Shown piece after piece: positions 1 to 64,000 of a stretch of DNA of 64,000 nucleotides. A program made the position numbers and the translations under genes. This stretch comes from a virus. The DNA lies in the IMG/VR virus record IMGVR_UViG_3300042339_001097, positions 1 to 64,000 of that record; one strand, written 5' to 3'. The notes under the pieces were generated by a model. That model was given only the letters and a program-made list of their open reading frames with translations. It did not search any database and was not told the DNA's origin. Positions within the stretch are counted from its first letter, which is position 1, and the number at the start of each line of letters is the position of its first letter.

Positions 1-1
1 C

Positions 2-169
2 AAACAAGTTAAACCAAGCAAGTTTTATATCATGAATACAACGGTATTCACAAGTCCAAGAAGGTTCAAACAGAAAGGAGTGTGGTATATGTTAAAACTT
101 ATGGTTAGTTCATTCTTCAACAGGAATAATAAAAATCATTTTGAGGATGATAAAGGATATTGGGAATGA
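2..169 (+). CDS. 3' end of an unknown protein (5' truncated by window edge)
   Basis: An open frame enters from the window edge and ends at TGA 167-169, giving 55 residues. The fragment is basic and aromatic at first (SPRRFKQKGVWYML) and ends in an acidic tail (FEDDKGYWE). I do not recognise it. Its stop overlaps the start of the phosphoesterase gene by ATGA (166-169), which suggests translational coupling in one operon. The true start and any domain lie outside the window. Confidence 0.6.
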   Translation, partial: KQVKPSKFYIMNTTVFTSPRRFKQKGVWYMLKLMVSSFFNRNNKNHFEDDKGYWE

Positions 170-882
170 ATAATTGGAAAACGATAATCATGAGTGATTT
201 ACACTTAGGATCAAGACAATCACAGACAGATAAGATAATAAGTTTCTTGGATAATAACACAACGGAAAAACTAATACTGAACGGTGATATAATAGATGGT
301 TGGGCTCTTAAAGGTAATGGTAAATGGACAAAGGATTGTACCAAGATATTCAGAAGGTTCATGAAGATGTCAGAGAAGAATACAAAGGTGGTTTATATAA
401 GAGGAAACCACGATGACTTCCTAAAAGATTTTATTCCATTTAAATTAAACAACATCAGGATTGTAAGAAAGTATATACATACAGGAATAGATAATAGAAA
501 GTATTTTTGTTTTCACGGGGATGTATTGGATTTCGTTATAATGGAAGCGAGGTGGTTAGCGGTAATCGGTGGATGGTCATATGATATTGTGATTAAGTTT
601 AATACTTTATATAACAAAATAAGAAAGTGGTTTAACTTACCATATCATTCATTAGCAAACACAATAAAGCAATCTGTTAAAGGGGCAATTAACTTTGTAT
701 CTGATTTTGAGGATAACGCAAAAGGTCTAACAAAACAGAAGGGGTATGATGTGGCAGTATGTGGACATATTCATCATCCGAAGATAGAGAATTACTATAT
801 GAACTCAGGGGACTTCTGTGAGAACTCTACATGTCTTGTGGAAGATTATAATGGGGAGTGGAAGATTATTACTATTAGTTAG
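166..882 (+). CDS. calcineurin-like metallophosphoesterase (LpxH-like)
   Basis: All metal-binding blocks of the calcineurin-like phosphoesterase fold are present in order: MSDLHLG near residue 9, NGDIIDG near 44, RGNHDD near 84, a His in CFHGDVLD near 118, and GHIHHP near 202. The family hydrolyses phosphoester bonds with two metal ions. The layout is closest to the LpxH/UDP-diacylglucosamine hydrolase group, but the substrate cannot be read from sequence. A TTG start six bases upstream is possible; the ATG at 166 is preferred because it overlaps the preceding stop as ATGA. It converges on the minus-strand gene at 875 with an 8-base overlap. Confidence 0.85.
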   Translation: MNNWKTIIMSDLHLGSRQSQTDKIISFLDNNTTEKLILNGDIIDGWALKGNGKWTKDCTKIFRRFMKMSEKNTKVVYIRGNHDDFLKDFIPFKLNNIRIVRKYIHTGIDNRKYFCFHGDVLDFVIMEARWLAVIGGWSYDIVIKFNTLYNKIRKWFNLPYHSLANTIKQSVKGAINFVSDFEDNAKGLTKQKGYDVAVCGHIHHPKIENYYMNSGDFCENSTCLVEDYNGEWKIITIS

Positions 883-1204
883 GTATTTTAAACAAATTGT
901 TCACATCGTGAAAGACCAAACGGGTATAAGTAACCCTCATTTGTAGAGTATTTTCAACCCATCTACCGATAACTTCCTTAGAATCATATATGTCCAAAGA
1001 AAAGAAAGAAGAAATTTCGTAAATTAATCCATGGCGTATATAACACCAACCATCGTTTCTATCATATCTGATTTGGGCATATTTATCATCTTCCGAATTA
1101 ACAAAGTATATTGTGTTTCCTCTTTTAATCTGAATAAAGTTCTTAATATCCAAATATCTAAAGATTACTTTATCTAATTGTGATTCTGTTATAAGATATT
1201 TCAT
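875..1204 (-). CDS. tagged small protein, MKYLITES family
   Basis: This 109-residue protein begins MKYLITESQLDKVIFRYL, one of the recurring N-terminal peptides of this window (also at 9034, 9785, 23480 and 28612). The remainder is a small mixed-strand domain with IYFVNSEDDKYAQIRYD and GWCYIRHGLIYEISSFF. The C-terminal WVENTLQMRV segment aligns with the WVEEVLNHKV that is amplified in the neighbouring gene at 1693-2487, so the two are paralogues. Function is unknown. I infer virion packaging from the tag only. It is transcribed divergently from the gene at 1237 across a 20-base palindrome that supplies a TATTTAT motif to each side. Confidence 0.7.
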   Translation of the reverse strand: MKYLITESQLDKVIFRYLDIKNFIQIKRGNTIYFVNSEDDKYAQIRYDRNDGWCYIRHGLIYEISSFFSLDIYDSKEVIGRWVENTLQMRVTYTRLVFHDVNNLFKIPN

Positions 1205-1210
1205 ATGATA

Positions 1211-1230
1211 ATAAATATAATTATATTTAT
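1211..1230. promoter_or_regulatory. divergent late-type promoter palindrome
   Basis: ATAAATATAATTATATTTAT is a perfect 20-base palindrome lying between the starts of two divergent tagged genes (1204 minus, 1237 plus). Each half places one TATTTAT motif just upstream of one start codon, the position this motif has before nearly all tagged and head genes in the window. Confidence 0.5.
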
Positions 1231-1236
1231 AATATT

Positions 1237-1692
1237 ATGAACCTACAACAAAACATAAAAAGAATATTAAGGGAAGAATACACCGTAAAACAGATGAAGT
1301 TATTAACTATCGCAAGTCAGGCGGGGTTACTAAAGACAGGAGAAATGTTCGGTGGTATAGAATACCTTATAAATGTGTTAGGTGATGAGTTCCTTACAAC
1401 AAACAATAAGATTAAGATTATTAAGGAAGTAGTAGAAACAACCGATGATGAATATATTGTACTAATGGATATGAATGAAAACCCAATAGTCCTCAAGGAT
1501 GAAGACGGTGAACTTTCACAAATAGAAATGATAAATAAAGAAGATGTTACAGTGTTTCATTATGGTGGATATAAATACTCACAAATTTTAGATGAAAGTT
1601 ATATGTCTTATGAAGAACTACCAAAAGATGTATTAGATGATATTTTTGATATGGTATTAGATTTCTATACAGGTACTTTAGAGAATAACTAA
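1237..1692 (+). CDS. tagged acidic protein of unknown function
   Basis: This 151-residue protein starts MNLQQNIKRILREEYT, an amphipathic peptide ending in I-L-R-E like the other putative head-targeting tags. The rest is acidic and predicted mixed alpha/beta (FGGIEYLINVLGDEFL, VVETTDDEYIVLMD), with no motif that I recognise. TATTTAT lies at 1224-1230, seven bases before the ATG. The stop abuts that of the repeat-bearing gene on the other strand (1693). Confidence 0.65.
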   Translation: MNLQQNIKRILREEYTVKQMKLLTIASQAGLLKTGEMFGGIEYLINVLGDEFLTTNNKIKIIKEVVETTDDEYIVLMDMNENPIVLKDEDGELSQIEMINKEDVTVFHYGGYKYSQILDESYMSYEELPKDVLDDIFDMVLDFYTGTLENN

Positions 1693-2487
1693 TTATTGAT
1701 TTAATACCTCTTCCACCCCTCTTGTGAAGGGTCCAAAATACGATTCCGTTGTAGATACCTTATGATTTAATACATCTTCCACCAGTCCTTGGCCGACATA
1801 ATTCAAATTCTGCGTTGTGGATACCTTATGATTTAAGACCTCTTCCACCGTCCTATCACAATAAACGCTTGTTTGGCAGGTTCTAGATACCCTATGATTT
1901 AATACCTCTTCTACCTCAATTCTTCCAACGTAATCAAGTGAATCGGTTGTGGATACCTTATGATTTAAGACCTTTTCCACCAATGAATGCTCGGGGTATT
2001 TGAGAATGGTAGTTGTAGACACCTTAACATTATGACTTAATACATCTTCCACCTTCCAAGGAACACGAACTTTAACATCGCACGTTGTGGATACCTTATG
2101 ATTTAATACATCTTCCACCTTGTCCGTTGTAATTGGAAGTGGAATGAAGGTTGTGGATACCTTATGATTTAAGACCTCTTCCACCAGTTTACATACGTTA
2201 CACAGGCTATCCTGGGTTGTGGATACCTTATGATTTAAGACCTCTTCCACCCAAGAAGATAGAACAGGACAAAAATCATCCGAACTCATGGAGAATATTT
2301 GAAAAAACGAATTAAAAAAATCGTATCTCCACCATAAAGTACCTGACTCATCAAGTTCAAAGTACCAATGTTTATTATCCCTATTAATGAACCATATAGA
2401 CCCATTATAAGGAATAATCTCACAATCACCTAACTCTCTATATAGGTGTTTAAAAATAATTTGTTTTAATCTATCTGTAATAACCAT
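1693..2487 (-). CDS. protein with C-terminal 22-residue repeats carrying variable segments
   Basis: The 264-residue product has a domain of about 88 residues related to the protein at 875-1204 (YRELGDCEIIPYNGSIWFIN, then WYFELDESGTLWWRYD), followed by eight and a half units of a 12-residue repeat VEEVLNHKVSTT alternating with 10 residues that differ in every unit. The final unit is cut by the stop (VEEVLNQ). One unit has a two-residue in-frame insertion (VLSHNVKVSTT). The first residues, MVITDRLKQIIFKHL, are a divergent form of the local N-terminal tag. The frame is open across the entire array because the period, 66 bases, is a multiple of three. Function is unknown. The repeat DNA is described separately. 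Confidence 0.65.
   Translation of the reverse strand: MVITDRLKQIIFKHLYRELGDCEIIPYNGSIWFINRDNKHWYFELDESGTLWWRYDFFNSFFQIFSMSSDDFCPVLSSWVEEVLNHKVSTTQDSLCNVCKLVEEVLNHKVSTTFIPLPITTDKVEDVLNHKVSTTCDVKVRVPWKVEDVLSHNVKVSTTTILKYPEHSLVEKVLNHKVSTTDSLDYVGRIEVEEVLNHRVSRTCQTSVYCDRTVEEVLNHKVSTTQNLNYVGQGLVEDVLNHKVSTTESYFGPFTRGVEEVLNQ
1697..2251. repeat. CRISPR-like array: 36-base repeats, 30-base variable segments
   Basis: Repeats begin at 1748, 1814, 1880, 1946, 2012, 2084, 2150 and 2216, with a truncated copy ending at 1717. Seven are 36 bases and one (2012-2053) is 42. The plus-strand consensus starts GTTGTGGATACC and ends CCTCTTCCACC; the terminal GTGGA and TCCAC are complementary. All eight intervening segments are exactly 30 bases (1718-1747, 1784-1813, 1850-1879, 1916-1945, 1982-2011, 2054-2083, 2120-2149, 2186-2215). 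Geometry is that of a type II or VI CRISPR array, yet it lies in frame within a gene and no cas gene is present in the window. Confidence 0.85.
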
Positions 2488-3279
2488 AGTACAAATATAA
2501 TAAGAAATTATGAATTAAACAAACTCATTCCCCCATTCCACTATCGTGTCGTTCCATTCCCCTTCGGGTCATTACACTAATGGGTCCATTCCTTTATTTA
2601 CTTCCTAATTTCCCCTATTGTATGAATCTATAATTAACGTACAACACTAATCTATAATAATTCCCCATAATGAAAGACACACACTATGAAGGGACATAAC
2701 ATATTACTGTTAATGGTATTGTACCCCATCGGGATAATGAAATACCCTAAAGGGTATATAAGATGATATGAGTATACCTGTTAGGGTATAAAATATATGG
2801 TGGAATGTGAAGGGGACAATACGAAACATATCTGTTATGTCAGGTTTAACCTGACTATAGTGATATGAAACATATGTCCCACTTTTTACCACCACTATAA
2901 TTGTCGATATCATGTGTCTATATGGTAAGGGGAAATCTTAAAAACCCCCTTGAAGACACAATGAAATACACTTTTCGTTGAAGGATTTAAACAACTAAAG
3001 TCTGTCCACGCCACTTTATTGTTACATCCTATTTTTATCTGGAAAATGTATATAGTTAAAAAAACCCTTCTCACACTATCAGGAGGACCACTTTTTTCAC
3101 TTTTCATATAACCAAAAACCCTCACTACACATACGTCAGTGGTAAAAAGTGGGAACATTTACCTATGGACAATATACATAATATACACTATATTTATAGT
3201 TGTTAATATGACTAAAACCCGTCAAGGGGATTATCCCCCATCTGACACTCAACTGACATTTTGACAAAATCAAGAAAAA
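2488..3279. other. gene-free region with palindromes and a 15-base inverted repeat
   Basis: No convincing gene is seen. There is a perfect 17-base palindrome GTCAGGTTTAACCTGAC (2839-2855), a 7-base-arm dyad at 2742-2757 (ATACCCTAAAGGGTAT), and a 15-base inverted repeat with CCCACTTTTTACCAC at 2878-2892 and its complement at 3139-3153, about 246 bases apart. Runs of CCC and GGG are more frequent than in flanking genes. TATATTTATAG sits at 3189-3199. It could be a regulatory or replication region; that is inference only. Confidence 0.5.
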
Positions 3280-3576
3280 ATGAATAATAATTTATCAACA
3301 ATTCCCCCTGACGATATGTCTAACCCCATTTCAATAACTGACATACTGAAAAATGTAAGGGTTATAACTGACCCTTTACGGGATGTTGTTGCTGTGACCC
3401 TATATTATAATGGGGAAAAGGTGGGTAAGATGGAGTATAGGAAAGCATCATCTACATACCAAGGGGACATGAAGATATTAACATTGTATTCACTTACCCC
3501 TGAGTTCATGGAGTTATTCAAGGGTCAGGAAAATCCAATACGTATTTTGGACAACCATGTTAAGGGATTTGTTTAA
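3280..3576 (+). CDS. small unknown protein
   Basis: A 98-residue protein, MNNNLSTIPPDDMSNPIS at the start, then a compact domain with VVAVTLYYNGEKVGKMEYRKA and a KILTLYSLTPEF segment. It is not recognised. The leader is A-rich (AAATCAAGAAAAA) with no AGGAGG. Its end overlaps the end of the convergent metallopeptidase-like gene by 17 bases. Confidence 0.55.
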   Translation: MNNNLSTIPPDDMSNPISITDILKNVRVITDPLRDVVAVTLYYNGEKVGKMEYRKASSTYQGDMKILTLYSLTPEFMELFKGQENPIRILDNHVKGFV

Positions 3577-3946
3577 ATTGTTTCCATACAATACTCTTGT
3601 ACTTTGTTTCATTCCCCCGAGCTTCCACTTCAAAGGGACAGTTCCAATAACCATGTTTTGATTGTGATGATGCGTAGTTACGTTTGATACCTTTTTGTAT
3701 GTGGTGGGTGTATTCGTGTATGATTGTTTTTACAAACTTATCAACAGTCTCACATGTGGATGGGTTGATAACTAATGCTTCATAATCGTATTGACCATAG
3801 AGGTTTGTTAACCCATTTCTAATTTTCAGTTTCGGGGATGGTTTGTTTCCATGACCGAGTGTCTTTCTAACTATGGTTATAAGTTGTAACCCCATCTTAC
3901 GAAGTTCGGTGGTTGTGTATGTATCTAATCTATCTTTGAGTTTCAT
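3560..3946 (-). CDS. small HExxH metallopeptidase-like protein
   Basis: The 128-residue product carries HEYTHH at residues 77-82, the zincin zinc-binding and catalytic motif, and a later PFEVEARGNE in which a Glu could be the third ligand. The family hydrolyses peptide bonds or, when degraded, only binds zinc. Another small protein at 25172 has HExxH at the same residue number, so they may be distant paralogues. A TTG nine bases upstream would extend it; the ATG at 3946 is chosen because it directly follows the stop of the upstream gene (TAATATG). It is in an operon with 3948-4370. Confidence 0.65.
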   Translation of the reverse strand: MKLKDRLDTYTTTELRKMGLQLITIVRKTLGHGNKPSPKLKIRNGLTNLYGQYDYEALVINPSTCETVDKFVKTIIHEYTHHIQKGIKRNYASSQSKHGYWNCPFEVEARGNETKYKSIVWKQFKQIP

Positions 3947-3947
3947 A

Positions 3948-4370
3948 TTAGTCAATAAATTTGTAGGTGATGTTTCCGATGATTTCGTCAGTGTGTCTTG
4001 GTAATGAGATACAAGCTGCTTTGAAGAACGTGGGGATGATTGTGTTGTTGATTAGTTTCTGTGCCCCATTGTTAGCTGACCACTTTCTGCTCTTGAAGTA
4101 ACTTGCTCTGTGATGACTACGCCAAGAGTTAACACTTGGGATTGATGACTCAGCGTAACGGTGACCTTCTCTCTTTAGGGTTACCTCTATGTTAATCACA
4201 CGACCATAAGAGTTGGTGTTCCAATTCCACTTGTCTGTCTCACCCACAGATACAATACGAACCGATACCTCACCGAAGTGGTTCCATGTGTCAGTCATAA
4301 CAACAAGGTTTTGCTTCTTGATGAATCTCATTAACAATTTGGTTGATAGTTTGTCTTGGGTGATTTTCAT
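3948..4370 (-). CDS. unknown protein, host-type promoter
   Basis: A 140-residue basic protein with many Trp, Asn and His residues (TDTWNHFGEVSVRIVSVGETDKWNW in part, SWRSHHRASYFKSRKW). No family is recognised. TATATTTG on the coding strand at 4391-4398 gives a clear Bacteroidetes-type promoter. It is followed immediately by the HExxH gene, so both are probably co-transcribed and expressed by the host polymerase. Confidence 0.55.
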   Translation of the reverse strand: MKITQDKLSTKLLMRFIKKQNLVVMTDTWNHFGEVSVRIVSVGETDKWNWNTNSYGRVINIEVTLKREGHRYAESSIPSVNSWRSHHRASYFKSRKWSANNGAQKLINNTIIPTFFKAACISLPRHTDEIIGNITYKFID

Positions 4371-4390
4371 AGTGGTTGTTTATTGTTCTA

Positions 4391-4398
4391 CAAATATA
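4391..4398 (-). promoter_or_regulatory. host-type promoter -7 element
   Basis: TATATTTG on the minus strand, 20 bases before the start at 4370, matches the Bacteroidetes TAnnTTTG element. Confidence 0.6.
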
Positions 4399-4684
4399 CA
4401 ACAATTTTCTTCCCCCACAAGAAAAATCTTCTTTTTTTTTAAAAGCAGGGTGGAGTACACACTCCAAGCATTAACCGTGCCAGCCCTTTATCCCCTTATC
4501 GTTATAAGGTACACTTACGGGGCTAAGTTACAACAAAAATAATTAATAAAAAATTAGGATATTAACTTTCTTCGCCGTATCTTTGTGTTGACGCTCTTGT
4601 TATAAAAAAAAAACATATAAAGCACCAAGCTAAGTTACGGCGGATTTTTTAAATAAACAAATATATTTCCCCAAGATATTATCT
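4399..4684. other. gene-free stretch, possible small RNA
   Basis: No gene is seen. TATCTTTG at 4578-4585 fits a host-type promoter and is followed by about 60 bases ending in CGGCGGATTTTTT (4634-4648). CGCCGTA at 4574-4580 is complementary to TACGGCG at 4632-4638, and a CTAAGTTAC word occurs at 4523 and 4628. A short RNA is possible but unproven. Confidence 0.25.
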
Positions 4685-4692
4685 TATATTTG
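4685..4692 (+). promoter_or_regulatory. host-type promoter -7 element
   Basis: TATATTTG lies six bases before the ATG at 4698, so the transcript would be almost leaderless. Confidence 0.6.
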
Positions 4693-4697
4693 TAGTA

Positions 4698-5000
4698 ATG
4701 AGACAGAAGATATATACCATTAAAGACTTTGACTTCAAACCCCACAACGTGGTAAAGGGTGCGGTACAAGGATTACTTACACTCCCCAACAATATCACAG
4801 TATCTATTGTAGGTGGTGGTCTTCAATCTATTGTCGGTGGGATGAATATGTTACGTGGTGATGGAGTTGATACATTCGAGGTAGCGGCATGGTGGGGTGA
4901 CCAAGGTGATTGGATTAAACTATCTGACTACGATGATGTGTTGTCATATGTAGATAAAGATAGACTACCAATCATACTACTTGATTTGTCTAAGAAATAA
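4698..5000 (+). CDS. small unknown protein
   Basis: A 100-residue protein starting MRQKIYTIKDFDFKPH. It contains Gly-rich turns (SIVGGGLQSIVGGMNM), an acidic aromatic stretch (AAWWGDQGDW) and ends IILLDLSKK. No family is recognised. It has a strong host-type promoter and is followed by a lipoprotein gene with its own promoter, so this appears to be an early, host-transcribed group. Confidence 0.6.
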   Translation: MRQKIYTIKDFDFKPHNVVKGAVQGLLTLPNNITVSIVGGGLQSIVGGMNMLRGDGVDTFEVAAWWGDQGDWIKLSDYDDVLSYVDKDRLPIILLDLSKK

Positions 5001-5024
5001 TTTGTATATAAGAAACCTTTGAAC

Positions 5025-5032
5025 TATATTTG
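5025..5032 (+). promoter_or_regulatory. host-type promoter -7 element
   Basis: TATATTTG lies 14 bases before the ATG at 5046 of a lipoprotein gene; it excludes the longer reading from 5019, which would start upstream of the promoter element. Confidence 0.6.
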
Positions 5033-5045
5033 TAGTCTATACATT

Positions 5046-5234
5046 ATGAAGAAATATATATTACCCCTAATCATGTTAGTCGTTATACTAACATCTTGTT
5101 CTACCCCACAACGTGGGTACAACTACAAGAAACATTCTAACACACAACAGAAGATGTATAAACAAACTAAACGTGTGAACAAGGGGAAGAGCCAACTACA
5201 ACATCAGTGTACCCCTAAGAAACACAGAAGATAA
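5046..5234 (+). CDS. small basic lipoprotein
   Basis: The 62-residue product has a lipoprotein signal: MKK, a hydrophobic core (YILPLIMLVVILT) and a lipobox L-T-S-C with Cys17. The mature part is strongly basic and Gln-rich (KKHSNTQQKMYKQTKR). It would be exported and lipid-anchored after host processing. Phage lipoproteins are often superinfection-exclusion or lysis factors, but nothing here identifies the role. Confidence 0.65.
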   Translation: MKKYILPLIMLVVILTSCSTPQRGYNYKKHSNTQQKMYKQTKRVNKGKSQLQHQCTPKKHRR

Positions 5235-5235
5235 T

Positions 5236-5334
5236 ATGAAACGATTTACCATCACACCCAATCAAGCTATCATCCTATACTGTCTACTAATGGTTACCAT
5301 AGTAGCAGTGGTAAAAGGATGTGACCTAATGTAA
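5236..5334 (+). CDS. 32-residue membrane peptide
   Basis: A short frame directly after the lipoprotein gene encodes one predicted transmembrane segment (AIILYCLLMVTIVAVV) preceded by MKRFTITPNQ and followed by KGCDLM. The A-rich spacing and co-orientation with the lipoprotein support it being real. It could act in the envelope; function is unknown. Confidence 0.4.
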   Translation: MKRFTITPNQAIILYCLLMVTIVAVVKGCDLM

Positions 5335-5591
5335 AGGGGAGGGGATACTTATTAAAAGTTATCAACACCCCCTACTACCCCCTCCTATACCCCTACCTAT
5401 GGGGTACCCCCTCCCGTATCCCCCCTTTCACAGGGGGTTTTTTGGGTCAGAAGGGGGGATAATCCCCTCAAAAAAATCCTGGAAAAATTTTTTAGAAAAG
5501 CGACCCTTTGTTTTAAAATGTTCCCTATATATAAAAAATAAATTTTGGGAAATTTTTTGGAAAATTGGGTTTTTTATTTTATTATTAATAT
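5335..5591. other. C-rich gene-free stretch
   Basis: No gene is seen. Between 5365 and 5425 the plus strand has five runs of four to six C, so the minus strand has matching G runs with short loops and could fold as a G-quadruplex. A terminator-like hairpin CCCCC-tttcaca-GGGGG followed by TTTTTT lies at 5420-5441, and GGGGATAATCCCC at 5453-5465 is a further dyad. Confidence 0.5.
5420..5441 (+). terminator. intrinsic terminator
   Basis: CCCCC and GGGGG arms with a 7-base loop are followed by six T. It would end transcripts from the lipoprotein group. Confidence 0.6.
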
Positions 5592-5834
5592 ATGGAAGAA
5601 GAGAGATTATCAGTTACTGTGGATGTAACATTAAAGGACAATAAGTTTTTTTATAACATAATGGCCATGAAGGGTATGAATATGGATGATATTATGTCTG
5701 TATTGTGTGGAGGTCTTGCTTTATCTATTCGTAGTAGGGAAACCCCTGAGTTACAGGGTCAGACTCTTAGGGATATTATTGGTCATTTGGAATCTGAGTT
5801 TATTAATACGGATTCATTTTCTGATGTTAAATAA
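5592..5834 (+). CDS. small acidic unknown protein
   Basis: An 80-residue protein, MEEERLSVTVDVTLKDNK at the start, with an Met-rich helix (MAMKGMNMDDIMSVLCGG) and an acidic end. Not recognised. The leader is AT-rich (TTTATTATTAATAT). Confidence 0.55.
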   Translation: MEEERLSVTVDVTLKDNKFFYNIMAMKGMNMDDIMSVLCGGLALSIRSRETPELQGQTLRDIIGHLESEFINTDSFSDVK

Positions 5835-5861
5835 TCTTTTGGTAAATTAGTATTATTGTTT

Positions 5862-5869
5862 TATCTTTG
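5862..5869 (+). promoter_or_regulatory. host-type promoter -7 element
   Basis: TATCTTTG lies 15 bases before the ATG at 5884. Confidence 0.5.
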
Positions 5870-5883
5870 TAAAAAAAATATAT

Positions 5884-6384
5884 ATGGAACCTGAAGAAGA
5901 AAATATTAGTGTGATGAATATTTTAGGAGATAATGTTTTGTTAACAAGGGATTATGGTAATTATCGTGTAACTAATGGAGGAATAACTGTTAATCCGTAT
6001 CTTGATGGTGATTATCGTGGTTCTTCAATGAACAACAGAACGTATAATAAGGATGGTGAATTTGTTTTTCCTGAATTATTATTCAAGGTCCTTAAGAAGA
6101 GTTTACCTGGTATTAATTCAATTGTTATTAATAAGTTTGAAACTAAATTTACATATACTGTTGATAGTTTTGAATCTACCCCAACGTATTTGGTATATGT
6201 TGATGTTAGATACAATTGGGATTCAAGTGAGGTATTATCTCCTGAGAAGTTGGGTGATAAAATCAACATGTCATTTCCTATGATATATACTGACGTTAAG
6301 TTTGTTAAGTTTCATGTAAATACTGTTAAGGTTGAGAGACGTGATTACGAGAAAGAGTTTATGAATATCTTTGGGAAAAAATAA
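5884..6384 (+). CDS. unknown 166-residue protein
   Basis: It starts with an acidic segment (MEPEEENISVMNILGDNVLL) and then a beta-rich domain (TPTYLVYVDVRYNWDSSE, TDVKFVKFHVNTVKVERRD). No family is recognised. Codon usage (GTT, GAT, TTA) matches neighbours. The HNH gene follows after five bases, so the two probably share a transcript. Confidence 0.6.
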   Translation: MEPEEENISVMNILGDNVLLTRDYGNYRVTNGGITVNPYLDGDYRGSSMNNRTYNKDGEFVFPELLFKVLKKSLPGINSIVINKFETKFTYTVDSFESTPTYLVYVDVRYNWDSSEVLSPEKLGDKINMSFPMIYTDVKFVKFHVNTVKVERRDYEKEFMNIFGKK

Positions 6385-6389
6385 TTTTT

Positions 6390-6872
6390 ATGGGTCATAG
6401 ATTGGATGAATTAAAAGTTTGTTATGTATGTGGTGAAAACAAACCTAGGTCGGAATATTATTTTGCTAAAAATAAAGTATCTTCTAAATGTAAAGAATGT
6501 GCCAAAAAATCTAGAGTTGAGATACGGAAGAAAAGAAAGGAAATTGAACCCCATTATAAAATCCTGTTAACCTTAAAGGGTAGAATCAAAGAGGACTTTA
6601 GGAAATATGATTATACAAAGTCAAGTGAAAAAACGTATGAGGATATTATTGGATGCGACGCCATTGTATTGAAGGAACATTTGGAGAAACAATTTGTTGA
6701 TGGGATGAATTGGGATAACTATAGGGAGTGGGAGACCGACCATATATTTCCTTTAGGTAAATCTGAGAATCAGAATGAGTATGAGAAAAATTCTCATTAT
6801 ATGAATATACAGCCCTTATGGAAAAAGGATAATCGGGATAAAAGTAATAAATTGGATTATGTGAAAAAATAA
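6390..6872 (+). CDS. HNH-type endonuclease-like protein with zinc ribbon
   Basis: The 160-residue product has an N-terminal zinc ribbon (CYVCGENKPRSEYYF then CKEC, residues 11-36) and a C-terminal HNH core: WETDHIFPL near 112, HYMNIQPLWKKDNRDKSN at the end. The DH, the N of the QPLW block and the KSN are the usual metal and phosphate-binding positions. Such proteins cut DNA and occur in phages as homing endonucleases or packaging-associated nucleases. It sits between two genes of unknown function, with no sign that it interrupts one. Confidence 0.75.
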   Translation: MGHRLDELKVCYVCGENKPRSEYYFAKNKVSSKCKECAKKSRVEIRKKRKEIEPHYKILLTLKGRIKEDFRKYDYTKSSEKTYEDIIGCDAIVLKEHLEKQFVDGMNWDNYREWETDHIFPLGKSENQNEYEKNSHYMNIQPLWKKDNRDKSNKLDYVKK

Positions 6873-6912
6873 TTTTTTTTTCCGTTGTTCCAATCCCCCT
6901 ACCCCCTTTTTT
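6873..6912 (+). repeat. dispersed intergenic element, copy 1
   Basis: A T run, then CCGTTGTTCCAATCCCCC, then TACCCCC and six T. Near-identical copies lie at 7789-7827 and 9349-9389, each just upstream of a promoter motif and start codon. Confidence 0.7.
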
Positions 6913-6914
6913 AT

Positions 6915-6922
6915 TATATTTG
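6915..6922 (+). promoter_or_regulatory. host-type promoter -7 element
   Basis: TATATTTG lies four bases before the ATG at 6927. Confidence 0.6.
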
Positions 6923-6926
6923 CAAT

Positions 6927-7391
6927 ATGAAATTAACAAATAAACAATTGGTTAAGTGTAATGAGACATTAAAAGATTTTGTATGTCTTATCCCACGATA
7001 TTTGGAAGTTAAGGACAATGATGAATTGTATGATATGTTCTTGTCTAGAAACCGAAACCCATTATTTGATTTAACCAATACCAAGTTTTGGGAAACAGGT
7101 TTATCCTCAAATGGAGCAAAGGTTAATGGGGTTAAAGTTGTAAAGGACCACTACATTCCCCGAAAGATTGCTATGGGATATATTATGGAAGAGTTAAGTA
7201 ATAATCCTGAGATTAGTTTGAATGATTTTGTGTTGTTATGTAAAAAATATGCCTCTACTGTTTCTTTATCCGAAGATGAACATTCTCTAATTACGATTAG
7301 AGCCAAAAACACTGGCAAATGTAATTATGAGTTCTACTCTGAATGTGGAATTATTATTGAAGGAATGGATGACCTTGTTGTGAATTTATAA
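6927..7391 (+). CDS. unknown 154-residue protein
   Basis: It begins MKLTNKQLVKCNETLKDF and has a helical N-terminal half (YLEVKDNDELYDMFLSRN) and a middle section with KVVKDHYIPRKIAMGYIMEEL. I do not recognise a family. A start 42 bases upstream is open, but that would place the promoter element and the dispersed repeat inside the gene, so the ATG at 6927 is used. Confidence 0.6.
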   Translation: MKLTNKQLVKCNETLKDFVCLIPRYLEVKDNDELYDMFLSRNRNPLFDLTNTKFWETGLSSNGAKVNGVKVVKDHYIPRKIAMGYIMEELSNNPEISLNDFVLLCKKYASTVSLSEDEHSLITIRAKNTGKCNYEFYSECGIIIEGMDDLVVNL

Positions 7392-7397
7392 AAATTT

Positions 7398-7769
7398 TTA
7401 AGGTTTTTGCTTAAGAATATGTGGAATTAGATATTCGTATTTTGTTCCTAACAGAAAGTTAGTAATAAATTCTTTTTCTTCTTTGTGTATACCGATGGCC
7501 AATTTTATTTCGTCCTCGTATTGTGGACCATATGAGCTCCATCTGTAGTCTCTGATTAAATCATCTAACTTAATGAAATTATTATGGAAATCTTCATGTT
7601 TTAAATAAACATCTCCATCTTCAGTTTCTAACATATCTATATTTTCATAGTACTTGTTAAGGTAGTTATCTTCTCTAACGATATTTAAATCATTTTTGTC
7701 AGCATAATTAAATTCTGACTTAGATTCCATTAATACTTTAATTCTTTGGATGCTTTCATGTAGGTTCAT
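7398..7769 (-). CDS. tagged acidic protein of unknown function
   Basis: The 123-residue product starts MNLHESIQRIKVLMESKS, which contains the L-M-E-S site found in other local tags (NLMES at 9411 and 12165). The rest is acidic and Tyr-rich (YYENIDMLETEDGDVYLKHEDF). TATTTAT(A) lies on the coding strand between the ATG and the dispersed repeat. A longer reading from 7808 would run through those elements and is rejected. I infer packaging from the tag; no other function is suggested. Confidence 0.6.
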   Translation of the reverse strand: MNLHESIQRIKVLMESKSEFNYADKNDLNIVREDNYLNKYYENIDMLETEDGDVYLKHEDFHNNFIKLDDLIRDYRWSSYGPQYEDEIKLAIGIHKEEKEFITNFLLGTKYEYLIPHILKQKP

Positions 7770-7788
7770 ATATATAAATATTTTAAAA

Positions 7789-7827
7789 TTTTTTTTCCGT
7801 TGTTCCAATCCCCCTACCCCCTTTTTT
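7789..7827 (+). repeat. dispersed intergenic element, copy 2
   Basis: Identical to copy 1 over the CCGTTGTTCCAATCCCCC core and following C and T runs. It lies between two divergent tagged genes. Confidence 0.7.
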
Positions 7828-7859
7828 GTTTTGGGATGTATTTATTATAAAATATTAAT

Positions 7860-8240
7860 ATGAAAAAAGTTATAACATTAACTGAATCAGATTTGGTTAA
7901 AATAGTTAAAAGAGTTGTTAAGGAAAATAGGTATGAAGAAAAAGATATTTTCATATCTGCCGGATTTAAGGGTGTTAGAAATAAAGTTGGTGAAACGGCT
8001 TCACCACAGAGTATTATTGAGTTATATAATGAGCATGTTGAAGGAGGTACCCCGTTGATGAAATATCTTGGACGTGATATCTTTTTGAATGTTAATGATG
8101 AGGAGGTTGATAAATATACAGTTCTTGACGAGTTGAATTATGTCCTTCTTGGTAAAGAAGATGAAGAAGAAGATGATAATCGTCAAAGCTTTAAGGAAAC
8201 CGGTAGACATCTCGGATGGTTTAATCCAAGACGTTGGTGA
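7860..8240 (+). CDS. tagged protein, LTESDL family
   Basis: This 126-residue protein opens with MKKVITLTESDLVKIVKR, the most frequent local tag, followed by VVKE/N. Beyond it is an acidic domain (LNVNDEEVDKYTVLDELNYVLLGKEDEEEDD) ending HLGWFNPRRW. The payload is unknown. A TATTTAT motif precedes the ATG and an intrinsic terminator follows the gene, so it is a single-gene late-type unit. Confidence 0.7.
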   Translation: MKKVITLTESDLVKIVKRVVKENRYEEKDIFISAGFKGVRNKVGETASPQSIIELYNEHVEGGTPLMKYLGRDIFLNVNDEEVDKYTVLDELNYVLLGKEDEEEDDNRQSFKETGRHLGWFNPRRW

Positions 8241-8263
8241 TGTAAAACAATATTAAATTATAC

Positions 8264-8290
8264 AACCCCTCCGATGTGAGGGGTTTTTTA
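8264..8290 (+). terminator. intrinsic terminator
   Basis: CCCCTC and GAGGGG arms followed by six T, after the gene ending at 8240. Confidence 0.8.
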
Positions 8291-8299
8291 TTTGGTATA

Positions 8300-8306
8300 T
8301 ATTTAT
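8300..8306 (+). promoter_or_regulatory. late-type TATTTAT motif
   Basis: TATTTAT lies six bases before the ATG at 8313 and directly after a terminator, so this short gap must hold the promoter of the gene. Confidence 0.5.
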
Positions 8307-8312
8307 TGTAAT

Positions 8313-9020
8313 ATGAAAAAGATTGTAAGATTAACTGAATCTGATTTGACAAGAATTGTTAAACGTATTATTCGTGAAAACGAGGAACAACAAATAACTG
8401 ACGAGGTAACCAATATAATTCTTAATAACATATCAAAAGAAGATTTATTAACTCTTGGTAAACTATATAACTCTATTGGGGAAGATGAATTTAAAGACGT
8501 TGCTGAAGATGTTGTTGATAGTGTTATTGAAGGTGATACGGTTAGTGAATCAATAGGTTTTTCTAGAAGGGGTATTACTGTTGATACCGAAGCTGAAAAA
8601 AATAAACTTGAGCTTACAAAAATAATCACACGATTTGCAACTACAGTATTGTCTCTTATGACAGGAGCGGTTACTATTAATACCTTGAATCCACAACACC
8701 AAGACATTGATAGCGCAATGGTTGCTGGTATAATTACCGCCGCATTAGTAGGAACAAACTTATTAACAAGAATACCACATAAGATTGGTACTAAACCACT
8801 ACCTAAAAAATTAAAAGATTCAAGAATGGCTAAATTGGTTGACTCTGAATTGAAAAATTTTGATGACCCAAGAAACACATTAATTCAAGACGCAATTAAA
8901 CATTTAATGGATAAACGAATTCCTGAAACAGTTGCAAGACAATTTATTGAGAACTGGGAAGAAATAAATAATATTAAATTTGTAAGACCTCCTGAAAAAA
9001 GGGTGAAAAGGGCTAAATAA
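8313..9020 (+). CDS. tagged membrane protein, LTESDL family
   Basis: The 235-residue product has the tag MKKIVRLTESDLTRIVKR then IIRE/N, an acidic helical segment, and a hydrophobic region with two possible transmembrane helices (TTVLSLMTGAVTINTL and SAMVAGIITAALVGTNLL, about residues 108-150), then a basic helical C-terminus. A packaged membrane protein could be delivered into the host envelope during infection; that is inference. A start 21 bases upstream would overlap the TATTTAT motif and is not used. Confidence 0.7.
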   Translation: MKKIVRLTESDLTRIVKRIIRENEEQQITDEVTNIILNNISKEDLLTLGKLYNSIGEDEFKDVAEDVVDSVIEGDTVSESIGFSRRGITVDTEAEKNKLELTKIITRFATTVLSLMTGAVTINTLNPQHQDIDSAMVAGIITAALVGTNLLTRIPHKIGTKPLPKKLKDSRMAKLVDSELKNFDDPRNTLIQDAIKHLMDKRIPETVARQFIENWEEINNIKFVRPPEKRVKRAK

Positions 9021-9033
9021 TATTAGGTAGAAT

Positions 9034-9345
9034 ATGAAATACATTATCACCGAGTCTCAGAATTTACAAATGAGGAAAGTTAATTTCTTAAAGGATTATG
9101 TTGAGAACTTATTATCTGAATACGAATGGTTTAATGGTGATGTTGAGATAAAAACAAAAAATTGGAAATTTAGAAATGATACATATCCTGTATATCAAAT
9201 TATACTAAATACAGGTGGTCGTAGTTATCACGCTTATGATGAGGGTTCAGATATTGAAGAAAAGATTGGAACCATGTTTACATTATTATTTCCTAAAGAC
9301 AAAAACGGAGATTCCACTGCGGTGTGGGATGTTATTTTTGTATAA
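9034..9345 (+). CDS. tagged small protein, MKYIITES family
   Basis: It is 103 residues, with MKYIITESQNLQMRKVNF at the start and a mixed alpha/beta domain (WFNGDVEIKTKNWKFRN, YPVYQIILNTGG, YHAYDEGSDIEEKIGTMF). No family is recognised beyond the shared tag. It follows the previous gene after 13 bases without a promoter motif or terminator, so both are likely on one transcript. Confidence 0.65.
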   Translation: MKYIITESQNLQMRKVNFLKDYVENLLSEYEWFNGDVEIKTKNWKFRNDTYPVYQIILNTGGRSYHAYDEGSDIEEKIGTMFTLLFPKDKNGDSTAVWDVIFV

Positions 9346-9348
9346 AAT

Positions 9349-9389
9349 ATTTTTTTCCCGTTGTCCCAATCCCCCCTACCCCTTTTTTA
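9349..9389 (+). repeat. dispersed intergenic element, copy 3
   Basis: Differs from copies 1 and 2 by a few single-base changes in the core (CCCGTTGTCCCAATCCCCCC). It precedes the TATTTAT motif of the gene at 9411. Confidence 0.7.
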
Positions 9390-9399
9390 TTTTATGATA

Positions 9400-9406
9400 T
9401 ATTTAT
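9400..9406 (+). promoter_or_regulatory. late-type TATTTAT motif
   Basis: TATTTAT lies four bases before the ATG at 9411. Confidence 0.45.
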
Positions 9407-9410
9407 TATT

Positions 9411-9716
9411 ATGAACAATATAGAACAATACAAAAACAGATTTTTCAATTTAATGGAATCAACCATTGGTGATGTAAGACCATTATTATCTGAGGCAATT
9501 ATCGAAAAAAAGGCTGAAGAAGATACATGGTGTAAATCAAATTTAACTGACCCTGAAAACCAAATATGTCTTATTAAAACACCATCAAGTGTTGATAAAA
9601 TGACTTGTCAATCACAAACAGGTAACATTGCAAGAGGAAAGGGTTATGTTACTGCAATTAAGATTGATATCGGAGAAACCAATTTTTGTAAGGCGGTTTG
9701 GGAAAAAATGAAATAA
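9411..9716 (+). CDS. tagged small protein, NLMESTIGDV family
   Basis: The 101-residue product carries a second tag type: MNNIEQYKNRFFNLMEST then IGDVRPLLSE/A. The same tag opens the metalloprotease at 12165 and appears internally in the protein at 14800. The rest has four Cys (TWCKSN, ENQICL, MTCQSQ, NFCKAV) that could form disulfides after export or bind metal. Unknown function. The ATG at 9411 follows TATTTAT directly; a longer frame from 9324 would overlap the preceding gene and the repeat element. Confidence 0.65.
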   Translation: MNNIEQYKNRFFNLMESTIGDVRPLLSEAIIEKKAEEDTWCKSNLTDPENQICLIKTPSSVDKMTCQSQTGNIARGKGYVTAIKIDIGETNFCKAVWEKMK

Positions 9717-9734
9717 ATTTATTATTAGATGATT

Positions 9735-9762
9735 AACCCCTCCTATAAAGAGGGGTTTTTTA
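9735..9762 (+). terminator. intrinsic terminator
   Basis: CCCCTC and GAGGGG arms with a 7-base loop, then six T. Confidence 0.8.
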
Positions 9763-9771
9763 TTTATAAGG

Positions 9772-9778
9772 TATTTAT
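9772..9778 (+). promoter_or_regulatory. late-type TATTTAT motif
   Basis: TATTTAT lies six bases before the ATG at 9785, in the short gap after a terminator. Confidence 0.5.
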
Positions 9779-9784
9779 TGTAAT

Positions 9785-10096
9785 ATGAAGTATATTATTA
9801 CCGAAAGTAAGTTAAATGAGGTTATTAAGAAGTACATGGATGCTACCTATGGTGATGTTGAAATGAACATTGACAAAGATGATGGGTATATTCATTTCTT
9901 TAGTAGGAGAGACGTTGATAGTAATGGTCACTCTGTAAGAATTGCCCACAGAAATAATCACGGGACATTATGGATTGATTATTCTTTTTTTGAAAAGATG
10001 CGTGTTTTATTTGGAAATTCGGTGGGTGAAGGTATTGAAAAATATTATTCCGATAAGTTTGGAATAGAAATTAAGAGAATTAACATGGAATTTTAA
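9785..10096 (+). CDS. tagged small protein, MKYIITES family
   Basis: The 103-residue product starts MKYIITESKLNEVIKKYM. The following domain (DDGYIHFFSRRDVDSNG, VRIAHRNNHGTLWIDYSFF, EGIEKYYSDKFGIEIKR) has the same plan as 875-1204 and the N-terminal part of 1693-2487, so these are probably paralogues: tag, small beta sheet, C-terminal helix with a following strand. Function is unknown. Confidence 0.65.
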   Translation: MKYIITESKLNEVIKKYMDATYGDVEMNIDKDDGYIHFFSRRDVDSNGHSVRIAHRNNHGTLWIDYSFFEKMRVLFGNSVGEGIEKYYSDKFGIEIKRINMEF

Positions 10097-10106
10097 AAAG
10101 TTGATA

Positions 10107-10113
10107 TATTTAT
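10107..10113 (+). promoter_or_regulatory. late-type TATTTAT motif
   Basis: TATTTAT lies 17 bases before the ATG at 10131. Confidence 0.45.
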
Positions 10114-10130
10114 ATATAAATTAAAATATT

Positions 10131-10607
10131 ATGAAAAAAGTTATAAGATTAACAGAATCAGATTTGATAAGATTAGTTAAAAGAGTAATTTCTGAACAAG
10201 TACCAGATGACGGATTGTTTTCAGAAGATGAAAAATACATGTTAAAAAAGGACATTGAGCAATTCCGTGACCAAATTTCTATGGTTAGAAAAGAAAATTT
10301 TGAAGAAAAAAAAGAACAAATAAAAACAACTTTAATTTCTATGAAAAACAAACTGAGGTTATTAATTAATCGAACAATTGATAAAGTTAAAGGTAAGATT
10401 GATGAAAAACAAATAAATAACTTAAAACGAAGAGCCGAATTATTGAATAAAAAGTTAGAAGAGTTAGAAACAACTGGTAAAGTTTTTACAAAAGAAGAAA
10501 GAAGACTGATACTTTCGGAGATGGTTGCAATTTTAGGATTGATTGTTGGGTTACCAATCTTATCAAAATTAAATTTACCTAAAGTTTCTACTTTACTTAT
10601 TCCATAA
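10131..10607 (+). CDS. tagged coiled-coil protein with C-terminal membrane segment
   Basis: It is 158 residues: tag MKKVIRLTESDLIRLVKR then VISE/Q, a long charged helical region (residues 40-125, MVRKENFEEKKEQIKTTL, KRRAELLNKKLEELETT) likely to be coiled coil, and a hydrophobic end (MVAILGLIVGLPIL) that could anchor in a membrane. Unknown function. Single-gene unit with its own terminator. Confidence 0.65.
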   Translation: MKKVIRLTESDLIRLVKRVISEQVPDDGLFSEDEKYMLKKDIEQFRDQISMVRKENFEEKKEQIKTTLISMKNKLRLLINRTIDKVKGKIDEKQINNLKRRAELLNKKLEELETTGKVFTKEERRLILSEMVAILGLIVGLPILSKLNLPKVSTLLIP

Positions 10608-10629
10608 TTATAATTTTTAATATTATATT

Positions 10630-10658
10630 AACCCTACCCACAAAGTGGGGTTTTTTAT
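10630..10658 (+). terminator. intrinsic terminator
   Basis: CCCAC and GTGGG arms with a 3-base loop, then six T. Confidence 0.7.
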
Positions 10659-10667
10659 TTAACGATA

Positions 10668-10674
10668 TATTTAT
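10668..10674 (+). promoter_or_regulatory. late-type TATTTAT motif
   Basis: TATTTAT lies 16 bases before the ATG at 10691, after a terminator. Confidence 0.5.
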
Positions 10675-10690
10675 AGTAAACAAACAAATT

Positions 10691-11107
10691 ATGAAACATT
10701 TATTAAATAACTTAACGGAGGAAGAAAAGAACTCCATACGTGGTCAACATACAGGGGGAATGAATGTTGTTACAGAAAACTTTTCAAAATTGATTAACAC
10801 CAAGTCGGGAGATGTAAAATTATTTTTAAAAGAGGACGAAACTGCAACTAAAACAGAATCGAGACAAATTAATAGAATACTTGATGATATCTTGTCTAGT
10901 TTTGAATTTTCAGAAAAAGGAAATGATGAATTAATTGACTTGGCTAATTTTATCATGGAAAAACCTGAAGTTGTTGGAAATTTGATATTGAGTAAATTGA
11001 AAAAAGGTTTCGGAGCGAATCAAGACGATGATAAAGGATTCGGAGTTTATACAACAAAAAGAGACGATTTAAGAGGTCTTGAAGATAAACTAAGAAATCA
11101 AATGTAA
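10691..11107 (+). CDS. tagged helical protein, LTEEEKNSI family
   Basis: The 138-residue product begins MKHLLNNLTEEEKNSIRG QHTGGMN, a tag type shared with 30033 (NITKEEKESIQSKH) and, more loosely, 15352 (LITENERNSILSLY). The remainder is charged and helical (INRILDDILSSFEFSEKG, LIDLANFIMEKPEVVGNL) and ends in an Asp/Lys-rich segment. No family is recognised. Terminator at 11127. Confidence 0.65.
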   Translation: MKHLLNNLTEEEKNSIRGQHTGGMNVVTENFSKLINTKSGDVKLFLKEDETATKTESRQINRILDDILSSFEFSEKGNDELIDLANFIMEKPEVVGNLILSKLKKGFGANQDDDKGFGVYTTKRDDLRGLEDKLRNQM

Positions 11108-11126
11108 AAATAAATATTATAATTTT

Positions 11127-11160
11127 AAAACCCCATTCATTTGTTTGATGGGGTTTTTTG
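11127..11160 (+). terminator. intrinsic terminator
   Basis: AAAACCCCAT and ATGGGGTTTT arms around an 11-base loop, followed by T residues. Confidence 0.75.
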
Positions 11161-11163
11161 TTT

Positions 11164-11171
11164 TATATTTG
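11164..11171 (+). promoter_or_regulatory. host-type promoter -7 element
   Basis: TATATTTG lies four bases before the ATG at 11176, between a terminator and an untagged gene. Confidence 0.6.
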
Positions 11172-11175
11172 TCCC

Positions 11176-11679
11176 ATGGATTTATCTAATTACACAATAG
11201 AACAACTTGTTGAATTGAAAGACAAGATTAATAGTGAAATCTATTCTTTTGAAGACGGATATTTTTATATCTGTAAAATTCATTCCTATGGAAGAAGTTG
11301 GGAAGATAAAGGTATAACAAACCCATATACTCTTCAAGAGTTATGTAATCAGTATGATGGTGATGAGGGTATTCTTAATGTTTACACAAACAACCCTGAT
11401 TTGAATATTTATAACTATGGTGACGTTAAATTCGTTCCCACACGTGAGGACTACGAGAAATGGTACAAATATTCATATGTAAAACGACAAATTCCTAATA
11501 TAGAAAAAGAATTGGAGGAATGGGAAAACCGAGATAATGTTCCATTTAATCGTCGTCCATTATTTGCTCCCATCTATTCAGTTGAAACTTTAGAGGAGTA
11601 TAAGAAAGAAATGTCCGAACTTGAGGGAACATTTGTGGAACCTGTTAATCTTGGTAGATATCTTGACGAAGAAGAGTAA
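11176..11679 (+). CDS. untagged unknown protein
   Basis: A 167-residue protein, MDLSNYTIEQLVELKDKIN at the start, rich in Tyr, Glu and Trp (SYGRSWEDKGITNPYTLQEL, YEKWYKYSYVKRQIPN) with a predicted helical C-terminus. Unlike its neighbours it lacks the tag and uses the host-type promoter, so it is more likely an intracellular early protein. The reading from 11158 is rejected because it would include the promoter element. Family unknown. Confidence 0.6.
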   Translation: MDLSNYTIEQLVELKDKINSEIYSFEDGYFYICKIHSYGRSWEDKGITNPYTLQELCNQYDGDEGILNVYTNNPDLNIYNYGDVKFVPTREDYEKWYKYSYVKRQIPNIEKELEEWENRDNVPFNRRPLFAPIYSVETLEEYKKEMSELEGTFVEPVNLGRYLDEEE

Positions 11680-11697
11680 TTTTTTTGTTTTATAATG

Positions 11698-11704
11698 TAT
11701 TTAT
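11698..11704 (+). promoter_or_regulatory. late-type TATTTAT motif
   Basis: TATTTAT lies 14 bases before the ATG at 11719. Confidence 0.45.
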
Positions 11705-11718
11705 AATAAAACATTATC

Positions 11719-12096
11719 ATGAAAAAAGTAGTAAGATTAACTGAGTCAGATTTAGTAAGATTGGTTAAAAGAGTAATTCTTGAGCAACCACAAAATCCTG
11801 GTTTTTACGATGAGTTAAGAAAAAAAGGTTATAAAATGAAACAAAATTGGAGAGATTTTGCTTTTACAGACCAAAAAATGTATGGAGAAATTAAAGAAGC
11901 TACAAAATTCTTTAACTATGAACCTGATATGATAGTATTTTTTGAAAACGTAAATAAAGGTCCAGCACCAATAAGATTTATAACTGATGGTGAAAAAGTA
12001 TATTTTTTAGAATACAGTTACCCTTCTCAAGTAAAAGAAAACTTCCCAAATCCTTTGGGACCATTTAAGGTTAATGTAATTAAAAAATATTTATAA
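11719..12096 (+). CDS. tagged protein, LTESDL family
   Basis: It is 125 residues: tag MKKVVRLTESDLVRLVKR then VILE/Q, followed by a basic domain (FYDELRKKGYKMKQNWRD) and a beta-rich C-terminus (PAPIRFITDGEKVYFLEY, GPFKVNVIKKYL). Payload function is unknown. It is a single-gene unit with terminator at 12117. Confidence 0.65.
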   Translation: MKKVVRLTESDLVRLVKRVILEQPQNPGFYDELRKKGYKMKQNWRDFAFTDQKMYGEIKEATKFFNYEPDMIVFFENVNKGPAPIRFITDGEKVYFLEYSYPSQVKENFPNPLGPFKVNVIKKYL

Positions 12097-12116
12097 TTTT
12101 TTTTACAAGAATATTT

Positions 12117-12143
12117 AAACCCCACCACGAGTGGGGTTTTTTG
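12117..12143 (+). terminator. intrinsic terminator
   Basis: CCCCAC and GTGGGG arms with a 5-base loop, then six T. Confidence 0.8.
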
Positions 12144-12153
12144 TTTTACAATG

Positions 12154-12160
12154 TATTTAT
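12154..12160 (+). promoter_or_regulatory. late-type TATTTAT motif
   Basis: TATTTAT lies four bases before the ATG at 12165, after a terminator. Confidence 0.5.
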
Positions 12161-12164
12161 TAAT

Positions 12165-13559
12165 ATGAACAATATTGAAAATTATAGAAAAAGATTTTTC
12201 AATTTAATGGAATCTACCATTGGTGATGTTAAACCTTTAATTTCGGAACAAGACCCACCATTTGATGTTAGAAAAATTAATCAATCTGATTATATGCCTA
12301 AATCAGATTATTTGGGTGCGGGTGGGCAATTCCAACAAAACAACACTCGACAAATATCAAAAAAAACAATTGAAGACAACCCTGATTTAAAATTAAAACG
12401 TGATATAGAACTAGCTAATGCAAAAATAAAAAAAGATTTTGAATCACTAAAAATTAAATATGCTCAAGAAATACCATATAAGGAATATTATACATCTCAA
12501 AATAGTTTATTTCAAAAATGGGTTCAACAAAAAATAAAAAATTTAAACCCTACACAATACGCTAAATCAAATTTTTTAAATAAAAGCATTAATTTTTTTA
12601 AAAAATATTTTGATTATAAATCAAAACCTGAAATTATTAATAAAATAATTACAATATCAAAAAAAAATGGAGTTCCTGTTAGTGAGGATAAAGTAAAACA
12701 CGAGATTGATAATCTAATTAGTACATATTTACCATCTATATCATTCAAATTAGATTTTAACTACAATGAAAAAAACCCTAATACAATGATGTATGTTTAT
12801 CCATCATTAGTTGATGGAATTGTATATATATGTACCTTTTCTGACTATCTCTTTGGTGAGGGTTATAAGTTAGACAATCCCGGAATATGGGAAGAATCTG
12901 TTTTACATGAAATTGGTCATTTAGTTGACGGATATTTTAATGAAAATGGAATTAAATTCCACTCTTCAGATAATGGGATAATAAGTTCAAATAAAAAATC
13001 AGAATATCCACATAGTTTATCATCATCTAATTCGTCCTCATCATTTTTAGACTTTGATAAAATTTTTCCTGACCCTGATTCTGATACCCAAATAGATTAT
13101 AGGGTTGATAAACAGGAACAATTTACGAGATTTAAAGTTTTGTTTGACACACTTTCAAAAAAAGGACTTAAAATTAATTCAAATTTAAACAAATTTATTG
13201 ATAGTTTTAAACAATGTTTGTACGATTATACAATTATGATTGGTTATGATGGATGTGGAACAAAAATTGAGAATGGAATTTTAATTCTTGATGAAACGTG
13301 TGAAAGTTTGAATTCGGTAGAGTCTAAGAAAGATTTTTTGCCAATATATGTCAATACGTATAATAATGCATCATTTTATTGGTTATTTAGTTACTACACG
13401 ACTATTGATATTATCAAACCTACACGATATCCTGAAAAAAATAAAATTAAATATTCAATCGATTTAAATAAAATGTACAACGGTTGGAAAAATGAGTATG
13501 TAATGAATATTCCTGATAAACAAAGTCAAGATATAATACCTGATTTCCCTACCGCTTAA
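12165..13559 (+). CDS. tagged zinc metalloprotease-like protein (HEIGH)
   Basis: The 464-residue product has the tag MNNIENYRKRFFNLMEST and IGDVKPLISE/Q, a Lys/Asn-rich helical region, then SVLHEIGHLVDGYF with HEIGH at residues 248-252, the zincin active-site motif, following a WEES segment. A third ligand is not certain; downstream acidic and His residues (FHSSDNG) are candidates. A Ser-rich stretch (SLSSSNSSSSFLDF) follows. The family cuts peptide bonds. Packaging is inferred from the tag; if right, a protease would be injected with the DNA. The start follows TATTTAT; the frame is open 24 bases further upstream but without reason to use it. The next gene follows within ten bases. Confidence 0.7.
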   Translation: MNNIENYRKRFFNLMESTIGDVKPLISEQDPPFDVRKINQSDYMPKSDYLGAGGQFQQNNTRQISKKTIEDNPDLKLKRDIELANAKIKKDFESLKIKYAQEIPYKEYYTSQNSLFQKWVQQKIKNLNPTQYAKSNFLNKSINFFKKYFDYKSKPEIINKIITISKKNGVPVSEDKVKHEIDNLISTYLPSISFKLDFNYNEKNPNTMMYVYPSLVDGIVYICTFSDYLFGEGYKLDNPGIWEESVLHEIGHLVDGYFNENGIKFHSSDNGIISSNKKSEYPHSLSSSNSSSSFLDFDKIFPDPDSDTQIDYRVDKQEQFTRFKVLFDTLSKKGLKINSNLNKFIDSFKQCLYDYTIMIGYDGCGTKIENGILILDETCESLNSVESKKDFLPIYVNTYNNASFYWLFSYYTTIDIIKPTRYPEKNKIKYSIDLNKMYNGWKNEYVMNIPDKQSQDIIPDFPTA

Positions 13560-13568
13560 TTAATTTAT

Positions 13569-14078
13569 ATGTCTGATAATTTTTCACAAAAAGTAATTGG
13601 TTTAATTGATAAAGGAGTTTCTGTTATGGAAATCTCCAAGTTTTTTGGTGGTTTGGAACAATTCATTCAAAAAGTTTCCCAATATCCATATTTAAAAGCA
13701 TTGGTTGATTCAAAGTTAGGTGGTAATATTGAGTTCTATCTTGACGATTTGTCCAAAAGGTACCGACTTCCTGTTCAAATAAAAGCAGTTGAAGAGGCAG
13801 ACGACTACTTTGGAGAAATGTATGACGTTTATGTTGATGTAATAATACCTGAAGTTACTGATGAAGTTGATATTGCAATCTTATATAATTATTTGAAAAT
13901 GTATGAGGATGATACTGCGGATGAATGGGCATTATTGAGTGATAAAAAACTTAATTCAGGTATGACAATGGTACATGTTCTATCAATCAATGGTATTGAT
14001 TGGAGAGATATGAAACGAGTGATTAATACAACAGAAGAAGACGTTGAAGAAATAATCCCTGACGAATACGAAATATAA
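13569..14078 (+). CDS. unknown acidic protein
   Basis: A 169-residue protein, MSDNFSQKVIGLIDKGVS at the start, no tag. It has a helical first half (EISKFFGGLEQFIQKVSQ) and an acidic second half (DDYFGEMYDVYVDVIIPE, TTEEDVEEIIPDEYEI). It sits between the metalloprotease and 14082 with gaps of 9 and 3 bases, so the three form an operon. Not recognised. Confidence 0.6.
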   Translation: MSDNFSQKVIGLIDKGVSVMEISKFFGGLEQFIQKVSQYPYLKALVDSKLGGNIEFYLDDLSKRYRLPVQIKAVEEADDYFGEMYDVYVDVIIPEVTDEVDIAILYNYLKMYEDDTADEWALLSDKKLNSGMTMVHVLSINGIDWRDMKRVINTTEEDVEEIIPDEYEI

Positions 14079-14081
14079 TAT

Positions 14082-14786
14082 ATGAGTAATTTACGTCCCA
14101 AATACAAGGCGTTTTCTAAAGTAATGTCCGTTTATTTTAAGTCAAAAGAGATTCACGGATTAATAATTTATCATGATGACAAATATACTGGTGTTTATTT
14201 GGATAATGAACTAATTAAGGTTCCAATCTTAAAGATAAAAAATCCAAATAACATTCCGTTTTCATACAATGCACTCAGCTCTTTACTTGATGATGAATTA
14301 GATACTGTTGGAAATTTTGCCAATGTATCAATTAAATCATATCAACGTCCATCACTTATAGTATTAAATGATTTCAATAAAGGAGAGTTTTATATTCCTA
14401 AAGAAAATGAAAAAAAATTAAGGAAATGTTTAAATACAGATACCGTTGAGATAAAATACAGAGATAATAACAGCATAATATATACAATATATGGAAAATA
14501 TATTGTTGATGATAACTTTGAAATGTATTGGGAAAGTAGTGAATCTTTTAGAATAGACATCACTTTTGAAATTGAAAAAATATTTGTTGATGACCTTGTT
14601 AGAAAGGTTCATCATTTTATGGAAAATTATGATGATATGGTTCACTTGGTTTATGACATAAAGTATGATAATGATGAATTGTTTGAAAACCCTGTATGGG
14701 ATTGTATTATAGAAAATTTGGGTCAATATAAAACAATGATAAACAGAGACTGGCAATATGTTGATGTGAACATTATTGTATCTTAA
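14082..14786 (+). CDS. unknown 234-residue protein
   Basis: It starts MSNLRPKYKAFSKVMSVY and has alternating beta strands and Asp/Asn-rich loops (IHGLIIYHDDKYTGVYLD, TVEIKYRDNNSIIYTIYG), then a helical Asp-rich part near the end (FMENYDDMVHLVYDIKYD). No tag and no recognised family. It is the last gene of the 12165 operon; a TATTTAT motif for the next gene lies over its stop. Confidence 0.6.
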   Translation: MSNLRPKYKAFSKVMSVYFKSKEIHGLIIYHDDKYTGVYLDNELIKVPILKIKNPNNIPFSYNALSSLLDDELDTVGNFANVSIKSYQRPSLIVLNDFNKGEFYIPKENEKKLRKCLNTDTVEIKYRDNNSIIYTIYGKYIVDDNFEMYWESSESFRIDITFEIEKIFVDDLVRKVHHFMENYDDMVHLVYDIKYDNDELFENPVWDCIIENLGQYKTMINRDWQYVDVNIIVS

Positions 14787-14788
14787 TA

Positions 14789-14795
14789 TATTTAT
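14789..14795 (+). promoter_or_regulatory. late-type TATTTAT motif
   Basis: TATTTAT lies four bases before the ATG at 14800 and just after the stop of 14082-14786. Confidence 0.45.
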
Positions 14796-14799
14796 TAGT

Positions 14800-15255
14800 A
14801 TGAACAAAAGTTATAGTAAAATAAGACACATACAAAAGTTAAATCAACTTTTAGAAAATAGAATAATATCTGAACAAGAAGATTCTACAATTACATCTGG
14901 TAATACTCAATCAAGTACTACAGGGACTACTGGTAATACTCAAACAGTAACAACGGGTGTTACAACTGTTGAACATTATAAACGTAGATTTTACGGATTA
15001 ATGGAGTCATCGATTGGAAATGTTAAACCATTATTGTCTGAGGATTATAAACCATGTCCTAACGAAAAATACACGGTTACAGGAACAAAAGTCCTTAAGA
15101 CAAAGGAAGAATTAAAACAATATCTTATTGAAAAAAAACCATCAGACCCAATAACTGTTGAGAGATATTGTAATGAAAAACCAGTTGATTCTCGTTACGC
15201 AGAGTTAAATTCAAAAAATGAAGTTGTAATTAGTGATGAAACTATTTATGAATAA
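14800..15255 (+). CDS. small protein with two tags in tandem
   Basis: The 151-residue product opens with one tag (MNKSYSKIRHIQKLNQLL then ENRIISE/Q), passes through a Thr/Ser/Gly-rich linker (residues 29-55, STTGTTGNTQTVTTGVTT), and then contains a second complete tag of the other type (VEHYKRRFYGLMESS then IGNVKPLLSE/D). A short domain with CPNEKYTVTGTKVLKTKE and ERYCNEKPVDSRYAELN follows. Two cleavage-like sites in one protein suggest modular acquisition of tags. Payload unknown. Terminator at 15278. Confidence 0.65.
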   Translation: MNKSYSKIRHIQKLNQLLENRIISEQEDSTITSGNTQSSTTGTTGNTQTVTTGVTTVEHYKRRFYGLMESSIGNVKPLLSEDYKPCPNEKYTVTGTKVLKTKEELKQYLIEKKPSDPITVERYCNEKPVDSRYAELNSKNEVVISDETIYE

Positions 15256-15277
15256 AAAATTTTATAAAAAATAATTT

Positions 15278-15305
15278 AAACCCATCTATCAGATGGGTTT
15301 TTTAT
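15278..15305 (+). terminator. intrinsic terminator
   Basis: AAACCCATCT and AGATGGGTTT arms with a 3-base loop, then T run. Confidence 0.8.
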
Positions 15306-15329
15306 TTCATTTTTTTTCTTTTAAGACTA

Positions 15330-15336
15330 TATTTAT
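15330..15336 (+). promoter_or_regulatory. late-type TATTTAT motif
   Basis: TATTTAT lies 15 bases before the ATG at 15352. Confidence 0.45.
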
Positions 15337-15351
15337 TAATAAAACATTTTT

Positions 15352-16752
15352 ATGAGCAAAAGATTTTTAATCACCGAAAACGAAAGAAACAGTATATTAT
15401 CATTATATACAAAAAAAGGGATAATCCTTGAACAAAAAAAGGAACCTCCTAGAAAAGATGCCCTTAAAACAGAGGTGGTAAACACTGGTGAAAATGAAAA
15501 TAAACCTTTTGAATTTGGTCCATTTAATAGTAATACTGTTCCAGACGAATCATTCGCCGGGCGTATTGGTGTTGTAATCTCAAGTGGAAATTTATATTAC
15601 ATCAAATATGATAGAAATAAAGGTGGTTATACAACTAAAGGTGCTGTAGATATTAGTGGAAAACCTGAAGATTTTACTGTTGATTTAAACACAAAAACAG
15701 TGACAAATAATCAATTTATTACTAATATGTCGATAGTAGAAACATTTGGAGGTTTTAGTTCAGTTTTAGACAAACAAGTTAAACCAGGAATATATCAGGT
15801 ACTTCCAAAATTTCCCAAAGGTTTTCAAACAATCATGATAAACTATCCTGAAAATAACGCACCTCCTCAGATAGATAAATTTGACCCTTATTTATGTTCT
15901 GTTGTATTGGACGCTAAGAATATTGAAATCCTAAGTCGAGACGGGGTAAATAAACGAGTACCTAGTAATTCATCAACAATAAATTTATTACAATATTATG
16001 TACCAAAAAGTAAAGAAGAGTGGTATGTTATGAGAAACAACCTTGATTCGAAAAACACTTACACACAAATAGACTTTAGTGACTGGTCATTTAGAAAATT
16101 TAAAAGAAAAAATATGGCAATTTTTTTAAGTGATTGGTGGCCCAATTCGTCACATGGAAAAACAGTAGACCCTACTCCTATTCCACCACCTAAGCCTGTT
16201 AGTATTAAAATTTCTTTAGATATAAAAAATCCTTTTACATTTGATACAACAAATTTAGAAGGAACTGGCCCCCAAGACTTAGAAAATTTCATAAACGACG
16301 TAAAAAAACAAAAAAGAATGTATGGTGAAGATGTTTATAATGACTATATTAATTTTTTGAATAACTATAAAGATGAAAAAACAGGTCGAAAGGGTATTTT
16401 AGTAACTACTTCAGCGTCTATTGATAGAGACCCTAAGTTACCAACTGCGGATTCTAATGCAGATGGGTCAACATTTCCAGGTTGTGAAGTTCCAGGAGGA
16501 AGAACTAGAAACTCTTACAATTTTTGTTTATCTGAAGCAAGAGCTCAAGTTATTTTACAAAAATTAAACTCTGACTTACCTGAAATTACAAATTTTGTTC
16601 CTAACCCGATTGGTGAAACTGACATGTATGATAAAAATGCAAAATGGCCAAAAGTAACAGGAACTGACGAACAAAAAAAGGCTCAAACTGCGATAAATAG
16701 ACGTTTAATAATTACTCTTCCTGAATACAATACAAATTTACCTACTAATTAA
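15352..16752 (+). CDS. tagged protein with OmpA-like C-terminal domain
   Basis: The 466-residue product starts MSKRFLITENERNSILSL then GIILE/Q, an N-terminal tag. The middle is beta-rich. From about residue 285 it resembles the OmpA-like peptidoglycan-associated domain: a strand with FDTTNLEGTGPQDLENF, then ILVTTSASIDRDP, then LSEARAQVILQKLNSDL and a final NRRLIITLP. In the family the Arg of the NRR block and an Asp bind diaminopimelate of peptidoglycan. The match is by motif order only and contains an insertion with Cys residues. If packed and injected it could dock to the cell wall together with the hydrolases elsewhere in this region. Confidence 0.6.
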   Translation: MSKRFLITENERNSILSLYTKKGIILEQKKEPPRKDALKTEVVNTGENENKPFEFGPFNSNTVPDESFAGRIGVVISSGNLYYIKYDRNKGGYTTKGAVDISGKPEDFTVDLNTKTVTNNQFITNMSIVETFGGFSSVLDKQVKPGIYQVLPKFPKGFQTIMINYPENNAPPQIDKFDPYLCSVVLDAKNIEILSRDGVNKRVPSNSSTINLLQYYVPKSKEEWYVMRNNLDSKNTYTQIDFSDWSFRKFKRKNMAIFLSDWWPNSSHGKTVDPTPIPPPKPVSIKISLDIKNPFTFDTTNLEGTGPQDLENFINDVKKQKRMYGEDVYNDYINFLNNYKDEKTGRKGILVTTSASIDRDPKLPTADSNADGSTFPGCEVPGGRTRNSYNFCLSEARAQVILQKLNSDLPEITNFVPNPIGETDMYDKNAKWPKVTGTDEQKKAQTAINRRLIITLPEYNTNLPTN

Positions 16753-16771
16753 TAGTAGGTAAATTTTTTTT
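16738..16771 (+). terminator. intrinsic terminator between convergent genes
   Basis: ACCTACTA and TAGTAGGT arms overlap the stops of the convergent genes at 16752 and 16745 and are followed on the plus strand by a T run. Confidence 0.65.
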
Positions 16772-17332
16772 AACGGTTGCAAAATTACAAGATATAAAAA
16801 TTGTTGTTTTAGAGTCATTAATTTTTGCGGAAATTGATACAAACCCTTTACCACCTCCCTCCTCAATATAATCGTATCGTTGAGCACATTTATGCATGTA
16901 TGACCTATCCCAGCACATAATGGCAATTTTAGCCATTTCTTCATAGGTAACTTCCTCCAAAGTCCACGACATAATATTTTCAGTTAAAATAGTAACCGAG
17001 TTAGGTGCACAATTGTTATGACTCTTAATACCTGTAAGTTTTTCAGATTCTTTTGATAATGAAGTTCTGAACTCATCGGTAAATAAAACTTTTAAATCGG
17101 GATGATATAAACTTGAACCTTTTTGTAGGATTGAAGTCTGCTTACAGGTAATACTTTTATACATTACATCTGACCACAATAAATCAACAACACCCAAAGA
17201 ATCACGGTATTTGTTTAATTCTTCAAATACTAAACGCTCAAGACGTTTGTTATCAAAATTGTTGTAGTCAATATCTTGAGCAGTTACAGAGAATGTAAGT
17301 AAAGAAGTGATGATGATTATTAGTTGTTTCAT
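16745..17332 (-). CDS. secreted CAP/SCP-like protein
   Basis: The 195-residue product has a signal peptide (MKQLIIIITSLLTFSVTA/QD) and the sequence pattern of the CAP (SCP/PR-1) superfamily: an N-terminal helix EELNKYRDSLGVVDLLWS, a His in the Cys-rich middle (SLYHPDLK), ENIMSWTLEEVTYEEM, and MCWDRSYMHKCAQRYDYI followed by GGGKGFVS. The family is structurally diverse in function, including wall- or membrane-active secreted proteins. Host-type promoter at 17337. A longer frame to 17362 would cover the promoter and is rejected. It lies among tagged genes but is exported by its own signal instead. Confidence 0.6.
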   Translation of the reverse strand: MKQLIIIITSLLTFSVTAQDIDYNNFDNKRLERLVFEELNKYRDSLGVVDLLWSDVMYKSITCKQTSILQKGSSLYHPDLKVLFTDEFRTSLSKESEKLTGIKSHNNCAPNSVTILTENIMSWTLEEVTYEEMAKIAIMCWDRSYMHKCAQRYDYIEEGGGKGFVSISAKINDSKTTIFISCNFATVKKNLPTIN

Positions 17333-17336
17333 AGGA

Positions 17337-17344
17337 CAAATATA
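17337..17344 (-). promoter_or_regulatory. host-type promoter -7 element
   Basis: TATATTTG on the minus strand lies four bases before the start at 17332. Confidence 0.6.
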
Positions 17345-17412
17345 ATACATTTTATTTACCACACAAAATTATTATAAAATATTTTTTATATGTTTTTTAC
17401 TATTTATAATAT

Positions 17413-17760
17413 ATGAAGTACATTATAGACCAAAAACAATTAGAAAAAACAAAAAATTTAATTCAAGGATTAATAAATTCTAAATTAGATAGTTTAAGGG
17501 AAGAATCTGAAGAATGGGGAATGGGTGAAATGGATGAATTGCACGAATTAGAATCTGTTGATAAGATTGAGGTTGTTGATGTTGTAATGTCAGGTAAGAT
17601 AAAAGTTCTCATTAATATTTACAGAACTCAGTTAAGAGATGATTTTGATAATATCAGGGCGGAAATTCAATATAGAATAGAAGATTTGTTACCCAATATT
17701 GAATTATATATAAACGATATTATTGATGAAAGGAAATTTGGTCCTGGAATTGATTGGTAA
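17413..17760 (+). CDS. tagged-like small acidic protein
   Basis: The 115-residue product begins MKYIIDQKQLEKTKNLIQ, a variant of the MKYIITES tag lacking the Glu-Ser. It continues with an acidic helical part (LREESEEWGMGEMDELHELE) and a beta-alpha segment ending KFGPGIDW. TATTTATA precedes the ATG by five bases. Unknown function. Confidence 0.6.
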   Translation: MKYIIDQKQLEKTKNLIQGLINSKLDSLREESEEWGMGEMDELHELESVDKIEVVDVVMSGKIKVLINIYRTQLRDDFDNIRAEIQYRIEDLLPNIELYINDIIDERKFGPGIDW

Positions 17761-17786
17761 AAAACCTAATAATTAAATTTTTTCAC

Positions 17787-17794
17787 TATATTTG
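17787..17794 (+). promoter_or_regulatory. host-type promoter -7 element
   Basis: TATATTTG lies 20 bases before the ATG at 17815. Confidence 0.55.
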
Positions 17795-17814
17795 TAATCT
17801 AAAATAAAAACAAT

Positions 17815-17913
17815 ATGACACTAAACAATTTCCCTGACGAAGACTATTACAACCAAGAAGTTTATGACGATGGTGAATTGTTAGATGAATGTGATGATTA
17901 TTGTGGAAGTTAA
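17815..17913 (+). CDS. 32-residue very acidic peptide
   Basis: A short frame behind a clear host-type promoter encodes MTLNNFPDEDYYNQEVYD then DGELLDECDDYCGS, with eleven Asp/Glu and two Cys. Its promoter and placement support expression. An acidic peptide of this size could mimic nucleic acid or inhibit a host factor, but there is no direct evidence. Confidence 0.45.
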   Translation: MTLNNFPDEDYYNQEVYDDGELLDECDDYCGS

Positions 17914-17944
17914 CTATATTTATATAGTATAAAAACTTATTATT

Positions 17945-18100
17945 ATGAAATTTAACAACCTTTGGTTAAAATTACAGGAAATTGATGAAATCAATATCAC
18001 TGTTAAAGTCTTAGCATTTATAATTCTTTCAATTGAATTGGATTGGTCTGCAAAAAAAGTTTCTTTTACTGTATTGAACTTTAATTGGTCAAACAAGTAA
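17945..18100 (+). CDS. 51-residue small protein
   Basis: A short frame, MKFNNLWLKLQEIDEINIT at the start, with a hydrophobic stretch (VKVLAFIILSIELDW) that may be a membrane helix. TATTTATA lies about 20 bases upstream and a strong terminator follows at 18105, so this is a well-bounded transcription unit. Not recognised. Confidence 0.45.
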   Translation: MKFNNLWLKLQEIDEINITVKVLAFIILSIELDWSAKKVSFTVLNFNWSNK

Positions 18101-18104
18101 TTTT

Positions 18105-18134
18105 AAACCCCTTATAAAAGGGGTTTATTTTTTT
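18105..18134 (+). terminator. intrinsic terminator
   Basis: AAACCCC and GGGGTTT arms, then T run, after the gene ending at 18100. Confidence 0.75.
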
Positions 18135-18157
18135 AAATTTGTTTTTATTTTTATTTT

Positions 18158-18346
18158 ATGACACAAGAACAAAAATCACAATTGTATAGTAATCTTCTAA
18201 TGCAACATACCCGTTTAGATAATCAAATTAACGAAATTAAGTCAGAACATTTTGAAATGAATGATGAGCAAATGGGAAGAATCCGTGTTTTACAATCTAA
18301 ACAAGGACAATTGGTTGCTCAGATGCAACAATTGATGCAGGGTTAA
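18158..18346 (+). CDS. small Gln-rich coiled-coil protein
   Basis: A 62-residue protein, MTQEQKSQLYSNLLMQHT at the start and QGQLVAQMQQLMQG at the end, with heptad-like spacing of Leu, Ile and Met suggesting a coiled coil. Its 3' 50 bases overlap the end of the convergent gene at 18297. Function unknown. Confidence 0.55.
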   Translation: MTQEQKSQLYSNLLMQHTRLDNQINEIKSEHFEMNDEQMGRIRVLQSKQGQLVAQMQQLMQG

Positions 18347-18830
18347 ACCATTTAGGGATATCTCTATTTTTCCATTTAGCAAAATCTTTCTTAGCACCGT
18401 TATAATAGTTTCTATATGATTCTATAACGTCTGTAACTTTATATTCATCGGGCATTGCTTTGGGTGGTTCAGTAAATCCTTTGTCACAAATATTTAATTT
18501 ATTTGTAATACACCACTCAATTACATCCTGTGATTTATGACGTTTTCCGTATCTATAAGTGTATTCCTTGCATAATTCAAGTCCTAAGTCACAAAGATAA
18601 AGATAGTTTGATAATGACTCTCTAACCCATATTGAACAAGGGTGGTTTTTGTGTGATAACTTGTACGGTACTTGGTCGGTACTTGGGCGGTACTTGGTGG
18701 GTGCTTGGTGGGTTACATGGTGGGCTCCACATAATAGTTGTGCAGTCTCAAGTATCATCTTAACCACGTGTTTATCACAATGGTATTCTGCACATTTTTT
18801 TGTATCCCAATCCAAAAAGAAAATATTCAT
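18297..18830 (-). CDS. conserved phage-type protein, MNIFFLDWD family
   Basis: The 177-residue product begins MNIFFLDWDTKKCAEYHC with DKHVVKMILETAQLL following, then HKNHPCSIWVRESLSNYL, EYTYRYGKRHKSQDV and FAKWKNRDIPKWF. I recognise this arrangement from many phage proteins; annotation there is not settled, so I assign no activity. The conserved His, Cys, Asp and Arg positions are suggestive of an enzyme. Between residues 46 and 66 (plus strand 18640-18700) the coding DNA consists of degenerate 11-12 base tandem repeats (GGTACTTGG type) encoding THQAPTKYRPSTDQVPYK. It lies downstream of the FKBP gene behind that gene's terminator. Confidence 0.6.
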   Translation of the reverse strand: MNIFFLDWDTKKCAEYHCDKHVVKMILETAQLLCGAHHVTHQAPTKYRPSTDQVPYKLSHKNHPCSIWVRESLSNYLYLCDLGLELCKEYTYRYGKRHKSQDVIEWCITNKLNICDKGFTEPPKAMPDEYKVTDVIESYRNYYNGAKKDFAKWKNRDIPKWFNPASIVASEQPIVLV

Positions 18831-18845
18831 AATGCTAATGTAAAC

Positions 18846-18873
18846 AAAAAATCCCACAAGACGTGGGACATTT
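18846..18873 (-). terminator. intrinsic terminator of the FKBP gene
   Basis: On the minus strand CCCAC and GTGGG arms with a 5-base loop are followed by ATTTTTTG. Confidence 0.7.
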
Positions 18874-18894
18874 TGAAAAATAAATGAAATTGTA

Positions 18895-19320
18895 TTAGTT
18901 TACCGATACAACTTCTAAATCAAAGATAAGTTTCTTACCTGCTAGTGGATGGTTCATGTCCAACACAACAGTTTCTTCTTTAATTTCTCTAACTACAACA
19001 TTAACTGGTCCAAGTTGGTTTTGGCCCTGTAACATATCCCCAGTTTTAACACCTTCAGGGACTTGTGATAGTGGTATTTCACTCATTAATTGAGGATTAA
19101 CATCTCCGTAAGCATTTTCTGGTTCAATTTCAATTGTTTTGATTTCGCCGGCGGTCATATCAATTAATCCGTTTTCAAATCCTGGGATTAATTGTCCTTG
19201 ACCTAAAGTTACTGTAAGAGGTTCTCTACCCTCAGCTAAAGATGTGTCGAATACTGAACCATCTTCTAATTTACCTGTGTAATGAACAGATACATTATCA
19301 CCGTTTTTAATTTTTTCCAT
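18895..19320 (-). CDS. FKBP-type peptidyl-prolyl isomerase (SlyD-like)
   Basis: The 141-residue product is a clear FKBP fold: VSVHYTGKLEDGSVFDTS, GQGQLIPGFENGLIDMTAGE and YGDVNPQ, followed by an inserted flap domain (ELKEETVVLDMNHPLAGK region) as in SlyD, and a final strand. It catalyses cis-trans isomerisation of prolyl bonds and acts as a chaperone in the cytoplasm. The metal-binding His/Cys tail of SlyD is absent. TATACTTG at 19324-19331 is a host-type promoter. The start is taken as ATG 19320; a TTG two codons upstream lies within the promoter. A phage copy could help fold capsid or injected proteins. Confidence 0.9.
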   Translation of the reverse strand: MEKIKNGDNVSVHYTGKLEDGSVFDTSLAEGREPLTVTLGQGQLIPGFENGLIDMTAGEIKTIEIEPENAYGDVNPQLMSEIPLSQVPEGVKTGDMLQGQNQLGPVNVVVREIKEETVVLDMNHPLAGKKLIFDLEVVSVN

Positions 19321-19323
19321 ATT

Positions 19324-19331
19324 CAAGTATA
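19324..19331 (-). promoter_or_regulatory. host-type promoter -7 element (TATACTTG)
   Basis: One mismatch to TAnnTTTG, three bases before the start at 19320 on the minus strand. Confidence 0.4.
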
Positions 19332-19388
19332 ATTAACCTTTTTAATAAAAACAACTTTTTTTATTTTTTTTAGTATTTATATATTAGT

Positions 19389-19970
19389 ATGAAAAGAATT
19401 AATTTAACCGAAAATGATATTTTTAACATTGTTAATAAGGTTATTGCTGAAGAATCTAAATTAACTAAAACTCCTGAAGAATTAATTAAGAGGTTTTTAT
19501 ATGGTGATAATTCAATCAGACCAAAGATACCTGGTATGAAAAACAGAACTTTTACAATTGTTGAAAAAAGAGGTTTAACTAAAGAATCGTTCCAATTTAT
19601 TGTACAGGATGTAGAATTTATTGCGACAAGTAAAGGGTCAAGCGCCCTTATAAAGGGATATGTAAAGGGTCAGACAAGTGACCCGTCACAACAAACAATT
19701 TTAGAATATATTTGTAATAGTTATGGTGATTTTGTACTTAAGGAATATGAGGGACTTGACGAGAATGATGTTAAAAAACAAAAAACCCCAAAAGTAAAAA
19801 GTGATTCAGACGGAAGTTTTAAAAATAATGTTAAACAAGGTATTGGAAACGTTAAAAATAAATTTCAAGACGTTACACAAAACACTAAAGAAAAAGTTCA
19901 AAACGCTAAACAAGGAATTCAAAATGTTAGACAGGGAATTCAAAACTTTAAAAGGGGGATGACAAAATGA
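19389..19970 (+). CDS. tagged basic protein with heptad-repeat tail
   Basis: The 193-residue product has a tag MKRINLTENDIFNIVNKV then IAEE, a small beta domain (RTFTIVEKRGLTKESFQF), and a basic C-terminus with repeated units of the form Q-G-I-Q-N-V-R/K (residues 150-190), likely an extended amphipathic helix. The stop overlaps the next start as ATGA (19967-19970), so it is translationally coupled to the tagged protein at 19967. Function unknown. Confidence 0.65.
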   Translation: MKRINLTENDIFNIVNKVIAEESKLTKTPEELIKRFLYGDNSIRPKIPGMKNRTFTIVEKRGLTKESFQFIVQDVEFIATSKGSSALIKGYVKGQTSDPSQQTILEYICNSYGDFVLKEYEGLDENDVKKQKTPKVKSDSDGSFKNNVKQGIGNVKNKFQDVTQNTKEKVQNAKQGIQNVRQGIQNFKRGMTK

Positions 19971-21016
19971 AGACAAAATTTGAATTACTATCTGAAGAAA
20001 CTAATAGGATTTTAGAATTAAATTCAAAAATTAATAAAAGGATTTTTTTAAACGAGTCGACTCCTAGAAATTTAACTGTAACTGTAAAGGATAATAAAGG
20101 AGAATTAATTGTTGGTGCAACGGTTTACGACCCTGATAACGCTAATAAAGTAAACGGAGCAACTGATACAAATGGTAATGTTGTATTAAAAAATTTTAGT
20201 GGAGATAAAATAACAATTGCCTTTGTAGGTTTCGAAACACAAACAGTTACTATTGATAATTCAAAAACATCTGTTGAAGTTATTTTAAAACAAGGTAGTG
20301 AATTGAACACTGTTGCAATTACCGCCACAAAAATGGCAAAAATACAGGTTATTGATTCAAAATCAAAAAAACCAATAGGTAATTTAAAAGTTATTCTTAC
20401 AAACAAAAAAGATGATAGCTCAAAAGAAGTTTATACTGATGATAATGGAATTTTTAAATTTGATTATGATACGTATAAAACATTAGTTAATGTTGGTAAT
20501 GAAATTTCACGAAAAGTTTTTAATTTAGAAAAAAAAGAAGGGGAAACAATAGAAATAGATAAAATTTTTAAAACTATTAAATTTGAAAATTATATTCAAG
20601 TTAAGTTACAATTAAAAGATTCCCAAACTAAAGAACTAATAGAAATTACTGACGATGTTTTAGATAATATAAGGATTATTGTTGATGATGACACAGCAAT
20701 TAATAGTAAAGTTGATATAAATAAAAATTTAACTGAAATAGGTGGTTATGAAATCCTTTTAGATTTTAATCCGTTATATATTTCTGATTCTACAAAATTA
20801 ATAGTTAAGTTAAATGGATATTTAAAAAGTAGTGTTCCATTAATATCAAAGCCTACAGGTCCTGTTGTTGTTACATTAACTAAAGAACCTGAACCAGTGG
20901 AAACCGCAAAACTACCTAAGGGTATAAAATTAGGGATGGTATATGAATCTGAAGAATTATATGATGTGATGCAAAGATGGTTAGGACTTTGTGGTACAAA
21001 ATATTGGGAAAAATAA
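19967..21016 (+). CDS. tagged protein with CarboxypepD_reg-like domain
   Basis: The 349-residue product starts MKTKFELLSEETNRILEL and reaches RIFLNE/S, a tag with two hydrophobic-x-Glu sites. Residues 34-105 match the CarboxypepD_reg-like fold of Bacteroidetes outer-membrane proteins: NLTVTVKDNKGELIVGAT, then GATDTNGNVVLKNF, ITIAFVGFETQTVTI and VEVILKQ. A second related beta domain follows (IQVIDSKSKKPIGNLKVI, TDDNGIFKFDYD). The domain in bacteria is found on SusC-type transporters and surface proteins. Its use after a phage tag is unusual. The C-terminus resembles a small helical module (SEELYDVMQRWLGLCG). Confidence 0.65.
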   Translation: MKTKFELLSEETNRILELNSKINKRIFLNESTPRNLTVTVKDNKGELIVGATVYDPDNANKVNGATDTNGNVVLKNFSGDKITIAFVGFETQTVTIDNSKTSVEVILKQGSELNTVAITATKMAKIQVIDSKSKKPIGNLKVILTNKKDDSSKEVYTDDNGIFKFDYDTYKTLVNVGNEISRKVFNLEKKEGETIEIDKIFKTIKFENYIQVKLQLKDSQTKELIEITDDVLDNIRIIVDDDTAINSKVDINKNLTEIGGYEILLDFNPLYISDSTKLIVKLNGYLKSSVPLISKPTGPVVVTLTKEPEPVETAKLPKGIKLGMVYESEELYDVMQRWLGLCGTKYWEK

Positions 21017-21050
21017 AAATTAATGTATATTTATAATAAAACAAAAAAAA

Positions 21051-21485
21051 ATGAAAAAAGTTGTAAGATTATCAGAATCAGAATTAACTAGATTAATTAA
21101 AACAGTAGTTAAAGAAACTAAAAGAAATAGAGTTAATGAAGATGTTGAAAACTTCTTTAATCCTGAAGCCATGAGTACTGGTGGAGCAATTGCAACAATG
21201 GTTGGAACAACTATTGCACTTTTAGGTATTGCAGGATGGGACTATATTAAAGATTTTTATAGTCAATTAAGAAATACTGAAGGAAAAGAACAAGAGGCAA
21301 TGGAACTTAAGTCTATCATCCAAGATTACGAAAGTAATCAAATGAATTCAGATGAAGAAGAATATAATTCTTATGATTCTGATGAAAATTTTACAGGTAT
21401 GGAAACTCCTATGGGTGACATGCAAGATGAAGAACCAAGAGACCCAATGGCTGAGAGTATCAGAAGACACATTAGAAGACGTTAA
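21051..21485 (+). CDS. tagged single-pass membrane protein, LSESEL family
   Basis: It is 144 residues: tag MKKVVRLSESELTRLIKT with VVKE then NRVNE/D, one transmembrane segment (GGAIATMVGTTIALLGIA, residues 49-66), and an acidic C-terminal part (ESNQMNSDEEEYNSYDSD) ending with basic IRRHIRRR. It may be ejected into the membrane. TATTTATA precedes the gene and a terminator follows at 21504. Confidence 0.65.
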   Translation: MKKVVRLSESELTRLIKTVVKETKRNRVNEDVENFFNPEAMSTGGAIATMVGTTIALLGIAGWDYIKDFYSQLRNTEGKEQEAMELKSIIQDYESNQMNSDEEEYNSYDSDENFTGMETPMGDMQDEEPRDPMAESIRRHIRRR

Positions 21486-21503
21486 TTTTAAAAAAAATAA
21501 TGA

Positions 21504-21529
21504 AAAACTCCCAATCGGGAGTTTTTTTG
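21504..21529 (+). terminator. intrinsic terminator
   Basis: AAAAACTCCC and GGGAGTTTTT arms with a 4-base loop, then T residues. Confidence 0.8.
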
Positions 21530-21531
21530 TT

Positions 21532-21539
21532 TATATTTG
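21532..21539 (+). promoter_or_regulatory. host-type promoter -7 element
   Basis: TATATTTG directly after a terminator and 25 bases before the ATG at 21565. Confidence 0.6.
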
Positions 21540-21564
21540 TAGAACAATTAACACCAACATCACT

Positions 21565-21729
21565 ATGAAAAACTTAAAACTAAAATTGACTTCAGCAATG
21601 TTCGCTCTTGTATTATCAGTTGTATTAATGATTAACTCACCATCATTACCTGTATTTGTTTTAAGTGTTGGTCTTATCCTATTACAGACAGTCTTGTGGG
21701 GTAAGTTGATGAAAGAGATTAAAGAATAA
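21565..21729 (+). CDS. 54-residue two-helix membrane protein
   Basis: MKNLKLKLTSAMFALVLS begins the product, with two hydrophobic segments (AMFALVLSVVLMIN and LPVFVLSVGLILLQTVLW) separated by a short turn, and a basic-acidic end KLMKEIKE. It has its own host-type promoter and terminator. Size and topology could suit a small holin-like or antiholin-like protein, but this is only a possibility. Confidence 0.55.
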   Translation: MKNLKLKLTSAMFALVLSVVLMINSPSLPVFVLSVGLILLQTVLWGKLMKEIKE

Positions 21730-21730
21730 A

Positions 21731-21757
21731 AAAATCCCCTCTAATGAGGGGATTTGT
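21731..21757 (+). terminator. intrinsic terminator
   Basis: AATCCCCT and AGGGGATT arms with a 6-base loop. The T tract is weak. Confidence 0.6.
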
Positions 21758-21792
21758 GGTTTATATTAATTTACAAAATACTTATTAAAAAG

Positions 21793-21799
21793 TATTTAT
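21793..21799 (+). promoter_or_regulatory. late-type TATTTAT motif
   Basis: TATTTAT lies four bases before the ATG at 21804 of the PPK2-SleB fusion gene. Confidence 0.5.
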
Positions 21800-21803
21800 C
21801 AGT

Positions 21804-23465
21804 ATGAGGAATTTATTAACTGAAGTTAGTAAGATAAAAAATAATATGGGTTTGACAGAAGCTGACAAACCAAAGTATAGCCCTGAGGTTAAATCTCTCG
21901 TTGCAATTTTAAAAGACAACAAAGTATATAGTGCTCAAATTCAAAAATTTATTAATAAGATTGAAGAATATTCAAAAGAAGGGTTAGTTGATTTTGGATT
22001 ACTTACAAGAGGTATTTTAAAAACTTTGAAATTAAAAGGTAATAAGGATATTAATGTTTTTGAATTTTTTAAACAACTAACTAAGTCATTAGAAAAAAGA
22101 AAAACTAAAAAAGAAGTTGTTAGTCCCGAAGAGGAACCGTCAATTTTAGATAAAGACATTTACAAGAAAGAAATATTTTTCTTACAGGTTGAACTTTTAA
22201 AATTACAAGAATGGTTAAAACAAACAGGTAAAACTGTTATTATTGTTTTTGAAGGGAGAGATTCAGCAGGTAAAGGTTCAACAATTAAAAAGTTTACTGA
22301 AAACTTAAATCCAAGATATTATAAAGTTATTGCTCTTGGCATTCCGACACCTGACGAAAGAAAAAACTGGTGGGATAGATACAGAAATCAAATTGAGAAA
22401 GGTAAGATAAACTTCTTTGATAGAAGTTGGTATAATAGAGGTTTAGTTGAACCTGTAATGGGTTACGGTTCTTCAGAAGAGTATGAGGACTTTATGGATA
22501 ATGTTCAGGACTTTGAAGAATCATTGGTTGTTGATGGTGATTATCTATTTAAACTTTGGTTCTCAATAGATAAAGAAACTCAGGCTAAAAGATTTGATTT
22601 CAGACAAAAGTCACCATTGAAATATTGGAAGTATTCTGAGAATGATGAAAAGATGCAAGATGTATGGGAAAAGTTCACAGAGTATAAACAAAAACTTTTT
22701 GATAAGACATCAACAGTTAACCACCCTTGGGTTGTTTTAGATTCTAATGATAAGAAAATTTCAGGTTTAAATTCAATTAGATACGTTTTACAAAATATTC
22801 CTTACGATAATAAAGACGAAGATGTTTTAAATAAAGATTTTCCTGAAGCAATGACGGTTTTAAAACCAAATGTTAACGAACAATCAGTTTTTGATGATGT
22901 GAATAAAATTATGGGTATAAAACAAAATCAAAACTCAGATACTTTTTGGGATGACGTTAACAAGTTGACGGGTGCTAGTGATAAATCAAAAGAAGGTGTT
23001 ATTGACGGCGCTAAGAAAATGGTAAAAACAATAAAACCAATAGAAAAAGACAATTTAACTAAAGATGATTTAATTGTTGCCGCAACCATATGGGGGGAGG
23101 CTAGAGGAGAAGGTTCTGAAGGAATGAAAGCAGTTGCAAATGTTATTAGAAATAGAGCAGATAGTCTAAAAAAATCGCCAAAAGATGTTGTTTTACAAAA
23201 AAAACAATTTTCAATTTGGAATGATACAACTACTGATAATTTTTTAAATAAGATAAATAAATCTATTTTAAAAAACCCTAAGGATGGTTCCGCTTGGGAA
23301 ACCGCTCAAAACCTTGTTAAAAATTATATTAAAAAGAAAGGTACTGATAATACAAAAGGTGCTGAATTTTACCATACAACGTCAATTAAACCAAGTTGGG
23401 ATTATTCCAAATTAAAATACACTACAACAATCGGAAATCATAAATTTTATAAACCAATTGTTTGA
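21804..23465 (+). CDS. tagged fusion: polyphosphate kinase 2 and SleB-type cell-wall hydrolase
   Basis: The 553-residue product has three parts. Residues 1-19 are a tag (MRNLLTEVSKIKNNMGLTE/A). Residues 118-336 are a PPK2 domain: Walker A GRDSAGKG (151-158), GIPTPDERKNWWDRY, the FFDRSWYNR block (204-212) and the lid and KYSEND region. PPK2 enzymes transfer phosphate between polyphosphate and nucleotides. Residues 421-551 match the SleB/hydrolase_2 family: AATIWGEARGEGSEG with catalytic Glu432, AVANVIRNRA, KQFSIWN, AEFYHT and IGNHKFY. Such enzymes cut peptidoglycan. A linker (362-395) holds two similar words, FDDVNKIMG and FWDDVNKLTG. I know of no such fusion. Confidence 0.88.
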   Translation: MRNLLTEVSKIKNNMGLTEADKPKYSPEVKSLVAILKDNKVYSAQIQKFINKIEEYSKEGLVDFGLLTRGILKTLKLKGNKDINVFEFFKQLTKSLEKRKTKKEVVSPEEEPSILDKDIYKKEIFFLQVELLKLQEWLKQTGKTVIIVFEGRDSAGKGSTIKKFTENLNPRYYKVIALGIPTPDERKNWWDRYRNQIEKGKINFFDRSWYNRGLVEPVMGYGSSEEYEDFMDNVQDFEESLVVDGDYLFKLWFSIDKETQAKRFDFRQKSPLKYWKYSENDEKMQDVWEKFTEYKQKLFDKTSTVNHPWVVLDSNDKKISGLNSIRYVLQNIPYDNKDEDVLNKDFPEAMTVLKPNVNEQSVFDDVNKIMGIKQNQNSDTFWDDVNKLTGASDKSKEGVIDGAKKMVKTIKPIEKDNLTKDDLIVAATIWGEARGEGSEGMKAVANVIRNRADSLKKSPKDVVLQKKQFSIWNDTTTDNFLNKINKSILKNPKDGSAWETAQNLVKNYIKKKGTDNTKGAEFYHTTSIKPSWDYSKLKYTTTIGNHKFYKPIV

Positions 23466-23479
23466 TATATTTATAAGAT

Positions 23480-23797
23480 ATGAAAAAGTTTATTATTACA
23501 GAAAGTCAATTAGAATACATCGTTAAAAGACACATTAACGAAGATGCGAGATATGTAATGTCTTTTGACGAATTTATGAGACATAAAAACAAAGACCAAC
23601 AATATAAGTGTGGTTATGAAAATTTATGTTTTTTAATTCATGATGGGAATTACCAAATAGATTTGGATGAAAAATTCCATGAAAAACACAAAATTCCTAA
23701 TGGAGTTGGTGGAACAATTTACCACGATGGTAATAATACCTATTTCTGTCCTGACTTTGGTGACGACAGACCACAAAGAACTATTCAGGTTTATTAA
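23480..23797 (+). CDS. tagged small protein, FIITESQL family
   Basis: The 105-residue product begins MKKFIITESQLEYIVKRH then INE/D. The remainder (KCGYENLCFLIHDGNYQI, GGTIYHDGNNTYFCPDFG) has three Cys and several His and Asp that could bind metal. Function unknown. TATTTAT at 23468-23474. It ends against the convergent gene at 23794. Confidence 0.65.
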   Translation: MKKFIITESQLEYIVKRHINEDARYVMSFDEFMRHKNKDQQYKCGYENLCFLIHDGNYQIDLDEKFHEKHKIPNGVGGTIYHDGNNTYFCPDFGDDRPQRTIQVY

Positions 23798-24492
23798 AAC
23801 TCAAATTGGTGTTTAAATTCGTAACCTGTTGAGGATTCTTCAACATTCATACGAAAATCTAGTTCTATAGTTTGGTTTTCATTGTTAATTATAAATGTTC
23901 CCTCAGAGCCTTCATTTATTTCCCATCCACCATGATTTTGTTCCAAAATGTTGTATAACTTATTTTCCCAAACCGCTGTAAATTCATAATGTTTGTCATC
24001 ACTATCATTGATTAGACCAACGTCATCAATATAACCTGAATCACCATCACCGCTAAAATTAACACTAATTTTAAGTTTACCATCTTCTTTCCACTGAACC
24101 ATATCTTCAAGTAATTCCTTTTCGTCAATTTCAAACTCTTGGTAATATGATTCATAACCCATAGTTTGAATATTTTCTTCAATTATTAAAGTTTTGTCTG
24201 TTGTTGAATACTCACATGACACCGTTGCTCTAGAATCACCATCACCTTCTAATGAATCTAAAACTTCATCTTTAATAGTGTCAAAAAAATTATCTAAAAA
24301 ATCAAATAATTTATTAGGTATAATATCATAAGCTCCACCTTTATTAGTCCAAGGTGAGAAGTGATAATCAACATTCCCGTCGTAATCAACATAAAAGTCA
24401 TTACTGACACGAGTAAGACCATTACTTAATAGGATATAATGTAAAAGTTTAAAATTTTTTATAGTTTCAGGGTTATTTAATAATTCTTTCAT
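23794..24492 (-). CDS. unknown acidic protein
   Basis: The 232-residue product begins MKELLNNPETIKNFKLLH, is very acidic and has repeated beta-hairpin-like words (YDGNVDYHFSPWTNKGGA, SVNFSGDGDSGYIDDVGL). TATTTAT precedes the start on the coding strand, and a start 15 bases further up is not needed. Asp-Gly-Asp turns might bind calcium. No family is recognised. Confidence 0.6.
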   Translation of the reverse strand: MKELLNNPETIKNFKLLHYILLSNGLTRVSNDFYVDYDGNVDYHFSPWTNKGGAYDIIPNKLFDFLDNFFDTIKDEVLDSLEGDGDSRATVSCEYSTTDKTLIIEENIQTMGYESYYQEFEIDEKELLEDMVQWKEDGKLKISVNFSGDGDSGYIDDVGLINDSDDKHYEFTAVWENKLYNILEQNHGGWEINEGSEGTFIINNENQTIELDFRMNVEESSTGYEFKHQFEF

Positions 24493-24503
24493 AATAATAA
24501 ATA

Positions 24504-24857
24504 TCAATCATCAATTTCTAACTTCATGGTTTTAATCATCCATAAAGGTCTTTGTTTATTTTCTAATGCTAACACCCATTCTTTTGCCGATGGGATATAT
24601 CCGTTACAATCTTCCATTACATGTTGTTCACCAACATAACGGGTGTATACAGTTTTCCCATCACTATTTTTAAATTCAGCACCAAAACGTTGTTCCATTT
24701 CAAATATACCCTCAGAGTGGTGTCGAAACATTCTGTGTGATGAATGTCCGTACCAACCTTTTGTTTCATCTAACCATTCGTGTAAATGGATATAATCTTC
24801 CCATTTCCCTCCGAATTTTTTAACGGATGATTTTGCATGGATTATTGGATGCGCCAT
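24504..24857 (-). CDS. conserved phage-type protein, DUF6915-like
   Basis: The 117-residue protein reads MAHPIIHAKSSVKKFGGK, YIHLHEWLDETKGWYGHS, then SHRMFRHHSEGIFEMEQR FG and GEQHVMEDCNGYIPSAKE. This His-rich pattern is conserved in many phage and bacterial proteins (DUF6915 as I recall) of unknown role; the many His suggest metal binding. It is between 24861 and 23794 on the same strand, with small gaps. Confidence 0.6.
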   Translation of the reverse strand: MAHPIIHAKSSVKKFGGKWEDYIHLHEWLDETKGWYGHSSHRMFRHHSEGIFEMEQRFGAEFKNSDGKTVYTRYVGEQHVMEDCNGYIPSAKEWVLALENKQRPLWMIKTMKLEIDD

Positions 24858-24860
24858 AAT

Positions 24861-25130
24861 TTAGTGTTCTATAGATGTTGTTAATATATAATCCTCAGGA
24901 AGTGAAAGACTTTTGATAGTATGTAAGACAAGAATTTCCAGGCCTTCCGGAAAAAGTTCGATAGCATATTCATAATTTGATGGGTATAATTTAACTGATA
25001 AAATATTTTTTTTCTGACTAATTGAATGAGAAAATTCCGTAACTTTGATTTCGGAATTTTCACCAAACCATTGGTCGATGTCTTGTTTATTTGTTTTATT
25101 TAAGACTTTTTCAAAAAAACTCTTTTTCAT
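24861..25130 (-). CDS. small unknown protein
   Basis: An 89-residue protein with basic start MKKSFFEKVLNKTNKQDI and beta-rich middle (NILSVKLYPSNYEYAIEL). First gene of a minus-strand group with 24504 and perhaps 23794. The upstream sequence has no exact match to either promoter type. Not recognised. Confidence 0.55.
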   Translation of the reverse strand: MKKSFFEKVLNKTNKQDIDQWFGENSEIKVTEFSHSISQKKNILSVKLYPSNYEYAIELFPEGLEILVLHTIKSLSLPEDYILTTSIEH

Positions 25131-25171
25131 AATTATATATACAAAAGAAATATAAGATATTTATTGTTAAG

Positions 25172-25555
25172 ATGAAAGTAAATTTATATGATAAATCTAG
25201 TGGACTTGGTTCTGAACAAATAAATGTTATTCAGGACTTCTTGAGATTTTGTCAAAAAAACTCTCCACTTAAGACAGACATTGACATTCATCTTCTTGGC
25301 GAACGTTTTGGAGGAATGACTACAGGTGGTGAAATTCCTGGTAAAATTAAAGTTCTTGCTGGTGGAAGAATGTTAATTGACATTTTAAGAACTGTTGCTC
25401 ACGAATGGGTTCACGAGTTTGCTCGTCAAAGAAATATCAAGTTGAGAGGGTATAATACCACATCTCAAGAAAACTTCTCAAACTCTGAAGCTGGAATTAT
25501 GATACGTATGTACGAAAAAAGTAATCCGCAATTAACTGAGTTGTTGTATAATTAA
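25172..25555 (+). CDS. small HExxH metallopeptidase-like protein
   Basis: The 127-residue product carries VAHEWVHEFARQ with HEWVH at residues 77-81, and NFSNSEAGIMIRMY later, whose Glu may be the third zinc ligand. Length and motif position match the protein at 3560-3946, so they may be paralogues. No tag is present. TATTTAT precedes the start. Activity as a peptidase is plausible from the motif but the substrate is unknown. Confidence 0.65.
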   Translation: MKVNLYDKSSGLGSEQINVIQDFLRFCQKNSPLKTDIDIHLLGERFGGMTTGGEIPGKIKVLAGGRMLIDILRTVAHEWVHEFARQRNIKLRGYNTTSQENFSNSEAGIMIRMYEKSNPQLTELLYN

Positions 25556-25566
25556 AAAAGATTATG

Positions 25567-25574
25567 TATATTTG
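25567..25574 (+). promoter_or_regulatory. host-type promoter -7 element
   Basis: TATATTTG lies four bases before the ATG at 25579. Confidence 0.6.
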
Positions 25575-25578
25575 TCCT

Positions 25579-25785
25579 ATGGATAGGGACTTTCAATGGA
25601 TACGTAAGGTAATTGGTTCGATTACCCACTTTGGACAAATTCAATCTGCCGAAAATCTGATTGATTTTTATGTTAAAAAGTATCAAGATTCTGAAGAATT
25701 AATAAAATATTCTTTGGACTTTGATTGTAGTATTGTCTTTTTAAATAAAAGTTTAATCAGTAAGAAAACAATTCTTGAATTATGA
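25579..25785 (+). CDS. small unknown protein
   Basis: A 68-residue protein, MDRDFQWIRKVIGSITHF at the start, mostly helical. It is coupled to the next gene by an ATGA overlap (25782-25785). The frame is open to 25564 but that would span the promoter. Function unknown. Confidence 0.55.
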   Translation: MDRDFQWIRKVIGSITHFGQIQSAENLIDFYVKKYQDSEELIKYSLDFDCSIVFLNKSLISKKTILEL

Positions 25786-26378
25786 AAGAAAAACTAAGTG
25801 ATTTTATTTGGAAATATTTTAAAAATCCCGTTAGAAACTTTTCTACATCTGTCGGTAATTTAATTAAGTGGTTTCCTGTGATTTGGAAAGACCGTGATTG
25901 GGACGACCATTATATTTTTGAGGTATTCAAATTTAAGTTAGAAAAACAGTCTAAGTACATTAAAGAAAAAGGATTTCACGTCAATTCAGAACTTGACGCT
26001 AAAAGGATGATGTTGTGTGTTAAACTGATGGAAAAAGTTCAGGAAGAGTTTTATATAATGGAATATATGGACTACGAGGATAAAGATTTTTTCTTTGTTC
26101 CAACAGGTGATGATATTGAAGATGTATTGGGTGGTTATTATATGGAGACACTTTTGAAAAAAGAAAACTTAAATGATTTTTTCAAAAAATATCCATTGGT
26201 TTACAAGAAAATTGTTACTGATAAAAAATATCATATTTTTAAAATCGACAACGAGGACTTAACTTCATACGAAGTTAAATCAAGAATTGCCTTGAATATT
26301 GGAAGATACAATCACGAAAGAGCAAGGAAATTACTTTTCAAAATCTTGAGTGAAAATATTGAAAGTTGGTGGAACTAG
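25782..26378 (+). CDS. unknown protein coupled to 25579
   Basis: The 198-residue product begins MKEKLSDFIWKYFKNPVR and has a membrane-skimming or helical aromatic segment (VGNLIKWFPVIWKDRDWD), then HYIFEVFKFKLEKQSKYI and a charged helical remainder. Similar proteins (FKNPVRN..PVIWKDRDWD) occur in many phages, without known function. It overlaps the convergent gene at 26375 by four bases. Confidence 0.6.
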   Translation: MKEKLSDFIWKYFKNPVRNFSTSVGNLIKWFPVIWKDRDWDDHYIFEVFKFKLEKQSKYIKEKGFHVNSELDAKRMMLCVKLMEKVQEEFYIMEYMDYEDKDFFFVPTGDDIEDVLGGYYMETLLKKENLNDFFKKYPLVYKKIVTDKKYHIFKIDNEDLTSYEVKSRIALNIGRYNHERARKLLFKILSENIESWWN

Positions 26379-26692
26379 TTTATAGTTTCACTTTCTTCAG
26401 TAGTTTCTGTTACTTCTTCTACCTTAGGTTCTTCAGAATTATCTTTTGATTTTCTATATCCTAAAAGAGTTGCTCCGATTCCAACAAGAATTATTGATTG
26501 TGTTATAACGTCAATATCCTTGTTTAAAAACATTTTATCAATACAACCCATAAGGAATGTCAAACCTCCGATAAAAACAATATAAAGACCCGCAGTTCCA
26601 CTTCCTGATGTTTTTCCTGAACTATTGGAAGTCATCTCGGCGAATGAAAACTGTTTAATGTTCCCAATTTGTTTTTTAATGTATTCTTTCAT
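26375..26692 (-). CDS. two-helix membrane protein
   Basis: The 105-residue product has two hydrophobic stretches (LYIVFIGGLTFLMGCI and SIILVGIGATLLGYR) in the middle, a Ser/Gly/Thr-rich segment before them and a Glu/Thr-rich tail (EEVTETTEESETIN). The topology could fit a holin-like or head-associated membrane protein. No further motif. Confidence 0.5.
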   Translation of the reverse strand: MKEYIKKQIGNIKQFSFAEMTSNSSGKTSGSGTAGLYIVFIGGLTFLMGCIDKMFLNKDIDVITQSIILVGIGATLLGYRKSKDNSEEPKVEEVTETTEESETIN

Positions 26693-26693
26693 T

Positions 26694-26825
26694 TTATCTC
26701 CCTTGTCCTTTGTAAGGTTTTTTGTAATTCTTACTCCTTTTATTGGATGTAAATTTCTTTGATGATTTACCTGATTTTTTAACTCCGAATGATAACTTCG
26801 TTGAACCTGTTGATTTAGCTGCCAT
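26694..26825 (-). CDS. 43-residue very basic protein
   Basis: A short frame directly upstream of 26375-26692 on the same strand encodes MAAKSTGSTKLSFGVKKS then KSSKKFTSNKRSKNYKKP and KGQGR. About a third of the residues are Lys or Arg. A small basic protein in a head-protein region could bind DNA inside the capsid. A TATTTATAAATA palindrome lies about 50 bases upstream. Confidence 0.5.
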   Translation of the reverse strand: MAAKSTGSTKLSFGVKKSGKSSKKFTSNKRSKNYKKPYKGQGR

Positions 26826-26873
26826 TATTTCATTTATTTAGCAATAAGTATATAAGTTTTTTAAAAAAATTAA

Positions 26874-26885
26874 TATTTATAAATA
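26874..26885. promoter_or_regulatory. palindromic late-type motif between divergent genes
   Basis: TATTTATAAATA is a perfect 12-base palindrome between the divergent genes at 26825 (minus) and 26929 (plus). Confidence 0.4.
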
Positions 26886-26928
26886 AAATGAACTTTGTTC
26901 ATAAACTTTAAACCCACGTTAATGGATA

Positions 26929-27132
26929 ATGACGAAAATGAAACGAATTCTAAAGGAAAATGTTGCCACTTATTGCCTTATGCTCGCAATGTTTTTCAAT
27001 CCACTAGGATTCGACATAATGTTCAAAGTAATTTTAGACTACACAAGTTCTTATTGGATTACCACAGGAATTTTCTATTGTATTTCAGCATTATTCTTTG
27101 GGTTGTATTTCTCATTACGAACTAAAAAATGA
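26929..27132 (+). CDS. two-helix membrane protein
   Basis: The 67-residue product, MTKMKRILKENVATYCLM at the start, has two predicted transmembrane helices (CLMLAMFFNPLGFDIMF and WITTGIFYCISALFFGLY). MKRILKE resembles the hydrophobic-x-Glu tag ending. The stop overlaps the next start as ATGA. ATG at 26938 is a possible alternative start. The overlapping frame 26895-27125 lacks this coherent topology. Confidence 0.55.
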   Translation: MTKMKRILKENVATYCLMLAMFFNPLGFDIMFKVILDYTSSYWITTGIFYCISALFFGLYFSLRTKK

Positions 27133-27728
27133 ATATCAAAAAACTAATCAAAAAAGTTCTTACAGAATCAGTAGAAAAACCACTTATTTCGGAACACCTT
27201 AATTATCATATAACAAATGAAATTCCATTGAATGATAATATCTTTAGATTTGGTTCTGAGGAATTCTTTAATGTTATTAACGAAGCTCGTGAGTTATATT
27301 ATGAAGGAATGGTTGAATTAAATGAGGATGATGTTGAACTTGTTGAATCTGATTTTGGAACACAAGTTAGATTATCAAGTGGTAGAGTTGTTTACTTGGA
27401 TACTCCGATGGAAGAATCATTTATTTCTGAAGCTGAGTATAACGGAAAGAAAGTTGAACTTGGTAAACCAAGAAGAAATAGTGGTGGTGGTAAGAAATAT
27501 GTTGTCTATGTTAAAAACCCATCAACAGGTAGAGTTAAGAAAATTTCATTTGGCGATGTTAAAGGTGGTTTAACTGCTAAGGTGTCAAATCCTAAAGCTC
27601 GTAAATCATTTGCCGCAAGACATCAGTGTTCTAAAAAGAAAGATAGATTGAGTGCTGGTTATTGGGCATGTCGTTTAAACCGTTTTGGTTATTTGTGGGG
27701 TGGTAAAACTTATCCAGGATTTTGGTAA
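27129..27728 (+). CDS. tagged protein with Cys/Arg C-terminal domain
   Basis: The 199-residue product has the tag MNIKKLIKKVLTESVEKP then LISE/H and a second hydrophobic-x-Glu site in VLTES. The C-terminal 75 residues (KYVVYVKNPSTGRVKKIS, FGDVKGGLTAKVSNPKAR, KSFAARHQCSKKKDRLSA, GYWACRLNRFGYLW) match a conserved module seen in T4-like phage proteins (DUF5872-like by my recollection). A related Cys/Lys module ends the partial gene at 63278. Translationally coupled to 26929 and followed by a cupin gene. Confidence 0.7.
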   Translation: MNIKKLIKKVLTESVEKPLISEHLNYHITNEIPLNDNIFRFGSEEFFNVINEARELYYEGMVELNEDDVELVESDFGTQVRLSSGRVVYLDTPMEESFISEAEYNGKKVELGKPRRNSGGGKKYVVYVKNPSTGRVKKISFGDVKGGLTAKVSNPKARKSFAARHQCSKKKDRLSAGYWACRLNRFGYLWGGKTYPGFW

Positions 27729-27729
27729 T

Positions 27730-27996
27730 ATGAAACCGTATAAAGATAGAAAACTAACAGAAACTTCAAAGATTAGAGTTTTTAAATCAGATGTTGATAG
27801 TGGTGAACTACAATGGCATCGTGATAGAGAAGATAGATTGATTGAAGTAGTACAGGGTAAAGGATGGAAATTCCAAATGGATAATCAATTACCAATAGAG
27901 TTAACTGAAGGACAAGTATTATTAATCCCTGAAGGGACTTATCACAGAATATTCAGAGGAACGTCTGATTTAGAATTAAAAATTGATTTTATTTAG
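27730..27996 (+). CDS. small cupin-fold protein
   Basis: The 88-residue product has cupin features: ELQWHRDREDRLIEVVQG, then a LTEGQVLLIPEGTYHRI block with PEGTYH typical of cupin motif 2. A His and an Asp/Glu in motif 1 could bind metal. Similar short cupins occur in T4-like phages, function unknown. It begins one base after the previous stop; the longer frame from 27685 is rejected as overlapping that gene. Confidence 0.65.
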   Translation: MKPYKDRKLTETSKIRVFKSDVDSGELQWHRDREDRLIEVVQGKGWKFQMDNQLPIELTEGQVLLIPEGTYHRIFRGTSDLELKIDFI

Positions 27997-28612
27997 TAAT
28001 CCTATCAACGATTAAATCCATAAGTCGTTTTAAGAAATTACCTGAAATTGTTATCAATCCAAACGCCGATAATGATTTAACTAACATTTCAGTATCTCTC
28101 ATATCCCACACACCTTCAGAAACGGCATCATATATCATTGGTATGACTGGAACCAAGAATGCGTAACTTAACATATTTGTTACAGTAAATGCTGATAAAT
28201 TCAAACTCTTTAAAAAACCTGCCAAAACAGTTTTAAGTTGATTGGCTTTAATTGCTCCCAATTTAAATGGTTCTTCAAGTCCATCTTCTTTAATCTTTTT
28301 AATAATTGATTTGTTGATAAAACTTCTTTCTTGAAAGAATATTACTGACGCAATACCGGCAGCAATCAATGATGAATCTTTTTCTGTTAACTCTGGTACT
28401 TGTCCATTTAACCATTGCATAATTGGACCCATAAACCCTCCAATTGCAGCACCCCATGTAAGCATCATCTTTAAGTTTATTGAAGCATGTGATTTAGTGT
28501 CTTCAACAATCTTTTTAGTTAGTTCAACACCATCTTCTTGAACTTCTTTAATCCTATCATTTATTGCTTCAAGGATAATTTGCTTTTGAGATTCTTTAAT
28601 TAGATATTTCAT
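27989..28612 (-). CDS. tagged multi-pass membrane protein, MKYLIKES family
   Basis: The 207-residue product begins MKYLIKESQKQIILEAIN, a tag variant, and has at least three hydrophobic segments (MMLTWGAAIGGFMGPIM; SSLIAAGIASVIFF; NMLSYAFLVPVIPMIY), with SAFGLITISGNF near the end. Divergent from 28628 across a 16-base palindromic promoter. Unknown function; a packaged membrane protein could contribute to DNA entry. Confidence 0.65.
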   Translation of the reverse strand: MKYLIKESQKQIILEAINDRIKEVQEDGVELTKKIVEDTKSHASINLKMMLTWGAAIGGFMGPIMQWLNGQVPELTEKDSSLIAAGIASVIFFQERSFINKSIIKKIKEDGLEEPFKLGAIKANQLKTVLAGFLKSLNLSAFTVTNMLSYAFLVPVIPMIYDAVSEGVWDMRDTEMLVKSLSAFGLITISGNFLKRLMDLIVDRITK

Positions 28613-28628
28613 TATATTTATAAATATA
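28613..28628. promoter_or_regulatory. divergent late-type promoter palindrome
   Basis: TATATTTATAAATATA is a perfect 16-base palindrome filling the entire gap between the divergent starts at 28612 (minus) and 28628 (plus). Confidence 0.5.
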
Positions 28629-29230
28629 TGAGTAAGAAATTAAATCCTGAACTTAAACCTGATGATAGAATTGTTATCATTGAACTTTTAGGTGAACCTC
28701 AATTATCTTTTGGTGATAGAGGAACTGTTAAAGGAATACAAAAAGGACCTGGATTTGTTCAGTATGTTGTTAAATGGGACAATGGGTCAAGTCTTTATTT
28801 ATTGGATGAAGATAAATGGATGTATGAATCTGAGTTTGATGAAATGAGAGAAAGAAAAATGAAAAAAAATATTAAAGAAAATAAATCAACAGATTTAACA
28901 CAACATGCGATGTTAGTAAAACATTTCAACATGTTGTTTATAAAAAAATATTTAAATAAATTAAGAGAAGCTGGTGTTGTTAATATGTTTGCGGCAGCAC
29001 CATATCTTTATATGGGTAAAGAAAGATTGGCTCACGAACACAAGTATAATGATACTAACGAAGCGTTTGATGAATTAGTTGATATGGCTGATAAGACCCA
29101 AGGTGAAATGGTAAACGGAGTAATCAGTATACTTGAAGATGAAAATAAAGAAGTGACAGTGGAAAACATTAATTCTGCTTTAAGAAGATACGCACCAAAA
29201 ATTATTTCGTTTTACGCAAATTACTTCTAA
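28628..29230 (+). CDS. protein with DUF4314-like N-terminal domain
   Basis: The 200-residue product begins MSKKLNPELKPDDRIVII. Its first 70 residues (LGEPQLSFGDRGTVKGIQ, YVVKWDNGSSLYLLDEDKW) resemble the DUF4314 beta-barrel. The rest is helical (MLVKHFNMLFIKKYLNKL, ALRRYAPKIISFYANYF), possibly with IKENKS as a linker. No function can be given. Shares a palindromic promoter with 27989-28612. Confidence 0.6.
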   Translation: MSKKLNPELKPDDRIVIIELLGEPQLSFGDRGTVKGIQKGPGFVQYVVKWDNGSSLYLLDEDKWMYESEFDEMRERKMKKNIKENKSTDLTQHAMLVKHFNMLFIKKYLNKLREAGVVNMFAAAPYLYMGKERLAHEHKYNDTNEAFDELVDMADKTQGEMVNGVISILEDENKEVTVENINSALRRYAPKIISFYANYF

Positions 29231-29463
29231 AGTAAAAACAAAGGATTTCTTTCACCGAAGTGTCCACCAACAATATTGTAGTAATAATATTCTAAAGCAT
29301 CTTCATAAGACATATCTTTTTGTAATGACTCAAGTATTTTATCACGTGAATAAAGTATTCTTATACCATTACCAAACTCTTCAACAACTCCTGTAATACA
29401 GTCGTCAAATCCGTCTAATAGAATTGCACCTTCCGCCAATTCTTCAACTTCTTCTTTTGTCAT
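29227..29463 (-). CDS. conserved small phage protein (GFDDCITGVVEEFG family)
   Basis: The 78-residue product reads MTKEEVEELAEGAILLDG, FDDCITGVVEEFGNGIRI, LYSRDKILESLQKDMSYE and ends YYNIVGGHFGERNPLFLL. I recognise this pattern from many phages and plasmids; its role is unknown. Its start overlaps the end of the epimerase gene (29460) by four bases, so the two are coupled. Confidence 0.65.
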   Translation of the reverse strand: MTKEEVEELAEGAILLDGFDDCITGVVEEFGNGIRILYSRDKILESLQKDMSYEDALEYYYYNIVGGHFGERNPLFLL

Positions 29464-29969
29464 TTGTTTTTATATTCTTCTAATGTGATTCCTTCAGTGT
29501 CTTTATCACTAATTCTAACTTTAAAGTTAAATCCTCTCATGTATTTGGTGATAATATCTTTTACTTCTTCTACGGTATCCCATTGAATACATCCTTCATG
29601 TTCTTTAGAATAATCATTATCTACTAAGTAGTTAACAATTGTCCCACTTTGAAGTGTTAAAAATCCGTGAGCATAACCTTTTGGTACATATACTGATTCA
29701 CCTGAAGTTAAAACAAATGTCTCAAGTTTACCAAAGTCTTCACTGTCTTTATCCAAGTTAATAACAAAATCAATTAGTTTTCCCTGAATAACTGAAACCA
29801 ACTTGGTTTGAGCCATCGGGTCATCTTGATAATGTAATCCACGGAAGACAAATATATCGTCGTTTATGCTAATATTTGATTGAACCCACTTGTCAGAAAG
29901 TTTAATTGGGGTAAAAGACCCACGATGGTCTTTAAAAACTGGTTGTAATAGTTGATAAGGTTTTTCCAT
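29460..29969 (-). CDS. rfbC: dTDP-4-dehydrorhamnose 3,5-epimerase-like protein
   Basis: The 169-residue product matches the RmlC/RfbC family: FKDHRGSF, VFRGLHYQDDP, KLVSVIQGKLIDFVINLD, VPKGYAHGFLTL and IVNYLVDNDYS. RmlC isomerises dTDP-4-keto-6-deoxyglucose at C3 and C5 in dTDP-rhamnose synthesis. The family also includes sugar-nucleotide isomerases for other sugars, so substrate is uncertain. Catalytic His in GLHYQ and the Tyr in NYLVD region are present. No other rhamnose genes are nearby, so it would work with host enzymes, perhaps to alter surface glycans or decorate phage proteins. Confidence 0.85.
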   Translation of the reverse strand: MEKPYQLLQPVFKDHRGSFTPIKLSDKWVQSNISINDDIFVFRGLHYQDDPMAQTKLVSVIQGKLIDFVINLDKDSEDFGKLETFVLTSGESVYVPKGYAHGFLTLQSGTIVNYLVDNDYSKEHEGCIQWDTVEEVKDIITKYMRGFNFKVRISDKDTEGITLEEYKNK

Positions 29970-30032
29970 GTGTAAAGTATAATAAATTAATATTATTCAA
30001 TCAACCATATATTTATTTAGAAAACAATATAT

Positions 30033-30500
30033 ATGAAAAACGCATTTTTTTTGAATATTACTAAAGAAGAAAAAGAATCAATACAGAGTAAACATAGAAG
30101 TCAATATGATGGATATGTTACTAGAGGAAATAATGTCCCAAATGAAACTCCTTTAAATGTCGAGGATTTAAATCGAGATAAAAAAGGAATTACAGTATCT
30201 AATATGGGTGAAGTTAAGGAATATACTAATACAGAAGTTAATAGAAAACTTAAAAAAGTTTGTGAACAATGTAGTGGTTTATATGAAGGTGAAATGTGTG
30301 AACAGTGTTCATCTATGAGTGAAGGAGAACAATGTGAACAGTGTGGTGGTGAAATGAAAGAGGGAGAACAATGCGAACAATGCTCAAGTAAAAAATATAC
30401 TATGGAAGAAATTGAAGAAGGTATTAAAGTAAAATCAAAAGCTTCGTTAGTACAAGAACAAATCAATGAATCACTTAAGTGGTTCAAGAAAATCATTTAA
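30033..30500 (+). CDS. tagged protein with repeated CEQC zinc knuckles
   Basis: The 155-residue product begins MKNAFFLNITKEEKESIQ then SKHRSQYDG, a tag like that at 10691. From residue 72 to 116 it has four CEQC units (CEQCSGLYEGEMCEQCSS, MSEGEQCEQCGG, EQCEQCSSKKY) in a Glu/Gly-rich context, suggesting two zinc sites or a redox function. The end is helical (LVQEQINESLKWFKKII). The next gene begins five bases after the stop. Not recognised as a whole. Confidence 0.65.
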   Translation: MKNAFFLNITKEEKESIQSKHRSQYDGYVTRGNNVPNETPLNVEDLNRDKKGITVSNMGEVKEYTNTEVNRKLKKVCEQCSGLYEGEMCEQCSSMSEGEQCEQCGGEMKEGEQCEQCSSKKYTMEEIEEGIKVKSKASLVQEQINESLKWFKKII

Positions 30501-30504
30501 GGAA

Positions 30505-30840
30505 ATGAAAATTAAGGAAATCGTTGATTACTATTACAATCCAAAATCTGAAATTATACAAGTTAGTTTCAGATTAAACGAGGATGGTGAGGACGAAATA
30601 AGAGAACATGAATTTGAACTGGACTTTGTTGAAAAGTCCGGTTTTTTCATTTTGGAAAACTATGATTACGAATCAAGTGATTTCCCAATTATATATGAAG
30701 AAGATACTGACGAATTAATTATTGATGAAGAAGCGTCAGACGAAAAAGAGTACGAGGTAGACAAAAGTGAATTAAAGGACTTTATGGATGAGTATTATAA
30801 ATTAAATCCAAAAAAAATCCCACCTTCGTTTTTATTCTAA
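30505..30840 (+). CDS. small acidic protein
   Basis: The 111-residue product (MKIKEIVDYYYNPKSEII at the start) has a beta-rich first half followed by an acidic second half (DTDELIIDEEASDEKEYE) and ends KIPPSFLF. It follows the zinc-knuckle gene immediately, so they share a transcript. The open frame back to 30466 overlaps that gene and is not used. Function unknown. Confidence 0.55.
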   Translation: MKIKEIVDYYYNPKSEIIQVSFRLNEDGEDEIREHEFELDFVEKSGFFILENYDYESSDFPIIYEEDTDELIIDEEASDEKEYEVDKSELKDFMDEYYKLNPKKIPPSFLF

Positions 30841-31322
30841 TATACCATAGTCATAGTAAATGTTAATTCCATTTCATTATTGTTGGAATCTCTAAATCTA
30901 CCTGTTTTAGAACGAATAATTAAATTTTCAAGACCATCTTCAACAATATCAAATGAATATTGTATACCATTAATCATAACCCAAAAAAATCCATTCCCTT
31001 GATATTCAAAATTAGTACAGGTGTATGGAAATTTATCTTGGAAGTAATAGTCACCCCATTGGTTTTCGACAATATTAAATCCCATATGTGTATTATTAAA
31101 ACTTAATTTTGTAAAACCAACAGCGATTGTATCCATTGGAAAATTAGTATCATTTAGGAATAGTGTATCACCAGGGTATAATACATCGGTGTAAGAATTG
31201 GTTGAAACTGTAATAACATCAATTACATAGTTACCTGATAATGATGGGTAAGTAGGTTGTTCATATCTTTCACAAGATAAGAATGTCACTGATAATAATA
31301 GTAAATAAAGTAATTGTTTCAT
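30837..31322 (-). CDS. lipoprotein
   Basis: The 161-residue product has a lipoprotein signal: MKQLLYLLLLSVTFLSC with Cys17 in a L-S-C lipobox. The mature part is a beta-rich domain (PSLSGNYVIDVITVSTNS, GNGFFWVMINGIQYSFDI, MELTFTMTMVY) resembling the lipocalin-like lipoproteins common in Bacteroidetes. Exported and membrane-anchored. TATATTTG at 31328-31335 is the promoter. Possible roles are superinfection exclusion or envelope change. Confidence 0.7.
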   Translation of the reverse strand: MKQLLYLLLLSVTFLSCERYEQPTYPSLSGNYVIDVITVSTNSYTDVLYPGDTLFLNDTNFPMDTIAVGFTKLSFNNTHMGFNIVENQWGDYYFQDKFPYTCTNFEYQGNGFFWVMINGIQYSFDIVEDGLENLIIRSKTGRFRDSNNNEMELTFTMTMVY

Positions 31323-31327
31323 ATATA

Positions 31328-31335
31328 CAAATATA
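31328..31335 (-). promoter_or_regulatory. host-type promoter -7 element
   Basis: TATATTTG on the minus strand, five bases before the start at 31322. Confidence 0.6.
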
Positions 31336-31374
31336 ACTACACTTTTTTATCTAACCAAAGATATTTATAAAAAA

Positions 31375-31626
31375 ATGATACAGGACGTTGACTATATAAT
31401 TGATTTGCTTAAAAATCTGACTACCGATAGTAAAAAAGGTAAGAAAGATGAATTAGGCGAACAGGACGCAGCTGCTGGTGGAGGTGGTGGTGGAAACACA
31501 AATAAAAGAGGTTCTAATTGGAATGAACTTTACGCAACCGTAAGAGGTAAAGCTAATATGTTAGGTAAAGCAGGTGAAAAATGGGAAACAGGTATTAAAA
31601 GAGGTCCCGCAAATCAAGTTTGGTAA
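31375..31626 (+). CDS. small Gly-rich protein, possible tag start
   Basis: The 83-residue product starts MIQDVDYIIDLLKNLTTD, then KKDELGE/QD and a Gly-rich linker (AAAGGGGGGNTNKRGS), ending with a basic part (TVRGKANMLGKAGEKWET). The L-G-E/Q site fits the local cleavage pattern. TATTTATA precedes the ATG by seven bases. It directly precedes the 995-residue tagged gene. Confidence 0.5.
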   Translation: MIQDVDYIIDLLKNLTTDSKKGKKDELGEQDAAAGGGGGGNTNKRGSNWNELYATVRGKANMLGKAGEKWETGIKRGPANQVW

Positions 31627-31629
31627 AAA

Positions 31630-34617
31630 ATGGAAAAGAATCAAAAAGAATTATTAGAGAGGGTTTTGTTATTGATGAAATACGATAATAAAGAAACCTT
31701 GTCTGAAAATATTTCTAAGGTTAAAATATTATCGGAACAACCGGACCCAAATAGAGTCCCAAAAAATCCCGTTTATAAGGACGCAATTACAAATTGTAAA
31801 ATGCAACCAAGAAATTACACATGGTCAGGATTTGCACCAAAAAATAAGGAAAGTGTTGATAAATTTTGTAATAGTTTACAATCAAACTACCCATCATTTT
31901 ATTCTAAAACTCCATCAATTAACAATCCAAATCCACAAACAACATCAAAACCACAAGTTTTAACCAAAGAAACCCTTAGAAAATACTCAATTGAGCAATT
32001 AATTAAATTATATGAATCTAACACTGGTAAAGGTGAGGCTCGAGTTAGTGCGGGTACAAGTAAAGACAATATCATAACTGTTTTTGCTGAAAAAGTTTCA
32101 CAGTTATCTTTAGAAGAGTTAAAAAACTTAATTAATAAAAATCCAAAAGTATTTAAATCTAGTTTAAGCTTTAAAGATAACACAATATCAACTCCAACAG
32201 AAGTAAAAGATTTTAAATATAATGTGGATAAGTATGGTCCATTAATTTTATTAGTTGATTACGAAGTTTGGGAAAAAAAATTAAAACAATATAATAAAAA
32301 TCCAAAAAGTTTTAATTACCAACCACCAATACAACCAAATTGGAAAGATTTAATTGATAAATTTAAATTATCTAGTCTAATACAATATCAGTACTCTCCA
32401 TCACAATTTGTAACTAAAGAAAAACAAGAACAACAAGGATTAAAAGGATACACTGAAAAAGGATATCCAGAATATGGGAATAAGATTTTAGATATTCAAT
32501 ACGCATTAGTACAATTAGGCCTTATGTCAGATAAGGATGTTGTTAAACCTCCATATACTTGGGGTAAAACTTATAAATGGCATAAAGTTTTGTCTGATTA
32601 TATTAATGACGGAAATTACAAATTTGGATATGAGATGGGTTTTGATGAAACTAATCCAAATAAAGAAAATGATATTAATAATATTATAAAGTCATTGGTT
32701 AATAAGTCAAGTTCAGGAACTTGGAGTGTTGGTTCGGAAGATATTTCCGGTTATAATCAAATTTCCGATTTAATGTTAAGTTGGTTGAGAGCCAATGCGT
32801 ATTCGAACATTCCACCTGATGATGTTTTATCTGAAAAAGGTGACACCCAAAAAGATAAAAAAGAAAAGTTTGAAAAAAGTGTTAAAGACTCCAAGTTTTT
32901 GAAAATAAGTATTTATGATGTTAATGGTAAAGTAATACCTATTTACAGTAGAGGTGATGACTCTGATTTACCGACATATTCTTTAGAAAGTGAGGGGTTT
33001 GAACTTCCTCCACAAACAATTAATTTAGGTCCTGTATTTAGTATTTTAACCGATGAACAAGTTAAAACTTTAGTTGATTGGTTATCAGAATGGTGTACAG
33101 AACCTGTTGAGGTAAATGGAGTTAAATACGGAAGAAAAATTGTAACTGAAGGAGGAAGAGGTCTTAATTTTGATAATGATTTGTTTTCTAGTTTTCCTGA
33201 TTTTATGAAACATACGTTGGAAAACGAATCACTATATCCTAATTGTGTTGTAGATTTTGCTAACAAAGAAACTAATGGTGATGTTGGTAAATGGATGATT
33301 AAGTTTTTAAAATTACCTGAAGACCAAATAGATTTACTCCTTCAATTTTATCCTGAAGATTACGATTTAATTCAAACTTATTTACCAGGGGCACCTGGTT
33401 CGAAAGATTTTTATTTGAATAGTCCTTTGGTTAAAAATGCTGTTAAAATGCATATTTCTAAAAATCCTGGTTCACAGTTGGGTATTATGAGTTCATTATA
33501 TGCTGGAACAACTGACACTGGAGATTACCCGATTGACGACATAACAGATTCAGTGGTTGAATCAACAATAAAAAAATTACTTAAGGATTGTCCTGGTATG
33601 AATAAGGAGTTAAAAACAATTGCCTCAGGACAAAGAGAGTTTAAAGGTTATATTGTTGGTCAATATTATTCTTCATTACCATCAGGTTATGTTAATTATA
33701 CCATTCCTTGTCCTGATGAATGGTGGGATGAACACGGATGGAAAATTACTATGGGAGGTGTTCTTTTAGCATCGTTGGTGTTTCCTCCAGCATTTTCAGC
33801 TTTAGGTATTCCATTGGAATTGGCAATTTTGTCGAGAATGTCTGTTGATATTGGATTAAATGTTTACTCAGCGTATCGAAATAAATTAGCTGGAAATGAA
33901 GAGATGGCTAAAATTGATTTAGCATCTGCAATGTTATCATTTATAGTTGACACACCGGGATTTGAGAAAAAATTCTTGTCAGGATTTGGTGATTGGGCTG
34001 AATTGTCAGTATTTAATAAGCTTAAAGATGCTAATCCGAATACTGGCGCAAAAATGAGAAATTTTGTGACATCGTTATCAAAGACTGAAAGAAGACATTT
34101 ATATGATATCATAAATACCCCAAGATTTATGAGACAAGTTCAGGTTTATGGAAAAGATATTTTAGATAAATGGTTAAAAAATCAATTTGGCTCCCAATGG
34201 AAAAATATTGCGGTTAAAATATTTAGGGAGATTGGTGTAAAACTACCTATTATTTTTTCACCAGTCATGTTGAATATGGGGTATAAAATGTTTATTTATG
34301 CGAATCAGATTTCTCAAAATATATTTAAAGTACCTTTAGATGAAACTAAATGGAAAGCCTTTGAATGGGAAATGAAAAATAGGGGTGTTGATACTCCTGA
34401 AGAGGCCGATTCACTTTATGAAAGACTTAAAAATAACCCCAACGAGAGTAAGGATTTTATAAATGCGGTTGGTAAAAAAATATTTGGTGAAGAATTCGAA
34501 AAAATTAAAAACCAAATTTCAGTACAACAGGTAAAAGAAGAAATTAAAAAAACTGATGATTTAATAAGAAGGCTTGATGAAGCGGCTAAAAATGAAGCGA
34601 TTAAAGCTGATGAATAA
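31630..34617 (+). CDS. very large tagged protein (995 residues)
   Basis: The N-terminus MEKNQKELLERVLLLMKY then TLSENISKVKILSE/Q is a tag with more than one hydrophobic-x-Glu site. The first 650 residues contain Cys-bearing and Trp/Tyr-rich segments without a recognised domain. About residues 715-760 are hydrophobic (MGGVLLASLVFPPAFSAL, LELAILSRMSVDIGLNVY) and look membrane-active. The C-terminus is helical (RRHLYDIINTPRFMRQVQ, VKEEIKKTDDLIRRLDEA). Size, tag and hydrophobic centre resemble the large ejected proteins of other phages, but no catalytic motif is seen. It heads a unit with 34630 and 37128. Confidence 0.65.
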   Translation: MEKNQKELLERVLLLMKYDNKETLSENISKVKILSEQPDPNRVPKNPVYKDAITNCKMQPRNYTWSGFAPKNKESVDKFCNSLQSNYPSFYSKTPSINNPNPQTTSKPQVLTKETLRKYSIEQLIKLYESNTGKGEARVSAGTSKDNIITVFAEKVSQLSLEELKNLINKNPKVFKSSLSFKDNTISTPTEVKDFKYNVDKYGPLILLVDYEVWEKKLKQYNKNPKSFNYQPPIQPNWKDLIDKFKLSSLIQYQYSPSQFVTKEKQEQQGLKGYTEKGYPEYGNKILDIQYALVQLGLMSDKDVVKPPYTWGKTYKWHKVLSDYINDGNYKFGYEMGFDETNPNKENDINNIIKSLVNKSSSGTWSVGSEDISGYNQISDLMLSWLRANAYSNIPPDDVLSEKGDTQKDKKEKFEKSVKDSKFLKISIYDVNGKVIPIYSRGDDSDLPTYSLESEGFELPPQTINLGPVFSILTDEQVKTLVDWLSEWCTEPVEVNGVKYGRKIVTEGGRGLNFDNDLFSSFPDFMKHTLENESLYPNCVVDFANKETNGDVGKWMIKFLKLPEDQIDLLLQFYPEDYDLIQTYLPGAPGSKDFYLNSPLVKNAVKMHISKNPGSQLGIMSSLYAGTTDTGDYPIDDITDSVVESTIKKLLKDCPGMNKELKTIASGQREFKGYIVGQYYSSLPSGYVNYTIPCPDEWWDEHGWKITMGGVLLASLVFPPAFSALGIPLELAILSRMSVDIGLNVYSAYRNKLAGNEEMAKIDLASAMLSFIVDTPGFEKKFLSGFGDWAELSVFNKLKDANPNTGAKMRNFVTSLSKTERRHLYDIINTPRFMRQVQVYGKDILDKWLKNQFGSQWKNIAVKIFREIGVKLPIIFSPVMLNMGYKMFIYANQISQNIFKVPLDETKWKAFEWEMKNRGVDTPEEADSLYERLKNNPNESKDFINAVGKKIFGEEFEKIKNQISVQQVKEEIKKTDDLIRRLDEAAKNEAIKADE

Positions 34618-34618
34618 A

Positions 34619-34625
34619 TATTTAT
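34619..34625 (+). promoter_or_regulatory. late-type TATTTAT motif
   Basis: TATTTAT overlaps the end of the 995-residue gene and lies four bases before the ATG at 34630. Confidence 0.4.
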
Positions 34626-34629
34626 TAAC

Positions 34630-37110
34630 ATGAAAAAAGAAATTTTAAGTGAAATTAACAGAGTAAGAGAAATAATGGGTCTTCAAATAATTAGTGAAGA
34701 CAGTTTACCATCAAGTTTAACTCAAAAATTGTTAAAAAGATTATTTGATGTGGATGCTATAAAAAATATAGACCCAAGAACACTAAGTGATGTAGTTACT
34801 CGAAGTATTTCAAAGGTTGGTGGTGAGGTAACAACTCGTACACTTCAAGATATATTAACAGCAATTAGAGCTGCTGATTGGAGTAACAGTGTTTTAGATG
34901 ATATTCCTTTTAGTACATTGTTTAAAGAGTTACTTAAAACTTCTAATGCTCAGGTAAAACAAGAAATGAAAGCGTCAATAAGACAAAGTTTAAAAGAGAT
35001 TTACCCTGAGCTTGATGAATTGGCGACTAAGTCTGAATCGATTTTGAAAAAATTGACACCAACCATTGCTACTCAAGACGATGATTTATATAATGATGTT
35101 TTAACTCAATTAAGAAGTCTTAAAAAAAGACTTGAAGAATTAAATATTGATAAAGAGTATAAAAAGTTATTAATTGACGCATATAAATTAAATGAGTTAC
35201 CATTAAACGCTGATACTGCTAAGAATATTATATTAAATAAAAATATTTTAAAAGAAAAAATTAGTGAACTATTTTTAACAAAGTATGACACAAAGAGAGG
35301 CTCTACAAATATTGATACTGGTGGAATTACTGTAACATCATCAGAATTTGAAGAGTTAAAAAACTATGTCTCTGGAAGAATAAATAATATAGAAGACTTA
35401 TCTGAATCTTTATTTAATAAAATACTACCAGTTCTTAAAAGAAATGAAGAATTTATGAAAGAATATTTAGATAATTTCTTAAGTAAAGTAGGTTCTATAA
35501 ATACAAAGGGACTACCTGATTTAGGTAAATATTCGAGAGAAATTATGTCACAAACCTCAAAAAACCGAACTTGGAGAGAAATACTTGACGAAGAAGTTTC
35601 TGAGATTGATTTAAAAATATTAGGTGATAGATTAAATAAAGAATTTACATCAATTTCTAGTATAATAAGATTGGCAAGTCAGGTTGAGGTTTACCCTGAT
35701 AAAACTGTCGCTCAAAAAGTTAAGAAAATATTATATGAAGTACTTTTACCTAAGTTAAAAATAATTGGTAGTGCAAGAGGTACGGCGTATGTGAAATATT
35801 TTATTGAGAATTTTGGAAATAGAATGTTAAAGACATTTAGAATACGTTCACTTCAGGACATTGAAAACCTGTTGAATAAGGAACTACAAATTATGGCAAA
35901 AAATATTCTTAATCATAAAGGTATAGGTGGTAATTTAGATACAATTAAAAATTTAGTAGTACTCTTACAAGAAAGTGATTTAGGTAAAAAAGGTGCTAAA
36001 GACTGGCTTGAAACTGAACTTAAAAATTCGGGTATTGACGATGCCAGACTTAATAAATTCTTAGAAAGTAAAGAGTTTAAAGAATTATATGAAAATTTAG
36101 GTAACGATTTCCAAGAAAACTTCGATAAATTAGTCTCACAAATGTTTCGAGGTTACGGGGAAATGTCACTAATTTTAAATGTAAAAAGATGGAGGGACAT
36201 AATAAAAGCTGAAGGTGCTGAAGCTAAGGCACTAAATGCCGCTTTACTTTTTGCCGATTTGGGTAAAAGTTGGACAAGATTTGCTTTAACAATGGACCCT
36301 AGCAGTATTCAAACCTACAGAAGTATTATAGGTTTAGCGGGAACTAAGGGAGTTTGGTTTGATAGGGGAGTTAAATTACTTTTTTGGAAATTGACTGTTT
36401 TTCCATGGGTTATGAGTTTTATTGAGGGTACAAGAAGGAATGATGCAAAGATACAAATGGTTATAGAATTTGAAAAAATTCAAAAATTATTATGTGAACC
36501 AATTGTTAATGAAGGTGTTACATATGAAAAAATTGGAACTGATGAAGAATGTGCGGAATTAAGTAAAGTAATCTCAGAAGTTAAAACACCTTTAAGTGAT
36601 GAACAAATAAGGGATTCATTTCGACCAACTCCGATTGAAGGAATTTTAGAAATGGGTGGAGTTATAACAGGTACTTATATAGATGAACTTCAAGTATATT
36701 TAAAAAGAATATATAATGAGGGATTGTTTGGTGGGGGTAGTGAGGCTATTCGACAAAATTTTATTGAAAACTTAGAACAAGAAATTATTAATACAAAAGA
36801 TAAGTATGATAATGTATTAAGAACTGAATACTGTTATAATAGTGATAATGGTAAGGACCCTGCAGCTAATATGTTTGAATGTTTAAAAAATAAAAGAAAA
36901 CAAAGACAAGGTGAAAGAAGTCTAAAAGGAAAATACAGTGACGACGACCTTGGATGGGCAAAATTTGCGTTAGATAGTGAATTTACTATTGATAAAGGTT
37001 ATAAAGTTGGTGAATATAATACAGAGGAGGGTACAGGTATTATTACAAAACCTGACGGAACTCAAGTTACATATGTTTGGGATGATGGAAAACAAACATT
37101 TAAACCTTAA
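34630..37110 (+). CDS. very large tagged helical protein (826 residues)
   Basis: It begins MKKEILSEINRVREIMGL then QIISE/D. The body is almost wholly charged and helical (DVVTRSISKVGGEVTTRT, QLRSLKKRLEELNIDKEY), with one aromatic hydrophobic stretch (FWKLTVFPWVMSFIEG, near residue 585) and a short glycine-rich loop (LFGGGSEA). The C-terminal 80 residues end in an extended GYKVGEYNTEEGTGIITK domain. Not recognised. It is sandwiched between two other large tagged proteins and probably forms a set with them. Confidence 0.65.
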   Translation: MKKEILSEINRVREIMGLQIISEDSLPSSLTQKLLKRLFDVDAIKNIDPRTLSDVVTRSISKVGGEVTTRTLQDILTAIRAADWSNSVLDDIPFSTLFKELLKTSNAQVKQEMKASIRQSLKEIYPELDELATKSESILKKLTPTIATQDDDLYNDVLTQLRSLKKRLEELNIDKEYKKLLIDAYKLNELPLNADTAKNIILNKNILKEKISELFLTKYDTKRGSTNIDTGGITVTSSEFEELKNYVSGRINNIEDLSESLFNKILPVLKRNEEFMKEYLDNFLSKVGSINTKGLPDLGKYSREIMSQTSKNRTWREILDEEVSEIDLKILGDRLNKEFTSISSIIRLASQVEVYPDKTVAQKVKKILYEVLLPKLKIIGSARGTAYVKYFIENFGNRMLKTFRIRSLQDIENLLNKELQIMAKNILNHKGIGGNLDTIKNLVVLLQESDLGKKGAKDWLETELKNSGIDDARLNKFLESKEFKELYENLGNDFQENFDKLVSQMFRGYGEMSLILNVKRWRDIIKAEGAEAKALNAALLFADLGKSWTRFALTMDPSSIQTYRSIIGLAGTKGVWFDRGVKLLFWKLTVFPWVMSFIEGTRRNDAKIQMVIEFEKIQKLLCEPIVNEGVTYEKIGTDEECAELSKVISEVKTPLSDEQIRDSFRPTPIEGILEMGGVITGTYIDELQVYLKRIYNEGLFGGGSEAIRQNFIENLEQEIINTKDKYDNVLRTEYCYNSDNGKDPAANMFECLKNKRKQRQGERSLKGKYSDDDLGWAKFALDSEFTIDKGYKVGEYNTEEGTGIITKPDGTQVTYVWDDGKQTFKP

Positions 37111-37127
37111 TTAAGTATTTATAATAT

Positions 37128-38636
37128 ATGAATTTATTAGATAAACATTTATTACTGGAAGAAGGCGGTTGGGACAAAATTTCTTGTTCTAGAATGGAGA
37201 ATTGGAAGAAAAAAGGATGCCTAACAAAAGAAGTCGCCGGTTCATGTTTTGTTAATAAATCATCTTGTAAAACAAAACCTACACCACCAAAACCATCACC
37301 GACACCTCCAACACCAACACCGACACCATCTCCACCAAAACCTAAAAAGAATGACATCACAGACTGTGAATGGAAACCAAGTGAAGGAATGTATTTTAGA
37401 TGTAACGATTCAAATGAATGCGACACTGAAGCTGGTGATATTTTTAGAGAATATGTTAACAGAGAATTTTCTGAAATTGCAAAAACACACAATTTAGATA
37501 AAAAAGGTACTGAAACTTTAGGTTATTGTAATAGTACAATGAAAAAAGTTTGGGAACATGTGTATAATGGTGACGATTATCCGGGTTTAAAAGGTGAAAC
37601 AATTGGTAATATATTTCAAAACCATTTAATACCTCAAGCCTTTAAAATAGATTGCAAACCATGGGAAACTAATAATTATTTTATTAACGATTATAAAACA
37701 GATGTTGAGAGAGATAAAGAATCTTTTAAAATGTTAGTTAGTTTTAATGATAAATTTACTAGTCTTTTAGATGCAAGAATGCTTGACCTATGTGATAGTG
37801 ATAAAAAAATTGATAACGATTTATATTGGGCTCGAAAAAATAATAAAAAAGACCTACATAAAAATCCGATTGTTAAATGGATTGCTAATTCAGAATTAAA
37901 AAAAGGTGTTAAATATTATGACGAATGGAAACAATCTTTAATTAAAAAAGAGTCTGTAACAACACATCTAATAGAAAGAAAATTAAAAATTAAGAAAAAA
38001 TTAAAAGAAATGAAAACAAATAAAACAATTTCTGAGAATGTTAAAGAAAAATTAAAAATATCTAAATTAGATAAAAAAATAAGTTTAAAAGAAAATTCAA
38101 AATATTTCTTTAACCAATCATATAGAAAATTTTTTGATAACTACTTTAATAGTGGTCTTTTAAAGACATTAAATGAATCAGAATTAGGTGACTTTGATAT
38201 TGCGTTTAATTCAGTGTTTGGAGGACATGAAGAAACTTTTATAGATAAAGCAACTCAATATATTTTAAATAAATTACAGATTAACTCTAATACCCAAATT
38301 GGGAAAAAGATTACAGATACATTTAAAAGTTTACCAAAAGAAGAAGCAAAAAAAATGATTGACCCTCAATATGTTTCAGACACAATTGTTTCAATTTTAC
38401 CTGAAAGTTTTATTGAAATTAGTGACCCATCAGGTGATGGTTTGGAAACTATTGTTAGAAACACTATTGCAAAACTTGCCGCATCACGAACAACTTTAGA
38501 TGATTTAACACATCAGATATCCCAAAAGGTTAAACAATCGTTGGAAGATTTGAAAAACACAACAATTGAGACTTCCTCAGATATGAAAAAAAGTTATATT
38601 GACAAATTAAAAAGTTCAATTACACAAGGTCTTTAA
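37128..38636 (+). CDS. large protein with Cys-rich start and Pro/Thr linker
   Basis: The 502-residue product begins MNLLDKHLLLEEGGWDKI; LLLEE is a shortened tag-like word. Four Cys follow (SCSRMENWKKKGC, GSCFVNKSSC), then a Pro/Thr linker (residues 48-70, PTPPKPSPTPPTPTPTPS). The rest is Lys-rich and helical (KLKIKKKLKEMKTNKTIS). No domain is recognised. TATTTATA precedes the ATG. A transcription terminator for this gene lies inside the antisense HNH gene at 38678-38720. Confidence 0.6.
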   Translation: MNLLDKHLLLEEGGWDKISCSRMENWKKKGCLTKEVAGSCFVNKSSCKTKPTPPKPSPTPPTPTPTPSPPKPKKNDITDCEWKPSEGMYFRCNDSNECDTEAGDIFREYVNREFSEIAKTHNLDKKGTETLGYCNSTMKKVWEHVYNGDDYPGLKGETIGNIFQNHLIPQAFKIDCKPWETNNYFINDYKTDVERDKESFKMLVSFNDKFTSLLDARMLDLCDSDKKIDNDLYWARKNNKKDLHKNPIVKWIANSELKKGVKYYDEWKQSLIKKESVTTHLIERKLKIKKKLKEMKTNKTISENVKEKLKISKLDKKISLKENSKYFFNQSYRKFFDNYFNSGLLKTLNESELGDFDIAFNSVFGGHEETFIDKATQYILNKLQINSNTQIGKKITDTFKSLPKEEAKKMIDPQYVSDTIVSILPESFIEISDPSGDGLETIVRNTIAKLAASRTTLDDLTHQISQKVKQSLEDLKNTTIETSSDMKKSYIDKLKSSITQGL

Positions 38637-39127
38637 AAAGACTTTTGATATTCAGTCCAAACTTTTTGTAAAGATTGACCCACAGAATCCGAAAATATAG
38701 TAGGTTCTGTGGGTTTTTTCATTAACTTCATATTAGTCTCACCCAATAACTTATCCCCTTTCTTCGAATTACACGTTATACAACACGTAACTAGGTTATC
38801 CCATGTATTACCCCCACCTTTCGATTTAGGGACGATATGGTCTATTGTAAGGTCTTTTTTGTTTCCACAATAAACACAAGCATTATGGTCACGTCTCATG
38901 ATTCTATGACGATTAACACGAATACGTCTACGAGTGATTGAAACGTAGTTTAAAAGTCTAATAATAACGGGTCTAACAAGTTTTATAATACCACATACGA
39001 CAGGCTCGTCAGATGATTTAACAACCTCTGCCTTTCCTTTATAGACTAAATTAAACCCACGATTAAACGATGTTACATTTAAGGGACTATAATCTGAATT
39101 AAGAACTAATACTCCATTCATATTCAT
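38633..39127 (-). CDS. HNH endonuclease
   Basis: The 164-residue product has a canonical HNH domain in its middle: RRDHNACVYCGNKKDLTI, then DHIVPKSKGGGNTWDNLV and CCITCNSKKGDKLL, that is two CxxC pairs and the D-H...N...H-type active site. The N-terminal part (GVLVLNSDYSPLNVTSFN, GFNLVYKGKAEVV) is the usual N-terminus of the bacterial HNH family of McrA-like nucleases. It would nick or cut DNA; in phages it may be a free-standing homing enzyme or a packaging nuclease. Start ATG at 39127; ATG at 39121 is also possible. Confidence 0.85.
   Translation of the reverse strand: MNMNGVLVLNSDYSPLNVTSFNRGFNLVYKGKAEVVKSSDEPVVCGIIKLVRPVIIRLLNYVSITRRRIRVNRHRIMRRDHNACVYCGNKKDLTIDHIVPKSKGGGNTWDNLVTCCITCNSKKGDKLLGETNMKLMKKPTEPTIFSDSVGQSLQKVWTEYQKSF
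38678..38720 (+). terminator. terminator embedded in antisense coding sequence
   Basis: ACCCACAGAA and TTCTGTGGGT arms with a 23-base loop, then TTTTTC on the plus strand, downstream of the gene ending at 38636 but inside the minus-strand HNH coding region. Confidence 0.6.
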
Positions 39128-39196
39128 AAAGATATTAATAAAAATTTATTAGGACAAATTGAATTTACCAATAAGTATTATTATACTTAAATTGTT

Positions 39197-39448
39197 ATGT
39201 CAGAAAACAAAATACAAATATCAGAAAAATACAGAGATGATGTTAAGGGATTGACTCATGATAAACTTATATTAGTTCCTTTGGAGGTATTAGAAAGTTT
39301 ATATGATTTTTATACATGGAAAGAATTTGTTTCAAATCCAAACTTTATAGAAGAACAATCATCTCCAATCATTAAAAAATATGATAAAGTGAAATTTTCG
39401 TTTGATGACGAATGGGATAATTATAGTGGAACACATTTTGGATATTAA
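39197..39448 (+). CDS. small acidic protein
   Basis: An 83-residue protein, MSENKIQISEKYRDDVKG at the start, with helical ILVPLEVLESLYDFYTW and a C-terminal segment KVKFSFDDEWDNYSG. Not recognised. Followed after two bases by a second small frame. Confidence 0.55.
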   Translation: MSENKIQISEKYRDDVKGLTHDKLILVPLEVLESLYDFYTWKEFVSNPNFIEEQSSPIIKKYDKVKFSFDDEWDNYSGTHFGY

Positions 39449-39450
39449 TT

Positions 39451-39627
39451 ATGTTTGTAATCGTTAAATTTATAAAAAACAAAAAAGGAGTTGAGATGCC
39501 AGTCATCCTTCTAAACATCCATGATGAAATCTTGGAGTTTAATACCTATGAAGAAGCTGAAATAACAAAAGAATTGTTTGAGAAAAATTCTGATTCAGGT
39601 CATAAATATATTGTCAAACAACTTTAA
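39451..39627 (+). CDS. 58-residue small protein
   Basis: A short frame beginning MFVIVKFIKNKKGVEMPV and continuing with LLNIHDEILEFNTYEEAE, ending YIVKQL. The beta-alpha pattern (VIVKF...EFNTYEEAEITKELF) is coherent and it lies directly downstream of 39197-39448 before the tRNA promoter. Unknown function. Confidence 0.5.
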   Translation: MFVIVKFIKNKKGVEMPVILLNIHDEILEFNTYEEAEITKELFEKNSDSGHKYIVKQL

Positions 39628-39646
39628 TATTGTCACAAATTTAATC

Positions 39647-39654
39647 TATATTTG
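39647..39654 (+). promoter_or_regulatory. host-type promoter -7 element for the tRNA
   Basis: TATATTTG lies 12 bases before the tRNA 5' end. Confidence 0.6.
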
Positions 39655-39666
39655 TGACAGATAAAT

Positions 39667-39740
39667 GCCTTCGTAGCTCAGTAGGATAGAGCAACAGATT
39701 TCTAATCTGTGGGCCAGGGGTTCGAATCCCTTCGGGGGTA
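39667..39740 (+). tRNA. tRNA-Arg (anticodon UCU)
   Basis: A 74-base cloverleaf: acceptor GCCTTCG pairs with CGGGGGT (with several G-U), TAGCTC D-arm, anticodon arm ACAGA-TTTCTAA-TCTGT with anticodon TCT, variable loop, and T arm AGGGG-TTCGAAT-CCCTT. CCA is not encoded. It reads AGA, by eye the main Arg codon in this window. Its own host-type promoter and terminator bound it. Confidence 0.92.
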
Positions 39741-39746
39741 CTATTT

Positions 39747-39779
39747 TAAAAAAAGGGTTATTTTTAACCCTTTTTTATT
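39747..39779 (+). terminator. intrinsic terminator after the tRNA
   Basis: AAAGGGTTA and TAACCCTTT arms followed by T run. Confidence 0.75.
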
Positions 39780-39827
39780 TTTATTAATATTTATTAATCA
39801 GTGATATAAAAATTTAAAGAAAGAAAG

Positions 39828-40445
39828 GTGAACGAAATTATACCAACAATCATTACCTCAGTTACATCAATTGTTATTGCATTAATAACTGCGGGGTTTT
39901 TTAACATGATGAAAGAAAAAAGAGCAAAACAAAACTCAAGAAACAAACTTTCACAACAAATAGAAACAGACGAAATTGTTCACTCTACTTTAAGAGAAAT
40001 AAGAAGAAAATATAACGCAGATAGAATATATGTTATCCAATTTCACAATGGTGGTAATTTCTACACATCATCAGCAATGCAGAAAGCGTCTGTGACATAT
40101 GAAAGATGTTCTGACGGACTTGAAAGAATAACTGAAAAAATACAAAATGTGTTTGTAAGTCACTATAATTGGTTAATTAAACAAACTATGGAGGACGGAT
40201 TATTTATTCACGATTGTGAACTTATCCCTGATATTGCAACAAGAGCTTTAATTAAAAAGTTTGGAACACAATCTATGGTTTCATTACCAATTATGGACAG
40301 AGAAAACCATTTAATTGCACTTCTTTGTATGGATTGGGTATTCAGTGAACATGTTGAGGTATATTGTGAAAATGAGGAGTTTACAAAGAATTTCAGAGAA
40401 GATTTCAAAAAAGACACTCAATCGGTTAGAAACTTTTTAATTTAA
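39828..40445 (+). CDS. membrane-anchored GAF-like protein
   Basis: The 205-residue product starts at GTG with a good ribosome site for this genome (AAGAAAGG). One N-terminal transmembrane helix (IITSVTSIVIALITAGFF) is followed by a charged linker and a domain with GAF-like features: DEIVHSTLREIRRKYNAD RIYVIQFHNGG, then a helix, SMVSLPIMDRENHLIALL and CMDWVFSEHVE. GAF domains bind small ligands; here no ligand can be named. Unusual start and the A-rich ribosome site suggest regulated translation. Confidence 0.6.
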   Translation: MNEIIPTIITSVTSIVIALITAGFFNMMKEKRAKQNSRNKLSQQIETDEIVHSTLREIRRKYNADRIYVIQFHNGGNFYTSSAMQKASVTYERCSDGLERITEKIQNVFVSHYNWLIKQTMEDGLFIHDCELIPDIATRALIKKFGTQSMVSLPIMDRENHLIALLCMDWVFSEHVEVYCENEEFTKNFREDFKKDTQSVRNFLI

Positions 40446-41209
40446 TAATCTAAATCAAAGTTTGGGCTACTAGCCGTATTACCAACCCATCCAGCAGTAT
40501 CTATTTCATAAAAATATTCGGTATTATATTCTAATTCTTCATTTGTCTCAACTTCTATTGCCATCGGTGATGCGTATACTAATATAGTTTCATTTGTATC
40601 TTCATAATCTGTGATTGTGTCAGAGTCAATTTTGTCATATCTGTTAAGTTTACTAATTTCTGATTTTAATTCTTCATTAATACTAAAATAAAAGTCTAAT
40701 TTTAATTCGTAAGCGTCGCTTTTTTGTTGTTCACCTGTACCACTACAGTCATAACAATCTTCATGACCGCTACCCCCACAGGTATCACAATCACTTTTAC
40801 CACCACCATCACAATTTCCACATGTTTCACCTTCTTCGTTTTCACCTTCACCACCACAATCAGAACATTCTACTTCACCTGAACCATCACATTCACTGCA
40901 ACTAATCTCACCATCACCACCACAGTAATCACAGCTTTCCTGAACTTCAGTATCAAATACATTAGCAATTGCGTAGGTAAATCCTTCATTATCTAATTTC
41001 CATAATATTGATTCAAATTCTTTTTCACCATTATTAATGGCATTAATTAAAAATACCAATTTAACAAAATCCCATCCTTCTAACACGGACATCATTTGTT
41101 TATACGGGCCTTTACTGCTATTTAATTTTCTTGATATTTGTGCAACATTTGTATCTTTAATCGATAAAGATAACTTTTGTGCAATTTTAATTAATTTATT
41201 GTTTTCCAT
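40442..41209 (-). CDS. protein with DnaJ-type zinc-finger repeats
   Basis: The 255-residue product has an N-terminal helical domain, then residues 92-160 with six CxxCxGxG-like units (CDYCGGDG, CSECDGSG, CSDCGGEG, CGNCDGGG, CDTCGGSG, CYDCSGTG), more than the four of DnaJ. The C-terminal part is acidic (YDKIDSDTITDYEDTNET) and beta-rich. No J domain is present. Such zinc modules bind unfolded protein or partner proteins. The start shares a 14-base TATTTAT palindrome with the divergent peptidase gene. Confidence 0.75.
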   Translation of the reverse strand: MENNKLIKIAQKLSLSIKDTNVAQISRKLNSSKGPYKQMMSVLEGWDFVKLVFLINAINNGEKEFESILWKLDNEGFTYAIANVFDTEVQESCDYCGGDGEISCSECDGSGEVECSDCGGEGENEEGETCGNCDGGGKSDCDTCGGSGHEDCYDCSGTGEQQKSDAYELKLDFYFSINEELKSEISKLNRYDKIDSDTITDYEDTNETILVYASPMAIEVETNEELEYNTEYFYEIDTAGWVGNTASSPNFDLDY

Positions 41210-41210
41210 A

Positions 41211-41224
41211 ATATTTATAAATAT
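41211..41224. promoter_or_regulatory. divergent late-type promoter palindrome
   Basis: ATATTTATAAATAT is a perfect 14-base palindrome between the divergent starts at 41209 (minus) and 41238 (plus). Confidence 0.5.
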
Positions 41225-41237
41225 ACAAAAAAAATAT

Positions 41238-42209
41238 ATGAATAAGATTAATAGTCACAAAGAAGTTATTTCTGAAATTAAAAAATTAAGAAATGTTTTA
41301 CTTGAAGAAAAAGTTGATAAATCAACTCACGTTAATGCAAATGGTGTTAGAACACATTTAAATAGTTTAGGATATGCACATAAATCAACAATAGATGAAC
41401 TTGGTGATATTACTCCAGAATTAGCAAATGTTATAAAAAAAGTATCTTCAGCGTTTAAAAAAGAAATGCCTGAGTTAAAGATAAGATTTGGTGCTGGACG
41501 TGATAGATATCATAAGTCAACAAGAAGCCGACATACCCAAGGAAACGCTAATGACATAGTGTTTGGGAAAACAGCTGTAGGTGACCTCAGAGTGTCTGAC
41601 GATGAAACATTAGATAAAATATCAACTCTTTTGTGTGCTGCTAGACAATCTATTGACGGATTTACGTTTATTGATGAATATAGACACCCAAGTCCACGTT
41701 CAACAGGGCCCCATTACCATCTATCTTGGTCTGAAAATGGAAAAGATGAATCAAATAGTACTTATAATTTTTGTAGTTCGATACCGGAATCAAATTTAGC
41801 TAATTTTGAATTTCCTGAACCTGTACCGGAATGGTTAGATTGGTCACAATCTAAAGTAGATACTGAATTTGAAAAAATAATTGATAAATTTGGAACTAAA
41901 AAAATATCCGTAATAACAAGTGAATCTGATTGTGAAAAATATGTTAAAGAAGTTATTGAATTATTTGGTGAAGGTCATATTATCAAAAAAGATAACTTTT
42001 GTAACTCATTACTTTTAGGATTACCAATTAAAGAGTTTGTTGAGGCGGCTAAAGAAACTGAAAAAGTGAAAGAAGAAGAAAAGAAAAAAGAAGAGGAAAC
42101 TAAGAAAAAAGAAGAGGAATCTAAGAAAAAAGAAGAGGAATCTAAGAAAAAAGAAGAAGAATCAAGTTTAACTGAAGAACTGAAAAACTTTAAAAGATTT
42201 ATAAAATAA
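41238..42209 (+). CDS. tagged M15-type DD-peptidase
   Basis: The 323-residue product begins MNKINSHKEVISEIKKLR then NVLLEE, a tag. Residues 30-165 match the M15/VanY-like DD-peptidase fold: a substrate segment FGAGRDRYHKSTRSRHTQ, zinc ligands in RHTQGNANDI (His99, Asp106) and HYHLSW (His161, with His159). The family cuts D-Ala-D-Ala or peptide cross-bridges in peptidoglycan. The C-terminus (residues 268-310) is a long EKKKEEE repeat, a charged helix. Likely role is local wall opening at DNA entry. The large upstream frame of the same phase (from 41037) is not used because it runs through the promoter palindrome and the antisense gene. Confidence 0.8.
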   Translation: MNKINSHKEVISEIKKLRNVLLEEKVDKSTHVNANGVRTHLNSLGYAHKSTIDELGDITPELANVIKKVSSAFKKEMPELKIRFGAGRDRYHKSTRSRHTQGNANDIVFGKTAVGDLRVSDDETLDKISTLLCAARQSIDGFTFIDEYRHPSPRSTGPHYHLSWSENGKDESNSTYNFCSSIPESNLANFEFPEPVPEWLDWSQSKVDTEFEKIIDKFGTKKISVITSESDCEKYVKEVIELFGEGHIIKKDNFCNSLLLGLPIKEFVEAAKETEKVKEEEKKKEEETKKKEEESKKKEEESKKKEEESSLTEELKNFKRFIK

Positions 42210-42237
42210 AAAAAGGGACTGAAAAGTCCCTTTTTAA
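42207..42237. terminator. bidirectional terminator
   Basis: AAAAAGGGACT and AGTCCCTTTTT arms with a 4-base loop lie between the peptidase gene and the 3' end of the minus-strand tmRNA. Confidence 0.75.
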
Positions 42238-42238
42238 T

Positions 42239-42621
42239 TGGTGGAGGTGCTGGGTTTCGAACCCAGGTCCAAAAATGTTTACGATAAAACACTACACGTT
42301 TAGGATAATGTTAGTTCTTAACATTCCAAAATATTCTGTTTAGATTAACCTTCCGTAACAGACAAACAAGGTTTTTGTTCCTTTTCGGATAGAAACCACA
42401 CCACGGTACAAGCTTCTGTTGCAAGGTTATATGCTCACCGACCCCGTTGTATACTAATCTTAGATTAGGCTACAGTTACTTCTTCAGTACGGATTAAACC
42501 GAGTGTAGAAAGTTTTGCAATTGTGTTGCCGTTTGTGTTTTAAACCAGTTTTACAGGGTTAGTTTAGCCCCGACGTGCGTTTTATAATAAATTCATTCCT
42601 GTCAAATCCAGAAACACCCCC
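42239..42621 (-). ncRNA. ssrA: tmRNA
   Basis: A 383-base tmRNA with all terminal features. The 5' end reads GGGGGTGTTTCTGG then ATTTGACAGG; the 3' end holds the T arm CTGGGTTCGAAACCCAG and CACCTCCACCA with CCA encoded. The acceptor GGGGGUG pairs with CACCUCC. Near RNA position 90 the sequence AAACGGCAACACAATTGC likely contains the resume point: one frame gives a 21-residue tag from GGC ending VTVA before TAA; another gives 11 residues from GCA. Neither ends in the usual ALAA. tmRNA rescues stalled ribosomes and marks the nascent chain for proteolysis. The host will have its own copy. Confidence 0.95.
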
Positions 42622-42695
42622 ATAAATCAAAGAACTATGTTGTAAAGATATAAATATATTCTTCTTTAACCAAGTATTTATTTAAAAAAAGTTTA

Positions 42696-43775
42696 ATGAG
42701 TCAACTTTATCAGGCATTAAAAGATTTTACGGAAGATTTAGTTACTGCAAATTTTGTTAGGTACGAAGACGATGAGGATATTTTACGTATTACGAGAATA
42801 AATGAAAAAAATCTTGGTAAGTCTTTGGTTTATTTAACGTTTGATAGTGATGATTATGTTGACCTTTTCACTAGAAATAATGATGAAACTAATAACGGTT
42901 ATTTAATTAGAGTTGCTTTCCAAGGGGGGTATTATGGAGGTAATGTTTTTGTTGATGATTATTCCATGGATTATGATTGGGATGAGGGTTATTTACTACA
43001 TTATTTCAATGATGAGAATTTAGATAGGGTCAAACAAATAGTAAAAATATTAAGACCTAGTCTTTCCGTTGAGGATTTAAGAAATCATAACGATAAAGTT
43101 ATTGAAATTTGTAAGTGGTTAAAAAATGAATTTTCAAATGAGATAGATAGTATTATTTACGATTATTCAAGTGAATATGATGAAGCCTTGGTTAAAGGAT
43201 TAAGACAATATGTTACATCTAAATTATGTAACGCTTTACTTCCTTTAAATATCTTTGAGAAAAAATGTACTAATCTCTACATGACAACTGTAGCAATTCT
43301 TTTAAATACTTGGGATAAGTCTGGTGAAGACAAAGACGCTAAACTTTCAGATATGTTAAAAACAAGTATTGACCAATTGGGAATACAGTTTGATGAAGAT
43401 TTATATGAAGATTATTATGCTTATTTTGATAGTCAAAATTATGATGATGAAGGTTTTAACAGAAGTGTAACTTGGAATCTTGATAAAATCATGGAAAAAA
43501 TTGAAGATAGTGATAATATTGATTCTTATCGTAAAAACTCTGAAATACTTGAAAAATTATCAAAGTTAAAGTATGGTGAATTTAATAAATGGTATGAATT
43601 TCCTCCACAAAAAACATTTGGTGAAAAGACACCTGACAAATTCATAATTCAAGATGTTGATGACGGAAAAATACTTATTACATATAGTAATCATAGTAAA
43701 GATAAATTTAACCAAACCGTTAAAATTGATTATGATACTTTCTTAAATTTTTTATATCATCCTGAATTGTTTTAA
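42696..43775 (+). CDS. unknown 359-residue acidic protein
   Basis: It starts MSQLYQALKDFTEDLVTA and is very rich in Asp, Asn and Tyr (YSMDYDWDEGYLLHYFND, DLYEDYYAYFDSQNYDDE). The N-terminal 110 residues look beta-rich, the remainder helical, ending in a small domain (GKILITYSNHSKDKFNQT). TATTTAT is upstream. It sits just after the tmRNA and before the M20 peptidase. Not recognised. Confidence 0.6.
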   Translation: MSQLYQALKDFTEDLVTANFVRYEDDEDILRITRINEKNLGKSLVYLTFDSDDYVDLFTRNNDETNNGYLIRVAFQGGYYGGNVFVDDYSMDYDWDEGYLLHYFNDENLDRVKQIVKILRPSLSVEDLRNHNDKVIEICKWLKNEFSNEIDSIIYDYSSEYDEALVKGLRQYVTSKLCNALLPLNIFEKKCTNLYMTTVAILLNTWDKSGEDKDAKLSDMLKTSIDQLGIQFDEDLYEDYYAYFDSQNYDDEGFNRSVTWNLDKIMEKIEDSDNIDSYRKNSEILEKLSKLKYGEFNKWYEFPPQKTFGEKTPDKFIIQDVDDGKILITYSNHSKDKFNQTVKIDYDTFLNFLYHPELF

Positions 43776-43802
43776 TAGAAAAATAGCTTATCTTTATGAG
43801 CT

Positions 43803-44621
43803 ATGATAGAAAATGTTGATTTCTTAAAAAAGGTATTGTCAATACCTACAAAATCATTTAAAGAAGATTTAATGATTGAATTTTTGGTTGAATATTTAAC
43901 CGAAAAAAAACACAATTTTAAAGTTGATGACTTTGGAAATGTTTATGTCACAAAAGGTGAAATAAATGAGGGTGAATTTTATCCTTGTATTGTTGCACAT
44001 ACCGATACGGTACATAAAATTGACACAATCAACATCCATGAAGAACAACTTAAAGATTCAAAAGGTAATTTAAGTTTATCACTTAAAGCGTATAACGACT
44101 TGGGTGGCCCTACAGGTATTGGTGGTGATGATAAGTGTGGGGTGTTTGCCTGTCTTCAGTTATTAGAAGTCTTTGATGTAATTAAAGTTGCTTTGTTTGT
44201 AACAGAAGAAGTTGGTTGTTTGGGTTCAAAAGAAGCAGACCCTGAATTTTTTAGTAATGTAGGTTATGCTATTCAGTTTGACGCCCCTCACGATTACATG
44301 GTAACAGAATATTGTTACGGTGTTAAAGTTTTTGAAACGGATTCTGAATTTGAGTCAAAAGCTAAAAAAGTTCTTTCTGAAGGTATGTTGTCTGAACCTC
44401 AATATATGCAACATCCTTACACTGATGTTTGGCAACTACGTAAAAAGTTTGATTTCTCTTGTATCAACTTCTCAATTGGTTATCACAACTATCACACACC
44501 AAATGAATATGTTGTTGTCCATGAAGTTTTTGCTGGTATGAATACAGGTAAAAAACTGATTGAAGAACTTGGTAATCAGAAATACGAATTTATCCATAGG
44601 TCACAATTATATAATTTCTAA
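43803..44621 (+). CDS. M20-family peptidase (PepT-like)
   Basis: The 272-residue product has the di-zinc signatures of M20 peptidases: VAHTDTVH (His66, Asp68), GIGGDDKCGV with metal Asp109/110, FVTEEVGCLGS with catalytic Glu134/135, and HNYHTPNEYV (His near 238) as final ligand. Family members cleave tri- or dipeptides. The domain is shorter than bacterial PepT (about 400), lacking most of the dimerisation insert. TATCTTTA upstream is close to a host-type promoter. It could recycle peptides from phage-directed proteolysis; located between the tmRNA and the ClpC-like gene. Confidence 0.82.
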   Translation: MIENVDFLKKVLSIPTKSFKEDLMIEFLVEYLTEKKHNFKVDDFGNVYVTKGEINEGEFYPCIVAHTDTVHKIDTINIHEEQLKDSKGNLSLSLKAYNDLGGPTGIGGDDKCGVFACLQLLEVFDVIKVALFVTEEVGCLGSKEADPEFFSNVGYAIQFDAPHDYMVTEYCYGVKVFETDSEFESKAKKVLSEGMLSEPQYMQHPYTDVWQLRKKFDFSCINFSIGYHNYHTPNEYVVVHEVFAGMNTGKKLIEELGNQKYEFIHRSQLYNF

Positions 44622-44624
44622 AAA

Positions 44625-44655
44625 TAAAAAAGGGGGTTTATTCCCCCTTTTTCTT
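44625..44655. terminator. bidirectional terminator between convergent genes
   Basis: AAAAAGGGGG and CCCCCTTTTT arms with a 6-base loop after the peptidase gene and within the end of the convergent ClpC-like gene. Confidence 0.75.
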
Positions 44656-46701
44656 TCTTGGTCTTTTCACTTTCGGTGTTTCATCAGGTTGTACTTCAAT
44701 TTCTGATATTGACACTTCCTCCTCATTGATTTCAATATTGTAGGACTTATCCATTACAATTTTTTCACGTAATACTTCATCTGAAATATAGTCTTCAATC
44801 TTTTCTTGGATTGCTCTCTTCAAAGGACGTGCTCCGTAAACATCATCAAATCCAACTTTTGAAACAAAGTCAATTACTGACTGACCGAAGTTAATGTTGT
44901 ATCCCAATTTTGATAAACGAGACTTTAATTTGTTGACCTCAACCAAAACAATTTTTTGAATATCGTCATTTTGAAGTGTGTTGAATACAATTACCTCATC
45001 CAAACGATTGATAAACTCAGGTGCGAAGTGGTTCTTCAATTCTTTGTTTAACATTGTTTTCTTAAGTTCTTCGTTGGTATAAACATTACCTGTCTTACTA
45101 AATCCAACCCCCGCTCCAAACTCTTGCATCTTTTTTACCCCAAGATTTGAAGTCATAATGATTAAACAGTTCTTGAAATTGATTTTTCTTCCAAAACTAT
45201 CTGTCATATACCCTTCATCCAATAGTTGAAGTAATGCTGAGAATATGTCTTTGTGTGCTTTCTCAACCTCGTCAAATAATACCACAGAGTATGGTTTGGT
45301 CTTTACCTGTTCTGTAAGTTGTCCACCTTCATCATATCCTACATAACCTGGAGGTGAACCAATCAAACGAGATACGGTATGTTTATCTTGATATTCAGAC
45401 ATATCAACTCGGATAAGATTTTCATCACTCCCAAAGATTTGTTTTGCCAATTCTTTTGCCAATAAAGTCTTACCAACACCTGTTGAACCTAAAAATATAA
45501 ATGAACCAATTGGTTTATTTGGGTCTTTAATACCTAATCTATTTCTACGAATAGATTTTGCAATCTTTGTAACCGCTTCTTTTTGTCCAATTACTGATTT
45601 ATTTAATTCTTCTTCTAAATTAATAAGAGCAATCTTATCGTCTAAATTAAGTTTTGTTAGAGGTATTTTTGTCATTGTTGACACCACCTCGTAAACCAAT
45701 TCTTCTGAAATTGTTTTTCTATTATCCAAAAGAGTTTGTTCAAACTTCTTCTTTTCAATATCAAGTTGTGATAAAACTTTCTTTTCTTTATCTCTTAAGT
45801 TCGCAGCTTCTTCGTAATTCTGTTTTTTAACAACAAGTAATTTTTGTTGTTTAATCTCTAATGCCTGACGTTTTAATTCGTCAATTATTTCAGGATTTTT
45901 TACATCTACTTGAGCTCTTGCTCCGACTTCATCCAAAATATCAAATGCCTTATCGGGAAACTCTCTGTCGGTGATATATCGCTCGGCTAAATCAACACAG
46001 ATTTGTAGAATATTATCGGTATAATTTACTTTGTGATAATTTTCGTATTTGTCTTTAACATTCTTAAGGATTTGTAATGTTTCTTCTTTTGTTGAAGAAC
46101 TAACCACCACTTTTTGGAAACGTCTATCTAACGCTCCGTCCTTCTCAATTTGTTTTTTATACTCATCCAATGTCGTTGCTCCAATACATTGTATTTCACC
46201 TCTTGATAATGCAGGTTTTAAAATGTTAGAAGCGTCCATTGAACCTGAGGCGTTACCTGCACCTACAATCGTATGGATTTCATCGATGAATAAAATAACA
46301 TTTGGGTTTGCTTGAATTTCTTCCAGGATAACCTTTAATCGTTCTTCAAATTGACCACGATACTTTGTTCCTGCAACAACCGAATTCATCTCTAATGATA
46401 AAATACGTTTATCAACCAAGTTTCTTGGACAATCACCTTCAAAAATCTTCATTGCCAATCCCTCAACAATTGCCGTCTTACCACAACCAGGTTCACCGAT
46501 GATAATTGGGTTGTTTTTCTTTCTTCTTGAAAGAATTTGGGCGATACGTAATATTTCGTCTTCCCTACCGACAACGGGGTCTAACTTACCTTCTTCGGCA
46601 AGTTTAATAAGGTCACGACTAAAATTGTCTAACACAGGTGTATTTGAATTTACCTCTGTTTTTTTTGGTAGTTTCCCACCCTCTTCAACTGAATCTGTCA
46701 T
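44638..46701 (-). CDS. ClpA/ClpC-like two-domain AAA+ unfoldase without N-domain
   Basis: The 687-residue product begins MTDSVEEGGKLPKKTEVN and goes directly into D1: FSRDLIKLAEEGKLDPVV, Walker A GEPGCGKT (69-76), FIDEIHTIVGAG, then a UVR-like middle segment (EEAANLRDKEKKVLSQLD), and D2 with GSTGVGKT, VLFDEVEKAHKDIF, LIGSPPGYVGYDEGGQLT and RPLKRAIQ. It unfolds proteins and threads them, in bacteria into ClpP. The N-terminal substrate domain of about 150 residues is missing. AGVGFS in D2 is at the usual position of the ClpP-binding loop. Acidic/Lys-rich tail (TPKVKRPRKKKGE). Promoter TACATTTG at 46750. ATG at 46701 preferred over the in-frame ATG at 46746. Confidence 0.92.
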   Translation of the reverse strand: MTDSVEEGGKLPKKTEVNSNTPVLDNFSRDLIKLAEEGKLDPVVGREDEILRIAQILSRRKKNNPIIIGEPGCGKTAIVEGLAMKIFEGDCPRNLVDKRILSLEMNSVVAGTKYRGQFEERLKVILEEIQANPNVILFIDEIHTIVGAGNASGSMDASNILKPALSRGEIQCIGATTLDEYKKQIEKDGALDRRFQKVVVSSSTKEETLQILKNVKDKYENYHKVNYTDNILQICVDLAERYITDREFPDKAFDILDEVGARAQVDVKNPEIIDELKRQALEIKQQKLLVVKKQNYEEAANLRDKEKKVLSQLDIEKKKFEQTLLDNRKTISEELVYEVVSTMTKIPLTKLNLDDKIALINLEEELNKSVIGQKEAVTKIAKSIRRNRLGIKDPNKPIGSFIFLGSTGVGKTLLAKELAKQIFGSDENLIRVDMSEYQDKHTVSRLIGSPPGYVGYDEGGQLTEQVKTKPYSVVLFDEVEKAHKDIFSALLQLLDEGYMTDSFGRKINFKNCLIIMTSNLGVKKMQEFGAGVGFSKTGNVYTNEELKKTMLNKELKNHFAPEFINRLDEVIVFNTLQNDDIQKIVLVEVNKLKSRLSKLGYNINFGQSVIDFVSKVGFDDVYGARPLKRAIQEKIEDYISDEVLREKIVMDKSYNIEINEEEVSISEIEVQPDETPKVKRPRKKKGE

Positions 46702-46749
46702 AAAATAGTTTTTATTAAAATTAAATGAATTTGTTCTTAAATTCAACTA

Positions 46750-46757
46750 CAAATGTA
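46750..46757 (-). promoter_or_regulatory. host-type promoter -7 element
   Basis: TACATTTG on the minus strand, 49 bases before the ATG at 46701, upstream of the ClpC-like gene. Confidence 0.5.
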
Positions 46758-46789
46758 ATTCAAAATTATTTATCATTAAAAAAAAAGTT

Positions 46790-47032
46790 ATGGCAATTAC
46801 AAAAGAAACAATCAAAGGAACTAACATTATCTGTGAAATTGAATCGTCTAATATCAGTAAAACTGATTTTAACACCGAAAGTAAAAAACTAATTGTTGAT
46901 TTTAAAACAGGTGTTCAATATGAATATGAAGGTGTACCACATGATGTGTATACAAAATTTAGAATGGCGGAATCACAAGGAAGTTTTTTTAATAAAAATA
47001 TTGCAAAAGTTTATAAGTATAAAAGATTGTAA
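46790..47032 (+). CDS. KTSC-domain protein
   Basis: The 80-residue product fits the KTSC domain: SSNISKTDFNTESKKLIV, DFKTGVQYEYEGVPHDVY, FRMAESQGSFFNKNI and YKYKRL at the end. The domain is found alone or after lysyl-tRNA synthetase in bacteria and phages; its biochemical role is not known. TATTTAT upstream. Confidence 0.75.
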   Translation: MAITKETIKGTNIICEIESSNISKTDFNTESKKLIVDFKTGVQYEYEGVPHDVYTKFRMAESQGSFFNKNIAKVYKYKRL

Positions 47033-47052
47033 TTAGTTGATATTTATTATTT

Positions 47053-47814
47053 GTGAAAGATAATAATATAATCAAAAGTTTTTTCTCTAAAGATAACCTC
47101 AACTCAAAAATTTGGGATGAGAATATGCAATTGAGAACGGAAGTGAGAGAAAAATTACTTCAAACTGCTAATGAATTTATTGATTTTATTGGGGTCCCTT
47201 TATTAATTGAGGATGTTATTTTCACAGGTTCTTTAGCCAATTATAATTGGTCGGAGTATTCAGATATTGATTTACATGTTGTTTGTGATTTTATTCAATT
47301 TTCAGATACTGAACTATCTCTTTACGAAGAGTTATTTAAAGTTAAAAAAACTATTTTTAATACAAATCATGATATTAAAATTTTTGGGTATGAAGTAGAA
47401 CTTTATGTTCAAAACGCTACTGAAGCACATTTTAGTTCAGGGGTTTATTCAGTCCTATATGATGAATGGGATGTAAAACCTGAAAAAGAAGATTCAAATA
47501 TTGATACTAAAATTCTTAAATCAAAAATTAATCACTGGAAAAGTCAAATTGACACTGTTGTGGATAACGCAACTGAAAAAGATATTGATGAGGCAAGAGA
47601 ATATATTAAAAAGTTTAAAGAAAAACTTAAAAAATATAGGAGTTCAGGTCTTAAAAAAGAAGGTGAATATTCTTATGAGAATTTGGTGTTTAAATACTTA
47701 AGAAGAAGTGATTATTTAGAAAAATTATTTAATTTGGAAAATAATCTTTTAGACAAAGAACTTTCTCTAATGGAACAAAAGATAGATTTTTTACTTAATC
47801 TAAAAAAATCTTAA
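47053..47814 (+). CDS. nucleotidyltransferase of the pol-beta superfamily
   Basis: The 253-residue product starts at GTG 47053 and has the nucleotidyltransferase signature FTGSLANYNWSEYSDIDL with the G-S and D-I-D metal residues, followed by HVVCDF and a third acidic residue in YEVELYVQN. The C-terminal part is helical (FKYLRRSDYLEKLFNLEN). Related proteins transfer nucleotides to proteins, RNA or small molecules; the substrate is unknown. TATTTAT directly precedes GTG. Similar genes are found in T4-like phages near the terminase. Confidence 0.75.
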   Translation: MKDNNIIKSFFSKDNLNSKIWDENMQLRTEVREKLLQTANEFIDFIGVPLLIEDVIFTGSLANYNWSEYSDIDLHVVCDFIQFSDTELSLYEELFKVKKTIFNTNHDIKIFGYEVELYVQNATEAHFSSGVYSVLYDEWDVKPEKEDSNIDTKILKSKINHWKSQIDTVVDNATEKDIDEAREYIKKFKEKLKKYRSSGLKKEGEYSYENLVFKYLRRSDYLEKLFNLENNLLDKELSLMEQKIDFLLNLKKS

Positions 47815-47844
47815 TTTTCTGTATATTTATAAAGAAAAAATAAT

Positions 47845-48030
47845 ATGGCAGTACTTTCGTCGGGAACTTATACTTATAAGTTAATTAATTATACAGGTGT
47901 GACTAATTGTGAAGCATGTACTTCATCAATACAACCACACCCAATATATAGTAGTATGTCAAATTCTGCAGATACTATTGTTCAATTAACTGCAATAACC
48001 CTTGGTGGATTTAATGGATTAAATAATTAA
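47845..48030 (+). CDS. 61-residue small protein
   Basis: MAVLSSGTYTYKLINYTG begins the product, with two Cys in NCEACTSS and a hydrophobic end (TIVQLTAITLGGFNGLNN). It lies in the late region before 48036 with a 5-base gap and TATTTATA upstream. A minor virion protein is possible. Not recognised. Confidence 0.5.
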   Translation: MAVLSSGTYTYKLINYTGVTNCEACTSSIQPHPIYSSMSNSADTIVQLTAITLGGFNGLNN

Positions 48031-48035
48031 AAAAA

Positions 48036-49304
48036 ATGAGTAAACTAAAACCAATCGGTAGTGAAAAACTACAAGGAATTGAAAAATTACAAAGAATTAT
48101 GGAGATTGCTAGATATAAAGAAACAATTCCAAATTCTATAAATGAAACATCATCAATTGATTACAGAATCACATTGGCTGATGGTAACAGATATTCAATT
48201 GTTAAAGAAAAATTAGGATATATTATTAAAAAAGATATAAATGAATCGACTTCAGAATATATCGACCCTATTAAAAATAGAAAACATTTTTCTTCATATT
48301 CAGCAGCAATGAGAAAATTAAATTTAATGGCTGGTGAAATTAATAGAGTTAATGGTATTAGTGAAGGTATATCTTTATTTACTGAAGATAAAAAATATAT
48401 GTTGAAGACCCCTCAACCAAAGGTTGAAGCTCCAACTGAAGCACCTTCAGATTTACCTCCACCAGCACCAGCACCTGCACCATCACCAGCACCTGCACCA
48501 TCACCTGAATCGTCACCTACTCCTCCATCAGATGATGATTTGGCAATATCTCCAGATGGTTCGTTACCTTCAGATGATATGGGTGGAATGGATGATATGG
48601 GTGGAATGGATGATATGCCTGAGGACGATGAAGAACCATTAGAAGGTGGTGAGGGAGAACCTGTTACATTTAAATCTATCCAAAAGTTAACTGGAAAGTT
48701 AGCTCAAAAGATTAGAGATTATTCAGGTAATGAAGAAGAATTATCAAGTAAAGATGTTAAGTATATTATTAATTCAATATTGTCGGCATTAGACTTAAAT
48801 TTATTAGACGAAGACGATAAAGAAGAAATCTTAACAAGATTTGAAGGTGAGGAAGAGTCCGACTATGAAATGGATGATATGGGTTCAGAAGATGAAGAAA
48901 GTGATGAATTTGATGTTGATTCAGAAGAGGAAACTTCAACAGAGAAAGAACCAAAACTTGAAGAGATGGGAGAAGCGGATTATTTAGACGGAATGTTTTC
49001 TAAAGTTTTCGGAGAGTCTCAAGTAGATAAAATTTTGAAAAAATATGTTGTAGTTAATGAAAACGAAAAAAAGTTCATTAAAGAAAAAAAACAAGAACAA
49101 AAAGTTATTTCAGAATCAAGAAAAGTAAGATACTCAAAAGAAATTGAAAGGTTATCATTAACTGAGGCTCAATCTGAAATATCAAAAAAGATTGTTAGCA
49201 ATTTCCCATTTATTACTTTTGTAGGTAAAACTAATAAAGGTAATTTAGTGTTTGAAAATAAAAACAAACAACTTAAGGTATCTCCACAAGGTAATATCCT
49301 ATGA
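48036..49304 (+). CDS. late-region protein with Pro/Ala linker and acidic domains
   Basis: The 422-residue product has a 40-residue N-terminus ending NSINE/TSS, a structured region, then a Pro/Ala/Ser linker (residues 140-170, PPPAPAPAPSPAPAPSPE), an Asp/Gly/Met segment (DDMGGMDDMGGMDDMPED), a helical domain and an acidic stretch with a basic C-terminal region (FPFITFVGKTNKGNLVFE). The ATGA overlap with 49301 couples it to the next gene. Location just before the terminase suggests a structural or assembly role. No family recognised. Confidence 0.6.
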   Translation: MSKLKPIGSEKLQGIEKLQRIMEIARYKETIPNSINETSSIDYRITLADGNRYSIVKEKLGYIIKKDINESTSEYIDPIKNRKHFSSYSAAMRKLNLMAGEINRVNGISEGISLFTEDKKYMLKTPQPKVEAPTEAPSDLPPPAPAPAPSPAPAPSPESSPTPPSDDDLAISPDGSLPSDDMGGMDDMGGMDDMPEDDEEPLEGGEGEPVTFKSIQKLTGKLAQKIRDYSGNEEELSSKDVKYIINSILSALDLNLLDEDDKEEILTRFEGEEESDYEMDDMGSEDEESDEFDVDSEEETSTEKEPKLEEMGEADYLDGMFSKVFGESQVDKILKKYVVVNENEKKFIKEKKQEQKVISESRKVRYSKEIERLSLTEAQSEISKKIVSNFPFITFVGKTNKGNLVFENKNKQLKVSPQGNIL

Positions 49305-49720
49305 GTTATTTAGTTTTTATTAACGGACTAGGGGCGAATTATAGAGGAAATAAAACTTACGAGTTTATTTTCTCAGAAACGACTGAAGTATTTGGTGATG
49401 ATTGGGATACAAATCCTGCGAATGGGAACCCAACACCACCTGATACCAAAGAAATTAAAAAAGTAGGAGTATTGAATAGAGACGGAATAGATATGGAGCT
49501 CATTCAAAACTCCGATTTTTTTTGTATGAAAGATGCTATTGATAATGTCGTAGCATTAGGATGGGAAAAAGATAGTGATATAGATAATAGATTAGTGTTT
49601 CACTTTGGAATGAGTGAACAACAGGTTAAAGATAAACTATACGAAAAGGACATAATCCTTGAGTATTATAAAGAATTTGAAGAAAATGGTAACAGAAAAA
49701 CAAATCCAAGAAATCATTAA
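49301..49720 (+). CDS. unknown late-region protein
   Basis: The 139-residue product begins MSYLVFINGLGANYRGNK and reads EFIFSETTEVFGDDWDTN and a Met/Asp-rich end, with a middle FCMKDAIDNVVALGWEKD and RLVFHFGMSEQQVKDKLY. No family is recognised, though the pattern is coherent and seen near T4-like terminase genes. Its end overlaps the start of 49686. Confidence 0.6.
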   Translation: MSYLVFINGLGANYRGNKTYEFIFSETTEVFGDDWDTNPANGNPTPPDTKEIKKVGVLNRDGIDMELIQNSDFFCMKDAIDNVVALGWEKDSDIDNRLVFHFGMSEQQVKDKLYEKDIILEYYKEFEENGNRKTNPRNH

Positions 49721-50579
49721 GATGGGTGTTAGTAAAAACACTTTATCAAAAATGACATTGAAAGAAATTAAAAACTTACACGAGAGTATGATAAATGCTC
49801 AAGGTTTTGTCGGAATGGATAAACCTATTGGTAGAATGACTTCAGTTAAAAAATCTGAATCTAAGGAACAAGCAATTCCGGTAAACCCGAATCAAAAAAC
49901 TTATCAAATTGGTGATAAAGGGGCAACAGTTAATGGGGTAACTATTACTCAAGACCCAACAACTAAAAAAATCATGGCAACAACCAAAGAAGGGGAAATG
50001 ATTGAGGGTAAAAAAACAACAAAGAAAAAAGTTGAAAAAAATCCTTTTGCAATTTGTACATCATCATTAGGATTGGAAGGTAAAAAGAAAGATGATTACA
50101 CTAAAGGTGAAGATAAAAAATTTGAAAGATGTGTTCTTGGTGTCAAAAAGTCATTAAAAGAAGGTAAAAATCCATATGAAGTAATTTTGGAACAAAAAAT
50201 GAGAGAGATTGTTGAAGCAAATATAAGACCAGCAATTACTAAAAAAGATTTAATGAATTTAATGAGAAAAAAAGTAACTAAAGAAAATTCAGAAATGATA
50301 GAATCTTCAGGAACTAAAGAGAAAGAAAAAACAAAAGAGAAGGAAAAGACAACTACTCCTACAAGAAAAAATCCTTTCAAACCATCTCCAGATACTGAAC
50401 CAAGACCAAAAGGTTCAGGAACTAAAGAAAAGGAAAGAACTAAAGAAAAGGAAAAAACAACTACTCCTACGAGAAAAAATCCTTTCAAACCAGCGCCTGA
50501 TGCTGAACCAAGACCAAAGGGTGAATTACCATCATATTTGAATTTTGGCAAAATGAATATTAAATTAAAAGGTGAGTAA
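49686..50579 (+). CDS. late-region protein with duplicated Lys/Thr-rich segment
   Basis: The 297-residue product begins MVTEKQIQEIIKMGVSKN and continues with a charged helix. From about residue 208 a 36-residue unit (SGTKEKEKTKEKEKTTTP, TRKNPFKPSPDTEPRPKG) is repeated once with few changes (coding DNA about 50307-50408 and 50415-50517). The end (PSYLNFGKMNIKLKGE) abuts the next gene. A middle CTSSLGLEGKKKDDYTKG resembles the Cys/Lys module seen at 27129 and 63278 only weakly. Start ATG 49686 overlaps 49301 by 35 bases; an upstream start is possible. Confidence 0.6.
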   Translation: MVTEKQIQEIIKMGVSKNTLSKMTLKEIKNLHESMINAQGFVGMDKPIGRMTSVKKSESKEQAIPVNPNQKTYQIGDKGATVNGVTITQDPTTKKIMATTKEGEMIEGKKTTKKKVEKNPFAICTSSLGLEGKKKDDYTKGEDKKFERCVLGVKKSLKEGKNPYEVILEQKMREIVEANIRPAITKKDLMNLMRKKVTKENSEMIESSGTKEKEKTKEKEKTTTPTRKNPFKPSPDTEPRPKGSGTKEKERTKEKEKTTTPTRKNPFKPAPDAEPRPKGELPSYLNFGKMNIKLKGE

Positions 50580-50580
50580 G

Positions 50581-51876
50581 ATGAAAAAAGAACAATTAGT
50601 AAAAAGATTGGTTAACCGAATTAATGAGGCACCTATCGGATATGAAGGACCTGAAAAAATGGCTCCTGATATTCAATCTAAATTTGAAAAAGGTGAAACA
50701 CCTCATTCAGGTAGTAAGGCATTTCCTGAAATCACACCTGAAGGTCCGGATAAACCATCTAACTTTGAACAACTTATTGCATCCCAAAGATTTAAAGATG
50801 TTATCGGTAGATTAAAAAGATATACAGGTCTTGAGGATGTAACATCACAGAATTCAATGATGAGACTTCAGATGATGGTAATGAACGCTATGCAAGAAAT
50901 TGCACAGATTGAATCTGAAAACAAAGAATACTTGGAGGAACTTGCTATTGAACTTGTTCAAAAAGAATTTGGTATTCCTGAAGGAGCATTACAATATGAT
51001 GTAAAATTGGTTAAACCAAATGATATTGACTCAAGTAAGTTATCGGCTAAAGGTGAAGAACCAAGTGATGAAGAAATTGAAGATATGTTTGGTTCTGAAG
51101 AAGAACAAGAACAACTTGAAGATTTTATAGATTCATTTGAAAAATTTGATTTGGAAAAGGCAAAAAGAAGGTTTATCAATTCACTTATTCAGGGTGCTGC
51201 TAAACAATCTTCTTATATGTTTGAATTATTAAACAGAGAGTTAAATGCTATTAACCCAAGATTACTGAATATGTATGGTGTCTTTATGTCATTTGCAGAT
51301 TCTCTTTATTGGTTAATGCCTGACTCAATGGTTCAAGGTATGGCAGGTGGTGGAGAGTCAACATATGGTATGTCTGAGTTAGATGCTAAGACTGACCCAC
51401 CAACAGTAAAGGCTCGTGGTGTTAACTTACCAATCCTTATTCATGAACTTGCTAAAGGTGTTATGGAAATTGCAGGAACATACGGATTACCAAAAGATAA
51501 AACAAGACAAGAAGCTGTAATCAATTCACAAGACACTGTTGTTGGTGAAATATGGGATATGAGACTAGGTCCTGTTATTTGGCAAAAGTTCCGTGAAGCT
51601 TATCCTGATGAATTATTTGATGATGATAAGAGAAACTTACAACAATATTTCCTTGTTAAGTTTGCAGAACTTACCCCAAATGAATTCTTTGCAATGGCTC
51701 GTGAAATTTTATCAAGTTCACCAAAAGGAAAGAAAATGGTAAAAGATATGGTTGATGAAATCATTGCCGAACTTAAAGAAGAAGAATATGAAGATACTAT
51801 GAAAAAATATGAGGATGATGACGACGATGATGATGAGGATTTTGATGACTTTTTAAAAGGATTAGGTATTAACTAA
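50581..51876 (+). CDS. late-region structural protein with tag
   Basis: The 431-residue product begins MKKEQLVKRLVNRINE/A, a short tag ending in the same I-N-E/A as the capsid protein site. It has helical regions (SQNSMMRLQMMVMNAMQE), an acidic stretch, and a longer conserved-looking middle (LMPDSMVQGMAGGGESTY, ARGVNLPILIHELAKGVM) and an acidic tail (DDDDDDDEDFDDFLKG). Its size and position immediately before the terminase suggest a head or neck component. GTG at 50572 is rejected as it overlaps the previous gene; terminator at 51884. Confidence 0.6.
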   Translation: MKKEQLVKRLVNRINEAPIGYEGPEKMAPDIQSKFEKGETPHSGSKAFPEITPEGPDKPSNFEQLIASQRFKDVIGRLKRYTGLEDVTSQNSMMRLQMMVMNAMQEIAQIESENKEYLEELAIELVQKEFGIPEGALQYDVKLVKPNDIDSSKLSAKGEEPSDEEIEDMFGSEEEQEQLEDFIDSFEKFDLEKAKRRFINSLIQGAAKQSSYMFELLNRELNAINPRLLNMYGVFMSFADSLYWLMPDSMVQGMAGGGESTYGMSELDAKTDPPTVKARGVNLPILIHELAKGVMEIAGTYGLPKDKTRQEAVINSQDTVVGEIWDMRLGPVIWQKFREAYPDELFDDDKRNLQQYFLVKFAELTPNEFFAMAREILSSSPKGKKMVKDMVDEIIAELKEEEYEDTMKKYEDDDDDDDEDFDDFLKGLGIN

Positions 51877-51883
51877 AAACTTT

Positions 51884-51912
51884 AAAACCCTTCAGAGATG
51901 AAGGGTTTTCTA
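51884..51912 (+). terminator. intrinsic terminator
   Basis: AAAACCCTT and AAGGGTTTT arms with an 8-base loop, before the terminase promoter. Confidence 0.75.
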
Positions 51913-51929
51913 TTTTATGATAAATTTTA

Positions 51930-51936
51930 TATTTAT
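51930..51936 (+). promoter_or_regulatory. late-type TATTTAT motif for terminase
   Basis: TATTTAT lies five bases before the ATG at 51942, right after a terminator. Confidence 0.55.
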
Positions 51937-51941
51937 AGTAT

Positions 51942-53687
51942 ATGAGTTTATCTAAAGAAGCCGTTTTAATGGAGTATGCCAAGTGTATGAAATCAACACC
52001 ATACGCCCTTAAAACTTATTTACAGACGTATGACAACACTGTTTCAAAGTATGTCCCATTAGAGTTATTTCCTGACCAAATTAGTCTGGTTGAGGATTAC
52101 GAGAATTATAATGAAAATATTGCACTAAAGTATAGACAAGCCGGAGTATCTACGGTAACAGCTGCTTGGTCATCAAAAAAACTTGTTTTTGCTAAAAAGA
52201 ATAGTCCTGAAAAAGTTTTAATTATTGCAAATAAGTTAGATACTGCGGTTGAGGTTGCAAATAAGATTAGAGGATTTACTGACCAATGGCCTAGTTGGGT
52301 TGGTGTTGGATTTTCATCTGAAAAAAACTCACAAAGACATTTTAAATTAACTAACGGATGTGAAGTTAAGGCGGTTGCAACATCTAAGGATGCTCTTCGT
52401 GGTTATACACCGACAATATTAATATTTGACGAGGCTGCATATATTGAAGCAGATAGTGATTTTTGGGCGGCTTGTATGGCATCTTTATCCACAGGTGGTA
52501 AGGTGATAGTTGTATCAACACCAAACGGATATGATGCAATTTATTATGAAATATACGACCAAGCGTTAAAGGGAATGAATGAATTTAAAGTTTCCGAAAT
52601 GGTTTGGTGGAAAGACCCAAGATATGCAAAAGATTTATCATTAGTTAATGTTAAAGATATTATTCATTATTACTTAAATCGTAATGAATATCCTGATGTT
52701 GAAATTATTGAATATAACAATAAAGAAAAAAACTTTGATGAGATAAGACAACTAATTTCACAGGGTTATAAACCAAACTCATCTTGGTATGAGTCAATGG
52801 TTAAAAAACTTAAGTACGATAAACGTAAGGTCAATCAGGAGTTGGAATGTGCGTTTCTTGGTTCGGGGGATAACGTATTTAATTCTGATATGTTGGAAGA
52901 TTTAAGGATAAATATGGTTAAGGAACCTCCTACAAAAATGATGGGTGGTGGACTATGGATTTGGAAAGAACCTGAAATAGGTAAAAAATATATTATGGGT
53001 GTTGACGTATCTCGTGGTGATAGTGAAGACTTTTCAACATTCCAAATTGTTGATTTTGACTCAAGAGAACAGGTTGCTGAGTACGTTGGTAAACTTCCTC
53101 CTGACACTTTAGCTGAAATATGTTATAAATGGGGTAATATGTATAATGCATTTATTGTTGTGGATATCACTGGTGGTATGGGAGTTACGACATCTTTAAG
53201 ATTGAGAGAGTTAGGATATAGAAATGTATATGTTGATGGAGTTGATATTTCAAATAAGTGGCAATATGACCCAAAGGCGACTGAAAAAATACCAGGAATT
53301 AACTTTAATGCTAAACGAGTTCAAATTATTGCAACATTTGAGGAATATTTAAGACATGGGTTTAGAATAAACTCAACTCGTTTATTAAATGAGATGAACA
53401 CATTTATTTATGTGAATGGAAGACCTGACCACCAAAAGGGACAACATGATGACTTGATTATGTCTGTTGCCATGGCTCTTTATGTTGGTGAAACATCATT
53501 TTCATCACTTAATAAGGTTACAAATCAAACAAAAGCGATGATTGACTCATGGACTGTTAATACAAATGAATTTAACAGAAGACAATTCATGGACCCGGTA
53601 ATTTCACAACAACAAGAAAACATTAAACGAGAGGCAACAAAAAGTGACTACGAAAACTATTTATGGTTATTCGGGGGACGAAGATAA
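51942..53687 (+). CDS. terL: terminase large subunit (T4 gp17-like)
   Basis: The 581-residue product has the two-part terminase layout. The N-terminal ATPase carries KYRQAGVSTVTAAW (Walker A type, residues 63-75) and ILIFDEAAYIE (Walker B, 159-169), with the SGGK..VVSTPNG coupling block. The C-terminal nuclease has MGVDVSRGDSEDFSTFQI with metal-binding Asp residues and VVDITGGMG, then HDDLIMSVAMAL. It cuts concatemeric phage DNA and powers its entry into the head via the portal. Sequence style (YRQAGVST, GVDVSRG) fits the T4 gp17 group. No small terminase is obvious upstream. Confidence 0.96.
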   Translation: MSLSKEAVLMEYAKCMKSTPYALKTYLQTYDNTVSKYVPLELFPDQISLVEDYENYNENIALKYRQAGVSTVTAAWSSKKLVFAKKNSPEKVLIIANKLDTAVEVANKIRGFTDQWPSWVGVGFSSEKNSQRHFKLTNGCEVKAVATSKDALRGYTPTILIFDEAAYIEADSDFWAACMASLSTGGKVIVVSTPNGYDAIYYEIYDQALKGMNEFKVSEMVWWKDPRYAKDLSLVNVKDIIHYYLNRNEYPDVEIIEYNNKEKNFDEIRQLISQGYKPNSSWYESMVKKLKYDKRKVNQELECAFLGSGDNVFNSDMLEDLRINMVKEPPTKMMGGGLWIWKEPEIGKKYIMGVDVSRGDSEDFSTFQIVDFDSREQVAEYVGKLPPDTLAEICYKWGNMYNAFIVVDITGGMGVTTSLRLRELGYRNVYVDGVDISNKWQYDPKATEKIPGINFNAKRVQIIATFEEYLRHGFRINSTRLLNEMNTFIYVNGRPDHQKGQHDDLIMSVAMALYVGETSFSSLNKVTNQTKAMIDSWTVNTNEFNRRQFMDPVISQQQENIKREATKSDYENYLWLFGGRR

Positions 53688-53693
53688 CATTAT

Positions 53694-55157
53694 ATGGGAA
53701 CAGGAGATAGAAAAAAATCAGGTAGAATATTTACCGGCTCAAAATTAATTGTTGAGGGCCAAGAAAATTTCGGTTCATTAACCGGTAAATTAAAAAAGTT
53801 TGTTTTTTTAATAAAACAAACAAAGGGTGAACCTGGACCTCCTTTAACTCCAACACCTTCTGTAACCCCGACCAATACTCCAACACCTTCTTTAACTCAA
53901 ACTCAAACACCGACGCCATCTTTAACCCAAACTCAAACACCGACGCCATCTTTAACCCAAACTCAAACACCTACAAACACTCAAACTCAAACACCGACAC
54001 CATCAATAACTCAAACCGTAACGACTACAAACACTCAAACTCCGACACAAACACCAACTAATACTATAACACCAACCAATACTCAAACTGTAACACCAAC
54101 TGAAATATCTTGTGTTTGTTATGATTTAAGTTATATTACAGGAGCTCCTCTCGCTCCTCCACTATCATATAGTGGTATTTCATGTTCGGGAGGTACAATT
54201 ACAGGGTCAATGTTACCTAATACAACAACAAGGTTCTGTGCTAAACAAAATTCAATTAGTGCACCTGGTATTTCAATAGGTATAGATACACCTTTTTGTA
54301 ATGCAGGAGTTTGTCCGACACCTACCCCAACACCAACACCTTCAATAACTCTGACTAATACGCAAACCCAAACACCAACACCAACACCTTCAGTAACTCA
54401 AACTCAAACTCAAACCCCTACTAATACTCAAACCACTACTAATACTCAAACTCCAACACCTTCAATAACTTCAACAATCACTCCTACCCAAACTACTACA
54501 CCGACACCGACAATACCAGAATGTCGTTGTTGGTATTTAACAAACCCTACTGCAGGTGCCTTAAATTATAATTATAACGATTGTTCGGGGACAGTATTTA
54601 TTGGTAATATAAATGCTGGAGAATCAATCCAAGTATGTGCACGAATTGTTAATGAAGATATATCAATAATTAAAGCTAATTATGGTCCATGTACTGGTGG
54701 TACTTGTAATAATGAGACATTTTATGGATTTTTTGGTAATACAGTACCTTTTAATACAGGGTATTGTAATTCATACTCAGCAATTACTTTTACAAATAAC
54801 CCACCAAGTAGTCAAGGATTATTTAGTGGAGGAACTGCATTTTTAGATGTAAACTTTAACTTAAGAAATAATACGAGAAATACAATACCACCATATTTTT
54901 ATCAAGTTGTAGAAGGTGTGGTTTCGACTAGTGCATCTGCTTGTACTAGAAATAGTGGAACTTGTGTTACTAATCAATATCGACTTGAAGCAACAGGAGC
55001 TACTGCAACAGTTAGTATGTCACCTCCATTTGTTGATGCTCCGACATCGTTTACATTACCTAAAAACTATGTAGTATATATGTGTTTGTGTTCAGAACCT
55101 ACTGGAAGTAATCTAAGTGTTACTAATTTAGGTTCATGTCCATATAATATTGGATAA
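53694..55157 (+). CDS. TPTPS-repeat late protein, probable adhesin or decoration
   Basis: The 487-residue product starts MGTGDRKKSGRIFTGSKL. Residues 50-140 and 205-280 are low-complexity Thr/Pro/Ser/Gln repeats (PTPSLTQTQTPTPSLTQT), separated by similar beta-rich Cys-containing domains (SCVCYDLSYITGAPLAPP, ECRCWYLTNPTAGALNYN). The C-terminal part is also beta-rich (TFTNNPPSSQGLFSGGTA). Thr/Pro-rich linkers of this kind are common in Bacteroidetes phage surface proteins; here it lies between terminase and portal, where T4 has no such gene. Role as head decoration or fibre is inference. Confidence 0.65.
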   Translation: MGTGDRKKSGRIFTGSKLIVEGQENFGSLTGKLKKFVFLIKQTKGEPGPPLTPTPSVTPTNTPTPSLTQTQTPTPSLTQTQTPTPSLTQTQTPTNTQTQTPTPSITQTVTTTNTQTPTQTPTNTITPTNTQTVTPTEISCVCYDLSYITGAPLAPPLSYSGISCSGGTITGSMLPNTTTRFCAKQNSISAPGISIGIDTPFCNAGVCPTPTPTPTPSITLTNTQTQTPTPTPSVTQTQTQTPTNTQTTTNTQTPTPSITSTITPTQTTTPTPTIPECRCWYLTNPTAGALNYNYNDCSGTVFIGNINAGESIQVCARIVNEDISIIKANYGPCTGGTCNNETFYGFFGNTVPFNTGYCNSYSAITFTNNPPSSQGLFSGGTAFLDVNFNLRNNTRNTIPPYFYQVVEGVVSTSASACTRNSGTCVTNQYRLEATGATATVSMSPPFVDAPTSFTLPKNYVVYMCLCSEPTGSNLSVTNLGSCPYNIG

Positions 55158-55179
55158 ATTGTTTAATAATCTATAAGAA

Positions 55180-55186
55180 TATTTAT
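55180..55186 (+). promoter_or_regulatory. late-type TATTTAT motif for portal
   Basis: TATTTAT lies nine bases before the ATG at 55196. Confidence 0.5.
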
Positions 55187-55195
55187 AATTAAAAT

Positions 55196-57052
55196 ATGAG
55201 TGAAAATAAACTAACGGTATGGCAACGGTTATCCCAAACATTTGGACCCAATTCTCTTTTGGGTCAGGATTATCCTACGTACAAATATGATAAGAAGGAA
55301 CTTTTAAAGACAACTTCTAAATCTGAATATGATAGAGAGAAATTACAAGCTCAACAAACATATTACTTAGCAAACCAATGGGGTAGGGTTGAGAATAATC
55401 TATATACACAGGCAGTTTACTATGAACCAACTCGTTTAGCGTCTTTTTATGACTACGAGTCAATGGAATTTACACCTGAAATTGGTGCGGCTTTAGACAT
55501 TTATGCTGAAGAGTCAACAACAATTAATCAGGATGGTTTTATGTTACAAATCTATTCTGAGTCAACAAGAATTAAATCTATTTTAGGTGATTTATTTAAC
55601 AATGCGTTAGATATTAATACTAACTTACCTATGTGGATAAGAAACACATGTAAGTATGGTGATAATTTTGTATATCTTAAATTAGACCCTGAAAAAGGTA
55701 TTATAGGATGTATGCAATTACCAGTCATCGAGATTGAAAGATTGGAAGCAGGTATGGGTGCTCACTCAACAGATTCGACAACAAATCCTGAAAAGAAACA
55801 TTTAAAATTCAAATGGAAACAAAAGGATTTAGAGTTTAATACTTGGGAAGTTGCACACTTTAGATTACTTGGTGATGATAGAAGACTTCCTTATGGAACT
55901 TCTATGTTAGAAAAGGCTCGTCGTATTTGGAAACAATTATTGTTATCTGAAGATGCTATGTTAATTTACAGAACATCAAGAGCACCTGAAAGACGTGTAT
56001 TTAAAGTATTTGTTGGTAACATGGATGATGCGGATGTTGAACCATATATCCAAAGATTTGCTAATAAGTTTAAGAGAAGTCAAACGGTTGACCATAAGAC
56101 AGGTAATGTGGATATGAGATTTAATCAGATGGCGGTTGACCAAGATTATTTCGTTCCTGTTAGAGATACTACACAAACAATGCCGATTGAGACATTACCG
56201 GGAGCTGCGAACTTATCAGAGATTGCCGATATTGAGTATATCCAAAAGAAATTGTTAACAGCTCTTCGTGTTCCTAAAGCATTTTTAGGTTTTGAAGAAA
56301 CTGTTGGTGATGGTAAGAATTTATCATTACAAGATATTCGTTTCGCTCGTACCATCAATCGTATTCAAAAGAATATGATTTCTGAATTAAATAAAATTGC
56401 GATAATACATTTATTCATATTAGGGTTTGAGGATGAAATATCAAACTTTACATTAAGTTTAACAAATCCTTCAACACAAGCGGATTTACTAAAGATTGAT
56501 GTATGGAAAGAAAAAATACTATTATTTAAAGATATGGTTGCCGACCCAGGAAGTGGTATTGCGGCAGTTTCTATGTCATGGGCTAAGAAACATATTCTTG
56601 GATTTTCTGATGATGAAATTAAACTTGATTTACAACAACAACGTATCGAAAGAGCCGTTGGTGAAGAACTTAAGAAAACTGCTGAAGTTATTACTCACAC
56701 AGGTATATTTGATAACATAGACAAGTTGTATGGTAAAAAAGAAGGTGAACCGGCTGGAACACCTACTGAAGGTGGGGCAACTGACACAGGAGGAGGATTA
56801 GGAGCACCACCTGATTTAGGAGGAATGGGTGATATGGGAGGAGAGTCACCGGCACCACCTGAATCACCATCACCAGCACCACCTGCAGAAGGAGGGACTG
56901 TACCTGAAAACGATGAGAGAAATAAAGAAAATTTAAATATTTTATTAGAAAATAGAGGTATGTTAAATGAGGATGAATTGATTGATTTGTCAAAAGTTCA
57001 AAATTCTTTAGGTGAAATGGGTACCGAATTAGATAAACTACTAAAGAATTGA
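55196..57052 (+). CDS. portal protein (T4 gp20-like)
   Basis: The 618-residue product reads like T4 gp20: EMTPEIGAALDIYAEEST-type segment (EFTPEIGAALDIYAEEST), NTCKYGDNFVYLKLDPEK, YGTSMLEKARRIWKQLLL, RAPERRVFKVFVGNMDD and the VPKAFLGFEETVGDGKNL block before a long helix. It forms the ring at the head vertex through which DNA passes. The C-terminal 90 residues are Gly/Pro/Met-rich (DTGGGLGAPPDLGGMGDM, SPAPPESPSPAPPAEGG) and then helical, an extension beyond the T4 type. TATTTATA is upstream. Confidence 0.95.
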   Translation: MSENKLTVWQRLSQTFGPNSLLGQDYPTYKYDKKELLKTTSKSEYDREKLQAQQTYYLANQWGRVENNLYTQAVYYEPTRLASFYDYESMEFTPEIGAALDIYAEESTTINQDGFMLQIYSESTRIKSILGDLFNNALDINTNLPMWIRNTCKYGDNFVYLKLDPEKGIIGCMQLPVIEIERLEAGMGAHSTDSTTNPEKKHLKFKWKQKDLEFNTWEVAHFRLLGDDRRLPYGTSMLEKARRIWKQLLLSEDAMLIYRTSRAPERRVFKVFVGNMDDADVEPYIQRFANKFKRSQTVDHKTGNVDMRFNQMAVDQDYFVPVRDTTQTMPIETLPGAANLSEIADIEYIQKKLLTALRVPKAFLGFEETVGDGKNLSLQDIRFARTINRIQKNMISELNKIAIIHLFILGFEDEISNFTLSLTNPSTQADLLKIDVWKEKILLFKDMVADPGSGIAAVSMSWAKKHILGFSDDEIKLDLQQQRIERAVGEELKKTAEVITHTGIFDNIDKLYGKKEGEPAGTPTEGGATDTGGGLGAPPDLGGMGDMGGESPAPPESPSPAPPAEGGTVPENDERNKENLNILLENRGMLNEDELIDLSKVQNSLGEMGTELDKLLKN

Positions 57053-57075
57053 TATTTATATAAAAAAATATAGAC

Positions 57076-57786
57076 ATGAGATTTGGATTAATAAAAACAT
57101 TAGTAGAAAATAAATTAATTGATTCCTTTGTTAAAGGAACTCTTAAAACTGATATGCGACTTTTTGAAAGAAAATTACTTAAAAATAGTGATTTTTGTAA
57201 ATTAATGTCGATATATGATAATTTAAAAGAAAATAAAGAATTAGATAAAGAAACCGCAACTTATTTGGTTGATGATTTATCTAATGAATTTAGACAAATT
57301 AAATTATCTGAAAATACAGTAAATTTTGTTAAAAGTTGGACTAAGGATATTGTACTTGAAAACAAATACAAAACAATTGATGAATTATTTTATGGTGATT
57401 TACTAAAACCTGAAAAGAAATCAATTGCTAAAAAATCAATCGTTGAGTCTTTAGGTAAAAAACCAATAATAAAAGAAACTAAATCTACAAACGTACCAAT
57501 TAGTTCAATGTTAAAAGTTGCTAATAAAACGGCTGAAAAATATTTAGAAAACCTAACTGAATCTGAAAGAAATTCTGTTAAAGAAATTTTATCATCAAAT
57601 GATGAAAATTTAAAAACAAAATTTACAGAATTAAAAGAAACTGCAATTCAAAAAATTGACACTCTTATTTCAGAGTCTGATGAAGAACTATCAAAAGTTT
57701 TATTAGAAACAAAAGAAAGACTTACAAATGTAAAACATTCTAAAAAAGAATATATTAAATTAATGAATTTAACACAAAATTTATAA
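57076..57786 (+). CDS. charged helical protein, probable prohead core component
   Basis: The 236-residue product (MRFGLIKTLVENKLIDSF at the start) is Lys/Glu-rich and helical throughout (DEELSKVLLETKERLTNV). In T4 the small core proteins gp67 and gp68 lie between portal and protease; position and composition suggest a similar role, but the similarity is not at sequence level. Its terminator lies inside the antisense bS21 gene. Confidence 0.55.
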   Translation: MRFGLIKTLVENKLIDSFVKGTLKTDMRLFERKLLKNSDFCKLMSIYDNLKENKELDKETATYLVDDLSNEFRQIKLSENTVNFVKSWTKDIVLENKYKTIDELFYGDLLKPEKKSIAKKSIVESLGKKPIIKETKSTNVPISSMLKVANKTAEKYLENLTESERNSVKEILSSNDENLKTKFTELKETAIQKIDTLISESDEELSKVLLETKERLTNVKHSKKEYIKLMNLTQNL

Positions 57787-57966
57787 ATCTTTATTTTTTG
57801 AATTTTTATAAATAGCATCATTTAAAATCTGACGTTTTATGTCAGATTTTTTTTTGTAGTTTTTTCTGTTTTGTAACTCTACAATCATTTTGGTTTTTAA
57901 AACTTTTGATTTAAAGTTTTTTAAAGATTTTTCTAAATCGTTATTTTTTACGGGAATTATTAGCAT
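57781..57966 (-). CDS. rpsU: ribosomal protein bS21 homologue
   Basis: The 61-residue product MLIIPVKNNDLEKSLKNF then KSKVLKTKMIVELQNRKN has the bS21 pattern: N-terminal strand, two basic helices, and KKKSDIKRQILNDAIYKN. bS21 is a small-subunit protein near the mRNA exit and anti-SD region. Phage copies are known from large phages and are thought to enter host ribosomes. No AGGAGG is seen ahead of the ATG (TTGTCAAAATG), unlike the strong site that I recall for Bacteroidetes rpsU. It lies antisense in a head operon and overlaps 57786 by 6 bases. Confidence 0.85.
   Translation of the reverse strand: MLIIPVKNNDLEKSLKNFKSKVLKTKMIVELQNRKNYKKKSDIKRQILNDAIYKNSKNKDL
57824..57855 (+). terminator. terminator embedded in antisense bS21 gene
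   Basis: AAATCTGAC and GTCAGATTT arms with a 7-base loop followed by a T run on the plus strand. It lies inside the bS21 coding sequence on the other strand. Confidence 0.65.
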
Positions 57967-58034
57967 TTTGACAACTCGGTTTTTGTTGATTAATATTACT
58001 TACATAAATAAACGAAGATATGAAAAACTTGTAA

Positions 58035-58499
58035 ATGAAAAAAGGAAAAAGTTGTGTGGTTAGAGGATATAAACAAATAAAATGTTCTTATGGTACGGTT
58101 GACTCAAAAAATTTAAAATCAATTTATTTAAATATCCAATCTTGGGTTGAACCAAAGACACACGAAGAAAGTTGGAATAGAATTGTATCAGTATTTAATA
58201 AAAATATTAAAACAAACTTAATAGAAATTATCGACAATGACTTACTAAATGAAAAATTTATAGTTGATTTAGATTTAAGGACAAGTGGAATAACAATTAA
58301 GAAAAGGTCTTTTATGAATTTAGAAGTAACATTCTTTTTGAAAAAAGATATTGATTTTAAATCTGTAGAACTAAAAAATTCTATTAAAAATATCATAAAT
58401 TATGTAGAAAAAGAATCTTTTAAAAAATCAAAATATTTCAAATTTTATCTTACAAAATCGAACAAAATAAAAACAACCGATAAAATAGAAAGTATTTAA
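58035..58499 (+). CDS. unknown basic protein
   Basis: The 154-residue product begins MKKGKSCVVRGYKQIKCS and is Lys-rich with a repeated strand-helix pattern (GITIKKRSFMNLEVTFFL). It lies between the core protein and protease genes. T4 has no exact equivalent here. Possible minor head protein. Not recognised. Confidence 0.55.
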   Translation: MKKGKSCVVRGYKQIKCSYGTVDSKNLKSIYLNIQSWVEPKTHEESWNRIVSVFNKNIKTNLIEIIDNDLLNEKFIVDLDLRTSGITIKKRSFMNLEVTFFLKKDIDFKSVELKNSIKNIINYVEKESFKKSKYFKFYLTKSNKIKTTDKIESI

Positions 58500-58506
58500 T
58501 ATTTAT
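58500..58506 (+). promoter_or_regulatory. late-type TATTTAT motif for protease
   Basis: TATTTAT lies 15 bases before the ATG at 58522. Confidence 0.45.
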
Positions 58507-58521
58507 CTATAAAAAGGTAAA

Positions 58522-59241
58522 ATGCAAAATTACAAAATATTAGGTCCAAAAGAGACAGGAAAAGGTATTTTAATTGAGATGGATGCGGGATATGTTTCCC
58601 CGACAGAAAAACATAATCAAACATTCTTACAAGAAAGTAGGGATTTTAAAGATTATTCAAAACCATTTGAGTTCTATGCCGTTCTACAAAAATATAATAC
58701 ACCCAATAGAAACGGTAGAATATATCCTGAAAGAATTTTAAAGAGAGAATCTGAAAATTATATAAAAAATTATATCGGTAAGAAAACCGCTTTATCAGAA
58801 CTTAACCACCCTGAGTCTTCATTGATAGATTTAGATAGAGTATCACACATGATTACAGAGATGTGGTGGGATGGTAATGTTCTATTAGGTAAGTTATTAC
58901 TTCTAACTTCACCAGGGTTCCATGAAAGAGGTATCGTATCAACAAAGGGTGACCAAGCGGCAAATCTATTAAGATTAGGTGTAACGTTAGGTATATCGTC
59001 AAGAGGGGTAGGTTCCTTAAAGAAGGTAGGTGACCAAAATGAAGTTCAAGATGATTTTGAATTAATTTGTTTTGACTTGGTATCTTCACCATCAACACCA
59101 GGAGCTTATTTATTTACTGAACCTGATGGAAGATTTGCGTTTGAGGAGAACCTACAAGAAGAAAATGAGATGAAAGCATCAAGAACAGTTAACAAATCGC
59201 TTGATTTAATGGGAAGACTTTCCGATTATTTAGGAAAATAA
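58522..59241 (+). CDS. prohead protease (T4 gp21-like)
   Basis: The 239-residue product has the T4 gp21-type serine protease signatures: FYAVLQKYNTPNRNGRIY, the catalytic His in LSELNHPES (near residue 95), LLGKLLLLTSPGFHERG and the catalytic Ser in LGISSRGVGSL (near residue 158), then DFELICFDLVSSPSTPGA. In T4 it cleaves the scaffold, capsid and internal proteins after hydrophobic-x-Glu. This is the enzyme that would process the tags found in this window. It lies in the usual order after the portal. Confidence 0.92.
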   Translation: MQNYKILGPKETGKGILIEMDAGYVSPTEKHNQTFLQESRDFKDYSKPFEFYAVLQKYNTPNRNGRIYPERILKRESENYIKNYIGKKTALSELNHPESSLIDLDRVSHMITEMWWDGNVLLGKLLLLTSPGFHERGIVSTKGDQAANLLRLGVTLGISSRGVGSLKKVGDQNEVQDDFELICFDLVSSPSTPGAYLFTEPDGRFAFEENLQEENEMKASRTVNKSLDLMGRLSDYLGK

Positions 59242-59247
59242 ACAATT

Positions 59248-59463
59248 ATGGAAATGGACGAAAAATACTTTGTGGCTAAAATCCAATACGATTTGCCAGA
59301 TGAAAACACAGGAAAAATTAAAAAGGTAAGAGAAGAAAAACTTGTAAAAGGTTATTCTGTTACTGATGTAGAAGCTAAAGTTACTGAGGCTTACAAATCA
59401 TTTAGTTATGATTGGAGAATTACTTCAGTAAGTGAAAGTAAAATTGACGAAGTGTTTGAGTAA
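59248..59463 (+). CDS. DUF4494-like small protein
   Basis: The 71-residue product, MEMDEKYFVAKIQYDLPD then GKIKKVREEKLVKGYSVT and DVEAKVTEAYKSFSYDW with ITSVSESKIDEVFE, fits the DUF4494 family common in Bacteroidetes, function unknown. It sits between protease and scaffold and shares their transcript; its terminator is at 59487. Confidence 0.7.
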   Translation: MEMDEKYFVAKIQYDLPDENTGKIKKVREEKLVKGYSVTDVEAKVTEAYKSFSYDWRITSVSESKIDEVFE

Positions 59464-59486
59464 TCACAAAGTTTAAAAAGAATTTA

Positions 59487-59515
59487 AAAGGGGGACAAAA
59501 GTCCCCTTTTTTTAT
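59487..59515 (+). terminator. intrinsic terminator
   Basis: AAGGGGGAC and GTCCCCTT arms with a 4-base loop, then T run. Confidence 0.8.
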
Positions 59516-59554
59516 TTAAAAACCAAAAAAAATTAATTTTTCTAAACATCTGCA

Positions 59555-59561
59555 TATTTAT
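59555..59561 (+). promoter_or_regulatory. late-type TATTTAT motif for scaffold
   Basis: TATTTAT lies 19 bases before the ATG at 59581, after a terminator. Confidence 0.5.
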
Positions 59562-59580
59562 TTAATAAAATAACTACGCA

Positions 59581-61011
59581 ATGGCAGAAAAAAACTTAGT
59601 TGAAGAAGCATTAATCCAAATACAAAATTTGGAAGAAGCAATCAATGAAAATGCAAAAGAAATACTTCATTCTACAATGAAAGAAGAAATTAGCGAATTA
59701 GTAAAAGAGTCTATGAAAAATGAGGCTGAAGAAGAAGATGAATTTGAAGTTGAAGACGAATTAGAATCTGAAGATGATTCTGAGGAAGACGAATTTGAAT
59801 TTGATGACGAGTCTGAAGAAGACGAGTCTGAAGACGAAGATTCTGAAGAAAGTTTCGACATGTCAAATTTTTCTGATATCAGTGGTGGAGATGATTTCGA
59901 ATCTGATGAAATCATGGATTTATCTAACCATTCATTAGAAGATGTCTTAAAGGCTTACAAACAAATGAGTCCAGATGATTCTTTTGAAATTAAAAAAGAA
60001 GGTGATTTCATTCATTTAAAAGATGAAGAAGATGAATACCTTATTCAAACAGAATCTGAAGAAGAGGAGTTTGGAATGGAAGAAGATAATGAAGAAGAAT
60101 CAGAAGAAATCGTTTACGAAATTGAAATGGATGATGAAGCTGAAGAAGAATTAGATGAAATGTATGGCGGAGACGAACACGATTATAAAAGACGAGATGG
60201 TCATAAAATCGGAGACGTTGATGGTCATTACAAAGATTTTGAAACCATGGAAGAAGGTGAAGAAGAAGAGGAATACACGTTTGAAGAAGACGTAATGTAC
60301 GAATCTAAATCTGTTATTAAACCAAAAGTTGGTACAAAAGGTTCTGTAGGTAAAGCCAAATTTAATTATGAAAAATCTAAAGGTGGTTTTAACGAAAAGA
60401 AATCACACGCTAACCCTACTAAAGGAACATCTAAACCAAAGTTTGAATTCAAAGAAGGTGAAATGTTTGACATGCCAAGTCCAAAGGGTGTAAAAAAATT
60501 CACTAAGGAAGAAGCTAAAGAAGCATCTCGTACTTATGGATTCGGTTCTAAAGAAGGACGTGGTTTAAGAAAAGGTGTTACACCTAACAGAAATCTAACT
60601 TTTGAAAACCGTGAAATCATGGAAGAAGTTGAAATGTTAAAGGCTAAAAATGAAGAATACAGAAAGGCTCTAAATATGTTTAGAGATAAACTTAACGAAG
60701 TTGCCGTATTTAATTCAAATTTAGCATATGCTACAAGATTGTTCACAGAACATTCTACATCAAAGCAGGAAAAAATTAACGTTTTAAGAAGATTTGATTC
60801 TGCTGAAACTCTTAAAGAGTCTAAAGCTTTGTATAAAACAATAAAAGACGAACTTGGAGGGGAAACCAAAAAGTTCATGACTGAGTCAATCGAAAGAGTA
60901 ATTGATAAAGCTCCACAGTCAGGTTCAGCAGTTAATCTGATTGAATCTAAGACTTATGAGAATCCTCAATTCTTGAGAATGAAAGACATTATGTCAAAAA
61001 TAATAAAATAA
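59581..61011 (+). CDS. acidic head scaffold protein (T4 gp22-like)
   Basis: The 476-residue product has a helical N-terminus (NLVEEALIQIQNLEEAIN), a long Glu/Asp/Ser region (residues 45-230, DDSEEDEFEFDDESEEDE), a basic linker, and a helical C-terminal third (EVEMLKAKNEEYRKALNM, SNLAYATRLFTEHSTSK, QFLRMKDIMSKIIK). The C-terminal part resembles T4 gp22, the core scaffold that is later degraded by the protease. It is directly before the capsid gene. Many hydrophobic-x-Glu sites are present. Confidence 0.88.
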   Translation: MAEKNLVEEALIQIQNLEEAINENAKEILHSTMKEEISELVKESMKNEAEEEDEFEVEDELESEDDSEEDEFEFDDESEEDESEDEDSEESFDMSNFSDISGGDDFESDEIMDLSNHSLEDVLKAYKQMSPDDSFEIKKEGDFIHLKDEEDEYLIQTESEEEEFGMEEDNEEESEEIVYEIEMDDEAEEELDEMYGGDEHDYKRRDGHKIGDVDGHYKDFETMEEGEEEEEYTFEEDVMYESKSVIKPKVGTKGSVGKAKFNYEKSKGGFNEKKSHANPTKGTSKPKFEFKEGEMFDMPSPKGVKKFTKEEAKEASRTYGFGSKEGRGLRKGVTPNRNLTFENREIMEEVEMLKAKNEEYRKALNMFRDKLNEVAVFNSNLAYATRLFTEHSTSKQEKINVLRRFDSAETLKESKALYKTIKDELGGETKKFMTESIERVIDKAPQSGSAVNLIESKTYENPQFLRMKDIMSKIIK

Positions 61012-61040
61012 ACTTAAAAAATAAAAAACCTATAAAATAA

Positions 61041-62933
61041 ATGGGAGCATTATTAGAAAGTGGATTAGTAGGTAACATCGGTCTTAAGCACTTGAAAGTT
61101 ATCAAAGAAGACACTATAAACAAATGGGACAAATTAGGGTTCCTTGAAGGTCTTAAAGGCCACCTAAAAGAAAATGTTGCACAATTGTATGAAAACCAAG
61201 CGTCACATTTAATTAACGAAGCATCTTCTACGGCAGATTCAGGTTCATTCGAGACTGTGGTATTCCCTATCATCAGACGTGTGTTCTCTAAATTATTGTC
61301 TAACGAAATCGTTTCTGTACAAGCTATGAACTTACCAATCGGTAAATTGTTCTACTTTGTACCTCAAATCCAAGGTTATTCTGGAGGTTCTTCAATCAAT
61401 GGTGTAAACGTTACTTCAGGTGACCACTACGCACCTGTAGGTTCTCCTGGAAACTATCCTGGTGACCCTAACGCAGGTTATGGTACATCTTCAGGAGCAT
61501 ATACAAAAAATCTTTATGATTTATTCTACGAAGGAACTGAGCCAGGTCTTGACCCAGCAGGTTTATTCGATTATTCTAAAGGACGTTTTGTAACTTATAC
61601 TGCAAACACACCGACAGTTGCTTGGTCTAATGGTGCGTTAATTGCTTCAGGTTATACTCTTCTTGGACAAGTTGCGGCTTCAAAAACTGAATATCGTAAA
61701 GTTATTGTTGCACTTTCAGGTTTAAGTGCTAGTGGTATAGGTAAATTAATCGGACCTGACGGACAAGAGCAAGATACTGAATCTTTCTTATCTAATTTGG
61801 TTCTTTATACTAATAACACAAACGTTGCTACCGACTTGGGTGTTGCAACATATACTCCACTTTTATATCGTGTTGTAACTCAGAAGTATGGTCAGGCTAT
61901 GTATGGTCCTCAATACACTTCAACACAAGCTGCATTCCCTGGAGCTCAAACTACAGGTGGTAATGGTGGTTATTATGATAACGTATGTGACCAAAAAGGA
62001 TTTATCTATTTAGAAGTTGATTTACAAGTTCCAGCATGTATCGCATGTGGACAATCAACTCCTGATGGATATTCAGGTTCTTCATTGACTAACCAATATT
62101 GGTCAGGAGCTACTGCTGGTACTGGTAATGCATATACTAACATCCAAGCTGCTTGGAGACGTTACGAAGAGTTAGAATTTGAAGATAAGATTGGTGAAGT
62201 TTCTTTTGACCTTGAGTCAGTAACTGTTTCTGTAACAGAAAGAAAATTAAGAGCACAATGGTCTCCAGAAATGGCACAAGACGTTGCGGCATTCCACAAC
62301 ATCGATGCTGAAGCTGAATTAACAGCTTTATTATCTGAGCAAGTGGCGGCTGAAATTGACCGTGAAATTTTACGTGACTTACGTAAAGGTGCGGCTTGGA
62401 CATTACGTTGGGATTACAACGGATGGAAGCGTCTGAACAACCAATCAACTCCTTACACTCAAAAGGACTGGAATCAAACGTTGATTACTGCAATCAACCA
62501 AATTTCAGCTCAAATCCATAAGTCTACTTTAAGAGGTGGAGCTAACTGGATTGTTGTATCTTCTGAAATCAGTGCTATCTTTGATGACTTGGAATACTTC
62601 CACGTATCAAATGCGGCTCCTGAGCAGGACCAATTCAACATGGGTATTGAGAGAGTTGGTACATTAAGTGGTCGTTACCAAGTATACCGTGACCCATACT
62701 TCCCAGCTAACACTGTGTTGATTGGTCATAAAGGTACTTCTTTATTGGATACTGGTTACATCTACGCTCCATACGTACCGTTACAATTAACTCCAACAAT
62801 GTATAACCCATTCAACTTTACTCCTATCAAGGGTATTATGACACGTTACGCTAAGAAGATGGTTAATAACCGTTTCTATGGACGTATCATCGTTGATGGT
62901 GTTCGTACATTCGATTTGAATGAGTTAAGATAA
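61041..62933 (+). CDS. major capsid protein (T4 gp23-like)
   Basis: The 630-residue product is the shell subunit. Its first 60 residues are a helical propeptide ending in SHLINE/ASS; the cleavage in T4 gp23 is after residue 65. Then FETVVFPIIRRVFSKLLS, PIGKLFYFVPQIQGYSGG, the middle insertion, FEDKIGEVSFDLESVTVS, KLRAQWSPEMAQDVAAFH and RYQVYRDPYFPANTVLIG follow in the T4 order. It is longer than gp23 (521). No promoter motif lies directly before it; expression with the scaffold gene is likely. Terminator at 62953. Confidence 0.96.
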   Translation: MGALLESGLVGNIGLKHLKVIKEDTINKWDKLGFLEGLKGHLKENVAQLYENQASHLINEASSTADSGSFETVVFPIIRRVFSKLLSNEIVSVQAMNLPIGKLFYFVPQIQGYSGGSSINGVNVTSGDHYAPVGSPGNYPGDPNAGYGTSSGAYTKNLYDLFYEGTEPGLDPAGLFDYSKGRFVTYTANTPTVAWSNGALIASGYTLLGQVAASKTEYRKVIVALSGLSASGIGKLIGPDGQEQDTESFLSNLVLYTNNTNVATDLGVATYTPLLYRVVTQKYGQAMYGPQYTSTQAAFPGAQTTGGNGGYYDNVCDQKGFIYLEVDLQVPACIACGQSTPDGYSGSSLTNQYWSGATAGTGNAYTNIQAAWRRYEELEFEDKIGEVSFDLESVTVSVTERKLRAQWSPEMAQDVAAFHNIDAEAELTALLSEQVAAEIDREILRDLRKGAAWTLRWDYNGWKRLNNQSTPYTQKDWNQTLITAINQISAQIHKSTLRGGANWIVVSSEISAIFDDLEYFHVSNAAPEQDQFNMGIERVGTLSGRYQVYRDPYFPANTVLIGHKGTSLLDTGYIYAPYVPLQLTPTMYNPFNFTPIKGIMTRYAKKMVNNRFYGRIIVDGVRTFDLNELR

Positions 62934-62952
62934 TCTTATCTTAATCGATAAT

Positions 62953-62985
62953 AAAAAAGGTCAGAGAAATCTGACCTTTTTTTAT
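62953..62985. terminator. intrinsic terminator after the capsid gene
   Basis: AAAAAGGTCAG and CTGACCTTTTT arms with a 6-base loop, then T run; also at the end of the convergent gene 62982. Confidence 0.8.
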
Positions 62986-63236
62986 TTAGATAAAATCCTA
63001 AGTGATTTAGATATAGCTTCACTTTCCTCAAGAGTAAATACACCTCTTCTGTATGAGCATTTAACTGCCTCCATTAAACAATAAAGAGATTGTTCTTGAG
63101 ACATATTAACTATGAATTTGTCTAAATCTTCATAAGAAGTATAATTAATAGCATCAAATAAACTTCCAATAGGATTTAAATTTTTGAATTTTTCAATAAT
63201 TTCTTCTTTTAATATATCTTCATTAGAATGTTCCAT
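62982..63236 (-). CDS. small unknown protein
   Basis: The 84-residue product begins MEHSNEDILKEEIIEKFK and is mostly helical (YEDLDKFIVNMSQEQSLY, RRGVFTLEESEAISKSLR). It lies opposite in orientation to the head genes. No match is recognised. Confidence 0.55.
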   Translation of the reverse strand: MEHSNEDILKEEIIEKFKNLNPIGSLFDAINYTSYEDLDKFIVNMSQEQSLYCLMEAVKCSYRRGVFTLEESEAISKSLRILSK

Positions 63237-63277
63237 AATTTGTAATATTTATATAATGATAATAATTTAAATTGATT

Positions 63278-64000
63278 ATGGAAAGCACGAACTTATTAGA
63301 TATTTTTAAAAAATTAACTGAATATGAGAAATATTTAAATGAAGCCTCTACGACATCAACTGTTGGTGGCACATACAAACCACCAATTAGACCAGGAATT
63401 AGAAAATGGTTTGATAAAAATTTAATGCCATTTATTGACCCTGTATCTGATTATGTTGACGCTGAAATAAATTACGATTCATTAGATGGTCATGTTAAAA
63501 AATCTAAAAAAGAAATTCAAAAAAGAGAAAAATTAGCAAAACATATTAGAGATAAAGATTATAGACAAGATGCTCCTGATGAAGGAGATGATGAATATGC
63601 GTATGCTCCATTTAAGAGACTCGAACCACATTATCAAGTAGATTCGGTGAATGAATCAAAAAAAGATACTAATGAAGATTTAGGTGTTTGGTTTGGAACT
63701 AAGAAAAAACCAAAGGGTAGTAAACAACCTAAAGGTCCATGGGTTAATATTTGTAGTAAAAAAGATGGTAAACATCCACCTTGTGGTAGACCTGAGGGTA
63801 GTGAAAAAAGTTATCCTAAATGTAGAGCGGTTGGTGTGGCTGCTAAAATGTCCGATTCTCAAAAACAAGCGGCTTGTCAACAAAAAAGAAAGGCCGAAAA
63901 GAAAGATACTCAAACAGGAAAAGGTCAAAAACCTGTTATGACTTCATACAAACCAAAAAAGAAAAAGACCAACGAATCGGTCTTAATATCTTTAATTAGG
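63278..64000 (+). CDS. tagged protein with Cys/Lys module (3' truncated by window edge)
   Basis: An open frame with no stop before the window end gives at least 241 residues. It begins MESTNLLDIFKKLTEYEK then YLNE/AS, the same site type as the capsid protein. Middle region: basic and Glu-rich. Residues 148-210 hold the module WVNICSKKDGKHPPCGRP, KSYPKCRAVGVAAKMSDS and KQAACQQKRKAEKK, with four Cys, of the kind seen in T4-like phage proteins. TATTTATA at 63245. It is an additional candidate for head packaging. Confidence 0.7.
   Translation, partial: MESTNLLDIFKKLTEYEKYLNEASTTSTVGGTYKPPIRPGIRKWFDKNLMPFIDPVSDYVDAEINYDSLDGHVKKSKKEIQKREKLAKHIRDKDYRQDAPDEGDDEYAYAPFKRLEPHYQVDSVNESKKDTNEDLGVWFGTKKKPKGSKQPKGPWVNICSKKDGKHPPCGRPEGSEKSYPKCRAVGVAAKMSDSQKQAACQQKRKAEKKDTQTGKGQKPVMTSYKPKKKKTNESVLISLIR

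Follow-up and report, generated by a model that had tools for sequence, protein, structure and literature searches.

A phage gene for the ribosomal protein bS21, encoded antisense to the head genes among which it lies, has no Shine-Dalgarno (SD) site and carries on its opposite strand a predicted intrinsic terminator for the head-gene transcript. The explanation that we regard as probable is that this SD-less bS21 stands outside the feedback acting on the host gene, rpsU, and that the antisense terminator ends the head mRNA. The gene was found in a window of 64,000 nucleotides (positions 1 to 64,000 of the 66 kb IMG/VR virus contig IMGVR_UViG_3300042339_001097); its identity, its synteny and its lack of an SD can be read from the sequence, as can the terminator's conservation, covariation, strand bias and recurrence. 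The genes concerned are:

51942-53687, plus strand: terminase large subunit, TerL (Pfam/PHROG)
55196-57052, plus strand: T4-type portal protein, gp20 (Pfam/PHROG)
57076-57786, plus strand: conserved head-region gene, ORF57076, whose stop overlaps the bS21 stop (ORF list, comparison of relatives)
57781-57966, minus strand: phage bS21 gene, 61 aa, ATG start (Pfam, PHROG and PDB relatives)
58035-58499, plus strand: conserved gene divergent from bS21 (ORF list, comparison of relatives)
58522-59241, plus strand: prohead protease, gp21 type (Pfam/PHROG)
61041-62933, plus strand: major capsid protein, gp23 type (Pfam/PHROG)

To our knowledge, no ribosomal protein is commoner in phages than bS21. The initial annotation had recognized a bS21 gene on the opposite strand amid head genes, with no visible SD, and this description is borne out by the protein matches and by the leader energy given below. 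The product of ORF 57781-57966 matches PF01165 (Ribosomal_S21; E 3e-10, 40.1 bits against a curated cut-off of 27), which rules out a chance ORF, as well as PHROG 21469, 'ribosomal protein S21' (E 1.2e-6), and its closest solved structures are ribosome bS21 chains, including that of 7jil, identified in PMC9723584 as the F. johnsoniae ribosome. At the level of sequence, the ORF is thus confirmed as a genuine bS21 gene; it is the one bS21 of the contig. Tyr53 of the phage protein, invariant in A1, aligns with Tyr54 of F. johnsoniae bS21 and supplies the aromatic residue that at position 54 covers the anti-SD in Bacteroidetes. The gene is convergent with ORF57076 (the stop codons overlap at 57781-57786) and divergent from ORF 58035-58499, and its antisense placement among head genes is kept in all syntenic clades; L184 and L188, in which bS21 lies outside the present gene order, were left out of the synteny argument. 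The phage family and the SD-less genes indicate that the host is probably a member of the Bacteroidota. Only four named phage records match the phage bS21 protein, all of them uncultured. The interval between TerL and the portal gene holds, at 53694-55157 (plus strand), a 487 aa protein with long Thr-Pro-Gln repeats and without a Pfam match.

The gene and its location have a close precedent. Chen and co-authors describe a bS21 of Bacteroidetes jumbo phages that lies on the reverse strand amid the same head genes, has an aromatic residue at position 54 and is expressed late in infection (Chen et al., 2022; PMC9723584). The window shares with those phages a reverse-strand bS21 flanked by two conserved hypothetical genes amid TerL, portal, protease and capsid genes, as well as the aromatic residue and an AT-rich genome. 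On their proposal, the phage protein takes the place of host bS21 and gives phage mRNAs an advantage; they also infer joint transcription of bS21 with an opposite-strand neighbour (Chen et al., 2022). A word search of the main text of PMC9723584 found 'Shine' only in background and reference passages and no mention of terminators. The survey of viral ribosomal proteins by Mizuno and co-authors likewise counts bS21 among virus genes; its main text makes no mention of terminators, of SD sites or of placement on the opposite strand (Mizuno et al., 2019; PMC6375957). What is known, then, is the bS21 gene and its place; the additions made here are the absence of the feedback element and the coding on two strands.

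Two elements upstream of the bS21 start codon bear on its expression:

57967-57974, minus strand: TTGTCAAA, directly before the bS21 ATG, with no SD site (sequence, leader energies)
58004-58010, minus strand: TATTTAT, putative promoter element, 37 nt before the bS21 ATG (motif enrichment before genes)

TATTTAT(A) is heavily over-represented in the 60 nt upstream of window genes, on the same strand (31 of 65, with about 2 expected); in a larger gene count it precedes 36 of 91. Codirectional sites number 37 and reversed ones 6. The motif, which is the T4 late promoter TATAAATA in reverse complement, is likely to be the promoter of this phage.

SD strength was expressed as the duplex energy of the 22-25 nt before the start codon with UCACCUCCUUUCU, which we take to be the Bacteroidia 16S tail. 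The bS21 leader reaches -3.1 kcal/mol, a value that 38% of random 22-mers from the window equal or better. An extended SD, in contrast, precedes every one of 80 host rpsU genes (-17.6 to -22.1 kcal/mol; the set was retrieved with the F. johnsoniae protein and is mostly from Flavobacterium), whereas all 101 distinct phage bS21 genes lack an SD, the strongest leader among them giving -7.2 kcal/mol; neither the window gene nor any of the 101 falls below the -13 kcal/mol that characterizes the rpsU class. The initial annotation had called for this comparison of host and phage leaders and had named an SD in related phages as the observation that would speak against its proposal; on this point the proposal holds, and an SD concealed in related phages is ruled out. 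The other half of the proposal, a possible change in mRNA selection during late infection, coincides with the hypothesis of Chen et al. (2022), so that the proposal as a whole is supported in part. In passages of PMC9976891, the rpsU gene of F. johnsoniae is reported to be autoregulated through its extended SD, and phage bS21 is speculated upon (McNutt et al., 2023). The phage gene resembles autoregulated rpsU in coding for the tyrosine that covers the anti-SD, but differs from it in having no extended SD. Because the element is absent from all of the phage genes and present in all of the host genes, phage bS21 is very probably without the SD-dependent autoregulation of rpsU. Its escape from rpsU feedback is plausible, given the published rpsU mechanism. 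The passages of PMC9723584 and PMC9976891 at our disposal contain no comparison of phage leaders.

It may be, however, that the leader has no SD merely since the whole phage has none, that bS21 is under some other control and that the difference from rpsU means nothing for regulation. We give this reading a substantial chance, a little short of even. It draws on the leader energies of the window, weaker than -5 kcal/mol for 62 of 65 genes (median -0.8), so the missing SD is the default of the present phage and no peculiarity of bS21. Against it, all of the host genes have kept the extended SD, through which rpsU is autoregulated in F. johnsoniae (McNutt et al., 2023), and a gene without the element cannot use the switch, whatever the cause of its absence. 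This alternative concerns the leader half of the argument and is compatible with the terminator. The sole window gene whose SD comes close to the rpsU class (19967-21016, plus strand; -13.1 kcal/mol) was considered as a target of ribosomes free of bS21; it codes for carboxypeptidase-regulatory-like domains, and its SD falls in the end of an overlapping gene. As to the function of the protein, the aromatic residue stacking on the anti-SD is kept, as Tyr53, which suggests that phage bS21 covers the anti-SD just like the host protein; with the anti-SD hidden, no switch between mRNAs with and without an SD is therefore predicted.

The second half of the argument, which the initial annotation had missed, lies within the coding sequence, on the other strand:

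57824-57850, plus strand: intrinsic terminator stem-loop AAAATCTGAC-GTTTTAT-GTCAGATTTT, antisense within bS21 codons 39-48 (both-strand scan, folding, covariation)
57847-57855, plus strand: T-tract of the terminator, antisense of bS21 AAA lysine codons (sequence, both-strand scan)

The terminator scan, run on both strands, found a 12-pair stem and a T-tract on the plus strand, the stem beginning 38 nt downstream of the ORF57076 stop. For a 50-nt plus-strand RNA that includes it, the folding energy is -12.8 kcal/mol (z -4.65), and the stable hairpin is followed directly by the T-tract, as in an intrinsic terminator. Other strong terminators of the window are intergenic or at gene ends, except for those inside two short and perhaps spurious ORFs that overlap the genes next to them. 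Hairpins that serve two convergent genes at their junction are well known as bidirectional or overlapping terminators. The window hairpin also lies at a convergent junction but, unlike those, it is within conserved coding sequence and is predicted for the other strand only. Judged by titles and abstracts, we recognized no counterpart in the literature for antisense terminators embedded in coding sequence.

An alternative would be that the hairpin serves the bS21 mRNA, for instance by binding bS21 or by a translation pause that controls the phage gene, and the stem of clades A and B does fold well on the bS21 strand too (z -6.14 for the window). We consider it very unlikely. The T-tract occurs on the head-gene strand alone, and in all six genes tested the terminator score of the bS21 mRNA strand is zero. 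Moreover, G.U pairs of the head strand become A.C mismatches that break the fold of the bS21 mRNA in clade C (-14.1 vs -7.3 kcal/mol) and in L019 (-10.8 vs -4.9 kcal/mol). The stem also moves and changes sequence between clades, and bare terminators stand in where bS21 is absent (see below). The G.U/A.C asymmetry and the strand of the T-tract are the reasons why we assign the terminator to the head-gene transcript.

The stem is kept in all close relatives, while the codons of the loop vary. In clade B (portal about 70% identical) it reads AAAATCTGTC..GACAGATTTT, and the substitution D42V (GAC to GTC) is accompanied by a silent change of an Arg codon from CGT to AGA; in L244, L257 and L286 a different pair has changed, from A-T to G-C. 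Across 18 distinct sequences, 97.2% of cells are paired and 11 are changed on both sides, a result as high as which was obtained in none of 500 shuffles. The covariation is real but narrow, because only two pairs covary, through few events, and six never vary. Two doubly changed pairs, along with the unrelated stems described below, are nevertheless the pattern of selection on pairing rather than on sequence. The stems also have fixed codons that are rare in the phage (CAG 14%, GTC 3%, CCC 4%, TCC 3%, TCG 5%).

These observations bear on the simplest alternative, namely that this is an ordinary phage bS21 as published and that the hairpin is a by-product of its amino acids and of AT-rich codons, with no role. 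It has the following in its favour: the bS21 arrangement has been published, the KKxS..R motif is conserved in the protein and yields the A-tract, the poly-lysine codons give the T-tract for free, and under a milder null, in which each gene's own codons are shuffled, the observed stem is reached in about 1-5% of cases per gene. Protein-preserving draws from codon usage, in contrast, reached the observed score in 10/6000 cases for the window, 28/6000 for clade B, 0/6000 for clade C, 5/6000 for clade D and 0/6000 for both L233 and L297; these six genes were picked for having a stem, and the rates (0 to 0.5%) are not family-wide. The compensatory and synonymous changes and the invariant rare codons likewise argue against a mere by-product, as do the recurrence of at least four unrelated stems among the related phages and the finding of an embedded terminator in none of the 80 host rpsU genes. 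On balance we think the by-product reading improbable, although it has a better chance than a role in the bS21 mRNA.

Among those unrelated stems are that of clade C, GAGCCCTTCGT-TCT-ACGGAGGGTTT, that of clade D, TCGGTTCT..AGAACCGA, and a 13-pair stem near codon 51 in the L232/L297 group. According to a protease tree, the genes with the clade C stem fall into one supported group and those with the codon-51 stem into another, whereas the TCTGxC type requires several changes, gains or losses. The terminator is not obligatory for phage bS21: 43 of 101 distinct phage bS21 genes, nearly all antisense in the same operon, have no strong terminator by the test used, a count that also speaks for the by-product reading and for which we rejected the terminator as a universal feature. 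In some other clades it lies at the end of bS21 or just beyond, and L194, L200 and L210, which have the end-of-gene form, carry terminators on both strands. In neither L223 (protease 93% identical) nor L224 was a bS21 detected, and both carry an ordinary terminator between the genes instead, at:

L223 4424-4447: plain intergenic terminator, in the gap where bS21 would lie
L224 4434-4452: the same

In clades A and B no more than about 25 nt separate the end of the ORF57076 match from the bS21 match. Clade C has an additional short ORF, apparently membrane-spanning, that appears to occupy the gap between ORF57076 and bS21 (L176 4171-4431; same gap in L179 and L185). The first free site for a terminator is inside bS21 because the gap is either short (A, B) or filled (C).

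We infer from the above that the terminator is used in the cell, that phage bS21 enters ribosomes and that it escapes feedback, in the following way. A promoter of its own on the minus strand would drive phage bS21 at about the time when the head genes are expressed. Translation would proceed without an SD, and the supply of the protein would therefore not fall when ribosomes already hold bS21, the condition that acts as a brake on host rpsU. The protein would probably join host 30S subunits as bS21 and keep the anti-SD covered; both PMC9723584 and PMC9976891 report that E. coli ribosomes take up the bS21 of Pelagibacter phage HTVC008M. RNA polymerase coming from the portal/ORF57076 unit would halt inside bS21, at about codons 39-48, leaving a head mRNA whose tail is antisense to the end of bS21 and which does not run through the rest of the gene or its promoter; the overlap may allow some antisense damping of bS21 by head mRNA. 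We lean, with some reserve, towards the view that the gene is selected on both strands, as bS21 and as head-mRNA terminator, which would tie bS21 production and head transcript length at one site and, with the missing SD, place supply outside the host feedback loop.

A phage tmRNA with the tag AKLSTLGLIRTEEVTVA (42239-42621, minus strand; Rfam RF00023, 126 bits) is the second translation-related gene on the contig, and a ClpA/ClpB-type AAA ATPase is encoded at 44638-46746 (minus strand); McNutt et al. (2023; PMC9976891) speculate that a protease for the removal of host bS21 may be encoded by such phages. A single ORF at 21804-23465 (plus strand) combines a polyphosphate kinase 2 domain with a cell wall hydrolase domain, in that order.

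The leader contrast predicts that phage bS21 would be synthesized even with host ribosomes full of bS21, and with its embedded terminator the gene is a clear candidate case of coding on two strands. Should head mRNAs terminate within bS21, metatranscriptome reads that cover the gene without being strand-specific would include head-gene mRNA. This would bear on the published evidence for late bS21 expression, and such reads could add to the joint-transcription signal of Chen et al. (2022).
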